This document shows, in pieces, positions 1 through 64,000 of a stretch of 64,000 bases of DNA. The stretch is from Entrophospora sp. SA101 (Eukaryota > Glomeromycota > Glomeromycetes > Entrophosporales > Entrophosporaceae). The first letter of the stretch is position 1, and every line of letters begins with the position of its first letter. The position numbers and the translations under genes were made by a program. Below the pieces are notes generated by a model. That model saw only the letters and a list, made by a program, of their open reading frames with translations, was not told the DNA's origin and made no database searches. Where the stretch lies: the NCBI GenBank assembly GCA_958430865.1, contig CAUDNR010004245.1, positions 1 through 64,000 on the forward strand, read 5' to 3'.

Positions 1-42
1 AATATAAATGTTTGCTAATATAAATGTTATTGACTTTGAAAT

Positions 43-1853
43 TTAATTTCTGTGAGTTAATTTAACCTTCAATTCAACACATCTAGTACCATCAAAAGGT
101 TGCAGGCGCATAGGTTTATCACTTACCATTTCAAATTTATATTTTTTGTATAATAAAGCAACCAATAATTTAATTTGATTCATTGCCAGATGTCTTCCTG
201 GGCATATACGTAATCCACCACCAAAATGTAAAAATGTATTTTTAATAAAGGAATCATCTATTCCACTATTATTGTCATGATTTTTATTTAAGAATCTTGA
301 AGGATCAAATTTAGTTGGCTCATTCCAATAATTTGGATTCATGTGTAAACTTTGAACATTTATTGTTAATCGAGTTGAACCTGGAATTTTGTAATCACCT
401 ATTTGATCAAAATTTGCTGACTCACGATCAATTATTGTTCCAAGAGGGTTAATACGTAAAACTAACAATATAGATAAATTTATCATGTGAAATAAATTAA
501 AAATAAAATTTATAAATAACAATAATAAAAACACAATTATAAATTAATACCTTCTTTTATTACAGCTTCAATGTATTCAAATTTTTTTAAATCTTCATAA
601 TCTAAATTAGATTTATCTCCAAATACTTTTTTAATTTCTTTAAGAATAATTTGTTCAACTTCAGGGTAACTAGATACATAATATATAAGACATGATAAAA
701 CTGCAGATGACTTTTTTCAAGGAAAATTTTGATTATTAGTTTAATTAATTAATTTATCATCATTTAATATATAAATAAATACAAATATACATACAGTAAC
801 AATTCCTCCGCCAAATGTTTCATTAAGGACATTATTAATTTCATCATCAGTCATTGGTTCATCATTGAAATCATTTGCAATTCCTTGAGTAATATCTTTT
901 GGAGTATTAATAGTTAATAACATATTCAACATATCAGGTGTCAGGTTTTCTTTATCACTAATATTTTCAATTTTGTCCCTACGTTCATTGACTAAATTGT
1001 AAATATATTTTTCTCTTGATAAAAATTTGTTTAATAAATAATTTGAATAAATCTTTATCAATGGCAAATTACGTATATATGAAGGAATTGTTGCATAATA
1101 TCTCATACAATCTGCTCCAGGTTTTACATTATCAATATATTCATCCTCAGCAGTTTTAATTATATTGAAATCTTTTTTACTGGTTTTATAATAATTCAAT
1201 AATGTATTAGATGGTCTGTTTGTTGCTAATAACATTATATTTTCAGCAAAAATTCTTTTAATCCAAGGCACAAGATCAATTTCCAATACTTTTTTTTGAT
1301 GAATTTCTTGATTCATAATAGATTCTCCCATTTCATCAATTAAAGAATCCCAATAAATTTCTAAGTCTTTAAAAACACAATTTACAAGATTAGCTGAAAA
1401 TTTTAATGCATTTGGAGCCATTATAGCTCTAATGAATATTTTTCTATTATCAGCCCATTTGTTTATGTCTCTATTCAGAACAATTCCCTTGGTGCTTTTT
1501 CCTAATTCATCTATTCCTTCATTAGGTGGAAAACGTGACATGTAATTACTATTTCTCACTGGCTTCATGACATGTTCAATGATTTGTAGATTGTTAGTGA
1601 TCAATTGTCTATCAGATCCATTGTAAATTTCAAACACATCACCATATTTTAAATGTAATGAGTGAAACCATAATGGAAGATTAAAACGATGATAAAAGAT
1701 TTGATGTAAATTTCCTAATAATGGTAAAGGAAAAGGCCCTTTATAAGGATTTGGACGGGTAAAATAATTGTAATAATATTTTAATGATGAAAAAATTATT
1801 GTTATAAATAATATTGTTGCAAATGCTGAAACAATTTCTTTTAATGAAAACAT
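43..1853 (-). CDS. Cytochrome P450 monooxygenase, tandem copy 1
   Basis: Heme-thiolate monooxygenase; the substrate cannot be told from sequence. Proposed exons are 1853-795, 710-551 and 461-43, joined with GT-AG borders and giving 545 residues, normal for a fungal P450. An N-terminal hydrophobic anchor (about residues 8-28) is followed by the proline-rich hinge PFPLPLLGN, so it is probably ER-bound. Exon 2 supplies the end of the I helix (GGGIVT then SS). The ExxR motif of helix K (E-V-L-R) is created exactly at the exon 2/3 junction, which supports that splice. The heme loop FGGGLRICPG carries the axial Cys near residue 493. A paralog with the same exon sizes (1059, 160, 419/425 nt) lies at 10888-12699, and even the 3' flank is shared, so the pair arose by segmental duplication. 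The family call is secure; the CYP family number is not assigned. Confidence 0.93.
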
Positions 1854-3380
1854 TTTTTAAAATTTTCTAACATCAAAAAAAAATATATATATTCGCGAGT
1901 AAATTTATCTTATCACGTGGTCATGAGTAATATAACTATATATATAGATACAGAAATTGTCTATCTTGGGAAAAAACTATATTTCGATGAGAATGGATCG
2001 TCGAGATTGGCTATTCTATGTAACTATTGCCTTTGTTAATTGTATATATCAAAAATAAAAACCAGGGAAGTTGTACTTTAAAAATCCGGTTTTTCTGAAT
2101 TCTTAAAAATCCGGTTGAAATTCTCATTTTAATCATTTTAAGTAATAATAATACTATTGTTATTGTTCTTTTTTTCTTTCACTCATACTCTCACGTGCTC
2201 TTTATTTAATTCGCTAGTGCTGATCTATTTGTTATCCAAATGAAACTTTTTGAAAATTTTAATTTGTAACTAACATAAGGGTAGGAGAATCACGTGGTAT
2301 ATTTAATAGTAAACAATGGCTCAAAAAAAAAATAATGTCGATCATCATAATGATAATAACGTAATTCAATATTAATATTACAAAGACTCCTAGTACTATT
2401 TTTATTATTATTAAATAAAGGCTCCAGACTTTAACTCTCCATTCTTTTGAGTTTATATACAAATTTCCACAATTCTTGCAAGTGAATGTTAGTGTTAATT
2501 TCAATTAATTTTCTGTGGACATAATAAATATTGTTAAACTTAAATTATTGTCTTTAAATGATTTATTAACAGCATTTCCAATTTTCCAGATTATTTGTTG
2601 ATATATTTTATCATAATCTAACTTATTCACAATGTGTATTTCTAGCTTCTTTTTTAATTTTTTTTACATTCTGACTTGCTTGATATAATTCAAGTTTGAT
2701 ATCAAAAGAGCTTGAGAACATTTAAATGATAAAAGGTAATCCATTAGGAAGTGTATATACCACTTTCTCTACTATTCTATGAAAAATAATGCTGAAATTC
2801 CATATTATCAATAGTAAGAAAATAAAATAATATTTATTATTATAAATATTTGTGTTTGAAGATTGTTGTATATATCACTAATTTTTTACAAAAAAGGTAG
2901 CTATAATCTTGTCATGATTACAAATAGCAAAAACATCCTGCTAATGATAATGTTGATGAAGAAAATATTAATAATAATAATGCTGAACAAAAACACAATA
3001 ATAAAATTTTAACTTTTTAATTTTGAAATTTGTTTTACAAATTATTTATTTTATTAATAAAATTTATATATGGTAAATAATTTAAAAAAAAAGAAAGAAG
3101 GTGTCGTTAAATCTACTATAAAGACTAGATCTAAATCAAAAATAAAAAATAAGTGTAAGATATTAGGTAGATTATTTATTTTTAATTATGGATTTGAACA
3201 ACTATATTCACTTCTACTAAAATATTGTTAGCAAATTCATATTTTTTATTGGATTTTTTTTTTTCAACGAATTGAGGGTTTTTGGTTATTGTTTTTTTTT
3301 TTATATACATATGCACATACATATGTATGTTTGCATATATTATCATAAATAAAATCAATTAAAGTTGCTAAAATTACAAC
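1854..3380. other. Intergenic region upstream of P450 copy 1
   Basis: AT-rich DNA with no ORF I can support. It should contain the promoter of the divergently placed P450 (minus strand) directly beside 1853. Several short A/T runs and a microsatellite-like stretch near 2980 are present. Nothing else recognised. Confidence 0.5.
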
Positions 3381-3469
3381 TATACATGAGATGGCAATTG
3401 TTTTGTCAAAAACGTAATACGTAATGGGTGACGAAATTAATTACGAATGACGACATTAAATGGCGCTAT

Positions 3470-3560
3470 TATTTATCTCGTTATACTAGTATAATGACAT
3501 AATTTGTCAACTTTTTTTTTAGAATTATAGAATTTATTCTGTTATAACGACATTCAGTAT
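3470..3560. repeat. Relic of a Tigger-like MITE
   Basis: Contains diverged pieces such as CTCGTTATACTAG and GTTATAACGACATTCAG that resemble the terminal and subterminal GTTATAACG motifs of the full element starting at 3697. Reads as an older, decayed insertion of the same family that has been cut by later insertions. No coding capacity. Confidence 0.4.
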
Positions 3561-3582
3561 AATGGGAGAACCATTCTAATAA

Positions 3583-3691
3583 GGAAATTAAAACTTACGC
3601 CGGGATCAAAATTGACCAGCATCATGGAAAATTTTGATAACACTTCCGTAGAATGCTGGCCAATTTGACCCGGCGTAAGTTTTAAATTTCC
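3583..3691. mobile_element. Foldback MITE, about 109 bp
   Basis: The ends are near-perfect inverted repeats: GGAAATTAAAACTTACGCCG at the left and its complement at the right (one-base differences), continuing inward through GGATCAAAATTGACCAGCAT against ATGCTGGCCAATTTGACCC. Only a short spacer separates the arms, so transcripts would form a long hairpin. No ORF. It abuts the next element at 3697, showing nested insertion into the same spot. Confidence 0.75.
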
Positions 3692-3696
3692 TGATA

Positions 3697-4503
3697 CAGG
3701 TCACTCCCGTTATAAGGACACTCATGGGACAAGCAAAAAATGTCCGTATAACGAGATGTTCTTATAACGGGGGTTCATATAAAACCACATGACTTGAAAA
3801 ATGATTAAATTTATTTTAAAATCAACAATTTAGGAAAAGTTTTAAAAGGTTTAGAAAAAACGTTTTTAAAAATTTTCAAAAATTTTCAGTGTAAGTATAA
3901 TTCATAATTCTTTTATAGTCTTGTTTGAAAACGTCATAAAAAAAAAACAATTGTGAATAAATTTCTTTATTGTCAAAAATGCAAAATATTTCATCACTAT
4001 AAATATTTCATCATCATCAAAAAACAATAAGAGATCAATCAAAAACGTAAAGATACTTTGTTACAATTCACATTCTTGAAAATAATAGATACTTTGTCAC
4101 CACCAAAACAATTTGCGAATTTGATTATTGTTAATTTTAGTGTTAATAATAATAAACTTGATGTAAGTAATTTATGTTTAATGTGTTTAGTATTAGTAAT
4201 ATTAAAACATTAAAAACGTAAATAATTAGTGATCTAATTTTGTCATAGTGATTTGAGTAATTTGATTGGTTCTCTCGTTGTACTGACATGTCCTTATAAC
4301 GGATGTCACTATAACGGGATAAATTTTATAATTATTAAAAAAATTTTTGTCCAATTATGTCCTTATAGTCTTATAACGGGATACATAATGAATGTCATTA
4401 TAACGGGAGTAAATTTATATTTATAAAAATGTGGTTTTGAAAAAATGTCACTATAACGAGATTGTCACTATAACGAGCTATCCTTATAACGGGAGTGACC
4501 TGT
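3697..4503. mobile_element. Non-autonomous Tigger/pogo-like element, 807 bp
   Basis: Begins CAGGTCACTCCCGTTATAAG and ends with the complement CTTATAACGGGAGTGACCTG, flanked on both sides by TA, the target duplication of Tc1/mariner/pogo transposons. Subterminal copies of the motif (A)TAACGAG/ATAACGGG recur inside both ends, as expected for transposase binding sites. No transposase ORF remains, so it would need a protein supplied in trans. Two further relatives flank it (3470-3560 and 4603-4690). Confidence 0.8.
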
Positions 4504-4602
4504 AGAATGATTAATCCAATGTATAAAACATGAATGAAATAAATAAAAATATATAATAAAAATAAATTACAAAATCACATGATAATGATTCTCATGACTT
4601 CT

Positions 4603-4690
4603 ATATGAACTCCCGTTATAATGACATTCTCGTCATACTGACATTTTTTGCTTGTACGGAGAGTGTTGTTATAACAGGAGTGACTTGTAT
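4603..4690. mobile_element. Short derivative of the 3697 Tigger-like family
   Basis: About 88 bp. Left part ACTCCCGTTATAATGACATT and right part GTTATAACAGGAGTGACTTG match the ends of the 807-bp element, with the internal words TTTTTTGCTTGT also shared (in complement). It looks like an internally deleted MITE with diverged ends. Confidence 0.55.
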
Positions 4691-4844
4691 TATGATATTT
4701 CCAATAATTAATTCGTTATTAGTTTCGTTACCCGTAATACGGTAATTAATTGTAATTACGTGGAAAATGGTAATTAATTACGATAATTACTACGTACTTG
4801 CGGAATTAGGCAATTACCATACCACATTGGGGTGTACGATGGAC

Positions 4845-5106
4845 TATGTAGATCAAAACTAATTAACATCATATAGGGCATGCTGCAACAAAACCAGACA
4901 AAGTGAACATTGGTATTACAAAATTTAGTCATCACAAATGTAATGTGATTAACAATTTTATAATGTCCCATTTGCAGGTGATATATAGAATTACCCTATA
5001 TAAAAATAGTAATATTAATATGAAACTCATTTACATCGGATCTACAATGGAACCCAAGAATTATAGTACTATCAATGTTAACATTCTTTACTATGGTTTT
5101 ATATAA
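4845..5106 (+). repeat. Dispersed repeat with a conserved peptide remnant (GHAATKPDKVNI)
   Basis: This segment is repeated at about 48627-48830 (same strand); its core is also present near 10085-10156, and its left edge recurs in complement at 9062-9092. In all three copies the core GGCATGC(T/C)(G/A)CAACAAAACCAGAC can be read as G-H-A-(A/T)-T-K-P-D-(K/R)-V-N-I, and the peptide is better conserved than the flanks, so it may descend from a protein-coding family. Copies 1 and 3 also share a downstream start reading MKLIYI..MEPKNYSTI. No family name recognised. Confidence 0.55.
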
Positions 5107-5187
5107 TAAATCGACTCAATTAAATATTCACAATAAAAATGTTCATACAATTAATTTTTTTTATTGTATTGTTATGCATATATGTAA

Positions 5188-6833
5188 TTATTGATTTTTC
5201 TTCACTAATTTATATATTTCATATTCTTCTAATAAGTGAAGTTTTTCCTTGTTTCTGAGTTGCAAATTGTTTTCAAAATTTTCAGGACCATTATAGCAAC
5301 AATAAGGTTCATTATTAACACTATTTCTCATGTTTAAATTGTTTAAATTATTAAAACCCATAACTATTTCACAAAATATTATGTCACCTGTTTTAATAAA
5401 TTTACTGTATTTACCATAATGATATATTTCCTTATCAGGATTTTTGACTCTGCTTAATCTTGAGTAGTTAATATGTTTTTCATCAATCTTGAAAATAAAG
5501 CTTTTGTCAGTTTTAATCCAATAACCTTTATCAAGAGACTTTCCTTTTATATTCCAGCAACTGGATTATAACCACCAACCAACTCTTTTGTTTCTTTTAA
5601 TCTCATTATAACCACTGTTTGCTCAATATTGTAGCATTTCTCTTCAAAAACTGCTCTTGAAAATCCATCTTGAGATCCCTTAAGGATTAATTTAAAATAA
5701 TAAGGTAGATTTTCATCATTTTGTAAAGTTTCATGTCCACTGATCCAACTAACAATCAAAGCTCTCACATCTAAACTTGATAGTAATTTCCCTCCTCCTA
5801 TTCTTGGTCCTTTTAGGAGTAATAACTTGGGTTTCTGTTCAACACTGAAATAATAATGGAAAATCTCTTTAAAAACATCTTTATCAAATGCTTTTTCATA
5901 TGATCTACTGTAAAGTCTGGAAAGATAGCATCCCCTTTTTACATATGTGTAACATTTTTTTTATATTGATGCTCAATTGTTTTAAAGTAGGGGGTGCTAT
6001 CTTTCCAGACTTTATGGTAATTTTTTCATAAAAATCATCCAAGTTAATTTGATCAAATCTTATTAATGGAATGATATCTCTTAAATTATTTTTCATTTCC
6101 TCAAAACCTTCTTCATCCCATTCTGAAATATTTTCTTCTGATGTCTTTATACTTTGACCAATTCCCCATTGAAAAATACAATCCCAGATTTTTATTTCAT
6201 CTAGTTCTAGATAATCACTTTTCAATATAGTTAAAAGTGTTGATTTTTCAATGAATATGAGATCATCAGATTTTAGAAATAATTCAGGGTTGTTGATAGT
6301 CAATTCACTGCAATAATCTTGAAGTAGGTTAAATGAATTGTGCATTGATGATAAGTTTTGAATGTAAATCAAATTTTGTTGGACCCATTCTTCTTCTTCT
6401 ATTAACAAATAATTTTGTAAATCTTCAATTAACTCATTATCAATGGATAATTCATCACATGCCTCAAGAAGATCAAGGATTTCATCTGGATCAAGATCAA
6501 GATTGATAGTTCCATTGTAGATATATCTTTTAAAAGAAAAAAATCAATAATTTATAATTTATAATTGAAAAATAAATTTTATTCTTACATTAAAATAACT
6601 TCAAATACTTTTGGAGAGATATTTTCTTTTTCAAATGAGATAATTCCATCATCAGATCTCTTTACCCAATTATCTGATAGTGCAACTTTAAAATATGAAG
6701 ATCTTGCTTTTAAAATGTGAGAATGAGCTTTAAAGATCATCGTATCATCATCATTTCCAACTTTGATTTTTACATCATAATGATCAGACTCATCAATGTC
6801 TTCTAATGATGATGAAAGTCTATTAAAAAACAT
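5188..6833 (-). pseudogene. BTB-BACK-TLDc domain protein, disrupted
   Basis: Reads from ATG at 6833: BTB/POZ domain (YDVKIKV, FKAHSHILKARS) in exon 1, an intron around 6590-6530, then YIYNGTINLD and a BACK-like region, then a TLDc domain with GPRIGGGKLLSSLD and ELVGGYNP. Such proteins are adaptors for Cul3-type ubiquitin ligases (BTB) joined to an oxidation-resistance-type TLDc module, and are abundant in these fungi. Two lesions are visible. A 104-bp foldback MITE at 5911-6014 replaces the BACK-TLDc linker and shifts the frame. One base is missing near 5563, since after NPV the sequence continues in another frame as W-N-I-K-G-K-S-L-D-K-G-Y-W. Downstream sense codons run to TAA at 5188. The rest of the frame is well kept, so inactivation looks recent. 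Confidence 0.85.
5911..6014. mobile_element. Foldback MITE inside the BTB-TLDc pseudogene
   Basis: Left arm TAAAGTCTGGAAAGATAGCA and right arm TGCTATCTTTCCAGACTTTA are exact complements, and the arms extend to 25 bp with one mismatch (CATCCCC against GGGGGTG). The loop of about 54 bp is AT-rich. It sits exactly where the coding match to the BTB-TLDc family breaks. Confidence 0.8.
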
Positions 6834-7740
6834 TTTGAAAAATTATTATACAAATACACAATAATCAAAAGTATATACAAGAATATATGCATACAAAAAA
6901 CACTAATTTAGAACAAACTAAGGTGGCAGTAACAGCAGCAGTAATGCACACAAACCATTACCATCGCCTTTAAAAAAAGAACACTTGCTCATTCTCCTCC
7001 ATGAGCTTGTTTTTTTTTTGTATCTAAGACATTTTTTTTAAAAAAAAGTAAATTAGTAAGTGAACTATATACAACTAGAATGAGTTGCAACAATCACAAC
7101 TGCTTTCACCATTTAAATAAATAACTAGAGTGACGACAACCACCATTCTTAAAACACTTACCCAGTGACATCTTTCCAATTATTTTCTTGCTCGTTTGCT
7201 CGGTTTCTTTGATTAAATTTTCTTTCATTATTATTTTACAAAGAACTAGAGTAACGACGAGTGGCGGGCGATAACCACCAACATCCTTATTCTTAAAATG
7301 CTTACCCTCGATCTTCGGCAATTCCTCTTCGTTTGCTTCTTTTATTGTTATTGCTTTTATTTGACATTTTAATAAATTAAATAAAAAGAAGTTTGTGATT
7401 TGATCGACGCGCACACATTAATTATTTATCCTATTGGTTTTTTTTTTGGTAGGACAGACGCGAATTGATTGATTTTTTTTTTTTGGAAAACAAAAACAAT
7501 TTATTTTTGACAGAGTCCAAGGTGACAAAACGTGAGTGTTGTTGTTTGGTTTGGTTTGGGTCTCCTAAAGAAACGTGTTAATAACTAACCAGAGGTACTA
7601 TTTTTTATTTGCATTGATATAATGTGGTGTCTTTTATCTTAGCTTATAAATATTTTAATTGGAATCAAAACGCGGAACAGATCTTGCTAGGTAATTACAA
7701 GATTTTCATTGATAATATTAATATTTGCTTTTCGTAGTCA
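6834..7740. repeat. Intergenic region with repeated 'ACTAGAGTGACGAC' modules
   Basis: Two related modules, near 7124-7165 and 7245-7310, share ACTAGAGTRACGAC followed by GATAACCACCA-type and ATTCTTAAAA-TGCTTACCC words. A third relative occurs far away at 15610-15668 (ACTGGAGTGACGACAAGTGG, GATAACCACACCATTC). This is a small dispersed repeat of unknown type. The apparent 102-codon frame over it (7106-7414, minus) consists of repeat translation and is not supported as a gene. Confidence 0.5.
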
Positions 7741-7849
7741 ATATTAATATTAATATATAATTTAACTACAAGATGTCAAGGCAATACACCATTGAATATG
7801 AAACATTTTGATATGCGAAGTTTGATTATTGGAAATTGGCAAGTGTTGA

Positions 7850-8270
7850 AACACGCACGCTACCTTGAACACTTACAGCCATTCTCTCATCTTCCTTGTG
7901 TACAAGGCTAATCTGACATGCGCCCCGATGATACAATGATGCAACTGAATTCCAGGGGGCAGCATGGCCCTGGAGTTCACCGAGACTGCATCAATCGTCA
8001 ATGACACTTTTCACTAATCTTCCCAGACCAGATAAGGCCGCTGGCATGCTGGCCGAAAAGTTGCTTGCAACGATCCTACTCTAGGGTAAGGGTGGCTCTG
8101 TGTCCAAGTTGCAACTCTGCAGATGAATTGTAATATTAGGTGCGCATAAACATCCAGATCCATCAAAGCAACGAGAATCTGCAGCTTGTTTCAAGCACCA
8201 GGAGGTTACAATTCAGAGCAGGGTTTGTGGCCCTGAAATTGCATTTGGAGTCTGATGTTAAGAGGAAAGT
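7850..8270. other. GC-richer island of unknown nature
   Basis: About 400 bp with visibly more G and C than the surroundings (for example GCATGGCCCTGGAGTTCACC and CAGATAAGGCCGCTGGCATG). No frame longer than a few dozen codons, no tRNA-like A/B boxes and no 5S-like sequence seen. It may be a fragment of a transposon whose composition differs from the host. Nothing further can be supported. The sequence from 8270 to 9597 is ordinary AT-rich DNA with no gene seen. Confidence 0.35.
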
Positions 8271-9597
8271 TGTAAAATAGTGTCTGTTTTGTATAATCAC
8301 TTTCATAAATTCTCTGTTTCTCTGATACTAACCAATTTATAATTTTTGCCCAATCAGTTCCCTGTCCTGTAGATTAAAATTATCACATGATTATATACAT
8401 CTTTGTCAGCAATATGGCCAATGAGAAAAAGTCATAAAATGGTTTGGATTTTGGTATGTTATAAATTAATCATTTCCATAAATTTTCTACTTTTCTTTAA
8501 TTTTTGTTTGACCAACTGAACTTGTTATTTAAATCAACTTTATTCTAGTGAGAGAGGGTGATAACACAAAGCAAGCACCAGCTATCAGTGATTAATGCCC
8601 ATATGGTAACAGCCAAGTCTGGTCTGAGAGGAAGATAAGGGAAAGTTTTGTCCAAAGCCTTCCAACATGAAGACTTTTTCTTACGATTCTTATTATTATG
8701 ATACTTGTGTTTTCTTTAAAAGGAAATGATTACCGAAAATTTTTTGTTAATAAAATCGTACACCTTTAATCCTTTGATAAACTTTTTTTTACTAATAATT
8801 TTAAAAAAAAACTCTCTGTCAGGCTATTCTTTGAATCACAGAAAAAAACTATGGAAATTTTTTTACTCTAGATTGTTTGGTTATTGAGCCTATACGTTTC
8901 AAAGTTTAACAGTATTTTTTAACATTTTGGATGATTTTACTAATAAAATTTAAAAAACTCTCTGTCGCCATGTGGACCATTACATTTGTTATAATATCTC
9001 TTAATTTTATAGTTGTATCTTTTTTTTGAATGAGAAGATGCAATTTTTATTTTTATAATTGTTGATGTTAATTAGTTTTGATCTACATGGTCCCATATAT
9101 ACGACATACGTGTGTTGTAAAAAAGTTTTGAGAAAATACAACTTCAAGAAACTTCCACCCTTGAAAACATTGCAAAAGTTGATGATTTAATTAGTTTACA
9201 TAATGAATTAAAATTTGTAAAAAACGGTCCCACATGTTGATAATTTTTAAAATTCAATATCTCAATAACTAACTGGTAAAAGAAAGTAAACTTTTTTTAT
9301 TTGAAAGATGAGAAGAATGTTACTTATATAAAAGAATTTCAAATTTATCACACTTAAAATCATCAAGTTATGTACCTTATGACAAAAAATTTCCAGTTGT
9401 TTTTTGTTGTTAATCTTTAAAATTTAATATCTCAATAATTAGCAACCAAAAAAATATTTGCCTTTTTTATTTGAAAGATGGGAACTCTGTCTTTGATTTA
9501 AAAAAATTTTCAAATAAATTGCAAATTTATAAAGTTACATGCATTTTCTCAAAACTTTTTTGTACAACCCACGTAGTGTTAACAATGGTTTGCATAG

Positions 9598-9735
9598 AAA
9601 ATTTTCACAATAGTAATTAATTCGTCACCCATAATTAATTACATAATTACGTATTTAAAGAGTAAAAGTGGTAATTAATTACGTTAATTATGAATTACAT
9701 ATTTACGGTAATTAGCTAATTACCATCTCATGTAT
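9598..9735. repeat. Diverged transposon end, complement of 3383-3450
   Basis: Ends AATTACCATCTCATGTA, the near-complement of TACATGAGATGGCAATTG at 3385-3402, and contains GTCACCCATAATTAATTAC opposite GTAATGGGTGACGAAATTAA there. A third set of ACGTAATTAC/GGTAATTAATTAC words lies at 4700-4825. These look like termini of one family of AT-rich inverted-repeat elements, but complete element borders cannot be fixed by eye. Confidence 0.4.
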
Positions 9736-9827
9736 ATCATTGTCATTATCCAACAAACCACTAATAATTATAACTTTAACTGCCACATTGAATCAATCAG
9801 AATCATCTCAAAATGTTTAGTTAAACT

Positions 9828-10590
9828 ACTACACAAGATCCAAATCCAAATCCTAATAGTACACCAAGTGATATTGCTTCTGAGAATGCTAATGCTAATG
9901 CTAATAATGATGATAGCAGTTTAACAACTAAAACTATAGTAAGATCTTTCCTATAATTATTATGGTAGATGCTACTATAGGTATATGGGAATATAAAAAA
10001 TCAAATAACAATTTATTGATAGATGAAGATAAAGTTGTGTTAAGGATAGCCAAGGGTGATCCATTTAAAAATACACTGATCAATATCATGTGGGGGCATG
10101 CCACAACAAAACCAGACAGAGTGAACATTCATGTCACAAAGATCGAAATTGTTTAACACTACAATTTTACTACCAATATAAATGAATGCTTTTGTTTCTT
10201 CCCACTTATTACTTAACTGATTGATACACAGGATTATCACCATGTAAAGAAAAACATTGTTTAAAACAAATTATAAATGTTACACATTCAAGTCCTGCAT
10301 TATGTTTGAGCACCATGAGTTCAGGTAAAGAACCTACAAATCTTTCAATAATCATTGTTAAATGCAAATTTTATTCTATTAAAAAAGTAAATAATAAATA
10401 AATATTCATATTTTCATTAACAATTTAATGGTGAATTTTTTTTGTGAAGGCTGTTGATTGGGCTCTTGATTTTTTTTTAACTCACAAAAACCAACTCTAT
10501 GACATAAATCAAAAATTTGATGAAATAATCAATCAACAATCTCAAATGATGAAGTTCAATATTTTAACAGGATGGTTTGGTGGTTGAGGC
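9828..10590 (+). pseudogene. Fragmented gene remnant, family unknown
   Basis: Several short protein-like pieces lie in order on the plus strand: a low-complexity stretch reading T-Q-D-P-N-P-N-P-N-S-T-P-S-D-I-A-S-E-N, a 64-codon frame at 9962-10156 (DATIGIWEYKKS, then GHATTKPDRVNI), and at about 10449-10590 a piece reading AVDWALDFFLTHKNQLYDIN. They do not join into one frame with convincing splice sites. The central piece shares its core with the dispersed repeat at 4845 and 48627. I cannot name a family. Confidence 0.3.
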
Positions 10591-10887
10591 CCAGAATTTT
10601 GTACTTAATTAGTAGTTAGAGAACCTAGTACTAGGGATCAACAGTCTCAAGGTTCATCCTATATGTTTATCCTTGTGTTGGCTGGTTTTGTTACAGCATG
10701 CCAATATAAGTTAAGCATTATAATTGTCAGCATCACACACACACATTTATTATTTAAAACTTTTTTTAATTCACTTCATTACAAACTTTTTTTTAAATAA
10801 TTGAGTGGGATGGGGGATAAAATAATATATATATATCTAATATTCAATATAAATGTTTGCTAATATAAATGTTATTGACTTTGAAAT

Positions 10888-12699
10888 TTAATTTCTGTGA
10901 GTTAATTTAACCTTCAATTCAATGCATTGACTATCACTAAGAATTTGCATAAACAAAGGTTTATCACTTACCAATTCAAATTTATATTTTTTGTATAATA
11001 AAGCAACCATTAATTTAACTTGATTCATTGCCAGATTTCTTCCTGGGCATATACGTAATCCACCACCAAAATGTAAAAATGTATTTTTAATAAAGGAATC
11101 TTCATCAATTCCATTATTATTGTCATGATTTTTATTTTTTAAGAATCTTGAAGGATTAAATTTGGTTGGCTCATTCCAATAATTTGGATTCATGTGTAAA
11201 CTTTGAACATTTATTGATATTAGAGTTGAACCTGGGATTTTGTAATCACCTATTTGATCAAAATTTGCTGACTCACGATTAATTGCTGTTGCAAGAGGGT
11301 TCATACGTAAAACTAAAATATAGATAAATTCATCATGTGAAACAAATTATAAAAATAAAATTTATAAATAATAATAAAAATACAATTATGAATTAATACC
11401 TTCTTTTATTACAGCTTCAATGTATTCAAATTTTTTTAAATCTTCATAATCTAAATTAGATTTATCTCCAAATACTTTTTTAATTTCTTTAAGAATGTTT
11501 TCTTCAACTTCAGGATAACTAGTTGCATAATATATAAGACATGATAAAGCTGTAGATGACTTTTTTTTCAATGGAAATTTTGGTTATTAATTTAATTAAT
11601 TACATTTAATATATATATAAATAAATATAAATATACATACAGTTTGAATTCCCCCACCAAATGTTTCACTAAGAACATCATTAATTTCATCATCAGTCAT
11701 TGGTTTATCATTAAAATCATTTGCAATGCCTTGAGTAATATCTTTTGGAGTATTAATAGTTAATAACATATTCAACATATCAGGTGTCAGGTTTTCTTTA
11801 TCACTAATATTTTCAATTTTATCCCTACGTTCATTGATTAAATTGTTAATATATTCTTTTCTTGATGAATATTTGTTTAATAAATAATCTGAATAAATCT
11901 TTATCAATGGCAAATTACGTATATATGAAGGAACCATTGCATAATATCTCATACAAACTAGTGCATCTTTTGAACCATCTAAATATTCATCCTCAGCAGT
12001 TTTAATTATGTTGGAATCTTTTTTACTGGTTTTATAATAATTCAATAATATATTAGATGGTCTGTTTGTTGTTAATAACATTATATTTTCAGTGAAAGTT
12101 CTTTTAATCCAAGGCACGATATCAATTTCCAATACTTTTTTTTGATGAATTTCTTGATTTATAATAGATTCTCCCATTTCATCAATTAAAGAATCCCAAT
12201 AAATTTCTAAGTCTTTAAAAACACAATTTACAATATTAGCTGAAAACTTTAATACATTTGGGGCCATTATAGCTTTAGTGAGCATTTTTCTATTATCGGC
12301 CCATTTGTTAATGTCTCTATTCAGAACAATTCCCTTGGTGCTTTTTCCCATTGCATCTAGTCCTTCATTAGGTGGAAAACGTAACATGTAATTATTATTT
12401 CTCACTGGCTTCATGATATGTTCAATGATTTGTAGATTGTTAGTGATCAATTGTCTTTTAGATCCACTGTAAATTTCAACCACATCACCATATTTTAAAT
12501 GTAATGAGTGAAACCATAATGGATTGTTAAAACGATGATAAAAGAGTTGATGTAAATTTCCTAATAATGGTAAAGGAAAAGGCCCTTTATAAGGATTTGG
12601 ACGAGTAAAATAATTGTAATAATATTTTAATGATGAAAAAATTATTGTTATAAATAATATTGTTGCAGATGCTGAAATGATTTCTTTTAATGAAAACAT
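10888..12699 (-). CDS. Cytochrome P450 monooxygenase, tandem copy 2
   Basis: Paralog of the gene at 43-1853 with identical architecture: exons 12699-11641, 11559-11400 and 11312-10888, giving 547 residues. It has the N-terminal membrane anchor, the PFPLPLLGN hinge, I-helix region GGGIQT followed by SST, the ExxR motif E-V-L-R formed across the second splice, and the heme loop FGGGLRICPG with Cys near residue 495. All lengths and motifs are intact, so it is probably active. Differences from copy 1 are scattered substitutions plus a few codons in the N/D-rich loop before the heme site, consistent with a fairly recent duplication and possible substrate divergence. Probably ER membrane-anchored. 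Confidence 0.93.
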
Positions 12700-12966
12700 T
12701 TTTTAAAAATTTTCTAAATCAAAAAAAAAAAAAATTCGTGAGTAAATTCATTTTATAAGTAAATGAGTTGAATTTTTTTTATTAATATGTAAATTTAAAT
12801 TTAATTCGAAAACATGTAATGTATGAACCGTTGTATGTGAAATTGAAATTGAATGAGTCAAGGAGCTTATACAGATCAAATCACACAAAAAAGCCTCTTT
12901 TTACCATATAGACATTTTAAAGCAGTTTTACAAATTCGGAATATTAATTATTGAAATCGCAATTAA

Positions 12967-13807
12967 GGGTAGGCTCCATGTGTAACATATATAACGCGGG
13001 TGTAGATCCTTATTATCCCTATTTTTGTCCACTAAACAATTTCCATTTATAGAAACAAGGTTTAAGGAACAAGGGATAAAAAAATCTATTGATTTTATTT
13101 AAAAAAAAGTCATAAAAGTTTTTGTTCGCAAATACTTGAAAAATTTTTTTTGCAATAAAATTCTGTAGATAAATAGTTGTGGCAGAATGAGTAGAATGCA
13201 AAATAGATGAGCAATCAAAAAATTTTTTTTACTTAAAACTTTTTTAAGAGAGTATAAAAAGTACAAAAAATGGTTTCATTATATAAATAACATATTTAAT
13301 TAATTAATGAGTTTTTTTCGCAAATTTTGTTTCTGGTTAAAAGTGTGTAACATATATAACGCGGGTGTAGATCCTTATTATCCCTATTTTTGTCCACTAA
13401 ACAATTTCCATTTATAGAAACAAGGTTTAAGGAACAAGGGATAAAAAAATCTATTGATTTTATTTAAAAAAAAGTCATAAAAGTTTTTGTTCGCAAATAC
13501 TTGAAAAATTTTTTTTGCAATAAAATTCTGTAGATAAATAGTTGTGGCAGAATGAGTAGAATGCAAAATAGATGAGCAATCAAAAAATTTTTTTTACTTA
13601 AAACTTTTTTAAGAGAGTATAAAAAGTACAAAAAATGGTTTCATTATATAAATAACATATTTAATTAATTAATGAGTTTTTTTCGCAAATTTTGTTTCTG
13701 GTTAAAAGACTTGTACTAGTCACACAAGTTTTTTAAATTCTTAAAATTAAAATCCCGCGATTGGTACTAATTAACATATGTGTAACTTTATTGCATGGAG
13801 CCTACCC
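12967..13807. mobile_element. TTAA-flanked transposon without transposase, 841 bp
   Basis: Perfect 14-bp terminal inverted repeats GGGTAGGCTCCATG (12967-12980) and CATGGAGCCTACCC (13794-13807), each bordered by TTAA, which suggests a piggyBac-type target duplication. The TIR starts with GGG, whereas canonical piggyBac ends start with CCC, so the superfamily call is tentative. The interior is non-coding and contains an exact tandem duplication (12979-13708). The two identical 60-codon frames inside it are a consequence of that duplication and are not considered genes. Confidence 0.75.
12979..13708. repeat. Exact 365-bp tandem duplication
   Basis: Unit 1 is 12979-13343 and unit 2 is 13344-13708. 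Both begin TGTGTAACATATATAACGCG and end TTTCTGGTTAAAAG, and I found no difference between them by eye. The duplication lies inside the TTAA-flanked element and occupies most of it. Zero divergence means it is very young, or an assembly artefact. Confidence 0.9.
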
Positions 13808-14502
13808 TTAAAAATTTTAATTCAATTTATTTAGTCCTAGTTAGAAGAAAATAAGTGTGAAGAAAAGAAACGCTTCTGACCTAGTGTATAATAACCAATA
13901 TTTAAGCTAGACTTTTCTTTTTAACTGTTGTTAAAGTCCCAATCTGGCTCTAAAAAATTTATTATGGTTGAAAATCGCTTGCTATATGAAAAACGGAGAT
14001 TATAATTTGTTCGTGTAACGTTTATATTGAATGACTAATAACGGATTAAAAGTTTGGTCCCGATTTTTTACTAGTTGAAATCTCTTTCTATAACGTATAT
14101 TATTAATATTAATATTAATTAAACTTTTTACGTATAGCAGATTGTATCTAAAAATCACTTCATATGACTTACATATAAATCAACACCGCCTATAACGGAT
14201 TCACGTGAACTGAAATTTTTTCTCACGCCTCCGTATAATTAAAACCATAATGCATATCAACACACACATAAAAACGTAGTAATAGTAATTTTTATTCCTA
14301 AAAGTTTATATTTATTCTAGTATATATTATGGATATTATTTATAACAAATCATAAGAGCTTTAATAAAAAAATGGTTTTTGATAATAATAAAAAGAATAA
14401 AAGATAATGACCGACATATTTATATTAAATATAAAAAAACTAAGCTTTAGGCATAAATTTATTGTTTAAAAGGTTTTTCATAATAAAAACCCATATTATA
14501 TA

Positions 14503-14709
14503 CAGTTCACTCTCTCTATAACGAACCCTCTGTCCCTATATGTAATTTCTCTGCTTTTGGTCGTTATAGAGAGAGTTTATTAAGATGGTCGTTATAGAGA
14601 GAGAAATTAATTATAAAAAAATTGAAACGGGGACAAAAGGGAAGTTCGTTATAGAGAAATTTTACTTAGTGGTCGTTATAGAGAGGGTCGTTATAGAGAG
14701 AGTAGACTG
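14503..14709. mobile_element. Short Tigger/pogo-like MITE with internal repeats
   Basis: Starts CAGTTCACTCTCTCTATAAC after TA and ends GTTATAGAGAGAGTAGACTG before TA. Inside, the word GTCGTTATAGAGAGAG or a close variant recurs about five times, always in the same orientation on the right half. The end sequences resemble those of the element at 15754-16519, so a common transposase may act on both. No ORF. Confidence 0.75.
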
Positions 14710-14769
14710 TATATATATGTTTGGTACAAAACAAAAACAAAAAAATAAATTTCTCTATGCTTTTTAATA

Positions 14770-15753
14770 TTTCAATTTTATATGTAAAATCCTTGGAATC
14801 TGGCGATGCCCAATATAAAAGTTAGAAAAAACAAATCTTTAAGATTTACTTTATGTACCAAATAAAAAAAAAGTTATGAAAAAAAAAATTTTTTTTTGCA
14901 GTGTAATGTATGTCAATTGAGCAGATTTTCGTTCAATTTTAAAATTTTTAAAATATTACACACATCGGATTTTTAAAAAACCCACCACCATTCAATTCAG
15001 CTTTAAAAGGGGAGTTTATTATAGTGTTTGTATTCTAGGGTTTCTATTCGTAATACAAATTCTTATTCGAATTATTCGTAATACAGTTGACCTTTAAAAA
15101 ATTTATTCGAATTAAAAGTTTAATTCGAATTAATATTAATATTAAAAATTTAATTCAACATTTATTTTTTTGTTTTACTTTGATATATAATAATTATTTG
15201 TTTTTATCCTAAATATTATAAATTTTCCAAATTATAAAAAATCCACTAAGAAATTAAAATCAAATTTCAAAATAATAACTTAGAATTTTCAATAATATTT
15301 CATTGGAAAAAAGTTATCAATCTATTAACTGCCAATACAACTTCTTCTTCTTCATATTGGTTGTAAAATGTAATTCAGTTATCACCCGGGAGATAACTCT
15401 CTTATCCCCCACGTCCGGTTGATAAATAGCTAGCAAAATTCTCCGAATCTTGCTGTTACCTCCCACTTCATGGGGAATAACTATTATTTCTTTGCCTTTT
15501 AACTCTATTATAACTATAACTTCATCACTAGCTTCGTATGTCTTAATAGAATGACATTGCGACCTTCAAACTATCCATAAGAATGGTCTCACTATTCTTA
15601 AAATTTTTAACTGGAGTGACGACAAGTGGCGATAACCACACCATTCTTATGATAAGCACTTGCCCAGAAACCGCATCCAATGCATTTTTTGCCATTATTA
15701 CCGGAAGACATTTTAAGAAATAATAAAATTGTTATTTGATCGACAAATGTGTA
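14770..15753. other. Gene-free stretch with a dispersed repeat copy
   Basis: No gene seen. 15605-15668 is a copy of the ACTGGAGTGACGAC-type repeat found at 7124-7310. Around 15020-15140 there are several TTCGAAT/ATTCG alternations. The remainder is AT-rich. Confidence 0.45.
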
Positions 15754-16519
15754 CAGTCAAAGCTCTCTATAACGAACCTCCAAAAACCGAACTGCTCTCT
15801 ATAATGAACTAAGGTGTTGGTCCCGATTTTTTGTTTGTTAATTTTACTTTGTATAACGAGCTTTATAATTAAATTCTCTATTCTATATAACGAGCTGTTT
15901 TTGAGAAATCATATGACAAATTTACATTCAAACTTTAATGTAACATCATTATTGACAAAAAAAACTTTTTTCCCATCAAAATTTATTATTGTTATTTGAT
16001 ACAAAGTATATTATACCGACTTCTTTCTTTAACTATAACGAAAACAAAATTAATATTAACATTATACAAGCGATAAGAATACAATTGACTGATTGCTTAC
16101 ACACTACGTCTCTTTTGTTAAATCATTAATGAAAATAAAGAAAATAAATACCAATTTTTGTTAAATATATAAAATATCCGTGTGCATTTTTTTTTTAAAA
16201 AAAAAGATATTTTAAAATTCAACCAAATGTCAACTAAAAGAAGAACTACTTTGACAGCTTTACAAAAGAAAGAGTTATGTTTGTTGAAACAAAGGGATCC
16301 GAATATTTCTAACGTTGAACTTGCAGATATATATAATGTTGGAAAATCTACAGTAACTGAGATTTTAAAAGAAAAAGATAAATGTGCAATTTTCATAATT
16401 ATATTACGATCACATGACTATAAATGTGATGATTGATCGACACTTTCTTTATAGTGAACGCTCTCTATAACGAACAAAAATTCTCGGGACAGGGGGTTCG
16501 TTATAGAGAGCTTTGACTG
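15754..16519. mobile_element. Internally deleted Tigger/pogo-type transposon, 766 bp
   Basis: Terminal inverted repeats CAGTCAAAGCTCTCTATAAC and GTTATAGAGAGCTTTGACTG are exact over at least 20 bp and are flanked by TA on both sides. The element keeps the start of a transposase gene (CENP-B/Psq-type helix-turn-helix, 16227-16436) but lacks the DDE catalytic core, so it is non-autonomous. The ends are uneroded, suggesting recent mobility with help from a full-length copy. Confidence 0.88.
16227..16436 (+). pseudogene. Truncated Tigger/pogo transposase, N-terminal HTH only
   Basis: The frame from ATG 16227 reads MSTKRRTTLTALQKKELCLL, then DPNISNVELADIYNVGKSTV, a Psq/CENP-B N-terminal helix-turn-helix that binds transposon ends. 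After residue about 53 (KEKDK) the match stops and the frame runs into unrelated sequence and a stop. The second CENP-B HTH and the DDE domain are missing. If translated, such a DNA-binding fragment could compete with full transposase, but that is conjecture. Confidence 0.75.
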
Positions 16520-16632
16520 TACAATCCACGCAGATCCGTTATAGAGAAAATCTGGTATAGAAAATTGCACTACATTAAGTCATGTGGAATAAAAAAAATT
16601 TTTGTTATTACATAAAAAAAATTATTCAATAC

Positions 16633-17783
16633 TAATGATCCCGTCTGTAAATAGTTTGGCCATTCTGTAATATGACAACTTTTCAAGTATGCAATTGTCA
16701 GAAAATCTGTAATATGTAAATGTATCTGTAATTCTGCAATCCTGTAATATGTAAATGTACCTGTAATTCTGCAATTCTGTAATATGTAAATGTATCTGTA
16801 ATTCTGTAATTTTGTAATTCTGTAATTCTGTAATAAATATGTTATTTAATTGAAAATTATAATCAAATCAAAATTTTTTGCAGTTTACACAAATGAAATC
16901 ATAAACTTTATTCATAAAGCTTTTTAAATTTAAAAAATTATAAAAAATATATATGATTATACATTGTAATAATCTTCAAAACCCATTGATTCATGAGCTA
17001 CTTCTATGGGATCATAATCATCACCTCCAGTCTCTTCATCAAAAAATCCACCATCTAATTCTTCTATTATATTGTTTTTGTTAAACATTTCAAAAACACA
17101 AGAATTAAATTCAATCACAACTTGTACATCTAATTCACAATCTGGAATATTTGATTCTTCTGTTGTGATACTAATTTCATTCTCAACTACATCATTCTCA
17201 TCATCGCCCTCTTCTTCTTCCCTTTCTTCTTCTTCTTCCATAGATTTATTTAATAAATCTTGAATTTCATCTTGTGTTATTTCTACCTTATTTCTCTTCA
17301 AATGATTAGTAGTTTGTGCAACTTCTGATATATTATATCTATAAACTTTAGCCAGACTTTCAAGTTGTGGATTGACAAATTTTGCCATTTCTTACCATAC
17401 AGCATTTGCTAAATGAGAACATAAGATTCCAGGTTTTGCAAATGCCCATTTTTTATGACTACTTATACATTCACCTTCATATATACCATTTCCTTTTTCT
17501 TGACCTTGAATAAATTGCCTCCATACACCTGTAAATTGTCTGCCATGATTAATAGAATTGCTTAGTTCTTTTCTTGGTCTCTTGTTCATTATAAAAAATT
17601 TTGTTACACAAAAGTTCATTTATTATTATATATATTACAGAATTACAGAATTACAGATACATTTACATATTACAGAATTACAGAATTACAGATACATTTA
17701 CATATTACAGATTTTCTGGCAACTGCATACTTGAAAAGTTGTCATATTACAGAATGGCCAACTGTTTACAGATGGCATCATTA
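16633..17783. mobile_element. Internally deleted hAT-like transposon with long subterminal repeats
   Basis: The two ends are long, mostly matching inverted repeats of about 200 bp: TAATGATCCCGTCTGTAAAT at the left against the complement of the right end TAATGATGCCATCTGTAAAC, then GGCCATTCTGTAATATGACA in both. Inward of this, TCTGTAATTCTGTAAT and TGTAATATGTAAATGTAT units are repeated many times, pointing inward from each side. Between them lies a BED-finger coding remnant on the minus strand. No clear 8-bp target duplication could be fixed because the flanks are AT-rich. Confidence 0.75.
16957..17589 (-). pseudogene. hAT transposase remnant: BED zinc finger joined to acidic C-terminus
   Basis: From ATG 17589 the frame reads MNKRPRKELSNSINHGRQFT, then a BED-type finger (W-R-Q-F-I, GIYEGECISSHKKWAFAKPG, L-C-S-H-L-A-N-A-V-W). 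It reaches TAA at 17394-17392 and continues in the same frame with EMAKFVNPQLESLAKVYRYN and an acidic E/D-rich tail ending at 16957. The finger normally precedes a long RNase H-like DDE core and dimerisation domain; here that core is absent, so only the DNA-binding N-terminus and a tail survive. The single in-frame stop marks further decay. Confidence 0.65.
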
Positions 17784-18123
17784 ATATATCTACATTTGTA
17801 ATTTTCTTAATCTGTGACCTGTTGACCCGACTCGTTCGGAGCTCTAAATGCGATATTCAGCAATTCTAGAAATTCATTTTTGTGAGAATCAATCTTTGTA
17901 TTTTCAGAAGCATAAAATGAACATTACGAGAAATCAACCAAGGAGGCTTCATTATAAAGCAAATCCTGAAGAAGAATAATAAATAAAATATCTTATTCAA
18001 TACTAGTTATAGCAAATTAAATTATTTATAGCAAACTAAAATAAAAGCAAGCATTGTAAATTAAATTATAAAACATATTAATAATAATAAGCATATTAAA
18101 AATTACATAATAAATTTTTTTTT

Positions 18124-18759
18124 TTATCCATAATATTCTTGGTCTAAACAAAATCTAATTCTTAATTGTCCACCTGATGTTTCATGTCCTTTTGCATCCT
18201 TAATATTTTCTTGAAACCATTCTACAGTCATTTCTGGTGGTACTATTGTAACAGTTTTGATATTTGAAATGTCATAAGATTCAAGTGATTGATTTGAATT
18301 ATTCTCACAAACTACATTTTCTTGTAGATACAATTGAACGAAGCTTTTTTGATTTGCTTCATAATATCGTGTTCCCCATTGTTTATCACCAAGTAATTCT
18401 CCTAACATAGCTTCTGCTGCATAACCTTTGAAAATACATTGATAGATACATTTTGCTGGTGAAAATTGATTTAACTGTTTTCCAAATATTGCTACAAATT
18501 CACTATCAGTACATGGAAATTTGATAAGCTGTTTGCCTGATTTAGTATAATGAAGTGGAAATCGTTTATGAATCTCATTAACTAATAAATTTTTGAACTG
18601 TTCAATGTGTTGCATAAGCAAAGGAATTATATCAATAGGTGGTTGGTTATAAGATGCATGAATTGAATTTTCATGACGAATAAGACCTCAAGATGTTTTA
18701 TATTGTTTTTTGTTGCAAATAGTACACATATGTTGAATTAAAGTTGATTCAGTCATCAT
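18124..18759 (-). pseudogene. C2H2 zinc-finger protein broken by one TGA codon
   Basis: From ATG 18759 the frame encodes MMTESTLIQH and a C2H2 finger C-T-I-C ... H-E-N-S-I-H, but codon 24 (18690-18688) is TGA in the middle of the finger. The same frame then runs 188 further codons to a normal stop at 18124 (conserved-looking pieces FPLHYTKSGKQLIKFPC, FKGYAAEAMLGELLGDKQWG, RIRFCLDQEYYG). A CGA-to-TGA transition would restore an arginine-type residue, so this is probably one C-to-T nonsense change. The body is not a family I recognise; it may belong to a lineage-specific set linked to hAT elements. An alternative start downstream of the TGA (TTG/ATG near 18621) would give a finger-less protein of about 163-165 residues. 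Confidence 0.6.
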
Positions 18760-18844
18760 AAAACGTTTTAAAGCTTTGATTTAATATTATTATTTATGTC
18801 AGTTATTTTTATTCACTATTATAATACTAGTAACACACTACACA

Positions 18845-18985
18845 TACTTTATACTATGTAGCCAAAAACCCATTGGTTTGGAGGTGGGCCCATTGGTTTG
18901 ACAGGTTGTTAAATAGTAAAATAGTTTATTTAGCGGAGAAATAAATTTTTTTAGGTTTAATTATCATTCAATTGACCAGTTAAGC
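18845..18985 (+). repeat. Dispersed repeat, inverted copy at 27535-27665
   Basis: AAAACCCATTGGTTTGGAGG, GTGGGCCCATTGGTTTGACA and the following AAATAGTAAAATAGTTTATTTAG match, in complement, 27535-27665 (CTCCACCTCAAAACCGATGG, TTTTTGCTAGTATAAA, AAACTATTTTACTATT). The two copies face each other about 8.7 kb apart around the polymerase eta gene. They could be solo copies of one element family rather than ends of a single transposon. Confidence 0.6.
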
Positions 18986-18989
18986 CACA

Positions 18990-21620
18990 TGATAATGATA
19001 ATAATGATAATGATAATAGGGCTTAAAAAAAGGTCCAAAAAAACCAAATTGGCAGATATGAGACTTTCAAATTTAAAAAATCTATGAAAAGAAAATTCGA
19101 GACAAATTTATTTTTAGATTAATAGACTCCCTTTTTAAAGCTGAATTGAATGGGTTTTTAAAAATACAATGTGTGGATCACATAATATTTCAAAAATTTT
19201 AACTTTTGAGTATTAGTATGATCCGCACTGTATAAATTTTTGACATTTTCAACTTCTACATTAACTGTTAACCCACTTTCTAAATATCCAGAACAAAGAT
19301 TGTCTACATCGTCTATTATTACAACCATTGTTTCCAAAGCTGTTAAATTGCCGATATATCAAGTGCAGCAACTGAAAAATAGAAATGACCCTGAAAAAAT
19401 ATCTTTATCATCAATTGAGGTACTTTATAATAATAATATGAAGGCATCAAATGGCCTTTTATTAAAAAAGAATTTGAAGGATATGCGAAAGAAAACTTTG
19501 CGAAAAAAGGATAATAAAAAATAAAAATTCACTATCAAGTGAAGGGCTAAAAAAGTTTAAACTAACTATTAGCATTAACGTATACATGTATTTATTATAC
19601 ATTCATCGTGACATTTCCATGTTTTATTATCAATGCATGTTTTTGAAAAAAAAAATTTTCCCAAGTTACTTGATGAAAAAAATCATAACAATTAAAATAT
19701 CAAAAGGGATAATACAGTAAATTTTAGAATAATATATTATCAATTAAATTTTCTTTCAAATCTAAAAGATAAAATGTTTAATGAATTGCCTTTTCAAATT
19801 TTTAATTTTTTAAAGACCCCAATCACCAAGGAAGATTTACTGCTGAATATTTTCGTACAAACAGCAAGCAAATTTGGATTAATAAATTCCGTATCTTGAT
19901 CCAGATGCACCACTGTCAAAAACAACAATTCAGAGGTTATCTAAACTGTGACAACCCTTACACCTTGGTATAATGAATTATCAATCAGAAATCATTATCA
20001 ACGAGCACAACTCGGAATGTATTTTGGAATCTTTAGAGCTAAGCTGGTCATCAGTGGCGAAAACGAGGCTAGAAAAAAAAAGAATACGGGGCAGATAACT
20101 TGTAACAATGGTGATGACTTACTGTATACAGCATAATAGAAGTTCAGAAAGAGAAAATATCGAAAAAAATGAAAGAACAAGTGACCCGTAAAGAGATTAA
20201 GGGAATATCAGAGTGGTATTTAAAACAAAGAAACAAGGAAAGTTACAAAAACAGAGCAGAAGTGAAAGAAATAAAAAAAAAAATAGAAAAATCCAAGGAA
20301 AAATGATGGCAATATTAATTAATTATAAAGATATAAAATTGATAGAAAGAAAATAAATATCATCATATTATATTATTTATCTGTAAAATAACACCACCAC
20401 CACATCAATTTATATAGCGAAAAACATGAGGCATTATTAAATATAACTGGCCAAGTGCAAATATTCAAATAGGTTGCAACCTTACAACCTTTAGTTAAAA
20501 TGAAAAAGAGACAGTAATTAATTGCAAAAAAGAAATAGTACCAAGGCATATTTGGAATCTTTATTGGTTCACAGCACATGTCTCTTTTTAAGTCACCAAA
20601 AAACATGGCGAGTAAGGTTAAAATCACGCCAAAGGCTTCGGCAATAACAGAGTTTGCTCATTTCTAAATAAAGTTAACTAATTTCGACGTTATACGAATA
20701 AAAATAAAAACGTAATACAAATAAAATAGTAAAATGTAAATAAAGAAATGAATAAAAATAATATAAGACTTGAAATAGGAATCAATAAATATAGATATAA
20801 AAATATACAAGTAAAAAATAGAAATTAAAAGATTTGATTCGGAATTAGGGTATTTCGGCAACAAATCAGCGTTAAATCCTAATTCTGGTGACATTAACTA
20901 GAAATAAATCAGGTGTTAGACCTTATGTTTTTTATAATGAATTAGTTCCAGGCTTTCTTTTATTCCATTATTTGATAACTGGTTACCAAATATTTTAATG
21001 AAATAAAAGGAAAACCATCGGATAATAAATTGTAATAGATCACGTGATTTTAACAGTGAATCCGTTTTCCCCAACAATTAACCTTTCCATGAGCCAAATC
21101 ATCTATTTCGTTCAACTTGTTAACATTAAAATAGATATTTGGGAATGAAATATTCGTGAAATGATGCGTTGTTTGTCAGGTAAATCCAAAAAAAAACCTC
21201 GGTAATATTCAACCCTATTCTGCATTTTAAAAGCTAATTACTCAAAAACTAAACATACATTAGCTTCAGTTAGAAAATGATTTTAAAAAGCAAAGCTTTG
21301 TTTAAATTTTATTTGAACCGTTTTTAGTAAAGTTATAAAGATTTCCGTCTAGAGGTTGGAACCGATTAACATTAACCGGTTCCAACCTCTATTTCCGTCC
21401 CACAAAGTATATTAATATTAATGCTAATATTTGGAAGATTATATAATGAGTATTTTTAAAAAATAGACTCTATTTTCTACACAATTTTTATATTTTTTTT
21501 GTATTATAAATAAAATTCAAATTGGTGGAGCCGCCATTGTATTACCCCATTTTTTTAGTGGACGGTTTTTTTGCGGGAAAAAATTTCATATAAATAAAGG
21601 TGCAATTCCTCTTTTCTTTA
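18990..21620. other. Gene-poor stretch with only weak frames
   Basis: A 94-codon frame at 19240-19524 (plus) is Ser/Thr/Lys-rich and unrecognised, and a broken protein-like piece lies at about 19800-20130 (NHYQRAQLGMYFGIFRAKL). Neither has convincing neighbours, splice sites or family motifs. The rest is AT-rich. A tiny hairpin insertion at 21350-21390 is listed separately. Confidence 0.4.
21350..21390. mobile_element. 41-bp hairpin insertion with 9-bp direct repeats
   Basis: AGAGGTTGGAACCG and CGGTTCCAACCTCT are exact complements separated by a short AT spacer. The hairpin is bracketed by ATTTCCGTC at 21341-21349 and again at 21391-21399, which reads as a 9-bp target duplication of the type made by Mutator-like elements. 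If real it is an extremely short MITE. Confidence 0.6.
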
Positions 21621-21624
21621 AAAC

Positions 21625-21630
21625 TATAAA
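21625..21630 (+). promoter_or_regulatory. TATA box of the secreted protein gene
   Basis: TATAAA lies 103 bp upstream of the ATG at 21733. The leader between them contains an (AAT)n/(AAC)n microsatellite (21651-21702). Confidence 0.5.
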
Positions 21631-21650
21631 AACATCATTTTCTCAAACAT

Positions 21651-21687
<37 letters not shown>

Positions 21688-21732
21688 CAACAACAACAAT
21701 AAATTATAATTATAATTATAATATATAAAAAA

Positions 21733-22188
21733 ATGGAGTCAAAATCTTTTAAATTCTTAACACTTGCTCTTATAATTATTACGATTTTCTCAAATATTTT
21801 TATCAATGCATCACCAATTCTTTCAGAAAAACGTAAAGTAGGCGATGTTGCTTTTGCAACATTTGATAACGGTGGTAGTACAGGGAAATGTTCTGGTGAA
21901 TTCCACTTTACACAGATTACACCAGACACTACACGTATAACTGGACAATTTAATACTGGGTTTACAAGTACAATTCAAAGTGATTATACATTTATCATTG
22001 TTGACAAAAACGGTGTTACAAAATTTGATTTTACTAAAATAATTAGAAGTATGTTGTTTTTTTATCCTCCCGGAACCGCTGTAATCCAATTTGATCCAAA
22101 ACTCCAAACCAATAGCCTAGTAGGCCTTTTTTTCGTTGTAAAACTTAAAGGCACAGAAACCGGCAGAGCCCAAATCAAAGGTGTATAA
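21733..22188 (+). CDS. Small secreted protein with KR maturation site
   Basis: A 151-residue single-exon protein. Residues 1-27 are a clear signal peptide (hydrophobic core LTLALIIITIFSNIFI, then A-S). It is followed by a short propeptide ending L-S-E-K-R, a Kex2-type dibasic site. The mature part (about 115 residues) begins KVGDVAFATFDNGGSTGKC and is predicted mostly beta: alternating polar/hydrophobic strands, one Cys, no transmembrane segment. It therefore likely enters the secretory pathway and is released. The TATA box and the A-rich leader support expression. Function is unknown; small secreted Kex2-processed proteins of this kind are candidate effectors or wall proteins in mycorrhizal fungi, which is inference only. 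Confidence 0.8.
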   Translation: MESKSFKFLTLALIIITIFSNIFINASPILSEKRKVGDVAFATFDNGGSTGKCSGEFHFTQITPDTTRITGQFNTGFTSTIQSDYTFIIVDKNGVTKFDFTKIIRSMLFFYPPGTAVIQFDPKLQTNSLVGLFFVVKLKGTETGRAQIKGV

Positions 22189-22514
22189 CCAATTTAAATA
22201 ATTAGTTGTTATTATTTATTACGTGTAATGTAATTTTATGATAATTTTAATGTATTAATAATATTATTAATATAATACTTTCTTGAGAATTAAATCATGT
22301 TAATAATAATGTTGTTCGATTAAAAGGAATTTGTGCCCTTTTTTTTTTATTTATAATAAAATTCAGGAAGATCTTTTGATTAGCAAAAATATTTATTTAT
22401 TATGATTATTTTTTTTTAACGTAAGAAATCAACGGAATCAATCCGATGCAACATTCAATGTCGATTTCAGGGTTAATTGCTGATTATTTTTAAAATGATT
22501 TAATGTCTTTTTGG

Positions 22515-22520
22515 TATAAA
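22515..22520 (+). promoter_or_regulatory. TATA box of the small gene at 22570
   Basis: TATAAA in the context GGTATAAAAAGG, 55 bp upstream of the chosen ATG. The short distance argues for the start at 22570 and not the upstream in-frame non-ATG codons. Confidence 0.5.
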
Positions 22521-22569
22521 AAGGAATTTGCAGTTTCACATCAAATTTTTATCCAAGATTTCAACAAAA

Positions 22570-22929
22570 ATGATTCTCCTTAAAGAAAAAGTGAAATCTT
22601 TAAGAAATAAAGAGAGTGAACGGGCACGCAACAACAACAACAATATTAATATGATAATGTCACCCAGAAATCAAGGTGATTATCTAGTTGTTTATGGTGG
22701 TATGTATAAATATAAGGTATTTGTAATTGCCAAGTATGCGACTATCTCATGTAGAGGTTATATCCATCTATTACACGATTATCCAAATATCAAATTGGGT
22801 GAACAGACTGTATACCCATCCAGATACCGGTTTTTTCTTACAAGATATCCGCGATTATCCAATAAATTTTATTTATCAGGCAGGTCCTGTGTAATCACTG
22901 ACAGAAATAAACAAACTTATTTTTTGTAA
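22570..22929 (+). CDS. Hypothetical protein, 119 residues
   Basis: Single-exon frame starting MILLKEKVKSL after ACAAAA. It has a basic N-terminus, a short poly-Asn run, then a compact mixed region (GDYLVVYGGMYKYKVFVIAK, RYRFFLTRYPRLSNKFYLSG) rich in Tyr and aromatic residues, ending NKQTYFL. No signal peptide, no transmembrane helix and no known motif seen. The TATA box 55 bp upstream and the clean stop make it a credible expressed gene, but no function can be assigned. Confidence 0.55.
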   Translation: MILLKEKVKSLRNKESERARNNNNNINMIMSPRNQGDYLVVYGGMYKYKVFVIAKYATISCRGYIHLLHDYPNIKLGEQTVYPSRYRFFLTRYPRLSNKFYLSGRSCVITDRNKQTYFL

Positions 22930-24942
22930 CTTTATATTATAATCATGTGATACAATAAAGTTTATCGTTTAATATATTTGAATTAAAGAAAAAAAAATTT
23001 TTTTTTCTGCCAGTAATACGTCGGACCTACCTGATAGCGAGAACAAAACGCGCATCAAAAAAATAATGAATACGTACGAGAAAATTGCTTGTTACACACT
23101 ATCGCAAAGAAAAGCGAGCCTTGGCTTGAGAACAAATTTTCGACTTGATAAAATAAAACCTAAAAACCGTTCACTGGCTGGTAAAGGCTTATTTAACCTG
23201 ATCCATTCAATTTATCAATTATTTCGCTCTCCCACATAATAATGGTTATAATAATAATAACAATAACAACAATAACAGTAATAATTGTCATACAATAAAT
23301 ACGAATTCAATAAATATTAAATACATTTCAAAATTGGCTTTATTACTCATAGTATCATATATTTGTTACAAATTCATGTTTCTCGGGATTATGAAACATT
23401 ATAAAAACCTACCAAATAATGGCCACCAGCCACTAAAAGACAATTCTTTTCGATAAACTGGAAGAATGTCAAGAAACCAGTAATAAAAAAAGAAAACGGA
23501 TAATCGAACAAAAATTTGGAACAGAAGATAAGGAAGATTTAAAAATTCATAAATTAATGTTAGGATCATCCAGTGATCAAAGAAATGGGCATTAAAAGGA
23601 ATTCAAAAGGGTATCGGCCTACAGTTCTTCTTTTACTGAGAGAAAAGAGAGACTGACAAGAGAAAAGCAAGGAAGGATCAACTCTAGGTCAAGAGGATCG
23701 AAAGAAATACAAAAACAAAATTTATATAAAGAGAAGCGATGAAAAATGTGAACGATATAACAATATAACAATGCAACAATAAAACAATGTAAAAACTTAG
23801 CGGATTTCCAAGAAAAGCCTAAAAGGAGTTCCAACTGAAGAAATAAGTACATAAAAATATTAATAAAATGAAAATAAAGAAAATGACAACAAAATAATAA
23901 TAAAATAATCCCGAGAACATTTCAAAATTAAAGGAAAGAAAGAAAAAATTGATGACAACAAATTTCATGAGAAAAGAAAAGCAAAGAAAAATAACAACAT
24001 ATCATATGTATATATATTAATAAAATGGTACTTTCTAGAAGGATCTGCTTTTTTTTTTAATATATCTCATATGGATACAGTTAGAACTAACTCGTCACGA
24101 CGATGTTTAATAAAAATGAATATACATGATTACTTTGGTTAGAGTTCTGACTGTATTAGAGAGATTAGCAACACTATTCCCTTCTTTGATGGTAAAATTA
24201 ACTGTTAAGGCCGTGTAGATTTTTAATTATTATTATATGGACAGTGAGTGAGTGAACTGTGCCCCAAAGGATTAATTGTCCTCGTGCCAAATGAGGGAAA
24301 AATAACTCCTGTTCTTAAATAAGTTATAAACTCGATAAGTCGGACGCACCAATCAATTGTTTAAAGCACTTGATAATATAAATAAATAAATGACCGATTT
24401 ACCAAGTTTATTGATATTATATATATTAATACTTATCAGGTAGGTCCCATGAACATATTTTTTCCCAAAACAATAAATAACGACGAATTTTAAAACTTGA
24501 CTATTTGTCCATCATCGGCAAATTGGCAAGTCTATTCGACATACAAGCCATGTTTATTTGTTAGTTTTTTTGTGTGAACATAAAAACAACAAAAACGCAC
24601 CATGTTCGAACAATAGTTATTATCCGAGTTAACATTAAATCACGCATAAAACAAGTCGATTTTGTTATGAGAAACAACTTTTACTTGGCATGCGAGGCTT
24701 GGTTTTTTCAAATTTTATGGTTGAACGAATGATGATGATTATTGTTATTATTATTATTATTATTATTAATATATAGATATCAAAATTATTTGACATTAAT
24801 AGAAGATAGTTTATTACTAATACTAATATGTCTGATTTGTTTGGACAAGTCACGTGATAAATACGACAATTATTAATAAAATTTTTCTTATTATTATTAT
24901 TATTATATTATTACATCAAAAAAATTATATATATACTTAATC
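22930..24942. other. Intergenic region upstream of the polymerase eta gene
   Basis: AT-rich with no supportable gene. 23460-23960 is markedly purine-rich (GA/AA words) on the plus strand. ATT microsatellites occur at 24740-24770 and 24890-24912, the latter close to the start of the polymerase gene. Confidence 0.45.
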
Positions 24943-27106
24943 ATGTCAAAGGAGCAAACCATCATCCACTCAGTCCTCAAAAAACGTACAATAATTCATA
25001 TTGATATGGATTGCTTTTACTGTCAGGTTGGTAAGTAAAAATGCTTTTTTAATTTTTATAATAATATAATTCGCGACTTTCTCAATATACAGTATTTAAT
25101 TTATATTTTGAAAATTTTAAAATTATAGAACAAGTAAGGCTAGGAATTCCTTCAACTTTGCCGGTAGCTGTACGACAATGGTCTGCTTTAATTGCAGGTT
25201 TAATATAATAATAATTGTATATTTTTATTATGATTTATATATATATACAGCATATATAATCCAAAATTCATTTTATCCAGTTAATTATGCAGCACGTAAA
25301 GCGGGTATAAAAAAAGTATCCAATATTCAAGACGCACTTAAAATATATCCTGGTAAAAAATAATTTTTAATAATTAATTATTGTTTTAATCAATGCTTTT
25401 GATCATATTTATATCAACTAAAGGTTTGATTACTAAAAAAAACCTTTATAGGATTGAAACTTGTTCATGTCGCAACATATGCGAATGGTGATCCAGAACC
25501 TAAATATCACCCAAATCCAAGTTATGGTACACATAAGGCTTCGTTAGACGTATATAGAAATGCAAGTTTAAGAATTTTTAAAATATTTATGAGATATTGT
25601 AATATTGTACAACGTGCTGGTGTTGATGAAGCTTATCTGGACGTTACAAATATCGTTAATCAAAGAATAATAGAAAGATATCCAAATATTATATTATCTG
25701 AAAATTTAAATGAAGCTCCTCCTCCTCCTATTTTAGATTGGAATGGATTAGGAGTGTTGTATGAAAGTCAAATAAATAATGATATTGAGAATAATAAACA
25801 AAATTTTAGTTTAGATCAATGCTCAAATATTAACGAATCAAAAGGTTGGGATGATATGCAACTTTATGTTGCAGCAGAAATATCAAAAGAAATTAGGGAA
25901 ACTATTTTCAATGAATTGGGATACACATCTTCTGCAGGAATTGCACATAATATGACATTAGCAAAATTATGTTCAGCATTAAATAAACCAAATATGCAGG
26001 TAATGACTTGATATAATAGCATTGCAAATAAATATTTTCATGTACTTAAAACTATTTTTATTTATAAATGGGCGGGGGGGGGGGGGTTTCTTTCTTTACA
26101 GACTATTCTACGGTCAAATCAAACATTAGGTTTTATGCAAAATTTGTCTTTTAAAAAAATTCGTAAACTTGGTGGTAAATTGGGTGCTAAAGTTGGTAAT
26201 ATTTTGAGAATAGAAACTGCAGGAGAATTATGGTTAATGATTTATTCCAAGTGTATTTTTTCTTTAAATATAAAGAAATAATGTTTAATTGGTTGATTGA
26301 TTAATCAATTGTAGGTGCTATTCAGTAAGTGAATTACAAGCAAAATTTGGGATGGAAAATGGTATTTGGCTTTACAATATATGTAGAGGTGTTGATGGTG
26401 AAGAAGGTTAACGTTTATTCTTGATTTCTTTGTTCATATTTAAAAAATATATATATATATATTGATGTATCTTTATTTTATTAGTTGTCCAAAGGAATAT
26501 TTCAAAATCAATGATGGCAGCCAAATCATTTAAACCACCATTAAAAAATTTCTCACAGATTGAACATTGGTGTAAAATTTTAAGCTCTGAATTATATAAA
26601 AGACTTTTAGATGATTATGAAATAAATAATAGATGGCCAAAAACCCTTGCAGTAAATATAAAAAAAATTCTTGATTAATAATCCATTATTTATTTATTGT
26701 ATTAAATATTTAGTTTAATATATATATATATATTTAGATACATTATAAATGTATTAATGATCCAACACCGCATTCTAAATCTTGTCCATTTCCTATTCGA
26801 TCAGAAGTCAATTCACCTGACATGATTTCTAAAAAACTATATGATCTTTTTGGAAATTCAGATAATTTGTTTCCATGTTCAGGATTGTCAGCTTCAGTTG
26901 CGGGTTTAATCAAAGATCAATCTATTGGAACAATGGATATTTCTAAATTTATAACAAAAAATTTGCCAAATAAGAATGTTTTTTCTGGAAGGAACAGTAG
27001 TAATAATAAGAATAAGAATAATAATAATAATAATAGGAATAATAATAATAATAATAATAATAATAGTATGGAATACGGTGCTAAAATTACAGCATTTTTA
27101 TATTGA
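24943..27106 (+). CDS. RAD30: DNA polymerase eta (Y-family translesion polymerase)
   Basis: Eight proposed exons (24943-25030, 25129-25197, 25281-25352, 25452-25999, 26102-26232, 26315-26406, 26485-26651, 26738-27106) join in frame to 511 residues. Motifs of the catalytic palm are intact: IIHIDMDCFYCQVE (metal-binding Asp at about 21), NYAARKAGI, and AGVDEAYLDVT with the second Asp-Glu pair near 135-136. The fingers/thumb-like region and a little-finger domain (KSMMAAKSFKPPLKN) follow. Pol eta inserts bases opposite UV dimers in the nucleus. The proposed last exon ends in an Asn-rich tract (14+ N) and AFLY without the usual UBZ zinc finger or a clear PIP box. Either this copy lacks them or a further 3' exon was missed. 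Intron 4 carries a run of 13 G just upstream of its acceptor. Confidence 0.9.
26074..26086 (+). repeat. Run of 13 G in an intron
   Basis: Homopolymer of G (preceded by GGC) about 15 bases before the acceptor TTTCTTTCTTTACAG of the fourth polymerase eta intron. It stands out in DNA with very few G runs and may vary in length between strains. Confidence 0.8.
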
Positions 27107-29689
27107 TATTACTATATTAACTAATACGGAAACTGTATTATTAAAATTAATATTAATATTGATAAGAAAAATAATCATTTCTATTTACCCGTAATAAAGT
27201 TAATTTATTCTACTGAGTCGTTTCCTCCCAGTTGGTCAGATTATCAATTTTTAATGTCCAGTTTAAGCCATAGCACTAACCTTAGTAATAAATCAGCACT
27301 GCTACCACCGCAAAAGTCCTTCGAATATAGTTGTAGTTTTACATAATAAACAATACAATACAATAATAAACACACCACCTGTCAAAATTATTCAGACAAA
27401 ATTTAACAAACGATGATAAATATGTGATATCCTAGAAAGCTTGACTACAAATATCATTAATCTTTTTATGGTTTTTTTGGTCACCTTTTTTCAAACCTTA
27501 TTGTATCTCGACGTCAAACACGAGTATTTTTTTAATGTATAAACTGGTTAGAATGATCATTGACCCTAAAAAATTTATTTGCTCCCTAAAAAACTATTTT
27601 ACTATTCAACATCCCGTTAAACCAATGGCTCCACCTCAAAACCGATGGGTTTTTGCTAGTATAAAATATTTATAACATTATGATCAAACAAAATCAGCGC
27701 ATATGTAAAGATCCTAATACGCAAACTTGTTAATAAAAAATAGTAATATTTATTAAATCTCTTAATAATTAAATAAATTATTCATTAAATATTTTTCGAA
27801 AAACGACATTACAATTCAAGGATTCTCTTTTTATTTATCAATTTGGGTCATAATAATAACAAATTGAATCTGTCAATTTTTTACAACTCTTACTATGAAC
27901 TTGTGGAATAGTTACTTTGATGATACTCCTGTTAATAACTGGTCTATTTTTCGCTTTCATAAAATTGGATCAATGTTCACAAAAAGCATCCTGAGCAACT
28001 AACTTATGGCAAGACTATGGATGCACTTTTTAAAAGTCTCTATGTGATTATTGAACAAAGTTTGTATCTGCAAAAAATCTGGAAAGCTCAAATACTTTTA
28101 GCCAATTGTCAGGCAAGTATTGTTTGATTATGGGGAATGTCCTCTGTAGTAATCTTTTAGATGACTGTGGTTGTCCACAACAAGGAAGACACAACTTTTC
28201 GTTGTCCTTCTGATGATCTTTTCGACCGTTATGGTTCTTTCAATGCTGAATATTGAATATGTTAAAAGCATTTTATGTTTATGTATTAATAGCATTTTTT
28301 TCCTTTTTTTTGCAAGAACAAAAATCAACGTAATGCAGGAAGCAACATGGATAATCTATGGCTTGATGTTGGGAAAATTCTCCAAGAAAAGATGATTAAT
28401 ACAGGAACAAATATTCGACTTGTATCATGTGATGGTATTCAAATTAATAATGTTGGAAATAAATGAACTCGTGAAAAAGAGAATGAAACATCATCAAAAA
28501 AGTCGGAATATAACTTATTTACTTTTGAAATTCAACTGAGTGAGATTACTAATAGTTATGTTAACTGTATTAGGTCATGAACAATAGTCCTTCTTTGAAT
28601 CAAAATGTAGATGAGCATCAAGGGATAGATGAATTTTCAGAGATCTGGTATCTTCCTTATTCTTTACATTTCTTCTCTACTCATCTAAGGTTCATTTCTT
28701 AACAAATTCTTGGCTTATTGCAGAATCCAGTTGTTGGAAAACTTGTAGATGTTGGTGGAGTTGCTAGATACAATATTAACTTTTTACCTGAGGAAAACGA
28801 ATGTGATCCAATTAAAGACTAGTGCCGTAATCCAAAAAAGGAAAAAGTATGGTTGCAACCATTTTTTATATGCCGTAGATACAATTACTACCATCATCAT
28901 AATTTACGGCACTAGTCTTTATAGTGGATTGAATATGAACATCAATACATTACTGAAAAAATACAATGATGGCATTATTAAAGCAACAACTGGTTATGAT
29001 GTCCATTTGAGCAAAATTGCAGTTATTTTTGTGAGAATCCTATTGCTTGTATAATTTTATTAAGGAATGGCCTTGCCAGTGGATCCAATAAATACATAAT
29101 GCATTGTAAGTACAATACTTTCTATGCTGGTATTTGGAATGATCATACTGACTTTAATTCTATTTTAGTGTACTCACTCTGCTTTCAACTACCAATAAAT
29201 CCCCTTCGCAATGGTGATTTGTTAGAGTATGCTTATCGAAATAGAATTGGAGATGTTTTTCTGGACATAAATAATGTTATTTATATGAAAACGTAAGATA
29301 TTTACTTGGAGTCTTCTATCTCTTGAAAAAATATTCAACGATATATTAATGCAAGCCTTATTGATTATAGTGGGGAAATTGAAAATACAGATTGTAAGGT
29401 TCAATGAGATTATTAGGAAAAAGGTGTGCCATTGGTTGCTCACACAATTCCTTATTAGCAATTAAGGTGGATTACCATGACTGTGAAATTTTATGTCATA
29501 ATTTTTTAAATTAGTTGCATGTTATTTTATTATTATCATAAGATATAAACATAGCAATTGGAAATGTTTTTGGAAGATAAATTACTTTTTTGACATAAAT
29601 TATTTTATAGTTACATTTAACGTTTAATGTATTAGCATATAAATTAAAATAAGTAAATAATGAATTAATTAATTAAATTAAATTATAGT
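27107..29689. other. Decayed, unrecognised coding remnants and repeats
   Basis: Holds the inverted copy of the 18845 repeat (27535-27665), then plus-strand pieces that translate into plausible protein in shifting frames, for example at about 28318-28465 (NMDNLWLDVGKILQEKMINT, TNIRLVSCDGIQI) and 28950-29050, interrupted by stops. This looks like one or more old pseudogenes of a family I cannot name. A MITE is embedded at 28813-28921. Confidence 0.4.
28813..28921. mobile_element. 109-bp MITE
   Basis: Perfect 18-bp terminal inverted repeats TAAAGACTAGTGCCGTAA (28813-28830) and TTACGGCACTAGTCTTTA (28904-28921). The spacer is non-coding. The TA at each end fits a Tc1/mariner-type target site. Confidence 0.75.
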
Positions 29690-30837
29690 TCATAACCTAG
29701 GTTCCATTGCTCCAATGTCAATTTTACATTCATGATTAAAACTATGCCAATACAACATTGCTTGATTGACGCCATAATAGTGAACTGAAGCAGCTGCCAA
29801 GACAAAAAAATGAAATATTTGATGTGATGATGCCTAAAAATAAACAACAAAATTTTATGATTATTAATTTATAATTAAAATAAAATTACAACTACTAATT
29901 TATAATTATAAACAAATTACCCATATATCAAATGTTCCAGGAAACCATCTTTCAGGCACTCTAATTGACAAAAATATTAAAAATATAACAAAAATAAAGA
30001 TCAAATTATTTAACTTGTTATAAAAATTACCTTGCACCATAAATTAAAGCACCAACAACATATAATGCGCCCATTAATAGTAACCATTTTAAAGATATTA
30101 CATCAAAGCAAAGTCCAGGCTGTTTTAAAAGAAATGTTGATATTTATGTATTTTAAATACAATTATTATAATTATCACAAGTAAATAATAATGATAACAA
30201 TTACCCCATACAATATCAAAGCATGAGCCAAAGGAACTATGGCGCTTAAACCCATTGATAAAAACATTCCTGTACGAAACCATCTAAATTCAGGTGATCT
30301 AAATTTGCTGGCAACTGCGACTGAAATCTAAAATTGATTAATCAATGAAAAAATAAATTATTATTATTATTGATAATGATGAATTAATTATTGAACGTAG
30401 TTGGAGGCAGTTTTATCTATCATTCACATACAGTTGCAGCGCCAAATATTGAAATTGATGTAAGATAAATGATTTGTAATAAACCATTACAATAAAATCC
30501 TAATAAATCAATTAAATTTATTGTAAATAATAATGAACAAATGATAATAATTAATTAATCAAAAGTTAATCAATTGATCGTAAATATTAAATTACCATAA
30601 TAAATCATTGGATAAAATGACCCTCTAGAAAATAAATAATAATTTCAATTAATATTATGATTATAGTTATAATAAAAAACAAATATTAGTTACTTACACG
30701 ATTAGTGTGACAATTCCAACATAATCACATCTATTCCAATTAGCACAAACCTAAAATTAAAATATCAATTAATGAAAACTTATCAATGTGATATAATATA
30801 TAACTCAATCAACCAATCAACCAATAAATCAACCAAT

Positions 30838-30869
<32 letters not shown>

Positions 30870-31561
30870 AAATCAATAGATTCGCTGTAAACTCACTCTT
30901 TCAGAATGGCAACATAGAGCATGGAAAGTCGAAGAGAAACCTAAACAAATCATTGCACCCAATAAAAAAGTATAAAAAACAAGAAAATCCCATATCTTAA
31001 TATTTGGTTGACTTGACAATACGGAAAAATATGTTACAAATCCAAGAATTATAAATATTAAAGTTCCAATCAAGTGTGACCAAATATTAACTAATAAATA
31101 AAATAAAATAAAATAAAATAATTTTAGAAACGAATATAATTCATGCGTGATTTTATAAACATACATTAAATATATTACATACCACTTTCATTATGAAGAT
31201 AAAATAGTGACTTTGCACATTTTATATAAGAAAGTGTTGGTCTACGATATCCTAAAATAGATGATTATAATTAGATACGACATAATTAGATATTCTTTAT
31301 AATATTTGATTACTTACCTCTTAGAATGTCTTTGTTATCTTGTAGCCATGCGGGTAAATCACCAAAATTACACGTAAGCGAAAGTTTTGCAGCTGTTGTA
31401 TCAATCGTGGTTGTGGAATATGTTGTATTGGTTGAATCAAATTTTTTAGAATTTTGATCCGATTCAATCGATCTGGTTTCTTCTGATATTGATGTTTCTG
31501 ATGAAGAAGATGTTATAGATGGTTTTCTCCGAGATGGTGACATTTTACGTCGAGAAAGCAT
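29690..31561 (-). CDS. PAQR / adiponectin-receptor-like seven-transmembrane protein
   Basis: Ten proposed exons (31561-31318, 31251-31183, 31090-30897, 30750-30698, 30624-30596, 30499-30432, 30327-30205, 30119-30031, 29960-29921, 29833-29690) join in frame to 350 residues. A Ser/Thr-rich cytosolic N-terminus precedes the family signatures: LHNESVNIWSHLIG at the start of TM1, a conserved Ser-His region SSTFHALCCHSE after TM2, and SSHQIFHFFVLAAASVHYYG around TM7 with the paired His. These Ser, Asp and His residues form the zinc-binding, ceramidase-like site of the family. Fungal members (Izh-type) affect membrane sterol/lipid and zinc homeostasis. Seven hydrophobic segments are visible, so it is an integral membrane protein. 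Gene structure is well supported by phase agreement at every junction. Confidence 0.9.
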
Positions 31562-32607
31562 TTGATTATTAATTAATTATTATTATTGAGTAAATTTATT
31601 ATTAAAGGAATATGTGAATTTATGAAATTCAAATCAGCCAATCAAAATTCCATATTCAAACACCGCCAAAGTCTTACACTATTACTATTACTATTTACAT
31701 ACATGCAACCAAATTATTTACACGTGTCCGCCCGCTAACATGCCATTTTTTTTATTTTCCACTATATACTGTACTACCCCTAGATTAGTATAGTTGACTT
31801 GTAGATCTTTATCATTCTTTAACATTAAAAGTTACAACGTTAATAATAAAAATTCGGTTTCGAGTGGAATCAAGTACAGCTTCAAATTGATACAAGAATC
31901 TACTCTCAAGTAGGAGAAGTAGCAGAGAAATAATCTTATTTAATATTTAAAATAAAATATCTAACAATTTAGCACGACTTTAAACATACTAGTTATACGA
32001 TTTTTTTCTATAATTATTTGTAATCGAGATTTTCTCGAATATTTATTTGAAAATTAAACAATCTGTTTTGAAGTTGAGTAAAAAGTTGATATTCTTGATC
32101 AGTAAATGTAATTTGAATTCTGGTTGAAGTCTGGGAAAGTTTATTTATTTATTTTATCTACTGGAGAGTGCAAATTTGAATCTTTATAAATTGCAATGAT
32201 TTCTGTCAAAATCAATTAAGGCAGAACAATAACTTTCAGATTCAAAAGGGAAATGTAATTCCTGGTATTGTTGAAAAAAACATCTCAGAATAGAAAACCT
32301 TGCATGGATGAATGGATAAAGTATTCGATTTGCACTTAGTCTTTCAAACCTTGTTCTTATTTGCAACTTAGACCCTTGAATATACCCCAGTGAACGTTGG
32401 TTCAACAAAGTTGCTCATTCTATTTATTATTATTATATATAGTTGTATATGTTATGTACTGTCTATCAGAAAATATTATTATAAATCTTCTTCCGTTAGT
32501 TAATATTAATTAATATTAAAAAAAAAAAGGATATTTTTCGTATTACATTGATCTTGACAACCAATAAAAATTTCAAAATATTTCGATTATTTTTTACAAT
32601 CAATAAG
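31562..32607. other. Divergent intergenic region between PAQR and S13
   Basis: Should contain the promoters of the PAQR gene (minus) and the mitochondrial S13 gene (plus). AT-rich. A 74-codon minus frame at 32184-32408 is unrecognised and unsupported by any motif. Confidence 0.4.
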
Positions 32608-33081
32608 ATGCTCCATCTTCTTGGAGTCAATTTACCTGAAAATAAATTAGTCAGAGTAAATAAATATTTCATCAATAATTAATTATCAATAATTTAATTC
32701 TTACTTAACGCATACGTTGGATTATTTTATACAAAAAAAAAAATTTTTTTTTATTAGATTGCATTAACATACTTTTATGGAATTGGTGATATAACAGCTA
32801 ATAAAATATGTAGTAAATTTTCCATTCATAAAGCATGTAAATTGTCAGAATTATCGGAATCACAGATAAATCAAATATCTTTAGAATTATCAAACATGAA
32901 AATTGAGAGTGATTTGAGACGCGAAACAAGGAATAATATTATACATCATAGAACCATTGGTTCTTATAAAGGTAAAAGACATGCTATGGGTTATCCTGTT
33001 AGAGGTCAACGTACTAGAACAAATGCACGAACTGCCAGAAAATTAAATGGCAGATGGTTAAAGAAAGAATATAGCACGTAA
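32608..33081 (+). CDS. SWS2: Mitochondrial ribosomal protein S13 (uS13m)
   Basis: Two exons, 32608-32655 and 32758-33081, give a 123-residue protein of normal length for bacterial-type S13. It starts MLHLLGVNLPENKLVRIALT and has the helix-hairpin region YFYGIGDITANKICS, then RRETRNNIIHHRTIGSYKGK, RHAMGYPVRGQRTRTNARTA and a basic C-terminus. These are the S13 hallmarks for contact with 16S-like rRNA in the small-subunit head. The bacterial-type sequence in a spliced nuclear gene indicates the mitochondrial ribosome (yeast counterpart Sws2). No obvious cleaved presequence; the N-terminus matches S13 directly. Confidence 0.93.
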
Positions 33082-34511
33082 GGTCTAATTCAATCAATTG
33101 ATCATAAATTTGCTCTGTATATACTTACTAATGCTAAATCCCATTTTTATTATTATCATCAGAATTTCAACATCTAACTGCAATAAAAATTCGATAAAAG
33201 CTTCATCCATTTTATCCATATTTAATAATCCATTTAAAAACCTGTTTCACTCATATTAATAATAATAAAACAACATAATCTTTGACAACAATGAATAGAT
33301 ATGAAATAATATAAAATAAACAATATTCAGTTCAATTAAAAACCTTTTGACTCTTTAATTTCCTTTTCTCCCCCCCATCCTCCAATATAATTAGAATTAA
33401 TGTTAGATCCAAAATCAATAACCAATTTATCTGATATATCTGCACATCTGAGTAGTATATGTTGTAAATCTACCCGTTGATACACTTGTACTAAGTTCAC
33501 CATTCATCTGCCATAAGTTAGATTACTAGTATATTTCAATTACTACCATCACCACTAATAATAATAATAATAATAATAGGAGAATATAAATTATTATAAA
33601 AAATCAAATAAGAAAACAACACAATAATCAATTGTCAAAACTTTGAAAACACTTCCGCCTGTTTCTTTAGAATATGGCAAAGATTGCTCAAAGTCTTGCA
33701 TCATTTTGAATTCATAAACAAACTTGAACTTTTTAATAATTAGCAATGGTCAGTAATCAATAATCAATAATCAAAAAAGAACCTTCAAGGTTTGTGCTGT
33801 GTGTGTAAATGATAATGATAATAAAGAATTCCAACACAATGTGAATTTTTATTAATATTAATACTGTAAAATATTAATGTAGCATGGATCCTATTTTACA
33901 ACAATTATTATAAATTAAGACAATTACTTTTCGCAACATCAATATAAATATAAGTTATATAAGCTGTATCTTTCAACAATACGTTTGAGATTTGGGAATC
34001 AATGAATGCATTAATAACCTATTTAAACGTTATCGTGACAGGCATTTTGCTTTTTAAATTTAAATAAAAACATACAATCGTAAAATTTATAAATATATAT
34101 ATATGAAGAAAAGTAAATATGGGAGTTCTATTCTATATATGAAAAAGCAATATATTTATTAAAATTGTGATTGCTCATTAATGGTTCCAAAATGAGAAGG
34201 GTTTGCCGAGTTGCATGAATTCTTCCAAGTTTTCCCAAACCAGATCAAGACATGTTTTTAATGATCCAGCTTATAACAATAGATGGTAGATCATCAAACG
34301 CCTTAAAGAAGAACCTGATCCGATGAAAAAATAATTAGAAAGGATAAAAAAAATTGTAAATTGTCAATAACTCAAATTGATTATGACATTCGTGAACAAA
34401 GAATCCATTCAGAAAACCTTTAGGTTTTCTAGTCAATAAAATTTTTATTAAAAGTTATTTATAATATACATATTTAAATGTAAAAGATAAGTTAGAAAAT
34501 AAATAAAACAG
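33082..34511. other. Intergenic region downstream of S13
   Basis: AT-rich; no gene, RNA or transposon end recognised. ATA/AAT microsatellite at 33555-33580. Confidence 0.4.
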
Positions 34512-36032
34512 TTACAATATATCTAATGCATCTAAATTAGTCTGTTGAGAATCTAAAAAAGATTTACCATATCAATATTGGTTGATATTAACATTGAACT
34601 TAAAAAGTTAATAAATAAAATAAATGTTAATAATTACCATTGTGATTACCAACAATTGTTACTTTGTTGGAATTTACAGGTTGAGGAAGATTTGCAAATT
34701 TTAATAATGTGCTAGTATAAACAGCATTTGGGTGAGTTGTTACAGTAATTGTTGATGGATCAAATTTTATTTCATCCATTTTATCAAATTCTTTTCTAAT
34801 TGATTTTAATTTATCCTGTTGTTTTTTTGAATATCCACGATCTTCAGGATTTTTCATTACTGAATCTTTAAATGAATCACTCCAAATTTTAATAATCTTA
34901 CGAATTTCTCGAGCAGTTGGACGTTTATCTGGATCAGCATCCATGCATTTGAATGCTAGTTCAATATAAAATTTTGGTGTGTTAATTGAAAATCCAGGTC
35001 TTATGCCTTCACATATTTTTATTGCAAGATATCTATTATGTGCCAAATTTTTAAGTGGTTGTTGGCCAGTTGATATTACAGACATCAGAACTCCAAAACT
35101 ATATATATCTGATGCTGTTGTGTATGGGTTCTCTTTTAAAACTTCTGGTGCAACATATGGTAGTACTCCAAATATATCATTTTTGTTTGATGCAGCTGTT
35201 TGGCTAGCTGAACATGATAACCCTAAGTCTGTAATATATGAAATACCAGTATTTTGAAGAATATTACCACTATGAAGATCACGATGAATAATTTCTTCTT
35301 TATGAATATCTTTTAAACCTTTAATAATTTGATAAAGAATTGTAATTTTATTGCCCCATTTTAAATTTTTAAAATCTTTTTTTAAATAATCTTGAAGACT
35401 TCCATCTTCTATATATTCCATTACAAATATATATTTTTCTGTAATTGGATCTTGTGTTAATCCATAAATATTAATTATATCTTCTTTATTATAAAGCTTT
35501 ATATAATTTTTGAACTAAATAACAAATAAAATAAATACAACAATAATAATCAATAATATTTTAAAAATCTGAAACTAATATTAATATTAATAAAATAATT
35601 TACCTCAATAAGAAATTCATCAGAAATATTCTGTGAATTATGTAGTTTTTGTATTTTTAATGCTACAGTCCTATCTTCACTATATCTTTTTCTACCACGT
35701 GCACTTTTATCGCCATTTAACCAAGTAGCTTTGTATATAGTTGCAAACCCACCTTCACCTATCTTGTCAATAACTGTTAGATCATTATAGGGAATCCATT
35801 GAAGATAATCATCATTATTATACTCAGTTGCTTCAAGTTGTGTACTTTTAATCATCTCATCTAATGTTTCATTGCCACTAGTCCATCCTTCAGCTAATAG
35901 CTTTGGATCACATGATTGACACCATGATTCACGGGTATTATATCTATTACAGGTTGGACATTCCCCATATATTTCATCCCTTTCCTCTGAATATTCATCA
36001 TGATGTTTATTTTCATTTAAAATGTTTTCCAT
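34512..36032 (-). CDS. Protein kinase (TKL-like) with N-terminal CxxC motif, copy 1
   Basis: Exons 36032-35604, 35514-34638 and 34552-34512 give 448 residues. The N-terminus has a putative zinc site C-P-T-C ... C-Q-S-C (residues about 25-41) typical of a large lineage-specific kinase set in these fungi. The kinase domain begins near residue 85: glycine loop IGEGGFATIYKA, VALK lysine near 126, catalytic HRDLHSGNIL (Asp near 222), metal site D-L-G (ITDLGLS, Asp near 239) and VLPYVAPEVL. All catalytic residues are present, so it should be active, probably cytosolic Ser/Thr or dual-specificity. The C-tail after KFDPSTIT is variable. The last short exon ends SQQTNLDALDIL and is accepted because phase and acceptor fit. 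A paralog lies at 39581-40903 and a remnant at 36215-36345. Confidence 0.9.
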
Positions 36033-36214
36033 CTTTTAAAATTTTTATTTGTATTTCTTATAATTTTTATATTGATTTTTTTTTAAAGTTTACCTTTTAT
36101 CTTAATTTATATGGTACAAAAAAAATAAAATAAAAATATGTCGATCAATTCACTCATTCATAGGCGAATTACCAATTATAAATTTTAAATAAAAAATGAA
36201 GATAATCAATGATT

Positions 36215-36345
36215 AAATTGTCATTATTATTACCAATAATTGTCACTTTATTGAAATCACAGGTTGGGGAAGGCTTGTAAATTTAATAGTTTGCGAGTAT
36301 AGTATTATATCTATTGCAAGTTGGACATTTTCCATATTTTTTGTT
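36215..36345 (-). pseudogene. Remnant of a third kinase copy
   Basis: On the minus strand this 130-bp stretch joins a piece equal to the kinase N-terminal CxxC region (complement of TATTATATCTATTGCAAGTT, GGACATTTTCC) directly to a piece of the kinase C-tail (complement of ACCAATAATTGTCACTTTAT and the following CACAGGTTGGG). The whole catalytic domain is missing. It therefore records a former kinase gene with an internal deletion, immediately upstream of kinase copy 1. Confidence 0.6.
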
Positions 36346-36507
36346 TTTTGATCGTGTAACAAGTAACAGGAGACAAGAATTCACGTATTTGATTGGCTAA
36401 TTTCAAAAATTCACCCCAATATTATTAAAAATTTCCCTTTTAAAAAAAAAAATTTACCCTCTAACAAAAAATAACTATATATAATTGTAGTATTTGAGAA
36501 AAAAAAA

Positions 36508-37195
36508 ATGGCACCAATTCTTCCTGAAAATGAAGGATATTTATCATATTGGATATTATTAGTATCAACCTTTGCAATATTCAATTCTTTACAAAATTTT
36601 TTAACATTATCACTTACAAAACGAATATACAGTGCTAAACCTCATGAAGGTAATATTAATATAAATAATATAATTTTTCTCAATATAAATATATATTTGA
36701 TAAAATAAAAATAATAATGAATGAATTTGATTGGATTAATGAGATTAGTTACCAAGTTATCATCACATACCTTTGCTGCATGGACACTTACTTCAGCCAT
36801 TGTACGCCTATATGCTGCCTATAACATAAATGATGAAATGTAAGTTGAAGACAATCTTTATAATTAATCAAGTTTTCAAAAATTTACTAATGTTAATTCA
36901 CACATATTTTATTATACTCGAAATAGTCTTTATCAGATTACATTGTGGACATTTGTTATTGCATTTTTTCATTTTTTTTCAGAGTTGACATTATTTAGAA
37001 GTGCTAATATTGGAGCTGGATGGTTGTCACCTTTCATTGTTTCGTGTAAGTAATCTCTTTTTCATTTCTATGTTTATTATAACATCATAATTTTATTTAT
37101 TTATTCAATTATTAATTGAAAATTTAGCAATTTCATTAATATGGATGACAAGTCAATACAATTTTTATGTTCAACCTCATAAGGAAAAGTATTAA
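36508..37195 (+). CDS. ERG28: Erg28-like sterol biosynthesis scaffold protein
   Basis: Four exons (36508-36649, 36749-36839, 36927-37045, 37128-37195) join in frame to 139 residues, the normal Erg28 length. Four hydrophobic segments are visible. Recognisable pieces are YLSYWILLVSTFAIFNSLQN, SSHTFAAWTLTSAIVRLYAA, ITLWTFVIAFFHFFSELTLF and a tail QYNFYVQPHKEKY. In yeast Erg28 sits in the ER membrane and tethers the C-4 demethylation enzymes of sterol synthesis (Erg25/26/27). Gene structure and family are well supported; the product is expected in the ER membrane. It stands divergently from kinase copy 1 with the kinase remnant in the shared promoter region. Confidence 0.88.
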
Positions 37196-38435
37196 ATGCT
37201 ATGTTTTTTTTTTTGCAACTTTATCTTTAAATAAAAGGAAAAGAAATCCTTCTTTATTAACTACATTTGATTTGTTTACCGTGAGGATTATTCTTCAGGA
37301 CCTATACGATCATTGACGTTTGTTATAAATTTATTCCTATAATGTTTGATCCAATAAATACATGTTACAATAAATATCTGATAGTGGTTTTTCAAGCTTT
37401 TTTTGCTGGCTTACTTGTACTTGATATACCGTTCTTGATGCTGTTGTATGTGAAATTGAAATCATGTGAATCCATAATCAATGATGTTTGGTGCGAAATT
37501 GACTAATTTAAGCTTACATAGATTTCATTTTCACGCATTCAACAATATCAAAATGTTTATATTATAAAGAAAGGCTATCCAAAAAGGCAATTATTCTCAA
37601 CATAGAAATTTTTTTTGTTGTAAAATGTGCAAATTAAATCATGCTCAATGTAATAAATTGCATATGTTTATATTTATTTCTTGTTCTTGCTAAGATTGGC
37701 TAGCTGAAGTTTTTGCACTTTGTTATATGTACTTTATTCTTTCCATCATTCTATAACAAACTTATGATATTACTACTTGCTTGAATTATTTAACCAACAA
37801 TTCGGGAATTTATACATGCAGAGGAATATTATTAATAACTTTGTATTAACATAAATTACATTTGAACATTTGATTATAGTTGGCAAAATGAATTTGATCC
37901 ATTGTGTGTGACCATATCGTGTTTTATCATGTAACAACATTCGCGTGATGAATTATCTTTTAGAGAAAAGGTGATAATTGAAATATGAGACTAATTGAGG
38001 CTTGTAACAAAATTGAAGCTTGAAACTAATTAGAGTCCGAAACTATAAGGAAATCTTCAGCATCTTTGTCGATTTCTGCTTCTGTTATAAATTTATCCTT
38101 GGCCAATTTGTAATAAAGGCCATTTAGCTTTTCAATGGATATAAGAATTCTATTTCATTTTTATACCAGTTGCGATATTTATCTATTTATCTTTCATTTC
38201 TATAATTTTATATATTATGCCTGCTTTAATTATATCAACTAAGGTTGCTTCGATTTCTTTTCATCAGGCTGTGAGGATATGATCTCTATAGAATTGACAG
38301 TAGATGGTGTGGTATTTTTTTTGATCAATCACTATTACTATCTGTCATTTTGGGTAAAGTGTGTCGAATGTATTTATTAAACGCATACTTTTCTTTAAAT
38401 TTTTAGTTTTTATTCCGCCATATCAAAATGCTTGG
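37196..38435. other. Gene-free stretch downstream of ERG28
   Basis: No supportable gene, RNA or transposon end. One word, GTTGTATGTGAAATTGAAAT, is shared with the region upstream of P450 copy 2 (12832-12851), so part of it may be repetitive. Confidence 0.4.
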
Positions 38436-39195
38436 TGATGGATTATCTTTGCTCCCTTCTTAAAATAACGGTTCTGCCCTCTCTAAATCTTGTATGCACC
38501 CTGAGGGGTTCCGGGATGACTAAAAAACGCACTCCTTGTGCTTTTTGTGCAAACCTACTAATTCAATCCATAGCTTCATGTTGGGAGCAGGTATGTCATG
38601 AAGTGGAATAATTCCAATAGTCGTCTCCGCCTATGTGCTGACTCCTAAAAATTCAGGCCGCCTGGGAAAAAAATACCAAATGTTTTTACACCAAAGTTTG
38701 GCTCTTTTCTCAAAATTCAGCTTGTCTCCTGATGTATTGGTACCGAATTTCGGCCTACATCTTGAGCAAAGGGTACCAAAATTCTGCGCTTTCTTGTGCC
38801 AATGGTACCAAAATTTTTCGATGGGTCTGATTTATGATATATGTACTCGGGATATCTTTGCCTCAGACAGCTCACGTAATTAGCAAAAGATGTTTAGTAT
38901 GCATGGAAATGACCCGCAATCCTCCGCTTTGCTTCGGATTTTGGTCTCAAAAAAGCATACTAATACGTTTTGTTTGCTTATTTCCGTGAACTTCGAGGAC
39001 TACTATACGTCTCTCGAACGAAAATGACGATGTATACATGAATCAGTCGTCATTTGATGACTAGGCACCATAAAAAGGTCTGAATGACGCTAGAATTATG
39101 CCTCTCTCAAATTATGAGCATTAATAAACTTCAATGACGACGCATATGCGTTTTGCGCCAGGGCCTCCATTTTTGCCCATTCAAGTCATTTGTTT
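38436..39195. repeat. GC-richer dispersed repeat, unknown class
   Basis: A block of about 750 bp with noticeably higher GC content and many CpG (GATGACGCTAG, GACGACGCATATGCG, TTCGAGGACTACTATACG). Words such as GGTACC(A/G)AA(A/T)TT recur (TTGGTACCGAATTTCG, GGGTACCAAAATTCTG, TGGTACCAAAATTTTT) and TCATTTGATGACTAGG and CAATGACGACG occur near the right end. It has no intact long frame. The composition suggests a transposon fragment; class unassigned. Confidence 0.5.
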
Positions 39196-39580
39196 GGGTT
39201 AGCATTAATAAATATGAAGTTTTATATAGATAACCTTTGCATCTAACACTAATCAATTATATATAGCCTTTACTCTTTTCTTACCTTAATATCTCAATAT
39301 ATTTACACATATTAATATAAATAAATATTTGTCATAAACCACTATTTTTAATATTAATATATAGTAGCCCAAAAATCACACAAAATTATTGAATGTGCAT
39401 ACTTGACATTCCAAATTTCAAAATAAAAAAAATTCCAAAGATATGATAATTATGAGAAGTTATTACTTTTATATAATATCACTATTAAATATAAATAACT
39501 AATTAACTATGATTTATATAGTAGCCAAATAAATAAAATAAAATAATAAATAATTTTAATACATAATAAAATGTCAAGAT

Positions 39581-40903
39581 TTAAAGTTCATCTGGTATAG
39601 TTAATGTAAAAATATCTGCTGAATGAAGAACATGCCCAAAATTGAGATTCACTGTGTATGGATATGGATCAAATTTTATTTCATCCATTTTATCAAATTC
39701 CTCCCTAATTGATTTTAATTCATCATGCTGTTCATTTGAGTATTTATGGTGTTTAAGGTTATTGATTACCTCATCATCAAATGAATTATTCCATAATCCA
39801 ATAATATTACAAATTTCTTCAGCAGTTGGACGTTTATCTGGATTAGCATCCATGCATCTGTAAGCTAGTTCAATATAGAATTTTGGTGTGTTGTTTGAGA
39901 ATTCAGGTCTTACACCTTCACATATTCTCATTGCAAGGTCTATATTATGTGCCAAATTATTAAATGGTTGTTGACCAGTTGATACTACAGACATCAGAAC
40001 TCCAAAACTGTATACATCTGATGTTTTTGTATATAGATTCTTTATTAAAACTTCAGGTGCAACATATGGTAGTACTCCAAATATATCATTGTTTTTTGAT
40101 GCAGCTGTTTGGCTAGCTAAACATGATAACCCTAAGTCTGCAATATATGAACTCATACTTCCTTGAAGAATATTACCACTATGAAAATCACGATGAACAA
40201 TCCCTTTTTCATGCATACCTTTTAAACCTTTAATAATTCCTTGAAGAATTACAATTTTATGTTTCCATTTTAAATTTTTAAATTCTTTTCTTAAATAATC
40301 TTGAAGACTTCCATTTTCCATATATTCCATTACAAATATATATTCTTTTGTAATTGGATCTTGTGTTAATCCATAAATATTAATTACATCACTTTTATAA
40401 TGAAGCTTCATATAATTTTTGAACTAAAATAACAAATAAAATATTTAATTACAATAATAATAATAATCAAAATTAATATTAATAAAATAATTTACCTCAT
40501 TAAGAAATTCATCAGAAACATTCTGTGAACCATGTATTTTTTTTAACGCCACAGTCATATCTTTATTATATCTTTTTTTATCACTTATGCCTTTATCACC
40601 ATTTAACCAAGTAGCTTTGTGTATGGTTGTAAAACCACCTTCACCTATCTTTTCAATAATTGTTAGATCATTATATGGAATCCATTGAAAATAATCATTA
40701 TTATAAGCTCTTGCTTTAAGTTGTGTGCTTTTAATCATCTCATCTAGTGTTTCATTACCACTAGTCCATCCTTCAGTTAATAGCTTTGGATCACATGATT
40801 GACACCATGAATAATCAGTATTATATCTATTGCAAATTGGACACTCTCCATATCTTTTTTTTCTTTCTTTTGAATATTCATCTTTTTTTTTGATTTTATC
40901 CAT
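39581..40903 (-). CDS. Protein kinase (TKL-like) with N-terminal CxxC motif, copy 2
   Basis: Exons 40903-40496 and 40423-39581 give 416 residues, with ATG 40903 chosen because the protein then starts MDKIKKKDEYSK in line with copy 1. It has the same architecture as copy 1: C-P-I-C ... C-Q-S-C N-terminal site, IGEGGFTTIHKA, VALK, HRDFHSGNIL (catalytic Asp present, Leu to Phe next to it), ADLGLS and VLPYVAPEVL. The C-terminus differs: it ends in a single exon with HSADIFTLTIPDEL rather than the spliced tail of copy 1. Probably active; tandem duplicate with diverged tail. No regulatory motif seen. Confidence 0.9.
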
Positions 40904-42569
40904 TTTCAAGGAAAATTTTTTTAAATACAAAAGTTTTTTTAACCAGTTATAATAACATAAAAATAATTTACTTACGGTTTAATTATTAATTTGTATAACG
41001 AATCAACATTTTGTGGGACCAAATACAACGAATTATGAAAAGAATGTAATTAATGTTATTCTGCAAGTAACAAGAAAAGCATCAAAAGGAACATTTGTTT
41101 ATTACAAGGTTATTGTTAGGAACTATATGTGTTGCAAAATACGCTAATTCAGATACCATTTCAACTTCAACATTAAATCATCGTTTAGCATCCGGAAGAA
41201 CATCTATATATATATACATTATCATTTATTATACATTACACGCATACATTTATTTATTTATTATCCGATGTGTTTGAAAAAGTTCAAGAACATCCACGAT
41301 AAAAAATGAAAGACCTGCATCTTGCCAGCATTGAATGAATCGTACTAGATTCTTTACCTTTTAATATACTTCAGAGAGAAGCTTTCAAAATATTTATCAA
41401 GAAATCATATCCCTAAATTTCGTGTACCAAATAATAAATAAGATATTGTTGAAGGCAACTCCCCAAGTAAAAACTCATTCCGAGTCTTTATAAAAAAATT
41501 CATTAATATTAATTAGTTTAAAGTGAAAATATTACCAAGATCGTCATAATGAAAATTCTCCGATAATAACTTGTTTGGCAAATACAGTCTGCGTATTAAA
41601 TTATTTAGTGTTATCGTTATCAGTTAGAAATTGAAATCTATAATTAATATGGAGGAGTTTAGTCTTCACGTATCAATATGCGAATTGCATTTTCATTCTC
41701 ACAATGCTTCAGCAAGAATAGATAATGATTATTATAGCATTACCACAACCAACAATTCCCAAGTTATAAATAATAAAATATTAAAATTATAGTGAAAATT
41801 TACCAAGCGTATTTCACAAGGAGACGAAATTAAAGGAGATGCCAGTAGAAATGATGATAATATTGAGGTAGATGGGTAAATATAAAAGTTGTGCCAACAG
41901 CTGTTGTCGACGACGATGATGATTATGATGATGACTTTCTATTTCTTTTTTGATCGATAAACATAATTAGGATAGTTATGTTCATGTCAATGAGCCAAAT
42001 AATTGAAAATGTGTCTAATTTCTGCAATAGAAATTCCTACATTCATTGGACGCGAATTTTGAAGCATAATCATGTTTAGGTTTATGTTCTGGACCTATTA
42101 ACCTTGCTTGTAAATTCCAAGGATAAATTACAAATGGATTTATGGTCTGGGTATTTTTAACAAAGAGAAGGAAATGCCAAAGGTGTTGAAGATGATGATG
42201 GTGAATGTCTAGTTCTTCTTGAAATGTTTTAGTATATAATGATGGATCTATCAAAGAAATTAAAGCATCAAAATACTTTTTTTCGTTGTTTTTTTTTTGT
42301 GAAGTCAAGTAAAACAAGAGATAGATAATTTATTTTAAGTTGAATATATTTGAAATAAGAGTCATTATTTCACGACAGAATAAACAATTTATCCTTTCTA
42401 GAGTTTGTTTGATTTTAATGCGCCTGTTGATATAGATATTTTGTTTCAATGGAAGTGAAAAGTTTGGCTGGTAAAGTAAATAGTGGGAATTAATTAATTT
42501 ATTAATTTACCTTTAATTAGCTAAATTAGTTTTATATCATTTACTTTACAATTAGACCACGAGTGATGA
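40904..42569. other. Region with weak coding remnants
   Basis: At 41030-41210 (plus) fragments reading V-I-N-V-I-L-Q-V-T-R-K-A-S-K and C-V-A-K-Y-A-N-S-D-T-I-S-T-S-T-L lie in different frames, and a 100-codon minus frame lies at 42015-42317 (NPFVIYPWNLQARLIGPEHK). They may be decayed genes but no family is recognised. The remainder is AT-rich. Confidence 0.35.
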
Positions 42570-42571
42570 TG

Positions 42572-43170
42572 GTAAAAAGCTTGAACATCAAGGAATCAAA
42601 ATTTGATTATGATTTACTAAAAATAATAATAGTCTATATTAAAAAACCAATGAAAGTTATCACGAAATAAGCATCAAGACGTTTAATAGATATTGTAAAC
42701 GAAAAAGATATACGGGTTTATTCATATCGTATACCATCAGACAACAACAGTTCTATAAAATGGAAGTTGATATTGAGGATTGTTTGCACATAGAATTTGA
42801 ATATAATAAATCAAATAAATTATTTATTATTCGTGATTGGTATTATATTAATTTTTAGTGTTTGTGATTGTATAGATTATTCATAAACAAACTGGTGGAG
42901 GTAAGTAAATAAATGTCTTCAACTTGTAATTAAATTATAATTGAATTGAATTCTTCTATATGGTTGAATTCTATGCTATGATAATAATAATTTTATTGTT
43001 ATAATTATCAAAGGCTTCAGGTCAATAATATATTCCAATTCGTCTATTTTCTCCAATTTTTTCGTGATGTGGATAAAAAATTTTCTACTTGTTATTATTT
43101 AAATCCTGTTCTTGTTGACGAAGAAAATAATCCTTTTTTTTTTTACACAGATGATGGATTAATACTTTGA
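42572..43170 (+). pseudogene. Vps26 (retromer subunit) pseudogene
   Basis: Pieces of the arrestin-fold retromer protein Vps26 appear in the right order: G-K-K-L-E-H-Q-G-I-K-I at 42572, SRRLIDIVNEKDIRVYS, SSIKMEVDIEDCLHIEFEYN near 42750-42815, and RDVDKKFSTCYYLNPVLVDE at 43063. Between them are stops (TAA/TGA), frameshifts and missing segments (the front third and the middle strand region). Vps26 works in endosome-to-Golgi sorting and is highly conserved, so an intact copy must exist elsewhere. Donor-like GTAAGT at 42900 suggests introns were kept, hence a DNA-level duplication and not a processed copy. Confidence 0.75.
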
Positions 43171-43515
43171 CACAATTTCAAAATAAGCAATGGAAAACCT
43201 GGATTTTTTTAAAGATGATGGCTCAATTCAATTTTTCTATAGTAATAGTTGCGGTTGTGACTCGATATACATCAAAATACCAAGAAAATTTCAATATTAT
43301 GTAGTAATATATACTAAATATGGAGTTGGATAGAAAATCATTTATTTACAAAACGGGATTTACTTGCTGAATATTTTAATGTTTATATTGTTTATTCCCG
43401 AAATAATCAATTTGTTACACCCGCCCAAATATTTATTTTTTTTTGGAAGAAATGTATAATTTCAATTATTTCATAGTTCAATTATTAATTTGTTCTAATT
43501 TTGTTGATCATAAAT

Positions 43516-46500
43516 ATGGAAAAACTTGCGACAACTCCAGAACAAATTGAAGAAACAAACCATGTCAGCTTCATTCTTCCTTCTAAAAAATCATTAGAAG
43601 GATTAAGTAGGACTCCCTCTTTAATGTCAGTTTCTTCTGATAATTTCACTTTAAAACAACCACATTATCATGCTCTTTATCAACCTTCATGGCGTGAAAA
43701 ATTGGCTGTTGAGCTTGATAATACTGCTATCGGTAGTATCTGGAAAATAGTGGATGCTTTTCTCAACATTTTATTATGTATGATTTATATAGCACATACT
43801 GGTCATATGATGAAATCTTTGCCGCTGGTGAATGTGTGCTTGGAAGTAATAGTATCATTGCTGTTGATAATAGAATATGTTCCAAAATTTTACATTTATG
43901 AATTTGAATCATGGAAGTCATTTTTCACTAGCCCTATTCCACTCCTAACAATCTTAACAGTCTTTCCTTGTGCTGCCACTGCTCATGATCCCGTATTCCA
44001 AGAAACTCGTTACATTGTATTTTTTTATCCTTTTCGATTTATTCGATGCTATTTATCTGTATATGATTGTTTAGTTAGAAGCGAGAAATCTATCATCAAA
44101 ATTGGTCAAGTTACCAGTAGGGTATTAATCTTTTTGACATCCATCATTTTTCTTGTATTAACTGGATCAACTTTGTTACATGGTGTTGAATATGCATATA
44201 TGGTAAGCAAAATATCTAATATATATATATATATATATCTGTCTCTATCTATTTATCTATTGATATATTTATCATATATATTTATATATGTAGGGTGCAG
44301 ATAATATTACATTCTTGGATGGTAATAGTTTATTGATGTATAATTTCTCCATAGGTTATTTAAAAAATTGTATTAACTTGATAACTTTATTGGTAATAGC
44401 TGTTTTCTTCACAACTATTATGTTGGGCACTGTTGGTTATCTTAGTGACATAGTACCTGATAATGCTTTTCCTAGAATTCTTCTTTTGGTGATATTTACA
44501 ACTGGTCTTATATTTATTCCGGTAATTAATCAAATTAATTTTCTTAAAAAAAAAAAATTAAAACAATTACACATGAATTAATTCATTAATTATCATTTAT
44601 TAATTACTCGTCTAGTATTCTATATCTGAATTGATTATTCTAATACGTTCAAAATCTATTTATGATAGACCATTCAGAAAAATATCACAACAACCCCATG
44701 TCATCATCATTGCTCCAACTATAGAATTACCCTCATTAAAACATTTTTTAAAGGAATTTTATTCATTAGCGCATGGTCTTGCAACCGTTAATACAAAAGT
44801 ATTGCATCAAATATATTTAAAAATTCCATGCAAAACTTTAAATAATAATAATATTTTTTTTTTTATTTATAATTTTTATTTTATATTATTTTTTTAAATT
44901 ATAGGTAGTAATTTTAAATCCTGCACAACCAAATGACCGTGTAAAGTCATTTTTATCAGATCCTTTATATGCACATCGTGTACAATACATTAGGGGTAGT
45001 TCACTCGAGTCGCGTAGCTTAAAAAAAGTAAATGCAAAAAAAGCCTCTGCGTATTTTATTTTAGCCAAAAAATTTACACAACAAAGCGATACTATTGATG
45101 CAGAAAATGTTTTAAAAGCAATGGTAAATAAATCACTTTTTTTTTTAAAAATAAAAAAAAATAAAAAAAATAATTCAATATAATAATCTAATTGAAATAA
45201 TAGGCATTAAGTAAATACGATGAAGGTCCTAAACTTTATATTCAATGTATTCTTCCAGAAAATAAAATTCATTTTGAAAGTTTAAGTATGTTACAAAAAT
45301 TATTTTTTTCCTATAAAAATATTTAATTAAAATATTTAATCAAATAAATAAATGAATATTGTTTGTTTTAGATCCTGAATTAATATTATGTATAGACGAG
45401 TTAAAACTTGCCATACTTGCTCACTCATGCTTAACTCCTGGATTTTCAACACTTTTATATGGTCTTACAACTACGTTCACTTATGAATCAACTCACGAAT
45501 TGAGAAATATTAAAAAAGAGTCATCATCTCGTTTGGAAAATGACTATATTGAAGATTATATCGAAGGCATCTCTCAATCTATCTACACCACAACCCTATC
45601 AAATTATTTTGCTGGTTCTACATTTCATGCTGTTGTTGGTTAGTAGATTGTAAATTTTTCATTAAAATTTTCCATTAAAAAAAAAGCAGTTAATTTATTA
45701 TACCCATGAACGAATGAATGCGTAGGTCGTTTGTACGAAAGTTTAGGTGTTGTACTATTTGCTATTGGTATTCCTCAACAACATTTTCCAATTGGATCAT
45801 CAAATAATACATCACATGAAGAGGGCGATTGTGACGGAGATGCCAAGAACTATATGGTTTTAATTAATCCTGGAAATTATATTGTAAAAGGTGACGAAGT
45901 TGGATTTATAATTGCTTGTGATGGTGCGCTGGCTGAAGGTGTTTCCAATTATGAATGGCATAATTTGCATGTTCTAAACAATGAGAATATATCTTCTGAG
46001 CCACAACAAATTCCTTCAGAAAGACAACCATTATTGTCATCCGACACGTTGAAAAATAATAACGGTGGCTCATATTATGATATAAAGAAAAAATCGGGCC
46101 GTCCTACAAGCCCTGATAAAACCCATCACGAATATCCTTACAAACCAGATACTATTACACGTCATCAACGCGCGCTTTCTACCCCTCTTGCTTTTGCATC
46201 AGACTTTGATCATAAACAACATTACAAGCAGCACCATCATCACACTATAGATCCCTCTTCCTCCTCATCAAATGCTCTTGATAGCGAACACATAAATTTA
46301 ATATTGGATACAATCAATGAACATATCCTCTTGTGTGATTATTCAACTGCAACTTTTCCACGTAATTTGGATTGTTTTGTTAGCCCATTACGTAAATCAC
46401 ATTTGGATAAGTTTAAACCAATTGTGATTCTTTCACCAACAAGACCTACAACAAGTCAATGGAAAATTTTAAGTCAATTTGATCAAGTATATTTTGTTCA

Positions 46501-47469
46501 AGGAAATCCAATGACACGAGAAGGTCTTGAACTTGGCAGAGTTAGATTTGCAAAACAAGCTGTGAGTGTCGTTAATAATTTTAATTTGTTAAAAAATCTT
46601 TTAAAGCTAACAACGATTATTAACAAAAATAATTTTCTTTAATCATCATTTATATTGTTATTAAAATATCAGGTTATATTAACCGATTCTACTAAAATTT
46701 TAAAGTAAATATATTTATATATATATGTATATATATAATGATTTTTTTTAAAAAAAACTTTTGATCTAATTCTTTTACTTAAAAATTAAATTATCAAGAG
46801 ATGGAGAAAAGACTGAAGACGCACCAGCGATGTTGGTTTACTTGAACATTAAGGCAATGTCTATCGAGGAAGACATAGATGTGATTGTAGAGTTTGTACA
46901 TACGAACAACATGAAGTTCGTTTCAGAAGACACGTCAGCAGTCATTGATAAGAATATTAATGGTAATTAATTATCTATTATTGTTTTTTTTTTAATATGC
47001 CAAGATATACATATGCTAAATTATATATATATATATATATATTTAAATAGCACATAATTCACCAGCTTTCATGGCAGGAACTTGTTTTTCTTTATCCATG
47101 TTGGATAGCATAATATGTCAATCATTCTATCAACCACATCTAGTTGCTATCATTAACCAATTACTTTTTGGAGCTCCTCCACTTCAACTTTCTTCAGGTA
47201 CAACTTGTTCTGCGCCCGCTCATTCACACATTTTTCAAATTCCTGTCCCCGTAAGATTTATAGGTTCACAATATGGATCAATGTTTCATTTCTTATTGGG
47301 CGAGAAAAGAGCTATTCCTTTGGGTCTATATCGTACCAATAAATTTATAACACCAAATGGTAAAACCAAATATTCTAAATATGTATATACTTGTCCCAGA
47401 TATAATGTAATGTTGAGAGATGATGATAAAGTTTTTGTGTTGAGTAAACAAATTCCATCTATATTGTAA
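43516..47469 (+). CDS. Slo/BK-type potassium channel with atypical selectivity filter
   Basis: Ten exons (43516-44202, 44294-44521, 44616-44798, 44905-45123, 45204-45285, 45372-45638, 45726-46561, 46673-46704, 46799-46962, 47051-47469) join in frame to 1038 residues, the size of BK alpha subunits. Residues about 75-260 hold S1-S6-type helices; the S4-like segment (RYIVFFYPFRFIRCYL) has few charges. The pore reads T-V-G-Y-L-S-D (residues 275-281) where potassium channels have T-V-G-Y-G-D. Two cytosolic RCK-like regions follow: HVIIIAPTIELPSLKHFLKE, VVILNPAQPNDRVKSFLSDP, YIRGSSLESRSLKKVNAKKA, then the BK-specific region LNPELILCIDELKLAILAHS and GRLYESLGVVLFAIG. A Ser/His-rich linker precedes the second RCK (KPIVILSPTRPTTSQWKILS). 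Expected: tetrameric cation channel gated by cytosolic calcium; ion selectivity is uncertain because of the filter. Confidence 0.88.
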
Positions 47470-48626
47470 TCTATTTTTTTTTTATTTTGTTTTTTTTTTT
47501 TAGTTCTTTTTCAATTGTAAATGATTTCATTAAAAAAATAATATATATACGATGCTATTATTCAATTTATAAAACAAGTTTTTGTTTGTTTTCTTTCAAG
47601 TAATCAATTACCTTTTTTACTTCAAGAAAAAGTCTGATATAAACTTAGAAAGAAGTCCATACATATCCCAGCTATATCTGTTATATCAGAGATAGGAGAT
47701 TACCAAGATTATTTTAATAATCATTCAAAATTTGTTGTTAATGAAAATTCTAATGGACATAATTAACTGCATGTGAAAAAGAACTAAACAGATATGAAAC
47801 TTAAAAAAGTTTCAATCATCCGAGATGAATAATATATTGTTTTCTAATATTTTCTGTGTACACAGATATTTCTTGCTTAAAGATAATAATAATGGAATCC
47901 TGAAATTGGGTTCCAGGAAGGATGTACAATAGTAATATCATTGCACTGTTTTTTGATGATCGCACATCCTTATTAAAGGATTGTCTTTTAAGACAGTGTA
48001 TTCTAATTATATAATGCTATTTTCATCAATTACGTCTTTAGATGGTTTGTTTTGCTTGTTATTCTTTTACAACAGTGGTAAAAGTAGTAGCTAGTAAAGT
48101 ATTGAAGATTTGAATTTATATACAGTATATTGAAACATCAAGAAAAAAATGAAAGTCCTTACAAATTACACAAGTAATTGTAATCATGAAAAGGCTGTAG
48201 ATGAGATCTCAACGATTCCAATTCTTTATATACATTGCCGTGTTTTAATGCAACGAAGGTTTTTAATCAGTTTGGTTTGTCATTTTTATAGGAACAACTG
48301 CCAAGGTACATTTGCTAATTGGCGCGTCCAGTTTTCTTAATAATGGAATTTGATATTTCAGAAGAAGTTGCTGTATCTATATGTATCTATACCAAATCAA
48401 CTGCAAGAATGTTAACATTGCGAGTAATAGCTGCTGATCTTTAATCTTTGTATGGTGCAAGTCACCTAGTCCCGCAACTTGCTGCGCCTCGTGACCAATT
48501 TTGGGAAAAAACATCAAAACTCAGAATTGTAAGTTATGCTCAAAAATGCAATAAAATCTTTATATCACGTGACATTTAATGGTGATACAAATTAAAAAAA
48601 ATATTTATATTAATATTAATAATATA
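47470..48626. other. Gene-free stretch downstream of the channel gene
   Basis: No supportable gene. A short GC-richer piece at 48465-48505 (GCAAGTCACCTAGTCCCGCA) may be a repeat fragment. It leads into the dispersed repeat at 48627. Confidence 0.4.
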
Positions 48627-49025
48627 TATGGGGCATGCTGCAACAAAACCAGACAAAGTGAACATTGGTATTACCAAGAATTTCAGGGATCAATATTATT
48701 TTTTAACATCACGATTGTATCACCATGTAATGTGATCATGATATTTGTCTAGACAAAAATAGTTAATATGAAACTCATTTACATCCTATCTGTTATGGAA
48801 CCCAAAAATTATAGCACTATTAGAAGTATTCTAAAAAAAGAACAAGGTGAAAAAATTGTTCCTTACATTTTCAAAATAAATGATACTCAGACACTGGAAG
48901 CTTATCTAAAAAAAGAAAGGATTACCTATGAAATTTACCATGAAGAAAGAAAAATAATAAGCAATAAACGAACCTTAACATCAGCTCATGATGAACCAAG
49001 AAAGAAAAGAAGACTGGCAGAATAA
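48627..49025 (+). repeat. Dispersed fungal repeat with 85-codon frame, next to the bacterial-type gene
   Basis: Left part (GGGGCATGCTGCAACAAAAC, AGACAAAGTGAACATTGGTA) matches the repeat at 4878-4920, and the frame from ATG 48768 begins MKLIYILSVMEPKNYSTI like the one at 5021. Here the frame stays open to 49025 with a Lys/Glu-rich C-terminus (ending PRKKRRLAE, a possible nuclear localisation signal). This is the longest copy in the window. Its stop lies only 15 bp from the stop of the convergent bacterial-type gene, so the fungal/bacterial junction is probably between 49026 and 49040. Confidence 0.55.
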
Positions 49026-49040
49026 ACAATCAAATCATTA

Positions 49041-52000
49041 TTAATCATCATCATCATCATCATCATCCAATTCATCTTCTAAATCGGAAGGAGAATTTCA
49101 TCATTGGAGAAGGGTTTTTCTTTTGCGAATAATTCAAATAATTCCTGCTAAGAGTAAAAGTAAGCCCAGTCCACCTAGTCAAGCAGCAAGATTATTCATT
49201 CTTCAAAAGCTTTCTTTGGAAGTAGGAGTTAATTTTTGGGTTTGATTTTTAGCATAACTATGGTTAATTCCGCCGAGTTTTTCGAAATAGTATTTTTTAG
49301 TTCCTGCTTCATTTGGACTAACTCCATCTCCATAAATGTTCCAATCTAAACTTTTAGTTTTATCTGCTGGATTTCGATCAGCTCTCATTTCAGTTTCAAT
49401 TTCTTCTTTCTTAGCATTGTCAGTTTTGATGTGATAATCAGCGACTGCTCCAATTACATACTGTGGACTGAGAGTAAAGAAATAGTTTAATTTATCTTGT
49501 TCAGCAACATTATCCTCAGGAAAAGGAGGAATTCCTTTTTTATCTTTTAAATAATCTTTGAGATGAGTAAAGAAAGGCTCAAAATCATCCAAATCATTCA
49601 CAATACTTCCAATCTTTTTTAGTTCTAATTCATCTTTTCTAAAGAGTTTTTGGTCTCCAAAATTCTTTCATTGTTCTACTAAAGAAGTAGTAATATCTGC
49701 ATCAATCTTGAAAACTGAACGAAGATTTTCACTTCTTAATTCTGGATTAGTTAAGTAATTAGTAATCGCCAATAATTCTGCTTCTTCTTCTAGACTAATA
49801 CCGATGATTTGCTGAGCATTATTTAACTCACTTTTTAGTAAATTAAAATAAGTTGTAATGCTTTTCCCAGTTAGGTTTCTTCCTTCTTTTTTTTCTCAAT
49901 TATTTAGTCTTTCTCAAAAACTAGCACCTAAACCTTGTCAAGTGCTATAAGTAGGAAGTTTAGCATTTCGAATAGCTTCTAACTGTTCTACTTTAGTGAG
50001 ATATCCTCTTTCAGTGGTTGTAAGGAGAGTTTCTAGTTTGCCTTCATTTTCTAAATCAGTTAAGAAGTAAATCAAAGTTCTAATCGCAATCGTTTCTTGA
50101 TAAGTGATAATTTCTTGATTAGATGGATCAGTTAATTTATCTCCTAAATTTTTAAGTTGAGTTCGTAAGTGATTAATTTGATTAGTTTCAAAATCCTTAA
50201 TTTGATTTTGGATTTGGATCAGTTTTTGTTTTTTATCAGCTTTTTGAAGACTAATTTTAGTTAATTCACTCCTTTTTTTTCCTAATTCCGCATGAATACT
50301 TTCTAAACCTACTCGTTTATCAGCTGTAATAGTTTTTCATTCATTTCACACATCTATCATTTCATTATCAATTTCTTTATTCTTGACTTCTCTAGTTAAT
50401 CATTTGGCTTGATAAGGATTAAGTTCATTACTTCTAACTTTTAATTCATCAAAACTTAAACCTTTCGCTTCCTCTCTAAATTTTACAAGAGTATCCATAG
50501 CCTTTTTCACTACCTTTTGGCTAATTTTAGTTCATTTGAGACAAAGCTCGTTAACCTCTTCCTCTTCAAATAATTTTTTCCCAGTCGCATCCAATAAATT
50601 ACTGATAAATTTCTCGACATACAAAGTATAGTTTTTTTTTGCAATATGACGGTTAAAAATTGATGATGAACAAGTTAATTTCTTCTCATAAATGGTTATT
50701 TCTTCCTCTCTAATTCTTTCATCCATAATCCCATCTTTACTAATTACCTCATCATAAGCATTAAATTCAACGGCTTCATCACTATTATAAACTTGTCAAA
50801 AGAATTTGGGAATTTGACCATTAGCCCAAGTTAAGTGTTTTTCTTCAACATCAAAAGGAGCTTTCAACACATTTGTGCTATTATCAACATATTTCTTTCC
50901 AATAATACTTGCATCAGCTCCTCGTCAATACATTGTATAAGAATTATCTAAACTATAGCCATTCTTAAAAGGTAAACAACTCTTTTGACCTTTTTGTATG
51001 AAAGGACTATTTTGATAGTTGCTATCTTTGGGAAAGAGAGCATGCATGACATAAAAAATATCACTAATATACCTTCTTCTCTCTTTGAACTCTCCTTTAC
51101 TTATATTCTTCTTTCTTTTTGTATTAGAATAAAGATAGCTCATTAAATCTTTATCACGTTCATTTGAAATTTTAGCATTTCAGTTTATAACTCTCTCAAA
51201 AGCACCTTTAAATTTTTTCTTATCACCAGCATCCCAAGCACAATCTGAAGAATCAATATATTTGAAAAGTTTATCTTTATCAATATCTTTGAGAATAGTT
51301 CAAATTTGCCCTACAAAATCAGTACTCAAATAAAGTGGATGAGTATAAGGTTTATTATTCCCATTATAACCAGTTTTGATAATGGAACCATAATGTTCAG
51401 TGGTAGCTGGAACATCAGATTTATAATTTAATTCTGAAAAATTTTTACCATTTTCAATTATAAATTCTAAAAATTTACGACCTCCTGTGTTAACAATTCT
51501 AAGATCATCTTTTAAAGCAGTAACTGCAGTGTCAACCTTATTTTCTAAATTAGTTTGTTCTTGAAGAACTTGAGGATTATATTTTTTTTCTAACTCAGTA
51601 ATTTCTTTGGCAACCTTTTCTTCTTCTTTTGATACTTTGGCAAAAGTAATTAATGCTTCCTTTAATTTTAAATCCAAAGTTTTATTGTTTTTTCTAAATA
51701 AGACAGTTTGGTATTCTTTTACCATTTTATCAACTCTTCTTTCCTCATTTTCATCCTTTTCATTAACTAATTGGTAAGCAATGGAATTATTTCTTCTTTG
51801 CTCCATTAAAGCAACAAGTAAAGCATTACCATTAGTAGACAATCCTGTTTCAGAAGTTTTTTCAGTAACTAAATTAGCCTCTGCTTTTTTACAATTATTT
51901 AATAATTCAGCAGTATCTTGGAGAAGAGAAACATCCAAAATACCATTAGGAGTTAAAAGAGAACTATTAAAGATTTCTTTTTCTGGTTGAGTGAGTTCAC

Positions 52001-52067
52001 CACCATGATAGTCAGGATATTCCTTTGTTTTTTTGATTGTATTGATATCATTTTTATTGAATGTCAT
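49041..52067 (-). CDS. Mollicutes-type gene (UGA = Trp), large coiled-coil membrane protein
   Basis: One open frame of 1,009 codons from ATG 52067 to TAA 49043-49041 when TGA is read as Trp (code 4). The standard code breaks it at 17 places, and all 17 are TGA; no TAA or TAG occurs in frame. Trp is coded 17 times by TGA and 3 times by TGG. The start follows AGGAAG by 7 nt, a good Shine-Dalgarno spacing. The protein is hydrophilic, Lys/Glu/Asn-rich, with heptad-like helical stretches (KVSKEEEKVAKEITELEKKY, QKADKKQKLIQIQNQIKDFE). A single C-terminal transmembrane helix W-L-G-G-L-G-L-L-L-L-L-A-G-I-I-W-I-I is followed by RKRK and a tail of 8 Asp. No signal peptide seen. No family recognised. Codon reassignment, composition and the SD site indicate a Mollicutes donor, presumably the fungus's endobacteria. 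In the fungal nucleus it cannot be translated beyond the first TGA. Confidence 0.85.
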
Positions 52068-52074
52068 GATTTTA

Positions 52075-52080
52075 CTTCCT
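52075..52080 (-). promoter_or_regulatory. Shine-Dalgarno-like site of the Mollicutes-type gene
   Basis: AGGAAG on the minus strand with a 7-nt spacer (TAAAATC) before ATG 52067. It decides the start: the upstream in-frame codons back to 52106 have no such site. A TATAAT-like word just upstream could be a bacterial -10 box but is not significant in DNA this AT-rich. Confidence 0.6.
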
Positions 52081-52177
52081 ATATTATATTTTAATATTAA
52101 TATCATTAAAAGATTAAATATAAAGAATTTAATAAAAACTAATAAAGTAATAAAATTTGCAGTTGACTGAAATATTT

Positions 52178-52941
52178 TTATTCAATATCAGTATAAATTG
52201 GTTTGGGACAAGTGATATCTTTGTATTCATCTTTCACAAATGGGCGAATATTATGATAAAGATACTCTTGTCTTTTGTAGTCCAAAGGAGGTGGTGTTAA
52301 CATTAAAATAGATAAAGCTCTAATTTCTTCAAAAATATCTGATTTCTTGGTTTTCAATAAATTGAATTCAGTAAAAGGTCCATTAGCAACTTCTTGAACT
52401 TTGACCACACCAAGGTTAGATGCTTCAAAAAGAAAATGTTGATATTTTTGTATACTTGGTAATTTCTTGAAATAAATTCCCAAAATTGCTTTAATATCTA
52501 AATATTGAAAACCTTTTCCACCTTCATAACATTGAGCTCTATTCAATCCTGCTGGACTAGACTTTTTTACCACCTCAACCACATGATCCAAACAATCTAC
52601 TCTGGTTCTTCTATAGAGTTTTTTAATCATGCCAAAATTACCATCACATTTGAATTTGGTATGTCCTGGAACCATGAAATTTAGTTCAATGCTTTCATAA
52701 TAACCACAAATTACTAAATATAAATAAAACCAAACTGTTACATTATTTTTATTTTGCCCACCAGCATTATCACAGGTGATCTTTAAATGCTTTTCACCTT
52801 TGTTCAATTTCTTAATTCCATCAAAAATCATACTAAGAGTGCCATTGGGTCCTTTTCCTATAGCTTCATCTTCATTAAGAACATAATTAATTTGTTCCCT
52901 TACTGCTTCATCTTGAATACCAAATAAATGAACTTTACATG
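52178..52941 (-). CDS. DUF7869-like, transposon-associated protein, 5' end missing
   Basis: The open frame continues from the assembly gap (first readable codons C-K-V-H-L-F-G-I-Q-D-E) to TAA at 52178, about 254 residues seen. The central motif ITCDNAGGQNKNNVTVWFYL followed by NFMVPGHTKFKCDGNFGMIK and KKLYRRTRV is the RNase H-like core pattern (D-N..G-Q-N-K-N-N, G-H-T-K) of a family that is spread in fungal genomes with DNA transposons. It uses TGG for Trp and no internal TGA, so it belongs to the standard-code (fungal) side. The N-terminal part lies beyond the 10-N gap. It stands 110 bp upstream of the Mollicutes-type gene on the same strand. Confidence 0.65.
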
Positions 52942-52951
52942 NNNNNNNNNN
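52942..52951. other. Assembly gap (10 N)
   Basis: Ten unknown bases between two contigs. The sequence right of the gap (TGGCTGCCGCAGTAAGTTGG) does not continue the DUF7869-like frame, so the gap length is arbitrary and the join is a scaffolding decision. Confidence 0.99.
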
Positions 52952-53994
52952 TGGCTGCCGCAGTAAGTTGGTTCCGATTGATCGACATGCTCGGGACTTC
53001 TTCAGTCCTTATTTACAATCTCACAATATATATTACAAATGGTCTAATGTGATACTTCTGTATATGTTGAACAAAAAAAAATTTTTTAATAAAATTCATA
53101 TATAAAAGTCGAAACAAATTCTTCTGAATATATAACTTGAGGATCCCTACAAAATTTACAAGATATAAAAAACTATTAGTTGAAGAAAATTTCATTTTTT
53201 TTCATTATTTAAGTTCACATTCAAAGTTATTTCATTAGAAACCTTATCATTTCTTGTAACTTTATACAAAAATTCTTAATGACCATAGGAATAAATAAAA
53301 TAGAACTTCTAGTTTCTAAGATCTTTTAATAGTAAGTTCTGGATCTCAAATGTATTGGTTTAAAAAAGCAATTTTGTTAACCAACTATACAAAATTTCTT
53401 ATTAATAGTAACCATAGGGATATATAGAACGAACTTCTAGTTGTCTATTAATGAATATGCCATAAGTTTTCTTTTATCTACATTTACATGTAAGGATTAC
53501 TTAAAATTATTTTTTTTTTAAATAACTTATTTATTTATTTATTTATTTATATATAATATATAAATTTATATATTTATTGTTTTATGAATTATTAGGAATA
53601 TTATACCAATTTTTATATATGTATCTATTCAATGGTAAAGTGGATAATTTAGTCATGATCAGAGAGCATAAATAATATTAATTGATTATTTTTATTATCA
53701 ATTTTTTTGGATTAAATGAGATATCAATGAATTTGCAGGTAAAGAAAAAAAATTATTGAATTTGTATATAATATTAAAATCATTTATCAGGTTACTGATT
53801 TTTATGTGTGTATATTATAATTAATAGGTAAAAGGAAAACTTGGTCAGTTATAAATTATAAACACATTTATTTGTGTATATTAATTATATTTAATGGGTA
53901 AAAGAATAACTTGTTTGGTTATAATTATAATAAACATTATTTTTATTAAATAACTATTACAGAAAAAATTAATGTGTACATATACATATATATA
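52952..53994. other. AT-rich stretch right of the gap
   Basis: No gene seen. Several lines show loosely repeated words (AACTTCTAGTTTCTAAGATC / GAACTTCTAGTTGTC; AGTAACCATAGG / AATGACCATAGG at 53278-53425), suggesting a decayed tandem repeat. Confidence 0.4.
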
Positions 53995-54777
53995 CAGTGT
54001 GTTTCAAAAAAAACCAGAAAATTTTATGTGAGCTAAAAACATGTATAGCTTCCCAAATTTAAATCTAATTTGTGCTTTATAAAAAATCAAAATAAACTTA
54101 TGTTTCAAAATTAAATATTGAGATCTTCTGTAACTGATAATCTTTTTTGCCTGTTAAAAAAAATAACTATAACATGCCTACTTCGAGACAAGAAACACAA
54201 TGTCAAGCCATATTACATTTATGGAATAATGGTATATGTGAGGCCAAGGAAATAAACAAAAGAATGAATATACCCCTTTCTACCATCTACATCTGGAAAA
54301 TATAAAAAAATTTTACATGTGTCAATTGTAAGTTTAATAATAAAAAAGTGTAAAACTTATGTTGGCACTGTAAGATTTACACAATATTATGTCGGCATCA
54401 TAAGATTTATGCAAGTTTATGCTAAATTAATTTCCTGATGTATGATAATATAAAAAATTAAAAACAACCAGTAATTTGAATCATGCTAGAGGAAATGGCT
54501 GTCAAAAAAAATTACTGCAGATGCATCAAGAGCTTTGGGACAATATATATGCAGAGATACATCAGTTTCGACTAGAACATTGGCAACAAAGTTATCAATA
54601 AACCATGTACAAGTGTCTTATTCAACCATTCTTAGACACATATATGAAAAGGGTTATAAAAAAGCTTTGCCAATAGCTATGCCAATGTTGACAGCTGTTC
54701 ACAAAGAAAACCATGTACAATGGGCACAACAACATCCTAATGACGATTGGAATAAAACATTATTTACTGATAAGTGA
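53995..54777 (+). pseudogene. Tc1/mariner-like transposase remnant
   Basis: Starts after TA with CAGTGTGTTTCAAAAAAAAC, an end similar to that of the Tc1-like element at 55815. A helix-turn-helix start MPTSRQETQCQAILHLWNNG, then MNIPLSTIYIWK, is read at 54175, followed after stops by KITADASRALGQYICRDTSV, S-T-R-T-L-A-T-K-L and HVQWAQQHPNDDWNKTLFTD, the first catalytic Asp region. The frame then ends and the rest of the DDE domain is absent; sequence beyond 54777 is hAT-related. It therefore appears truncated by another insertion. Confidence 0.7.
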
Positions 54778-54902
54778 TAAAACGAATGTCCATTATGCTT
54801 CCTCACATATGATTTTTTATATGTGTGCTCAACTATGTTTGTGTTTATGCTGATATGTAACACCCCAGTCATTTATACATTTTGATTAATTATGTTATTA
54901 AC

Positions 54903-54939
<37 letters not shown>

Positions 54940-55690
54940 CAATAAATAATAGATCATTGTTATTAACATTTTGTAAATCTATTGTTTTAAATATACAATA
55001 TATATGATTATTTTATGATAATTGCTTTATATCTAAATATATTCTTGCATCAACTTGAAATTCACTTATTCCATTTTGAAATTAAATTCTCCTCCGATAT
55101 AAATTTATATTGTTTTCAAATTGTGTAATGATCATCAAGCCAATAAATTTAATTTTTGCGTGATATCTGGAAGGGAGATCATCACAAAATTTAGCCAATG
55201 AAATTAAATGCCCATTATGCTATCCGAAACTTAGTCATTTTGTTGAAACTCAATCACTGTGCTGAAACTACAAATGAATGCTGAAACTCAATACATTGAT
55301 TTGCTAGATGAATTTCCAATCTACTAGGATAAGCTCTATCTCATCTCTAATGACAATATTTACAAGTTGCTTCATAATGGCCTTTGGTTTTTCATCTCCT
55401 TTTGTAAAATGGGTCCAAACTTCTGACAATGGTCTATTGCCAGCATGTTTTCTTTTGTTATTTGACAATTCTGGTGTAATTGATGAAATTTCATATATAT
55501 CATCATTTTCATGTTGAAAATAATTATCTAAAGTATTTGATGTTCCTTGGTTTGATACCATTATTTTAAAATTTTTCAAAGCAATAAATTTTTACTATAA
55601 AAATATCTCACACACAAGTGATATATCACATGGTAATAAATTTTATTGGCTTGAAGATCATTATGCAAATTTGAAAAACTTAATATTGGA
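54775..55690 (-). mobile_element. hAT-like fragment with BED-finger start
   Basis: A minus-strand frame (55304-55579, start near 55561) reads MVSNQGTSNTLDNYFQHEND, then HAGNRPLSEVWTHFTKGDEK, the beginning of a BED-type finger as in hAT transposases. The word GTGATAAAACGAATG(T/A)CCA at its left edge recurs at 58252, and TTGAAACT/CTGAAACT words repeat near 55250-55290. The transposase core is missing. Borders are approximate. Confidence 0.5.
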
Positions 55691-55814
55691 GGGAAGGAAA
55701 TTTAGTTCAAATTGATAAAAATAAAATGTTTATAATAAATAAAAAAATTTATATAGTATTTCTTTATTGAATGTTTATAATACATAGGCTTGTTTTTTTT
55801 GTTATAGTCTAATA

Positions 55815-57026
55815 CAGTGTGTAACAAAAAAAACTGTATATTTTTATAAAAAATGGGTCATTTGTAAGATAAAAACAACCAAATTTATTTGATAATAATT
55901 AATAAGAAATCCATTCTCCATTCCTCTCAATAATAAGCTCACAACGTCATTTCATTGATTCTATTAAATTAATTAACATGCTTTCCAGAATTCTATTCCA
56001 CTATTCCATCATAAATCTCTCTAGTTCACCAAGATTTTTTGGCATACGCCTTTCTACATTATTCTTAACAATTCCCCAAAGGTTTTCTATCAGATTTAAA
56101 TCAGGACTATTCAATGGCCAGTCCATAACCACCAGAATGATTTCTTTCAGAAACTCCATAGTAAGATGACTCATGTGTTTTGGATCATTGTCTTGCTGGA
56201 GTCTCCATCTACCTCCAAGCATCTTATTTACTTCTGGCATATGTTTCTGGAGGATTTCTACATAAAATTTGGCATCCATTATCCTCCTGAAACAAAATAA
56301 ACTTGTTTTTCCAACTATGCAAAATCTGCCCATGCAAAGACACTTGTGTGATCTTTGGGCATGGAACAAATTGGCCATTCACCTTTGTACCAACATTTGA
56401 TGGTGTTTCAGTAAAGTTGAAATGCAGTTTCATCAGAAAATAATGTCTTCCTCAAATTGTCATTAAGGTGTTGACATGCCCACTCAACATGCCTTTGCTT
56501 ATGAGCTTTGATTAACATAGGTGTTTGTCTAGGCAATGCTTTTGAGTACCCATAAGTGGTCAGGTAGATCGAAATTATCATATGTGACACTTTTTGAGCT
56601 AAGGTCCATGTGGAAATTGAGTCATTTCTCCATATTGATTGTCCAATCATCTTGGAGTTATTTTCCTGGGCTGATCATTTCCTCATGTGTGCTCCACTGT
56701 CCCTTTTTCTTTTATTTTTTTAATGTTACCATAAATAGTAGACAGTGGGATGTTTGTTCGGCAATGAATTTCTGGCCATTGTGAATGCCCTTGTTCTACA
56801 AATGTAATATGCATTTGATGTTGCATTTCTTGCTTAGAAGCAGGCATTGTGTTTGTACATAAAGCAAAAAGTACACTAAGGGTCAGGGTTGTAAACAATG
56901 CTCAAATTTACTCCTGATTATCATGTTTATTTTCCATTTTACATCTCTCAAGTTGGACAGAAAACAAACACATGAAATGCATTTATGTTGCATAAAAAAA
57001 AATCCAGTTTTTTTTGTTACACCCTG
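55815..57026 (-). mobile_element. Tc1-like transposon, 1.2 kb, transposase frameshifted
   Basis: Ends CAGTGTGTAACAAAAAAAAC (left) and GTTTTTTTTGTTACACCCTG (right) are inverted repeats flanked by TA. On the minus strand the transposase is readable from MPASKQEMQHQM (about 56847) with an HTH (CRTNIPLSTIYGNIKKIKEK), TWTLAQKVS, the first Asp in TLFSDETAF, the second in LQQDNDPKH and the Glu in PDLNLIENLWGIVK, so the full DDE triad can still be located. Stops and frame changes between about 56683 and 56378 split it into at least four frames, so it is inactive, but the ends are intact and could be mobilised in trans. Confidence 0.85.
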
Positions 57027-60000
57027 TATATTATTATATTATTTACTTTTCAACTTCATCAAATCAACATTTTACCTTTGATCATAAATTGTCATCCATT
57101 ATATAATACTGTATATATATATCTGACATTTCCTATAAATAAATAGATAAATTGGTGACATAAATATAAATGAATATATGAATTTTGAAATAAAAAATAA
57201 AAATAAATGTAAATATGTAAATATAAAAGAAATATATTTTAAATACATTTTTTAAATTGTATACATCACTCTATAATTACACCATGAGTATATCTGTTAT
57301 TGTTGTTTAAAAATCCTTCTTGTTTTTTAAATGCATCATTAAAAAATCAAGAAATAATGTTTCTCTAATTAATCAAAATATATAAGTGACCTACTTTCAA
57401 AACAATTCTCTTGATAAAGAAAGAAAATAACAGTTAATTCTCAAATCAATACCAAAAACTATTTGTCAGTAAGATTTCCTATTCAATCTGATCTAGATAT
57501 ACACATAAAACGATTTTGTTTGTTATCAATCACCTTTTTTTAAATTTTTTTTTAGAAACCAAGTTATATATATATATGCATGTGTGTTTAAATAATTTTT
57601 TCACTATAATAAATAAAATATTAATATATCAAGTTTATATATCAAAAAACTCGATCACAACACAAAAAAAAATAAACAATAATATTTACAAGTGAGAGTT
57701 TATCTTCCATCATAGATAGCTTTCTTGCATTTTTCTTTCTCTCCATCTCTTGTCAATAATAATGATGTTGTGATCAAAGAGGATGAACAAGAAGGTATAA
57801 CATTAATACATGGTCATGGAACTTTATAAAAAGGGTGTTGTCTCAAATATAAAATCCTATATAATAATAGACTATAAAAAGATAATGGTTAATGATAATT
57901 TGTTACATTAAATGAAGAAATGATTATTTCCAAAATGCTTGTATGGTAAAATTTTAAATAAACATATCATAAAACAAAAATGCATGATTCTGAGTCTAGA
58001 ATGTCTTACAATATACTTACATTGATCATTAAAGCTTGAAATATAGCTCCTATGTAACCCTTCAAAAGCAATTTAATCATTTTTCGCACACATACTGAGA
58101 ACATAGAGAGCAAAATATACACATTAAAAAAATACATCTCAGGTTAAACAAGTTTTTGTGCGCAGTCACGCGACTTTTTTCTATTCTAAATTCAATTGAA
58201 GCCGCATGTTTCACAACATAAAAAAGATCAATGATCGATTTAGTCACATGTGATAAAACGAATGACCACTATGCTATTATTGGTAAAGTAATATTATCAA
58301 TATGCTTTATGAATCATTGGGTACACAAAATGCTTGCACATTTTATAGTTTTGGCACATAGATTTAGTTTCACAAGTAGATTTAGTTTTGACATTTTGCT
58401 TGCTTGAAAATCAAAACTAAATTTTTTAATTTGCTGAAACTATTGTTGAAATTTATTAGTTTAGGCAAACTTCTATATTGTAAGGTAAGATTTATTTTTA
58501 ATAGCAAAATAAATCTTAATCAAATCCTAAGATTAAATAAATTTTGATCAACAAATTTATGAGATCAGTTAATCAAATTTAATTTCTGAGGATGCCCTAT
58601 GTTTGAAAGACCAAATTGAAACACTGGACTAAATTCATATGCAAATAGTTGCCTAATTTGAATCTCATAATTCGAAAACCTTTTACCAAATTTTTACTTA
58701 ATTTGGAAAGATAATCAGGTTTTTTAAAAATTGAAAGAGTTTACTTGTGATCAGCACCATTAGTAAAATTAAAATGTAAATCTTTACCAAATACATTGAA
58801 ATCATTGTAGAAAATAAACTTTTTTACCAGTGTTTCGTTTTTATCTTTAAAAAAAAAAAAGCCACGTTTTCATATAAAAATTTCATATGATCCTTTATTT
58901 GGAAACGAAATTCATAGCATATGCAAACAAATGACTCTAGTTTAAATTTCATACATGGTTGATAAAAAAAACCCATTTTCAAAAAGTGGTTGGGGAGAAA
59001 GTATGATTACACCGGCAGAAAACATTTAATTCATGATTGTAAAATTTACGTAAAATTCAAAAGATTTTTCAATAATTGTAAAATACCTTGAAATTGTTAG
59101 AAAGGGGTAAAAAAAATTATTGTAAAAACGGTTTGTCACTGTCAATGATTTTTCACCACATTACCAAATATATTGACGACGTTGTAAAAACGACATTATC
59201 ACAAACATTTCATTATATGAAATCTAAACTTTGCTATCAGTATTAATCCAATGGAATGCATGAGGACAAAGGTTTATTGATTGCATTGTTATCATATACG
59301 CCATGTTCGTTCACTCTATATACGAATCAACATATTTGTAGCGGAGGGCTTCTGACATACAACTCATATCATGCCATTTTCTCCCTACAAAGTTTTGAAT
59401 ACTGAAAATGTTCTCAAATTATCAATGGAAAATTCGATGTATATAATACATTTTTTTAGTATAATTTCATACAACTCAAAAACTTAGTTTTTTTCCACTA
59501 GTACATTTTAGGTATATGAGGTATTACTTTTGAACACATTTCAAGTATCTAACTTTTGTAAGACTTTCCATATCTCTTACAGCAGTTAGTATTAATAAAA
59601 ATTGCCTTTGCAGATTATTTATTTTTTAAGGTAAAGGAGAAAGAATTGTAAGATTTGACAACCATTTAAAAATGTAAATTTGTTCAGATGCAATTGGACA
59701 ATAATAACATCATCACAAACGACTATTTAACAATAATAAATTTCATTATAGTAAATCCATTTTTGGCGAAAAAAGTTTATACCCACATGTCATAACTTGA
59801 GAAAAAAAAGAAAAAGGCGCTCAGGCCAAATAAACCAAATGTCTCACATGTAAACTCTGAAAAAGATATTGTCATTTGGTAATCTTTAACAAATGAAATT
59901 TGTGTGTGTTAAAAATGCCTAAATCGATTTAGTATTAGTGTTTATAAAGCAATTTACAAAACTGAGCAAATATCCGAAACTCAAAATGTAATCCCCGAAA

Positions 60001-62110
60001 TCAAATACATGAAAAAAATAAAAATAAAAAAAAATTAAATTATGACATGCAAAGAAAATTGAATAAACTCTATTTTTATAACTTTGGTAAATAATTCTAC
60101 TGCATTTAATTTTGGTCAGAAATACTATTAATTCCGACAATATATTAAAGAAAAATTCAGTAATAATATAATAATGAGGAGAAACATTTATGAAATCCCA
60201 AAAATGAAATAATGAAGATTTTCATATGAAGATTTACAAATATAATGTTATTACTATGAAGATTGTGACGATGAGGTGATCTTTTTCTAAGATCCGTATT
60301 TTTACATAACCCGTCTTTGCAAAGAAAAATATTATACTACCAAAAGAAATGGGATTTCGAATTGGAAAATTCTATTAGTATAAAATAATTCTATGCAAAC
60401 ATTACAGTATATTTTTTTAAAAAAAACAGATTAATGTTGCTTCTATGAGATAATAATTTTTATTTATAAATAATTTAAATAATTAATTATATGGTACAAT
60501 CAATTAATTAATGTTTGGAAATGTAAATCTTTATTCCATTTATCCATTCATTCAAAAATACTATTTGTAATAATTAATAATTAAAATAATGTGTCAGTTG
60601 GATGTCTACATATTATATACTCCGAGATCGATGCAGTTTAATTTGCTATATTGCATTTTTTTAACGTTTTATCTTATTTTAAAATAATAAGTGTAACGAT
60701 TCTATAATAATAATTTCTTTGTAAAAATAATTAATTGGTCATTTAAGGATTTACACAACATAATAAATCTAAAAATTATTTTTATAATATGGCCGTCACG
60801 TGACTATATAGACTCATCGTACTGTGATTAACAAGATTCCTGATATATATATGTAGTGCTTGAAATTGGAATCGCTTCAATTCAAAATCATTTAACTAAG
60901 TGTAAACAAATTATTATTAAAAACAAAATTTTTTTTTGGAAAACCCGAATAAAACAGGCGAAAATAGATGTTGGATTGATTAAAAAAAAGTAATCAATCC
61001 CAATTCCTATTTATCCTATTCTTTTTTTATATTTTTGCTTAAATAGTAAAAAGTAAATAGTGTAGATATTATATAGATGGATGGATAGATATACTATTAT
61101 GAAAAAAGATGCTTAAATATTATGTCGATCGAGAATAAAACGCAATAATTGATAACGTTAATAAAGTGAGTGAGTGGATCGTTTTTATTTTTTAGGCGAT
61201 TTACAATAAATAAAGATTTAATTTTGGAAAGAAAATCAAATCATCCAATTAATCAACAATCAACAATCAATAATCGAAGACGAAGAAGAAAGAATATTAT
61301 TCAGAATTTGTATGTAAACAACAACAAGTATGGCTGATTGCTGATAGTAATAGCCGATGTAAATATATATACCAAACAAAAATAACGGTTTTATATTTTT
61401 GTATTTTTACATTTCTATATAGATGTTATTAATATTGATGTAGCCAGCCAAATATTTACCATTAATAATTGCGAGAAAAGTTACTATTAAATAATAGAAA
61501 ATGTTTTGAACACAAGTGTTTATATTTGAAACAGATGCTTATTTTCAACAGTTAAACTTTGTGATGTTGTTTGTCCTTAAATAGATTGTCATACGAATTC
61601 CGGATCACATTCGGATCGAGACGGGGTTACCACCCATCCACATTTATAAAATATTAAAATATATGTCAACAACATTACAAATTTTGTAGTGTAATTATTA
61701 TGATGATTAAATTGATTTACTTTGCATGCATTTTTTTTTTTTTTGGTTTGATCATTAATATATATATATATATATACACTATATATTCTGTATACTATAT
61801 TTGTAAATATTTATTCAACCATTGATTTTATATGAAGATACCTCGGGATTATCCGTTACAAATTTTCATTTAAAAATTAACTATGTGTTTCTGATTCATT
61901 CATTCAATAGTAAAATTTGCTAATCTCTTGGTCTGAAACATGCTGTTTGATGTTGTTACCTAAGCAAGCAAGAAAATGAAAATTATTATTACATAAGACA
62001 TTTAGCTTTTAAATTTGATTATTATTTTTCTTCTTTTTTATAAGAAAATAAATATTAATTTTGGAAACGTTTAATTTAAAAAATGCATTTATCGAGATTT
62101 TAATTATGAA
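57027..62110. other. 5-kb gene desert
   Basis: No gene, RNA or complete transposon recognised. 58245-58450 contains a copy of the hAT-associated words GTGATAAAACGAATGACCA and AGATTTAGTTT, so at least one old insertion is present. The block 60900-61500 contains trinucleotide-rich and purine-rich text. The right part probably carries regulatory DNA for the gene at 63157. Confidence 0.45.
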
Positions 62111-62325
62111 ATGTGTGTGCGCACGCGCGAAAGAGAAAGAGAGAATGCGTGTGTTAGTGCGTGCGTGCGCGAGAAAGAGAGAGAGTGTGTGTGTATGCGT
62201 GCGCGAAAGAGAAAGGGAGGGAGTAAGAGAGAGAGTGTGTGTGTGTGTGCGTGTGCGTACGCGCGCACGAAAGAAAAGAGAGCATGTGCCTATAAGAGAG
62301 AAAGAGAAAGAGAGAGAAAAAATTT
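62111..62325 (+). repeat. CpG-rich GA/GT/GC low-complexity tract
   Basis: About 215 bp made of alternating blocks of (GA)n-type purine repeats and (GT/GC)n alternating purine-pyrimidine repeats such as TGTGTGCGCACGCGCG, GTGCGTGCGTGCGCGAG and GTGCGTGTGCGTACGCGCGC. It is the most CpG-dense place in an otherwise AT-rich window. The overlapping frames (62061-62345 and 62111-62341) are translations of the simple repeat and not genes. Confidence 0.9.
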
Positions 62326-62724
62326 TTTTTCAATTAAATAATTAGTAATGTGAAATTTGTATGAAATGTGATGAACGATATACATCCGAGCTACATATAA
62401 ATAATTAAATTATTAATTAGTTTTTCATATAAAAAAAATCCAATAGACCACATCGGGTAAATAAATAAATAAAATAAATACAAAGAAAATCTTACAACTA
62501 CAAATATTATATTAATGTATGAAAAAAATTATATATCCGTACTACTTCACGGGAGTCGTCGTGATATTTTTAATTTAACATTTATCTATTTTCCTTTAAT
62601 GCGCGATTTTGAATTGATTTTTGAATTGATTTTTATGTTATACTATTATATAAAGTTTATTATTATACAAGTTTAATATTTATATAATGAAACTGTGGAA
62701 AAATTATGTCACACAAAAAAAAGG

Positions 62725-62733
62725 TATATAAAG
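62725..62733 (+). promoter_or_regulatory. TATA box, probably of the gene at 63157
   Basis: TATATAAAG, about 430 bp upstream of the first ATG. If used, the mRNA has a long AT-rich leader. Confidence 0.4.
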
Positions 62734-63156
62734 AGTGATTTCTGGTTTTTAACACCGTGGTGGTCAAACGCACTCAAAATTTTTTACTTCTTTTGAATTC
62801 TCACCTTTTGTTAAAAAAACTAAAAAAAAACATTTTAAATAGATATATATTTATTATATATAATAAATTATTCATATTATTTTTATTTCTAGTTATCTTA
62901 TTATATTCATTTAAAAATTCTCTTTGTTTGAGAAGAAAAGGATTATTATTTCTTCTCGTTAGAGCGATTTTTAGACATATAATATATATATACTATATAA
63001 TATTATATATATAATTATATATAGTTTCTTGAATTTTGCCAAAAACAGAAATTTTCTTTTGATTTTCATAAATATATTACTACTATCTGAAACATTAAAA
63101 AAATTTTTAAAAAGTTTGAATATTAAAGCTTTACTTTTGTAACAGAACAAAAAAAT

Positions 63157-64000
63157 ATGCAGTCAAAAACTTATCTCCCTCCAATCAAATATCTTTTGGA
63201 TTCTCCTATCGATGATGGTATGTGTTTTAAATTTTTTAAACAAAAAAATTTTAAATTAAAAATTCTCACTTTTTTCTCATCAAATTTTTGATAAAAAACA
63301 GCCTCTTCATTCAATTTTCCTTCTATTCAACAACAAACATCTTTAATTAATTATAACAACAATAACAACAACAATGGTAACGGCAACAATAATAATAATG
63401 TCTATATTTCATCTTATCTTCCCTCAATCAATGAATCAAGTCAAAACTATAAACGATTGATGAATTCAAATGACATTCATCGTCATCCCAACAACAACAA
63501 CAATTCTTGTTCTTCTTCTCATGCCAGTATTAAGTCTTTGCTTTCACCTCCTGAATCGCCTGATATGACTACTTCTCATCAACAATCTCTATTTAATAAT
63601 TATGCTTCACATAATCATCATAATAATAATTACAATCACCATAGTCAATCACAATCGCAACAAATTGTCAATCATCCATGCAGTTGTTGTATAAAACCAT
63701 CTTCTCCAACCCTTCCTTTCATCTATTCTTCTCAATCTTCTTCACGTTATGTTCCATATCATTATCAATACTCACAAGATCCTCATAATCATCATAATCA
63801 TCATCACCAGCAACAACAACAACAACAACAACAAAGGTATCACAACTCATTTCCTTCTACCATTCAACCAATACCAATTTCACCATTTGATCATCGTAAA
63901 CAATTATCAATTTCTACTTCTCCAACATCAACATCAACATCATCATTGATTTTACAGCCAAATCTTCCACGCATAAGTACGATTTCATCAAATTTAACTT
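63157..64000 (+). CDS. N/Q/H/S-rich putative regulatory protein, 3' end outside the window
   Basis: Exon 1 (63157-63217) encodes MQSKTYLPPIKYLLDSPIDD, then a GTATGT intron, and exon 2 from 63302 is open to the window end (253 codons seen). The visible part is disordered: poly-Asn, poly-Gln (about 10 Q), His-rich and Ser/Pro-rich runs, with proline-directed sites (LLSPPESPD, PISPFD, STSPTS) that could be phosphorylated. No DNA-binding domain lies in the window. The opening LPPIKYLL and the SPPESPD-type sites resemble N-terminal regions of fungal transcription factors whose zinc-finger domain is at the C-terminus, so a transcription factor is the leading guess. The large upstream desert fits a regulated gene. 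Confidence 0.6.

What the first reader, a model, noticed from the sequence alone, without database searches (positions are those of the whole stretch)
49041..52067. Intact Mollicutes-code gene (UGA = Trp) inside a fungal scaffold
Seen directly: one 1,009-codon frame whose only in-frame standard stops are 17 TGA codons (49098, 49101, 49134, 49179, 49203, 49668, 49896, 49914, 49938, 50337, 50346, 50400, 50532, 50796, 50925, 51180, 51300), with zero TAA/TAG and only three TGG. A random AT-rich sequence would have many TAA. Known: Mollicutes read UGA as Trp, and glomeromycotan fungi host Mollicutes-related endobacteria. Inference: this is DNA from the endobacterium, either newly inserted into the fungal nuclear genome or mis-joined in assembly. 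Standard gene finders would report only unrelated short ORFs here, so it is easy to miss.
Basis: partly seen in the sequence, partly recalled or inferred. Interest (0 to 1): 0.97.

Follow-up and report, generated by a model that had tools for sequence, protein, structure and literature searches.

The report
Fungal transposon in bacterial genetic code
A gene that only makes sense if the stop codon UGA is read as tryptophan turns out to be cargo of a repeated mobile element scattered through a fungal genome, whose own genes appear to use the ordinary code, instead of being one stray piece of bacterial DNA.

Summary
In detail: 49041-52067 (minus) is one 1,008-codon frame with 17 in-frame TGA, no internal TAA/TAG and 3 TGG. 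The frame is written in a UGA=Trp code, but it is neither one new endobacterial insertion nor a mis-join. It is cargo of a transposon-like family in this 101-Mb assembly: copies on 13 contigs (8 full length with TGA as only internal stop), 12 ending at the same 3' end, 8 with the element's DUF7869 gene seen upstream. DUF7869 (152 matching stretches) and a Cys-rich gene (155), plus a coiled-coil gene, are TGA-coded too. TGA sits at tryptophans of standard-code relatives and swaps with TGG between copies; dN/dS under table 4 is 0.30-0.53. Bacterial, TGA-using contigs exist in the assembly, yet none of 19 recognised is among 161 contigs listed for the element. The DUF7869 lineage includes a Candidatus Moeniiplasma protein; the cargo gene has no Mollicutes hit. 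Best reading: an element adapted to the Mollicutes endosymbiont's code that colonised the host nucleus. Donor, direction, translating compartment and transposase are inferred, not shown.

The parts
49041..52067 (-). UGA=Trp cargo gene, 1,008 aa; by eye K/E/N-rich with one hydrophobic stretch near the C terminus, then a basic and an Asp-rich tail; no family match
52075..52080 (-). AGGAAG, Shine-Dalgarno-like motif before the ATG, kept in 6 of 7 copies inspected, the window included (AAGAAG in L010)
52178..52941 (-). C-terminal part of the element's DUF7869 gene (residues 338-590 of the 590-aa frame); the rest is missing or lies in the gap
52942..52951 (.). run of 10 N, the only gap in the window; upstream end of the readable element
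48768..49025 (+). ORF4, small convergent frame (85 aa, basic end) shared by the element family; no Trp codon
48626..48960 (-). 3' terminal repeat of the element, ending ...GTTTTGTTGCAGCATGCCCCATAT
4871..5072 (-). solo remnant of the same 3' end in the same orientation (matched pieces 4871-4922 and 5011-5072)
10093..10142 (-). 50-base fragment of the same 3' end, 84% identity

Best explanation
The frame is cargo of a DNA mobile element whose genes were shaped where UGA means Trp. Ordinary form of the element: a DUF7869 gene of about 590 aa (taken to be the transposase), a coiled-coil gene, a Cys-rich gene, a small convergent gene and a fixed 3' end. In the copies described here a gene of about 1,000 aa fills the slot of the two middle genes. 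Proposed history: a fungal DUF7869 element entered the Mollicutes endosymbiont; there Trp codons drifted from TGG to TGA under selection for function and the element took up cargo; it then entered fungal nuclei, where it is dispersed, seems to exchange segments between copies, and decays. Shown: structure, copy number, UGA=Trp coding, purifying selection, eukaryotic-type genes around the window copy. Inferred: fungal identity of the scaffold (from relatives), origin in the endosymbiont, direction of transfer, DUF7869 as transposase. Unknown: what moved the nuclear copies.
For: 13 contigs with the gene, 8 copies full length with TGA as only internal stop. Shared flanks and a sharp 3' end. DUF7869, coiled-coil and Cys-rich frames of copies without the large gene are TGA-coded too. 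TGA-coded W220 and W316 are Trp in R. irregularis proteins. In 17 DUF7869 loci 42 TGA lie at Trp sites and 9 elsewhere, all 9 in two loci that also hold TAA/TAG. dN/dS 0.30-0.53 in 27 pairs under table 4; 0 TAA/TAG against 7.0, 10.9 and 22.2 expected for 195, 316 and 824 substitutions. The one standard-code DUF7869 copy of this genome that I fetched has 8 TGG and no TGA in 624 codons. Tree: rows with known TGA coding and the Moeniiplasma protein on one side of a 100/99 branch, standard-code rows on the other.
Against: No Mollicutes genome gave a hit to the cargo gene (GTDB scans 8 and 18 also gave none). No recognised bacterial contig of this assembly is listed with the element, so the donor is missing. 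P0044 comes from a MAG contig that I could not inspect and may be misbinned. The nuclear spread needs a protein that a nucleus with the ordinary code would not make full length. No test of DUF7869 as transposase: no solved relative, no structure. 5' end and target-site duplication unresolved. Two copies (C1010, C1744) lack DUF7869 directly upstream. The tree root is a midpoint, so it gives no direction.
Confidence: 0.57

Rival explanations
1. Serial deposition: the element lives and evolves only in the endosymbiont, and nuclear copies are repeated dead-on-arrival transfers (like nuclear mitochondrial DNA) with no movement inside the nucleus.
For: Explains TGA-only frames and dN/dS below 1: selection acted in the donor. 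Shine-Dalgarno-like motif.
Against: 152 DUF7869 stretches, 155 for the Cys-rich gene and two to three more 3'-end fragments in this window are many for a donor not found on 19 recognised bacterial contigs. C1739 and C185 share a flank but hold different gene versions, with 100% blocks next to 57-65% blocks, which points to exchange in the nucleus unless it is an assembly artefact.
Confidence: 0.2
2. The fungus itself, or its mitochondria, reads these UGA codons as Trp (suppression, readthrough, or delivery to mitochondria), so this is a nuclear transposon with an unusual expression route.
For: The element is dispersed over many contigs; DUF7869 relatives occur in several fungal assemblies, including Geosiphon contigs up to 1.19 Mb.
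Against: An exact pattern found three UCA-anticodon tRNAs, in clusters or surroundings that look bacterial; the pattern can miss others. Five of eight host-like frames of the window hold TGG and no TGA, three hold one TGA each; the frames were chosen as open by the ordinary code, so this is weak. The sampled standard-code DUF7869 has TGG only. Mitochondrial code not testable: no COX1 in the assembly. The chitin synthase control did not complete.
Confidence: 0.13
3. Contamination or mis-join: a bacterial contig wrongly joined to the fungal scaffold.
For: Bacterial contigs are in the assembly. Contamination of this kind is published (PMC11423566, abstract and part 1 of its Observation section read; PMC10507103, section 10 and passages read). 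A 10-N gap touches the upstream end.
Against: The downstream junction is gap-free and is identical in a second contig, C185 (3' end and about 1.5 kb of flank). 12 of 13 copies end at one place in mostly different surroundings. 0 of 19 bacterial contigs among 161.
Confidence: 0.04
4. One reading: one recent insertion of a single endobacterial gene into the nucleus.
For: Intact frame, foreign code, eukaryotic-type scaffold.
Against: 13 contigs, diverged down to 34% identity, with common flanks.
Confidence: 0.02
5. The TGA codons are not Trp: they lie in introns, are selenocysteine, or arose by decay after insertion.
For: Public gene models lack stretches around them. Two CGA-to-TGA differences in C1010 look like decay.
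Against: The stretches stay in frame and conserved. Two TGA sites are Trp in standard-code relatives. TGA swaps with TGG at Trp sites. 12 of 17 DUF7869 loci hold no TAA/TAG.
Confidence: 0.02

Closest known systems
DUF7869 (PF25273) genes of glomeromycotan fungi, e.g. Rhizophagus irregularis GLOIN_2v1484099 (P0038)
   Same: Homologous over 95% of the 590-aa protein at 37-39% identity, with the same conserved Trp and acidic positions
   Different: Annotated by the ordinary code; this lineage has TGA at two fixed and three variable Trp sites and TGA-coded companion genes
DUF7869 protein of Candidatus Moeniiplasma glomeromycotorum (P0044, I3273_02745)
   Same: Same side of the 100/99 branch as the TGA lineage; 54-55% identity to P0015
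   Different: 329 aa only; context not seen; no cargo relative found in Mollicutes
Endosymbiont or organelle DNA in nuclear genomes (NUMT-like); nuclear copies of mitoviruses with in-frame UGA (both from recall)
   Same: Sequence written in another compartment's code sitting in a nuclear genome
   Different: Here a dispersed family with a fixed 3' end, several genes and alternative cargo
Host-to-endobacterium gene transfer in Mollicutes-related endobacteria (PMC10507103, section 10 read)
   Same: Gene traffic between the same two kinds of partner
   Different: Direction reported there is fungus to bacterium; here the code suggests traffic back

Membership tests
Mollicutes-code gene | TGA is the only in-frame standard stop and stands for Trp | tested here: met
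   (the homology test is on the neighbouring DUF7869 gene)
Mollicutes-code gene | closest relatives are in Mollicutes genomes | tested here: not met
   13 hits: 12 from fungal assemblies, 1 from a JGI metagenome (only 8,000 candidates scored each time)
Transposable element | dispersed copies in different surroundings with a defined end | tested here: met
   3' end in 12 of 13 copies and 3 reference copies
Transposable element | both termini and target-site duplication | tested here: inconclusive
   only a weak subterminal inverted match, about 90% over 20-21 bases in several copies, E about 0.1
Transposable element | encodes a mobility enzyme | tested here: inconclusive
   DUF7869 only; no solved relative; fold not predicted
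Endosymbiont-to-nucleus transfer | donor copy present in the endosymbiont | tested here: inconclusive
   0 of 19 bacterial contigs here; one Moeniiplasma MAG protein for DUF7869
Endosymbiont-to-nucleus transfer | junctions in single long reads | not testable with these tools
   no reads held
DUF7869 family (PF25273) | score above the curated cut-off | tested here: met
   59 bits for the window ORF, 64.2 for P0015, cut-off 26

The most novel reading that the evidence does not exclude
A transposon that shuttles between two kingdoms inside one cell: its proteins can be made only by the Mollicutes endosymbiont because of the code, yet its DNA lives and multiplies in the fungal nucleus, so part of the host genome's growth depends on a bacterium's ribosomes.
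Probability: 0.3. Interest if true: 0.97.

Novelty: new variant of a known kind. Interest (0 to 1): 0.88.

Why it matters
A repeated element in a nuclear genome whose genes make sense only in another organism's code would be, as far as I know, a very clear mark of gene traffic from a Mollicutes endosymbiont back into its fungal host, and on a genome-wide scale. The code marks which compartment selected each sequence, makes endosymbiont-to-host transfer in mycorrhizal fungi testable with cured strains, and warns that standard annotation breaks or misses these genes in several published fungal genomes.

Tried and rejected
Rejected: single insertion; mis-join; introns, selenocysteine or decay as the source of TGA. 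An element-borne suppressor tRNA: none in the window or in 16 element loci. Mobilisation by the host's standard-code DUF7869 element: the one sampled (C396, 4 kb) shares neither end beyond chance matches; one sample only.

Led nowhere: GTDB and IMG/VR scans (pattern matches but no relative); Pfam, NCBIfam and PHROGs on the cargo gene (none). PDB profiles: none for DUF7869, two hits at E 0.7-0.8 for the cargo. Weak, below-cut-off Pfam matches that I did not use: RAG1_imp_bd for P0015 (E 0.02), TSC22 for the Cys-rich gene (E 3.2e-5, 24.4 bits against 30) and Viral_Rep for ORF4 (E 0.052); an HNH PHROG for P0015 (E 0.0049). COX1 absent. Passages of PMC9965874 and PMC7082362 do not give this fungus's mitochondrial code; the second says mitoviruses of Gigaspora margarita lack UGA. 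RF00177 also matched C1738 and C507 at 368-369 bits over 1,776 bases, probably the fungus's own 18S. Literature: 'DUF7869' gave 0 papers; seven other searches listed no title or abstract start describing such an element; supplements and most subscription journals were not searched.

Full report
Check of the observation. The frame at 49041-52067 (minus) is real: 1,008 codons, 17 TGA, 3 TGG, no internal TAA/TAG, closed by TAA. Random sequence of the same first-order composition never fell below 35 TAA/TAG per 1,009 codons in 2,000 runs (mean 55.8). All 17 reported positions match.

Surroundings. The window holds eukaryotic-type genes: two P450 frames, two protein kinase frames, a Slo-like channel piece and a BACK-domain piece. 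That the organism is a glomeromycotan fungus is inferred from the names of relatives of the two element genes; the host-like genes were not searched for relatives. Upstream of the gene, on the same strand, a DUF7869 fragment ends at 52178; downstream lies a small convergent frame, 48768-49025. The only gap is a 10-N run at 52942-52951.

It is a family. In the window's assembly (G000, 101,348,593 bases, 2,123 contigs) the protein matches 18 stretches on 13 contigs. Eight contigs hold a full-length copy (994 aa or more) with TGA as only internal stop; two of these, C1709 and C1398, are identical in the coding comparison. C313 is split over two frames; C1289, C1744, C1061 and C1424 are partial or broken; TAA or TAG occur in C1424 and C1061.

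The homology is larger than the gene. In gene orientation copies match beyond it on both sides. A common 3' end at about 48626 is seen in 12 of 13, not in C1424 at the expected place. Upstream, DUF7869 sequence is seen in 8 of 13 (C1739, C185, C1838, C1798, C1424, C2065, C313, C1709). For C1289, C1061 and C1398 that side is N or the contig end. C1010 and C1744 have something else there. The 3' terminal segment had 1,763 and 1,493 unscored first-look candidates; 40 were scored in each search, giving 44 and 41 matches. The window holds further fragments at 4871-5072 and 10093-10142, and a 25-base match at 10678-10702.

Copies without this gene. I read 13 distinct places: L025, L026, L027, L036 and L038-L046 (L047 repeats L025; L037 repeats L014, which carries the large gene). 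The DUF7869 frame is 571 codons or longer in 5 of 13 and cut or broken in the rest. A coiled-coil frame of about 200-360 residues follows in 9 of 13, then in several a Cys-rich frame of 206-229 residues where complete; the small convergent frame is seen in L025, L026 and L027. Apart from the convergent frame, these are open over their length only if TGA is read; the coiled-coil frame of L025 has 11 TGA and no TGG. The Cys-rich protein matches 155 stretches; in the first 77 listed rows internal stops are 225 TGA, 44 TAA and 21 TAG.

UGA is Trp. W220 and W316 of the DUF7869 protein, both TGA, are Trp in R. irregularis proteins that cover them. In 17 loci (C2065 once), W220 is TGA at 15 of 15 sites, W316 16 of 16, W93 4 of 13, W141 1 of 14 (one GGA), W407 6 of 17. 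Altogether 42 TGA lie at Trp sites and 9 elsewhere, all 9 in L017 and L036, which also hold TAA/TAG; L027, L043 and L044 hold TAA as well (recount). The standard-code copy fetched at C396 has 8 TGG and no TGA.

Selection. For the eight full-length copies, Nei-Gojobori under table 4 gives dN/dS 0.30-0.53 in 27 pairs, dS 0.014 to 1.39; the 28th pair is identical. Against the window copy, copies with 195, 316 and 824 substitutions hold 0 TAA/TAG where 7.0, 10.9 and 22.2 are expected (0 of 500 simulations as low in each); for the two nearest copies (18 and 27 substitutions) the test has no power. Ratios at the largest dS are rough.

Mosaic copies. C1739 and C185 are 100% alike in the 3' end and about 1.5 kb of flank, yet 57-65% over about 600 bases of the gene's end. 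C313 and C2065 are 100% alike over about 1.8 kb with 64-97% on either side. This looks like exchange between copies; repeat assembly could also cause it.

Is it the endobacterium's DNA? The assembly holds bacterial contigs: three full 16S matches (C1138, C293, C923), two of them 95% alike and both 83% to the third, not classified further; three UCA-anticodon tRNAs (C792 twice, C1735) among bacterial-looking genes; and tyrosine recombinases, mostly with TGA. I counted 19 contigs: 17 (leaving out C496 and C936, which show no TGA) plus C1138 and C923. None is among 161 contigs listed for the cargo gene, DUF7869 or the 3' end. The lists are capped and the 19 are not all bacterial contigs. The cargo gene has 13 public relatives, 12 from glomeromycotan assemblies and 1 from a metagenome. 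The DUF7869 protein has 67, among them P0044 of a Candidatus Moeniiplasma MAG and Geosiphon models on contigs up to 1.19 Mb. In a 34-row tree (11 of 31 inner branches well supported, midpoint root) TGA rows and P0044 lie on one side of a 100/99 branch; P0044 groups with a Racocetra model and two metagenome rows (99/93). Codons of public rows were not seen.

Mechanism. Most likely a DUF7869 element from a fungus adapted in a UGA=Trp cell, for which the Mollicutes endosymbiont is the obvious candidate, took up cargo and came to the nucleus, where copies spread and decay. By eye the cargo protein has no hydrophobic start and one membrane stretch before a charged tail, so it is probably a membrane-anchored protein of the donor; two bacterial frames on C792 end similarly, a resemblance only. 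What moves the nuclear copies is open.

Known or new. Transfer of fungal genes to these endobacteria and contamination of fungal assemblies by them are published (PMC10507103 section 10 and passages; PMC11423566 abstract and part 1 of the Observation section). Neither text as read describes a repeated UGA-coded nuclear element; eight paper searches listed none by title or abstract start.

Verdict. Observation confirmed; interpretation partly supported; a repeated element family in a UGA=Trp code inside a eukaryotic scaffold is well supported; donor, route and enzyme are inferred.

Noticed in passing
G000 C1138:11677-13202, C293:10309-11788, C923:24002-25489 (L031-L033): Three full-length bacterial 16S matches, two about 95% alike and both about 83% to the third, so at least two bacterial types in this assembly.
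   Followed up: partly
L028:584-1006 and L028:1876-2619 (C792): Bacterial frames with a C-terminal hydrophobic stretch and charged tail, laid out like the end of the window protein.
   Followed up: no
C1739/C185 and C313/C2065: Blocks of 100% identity beside strongly diverged blocks within the cargo gene: exchange between copies or repeat assembly.
   Followed up: partly
L010 (C1010): Two codons that are CGA in the window copy are TGA here, the pattern of CpG decay in a near-identical copy.
   Followed up: partly
48768-49025 (+): The small convergent frame keeps its N-terminal part but has different basic C-terminal ends between copies.
   Followed up: no
window 741-1853 and 11596-12699 (-): Two partial P450 frames with the same domain layout, about 10 kb apart, perhaps a tandem duplication.
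   Followed up: no
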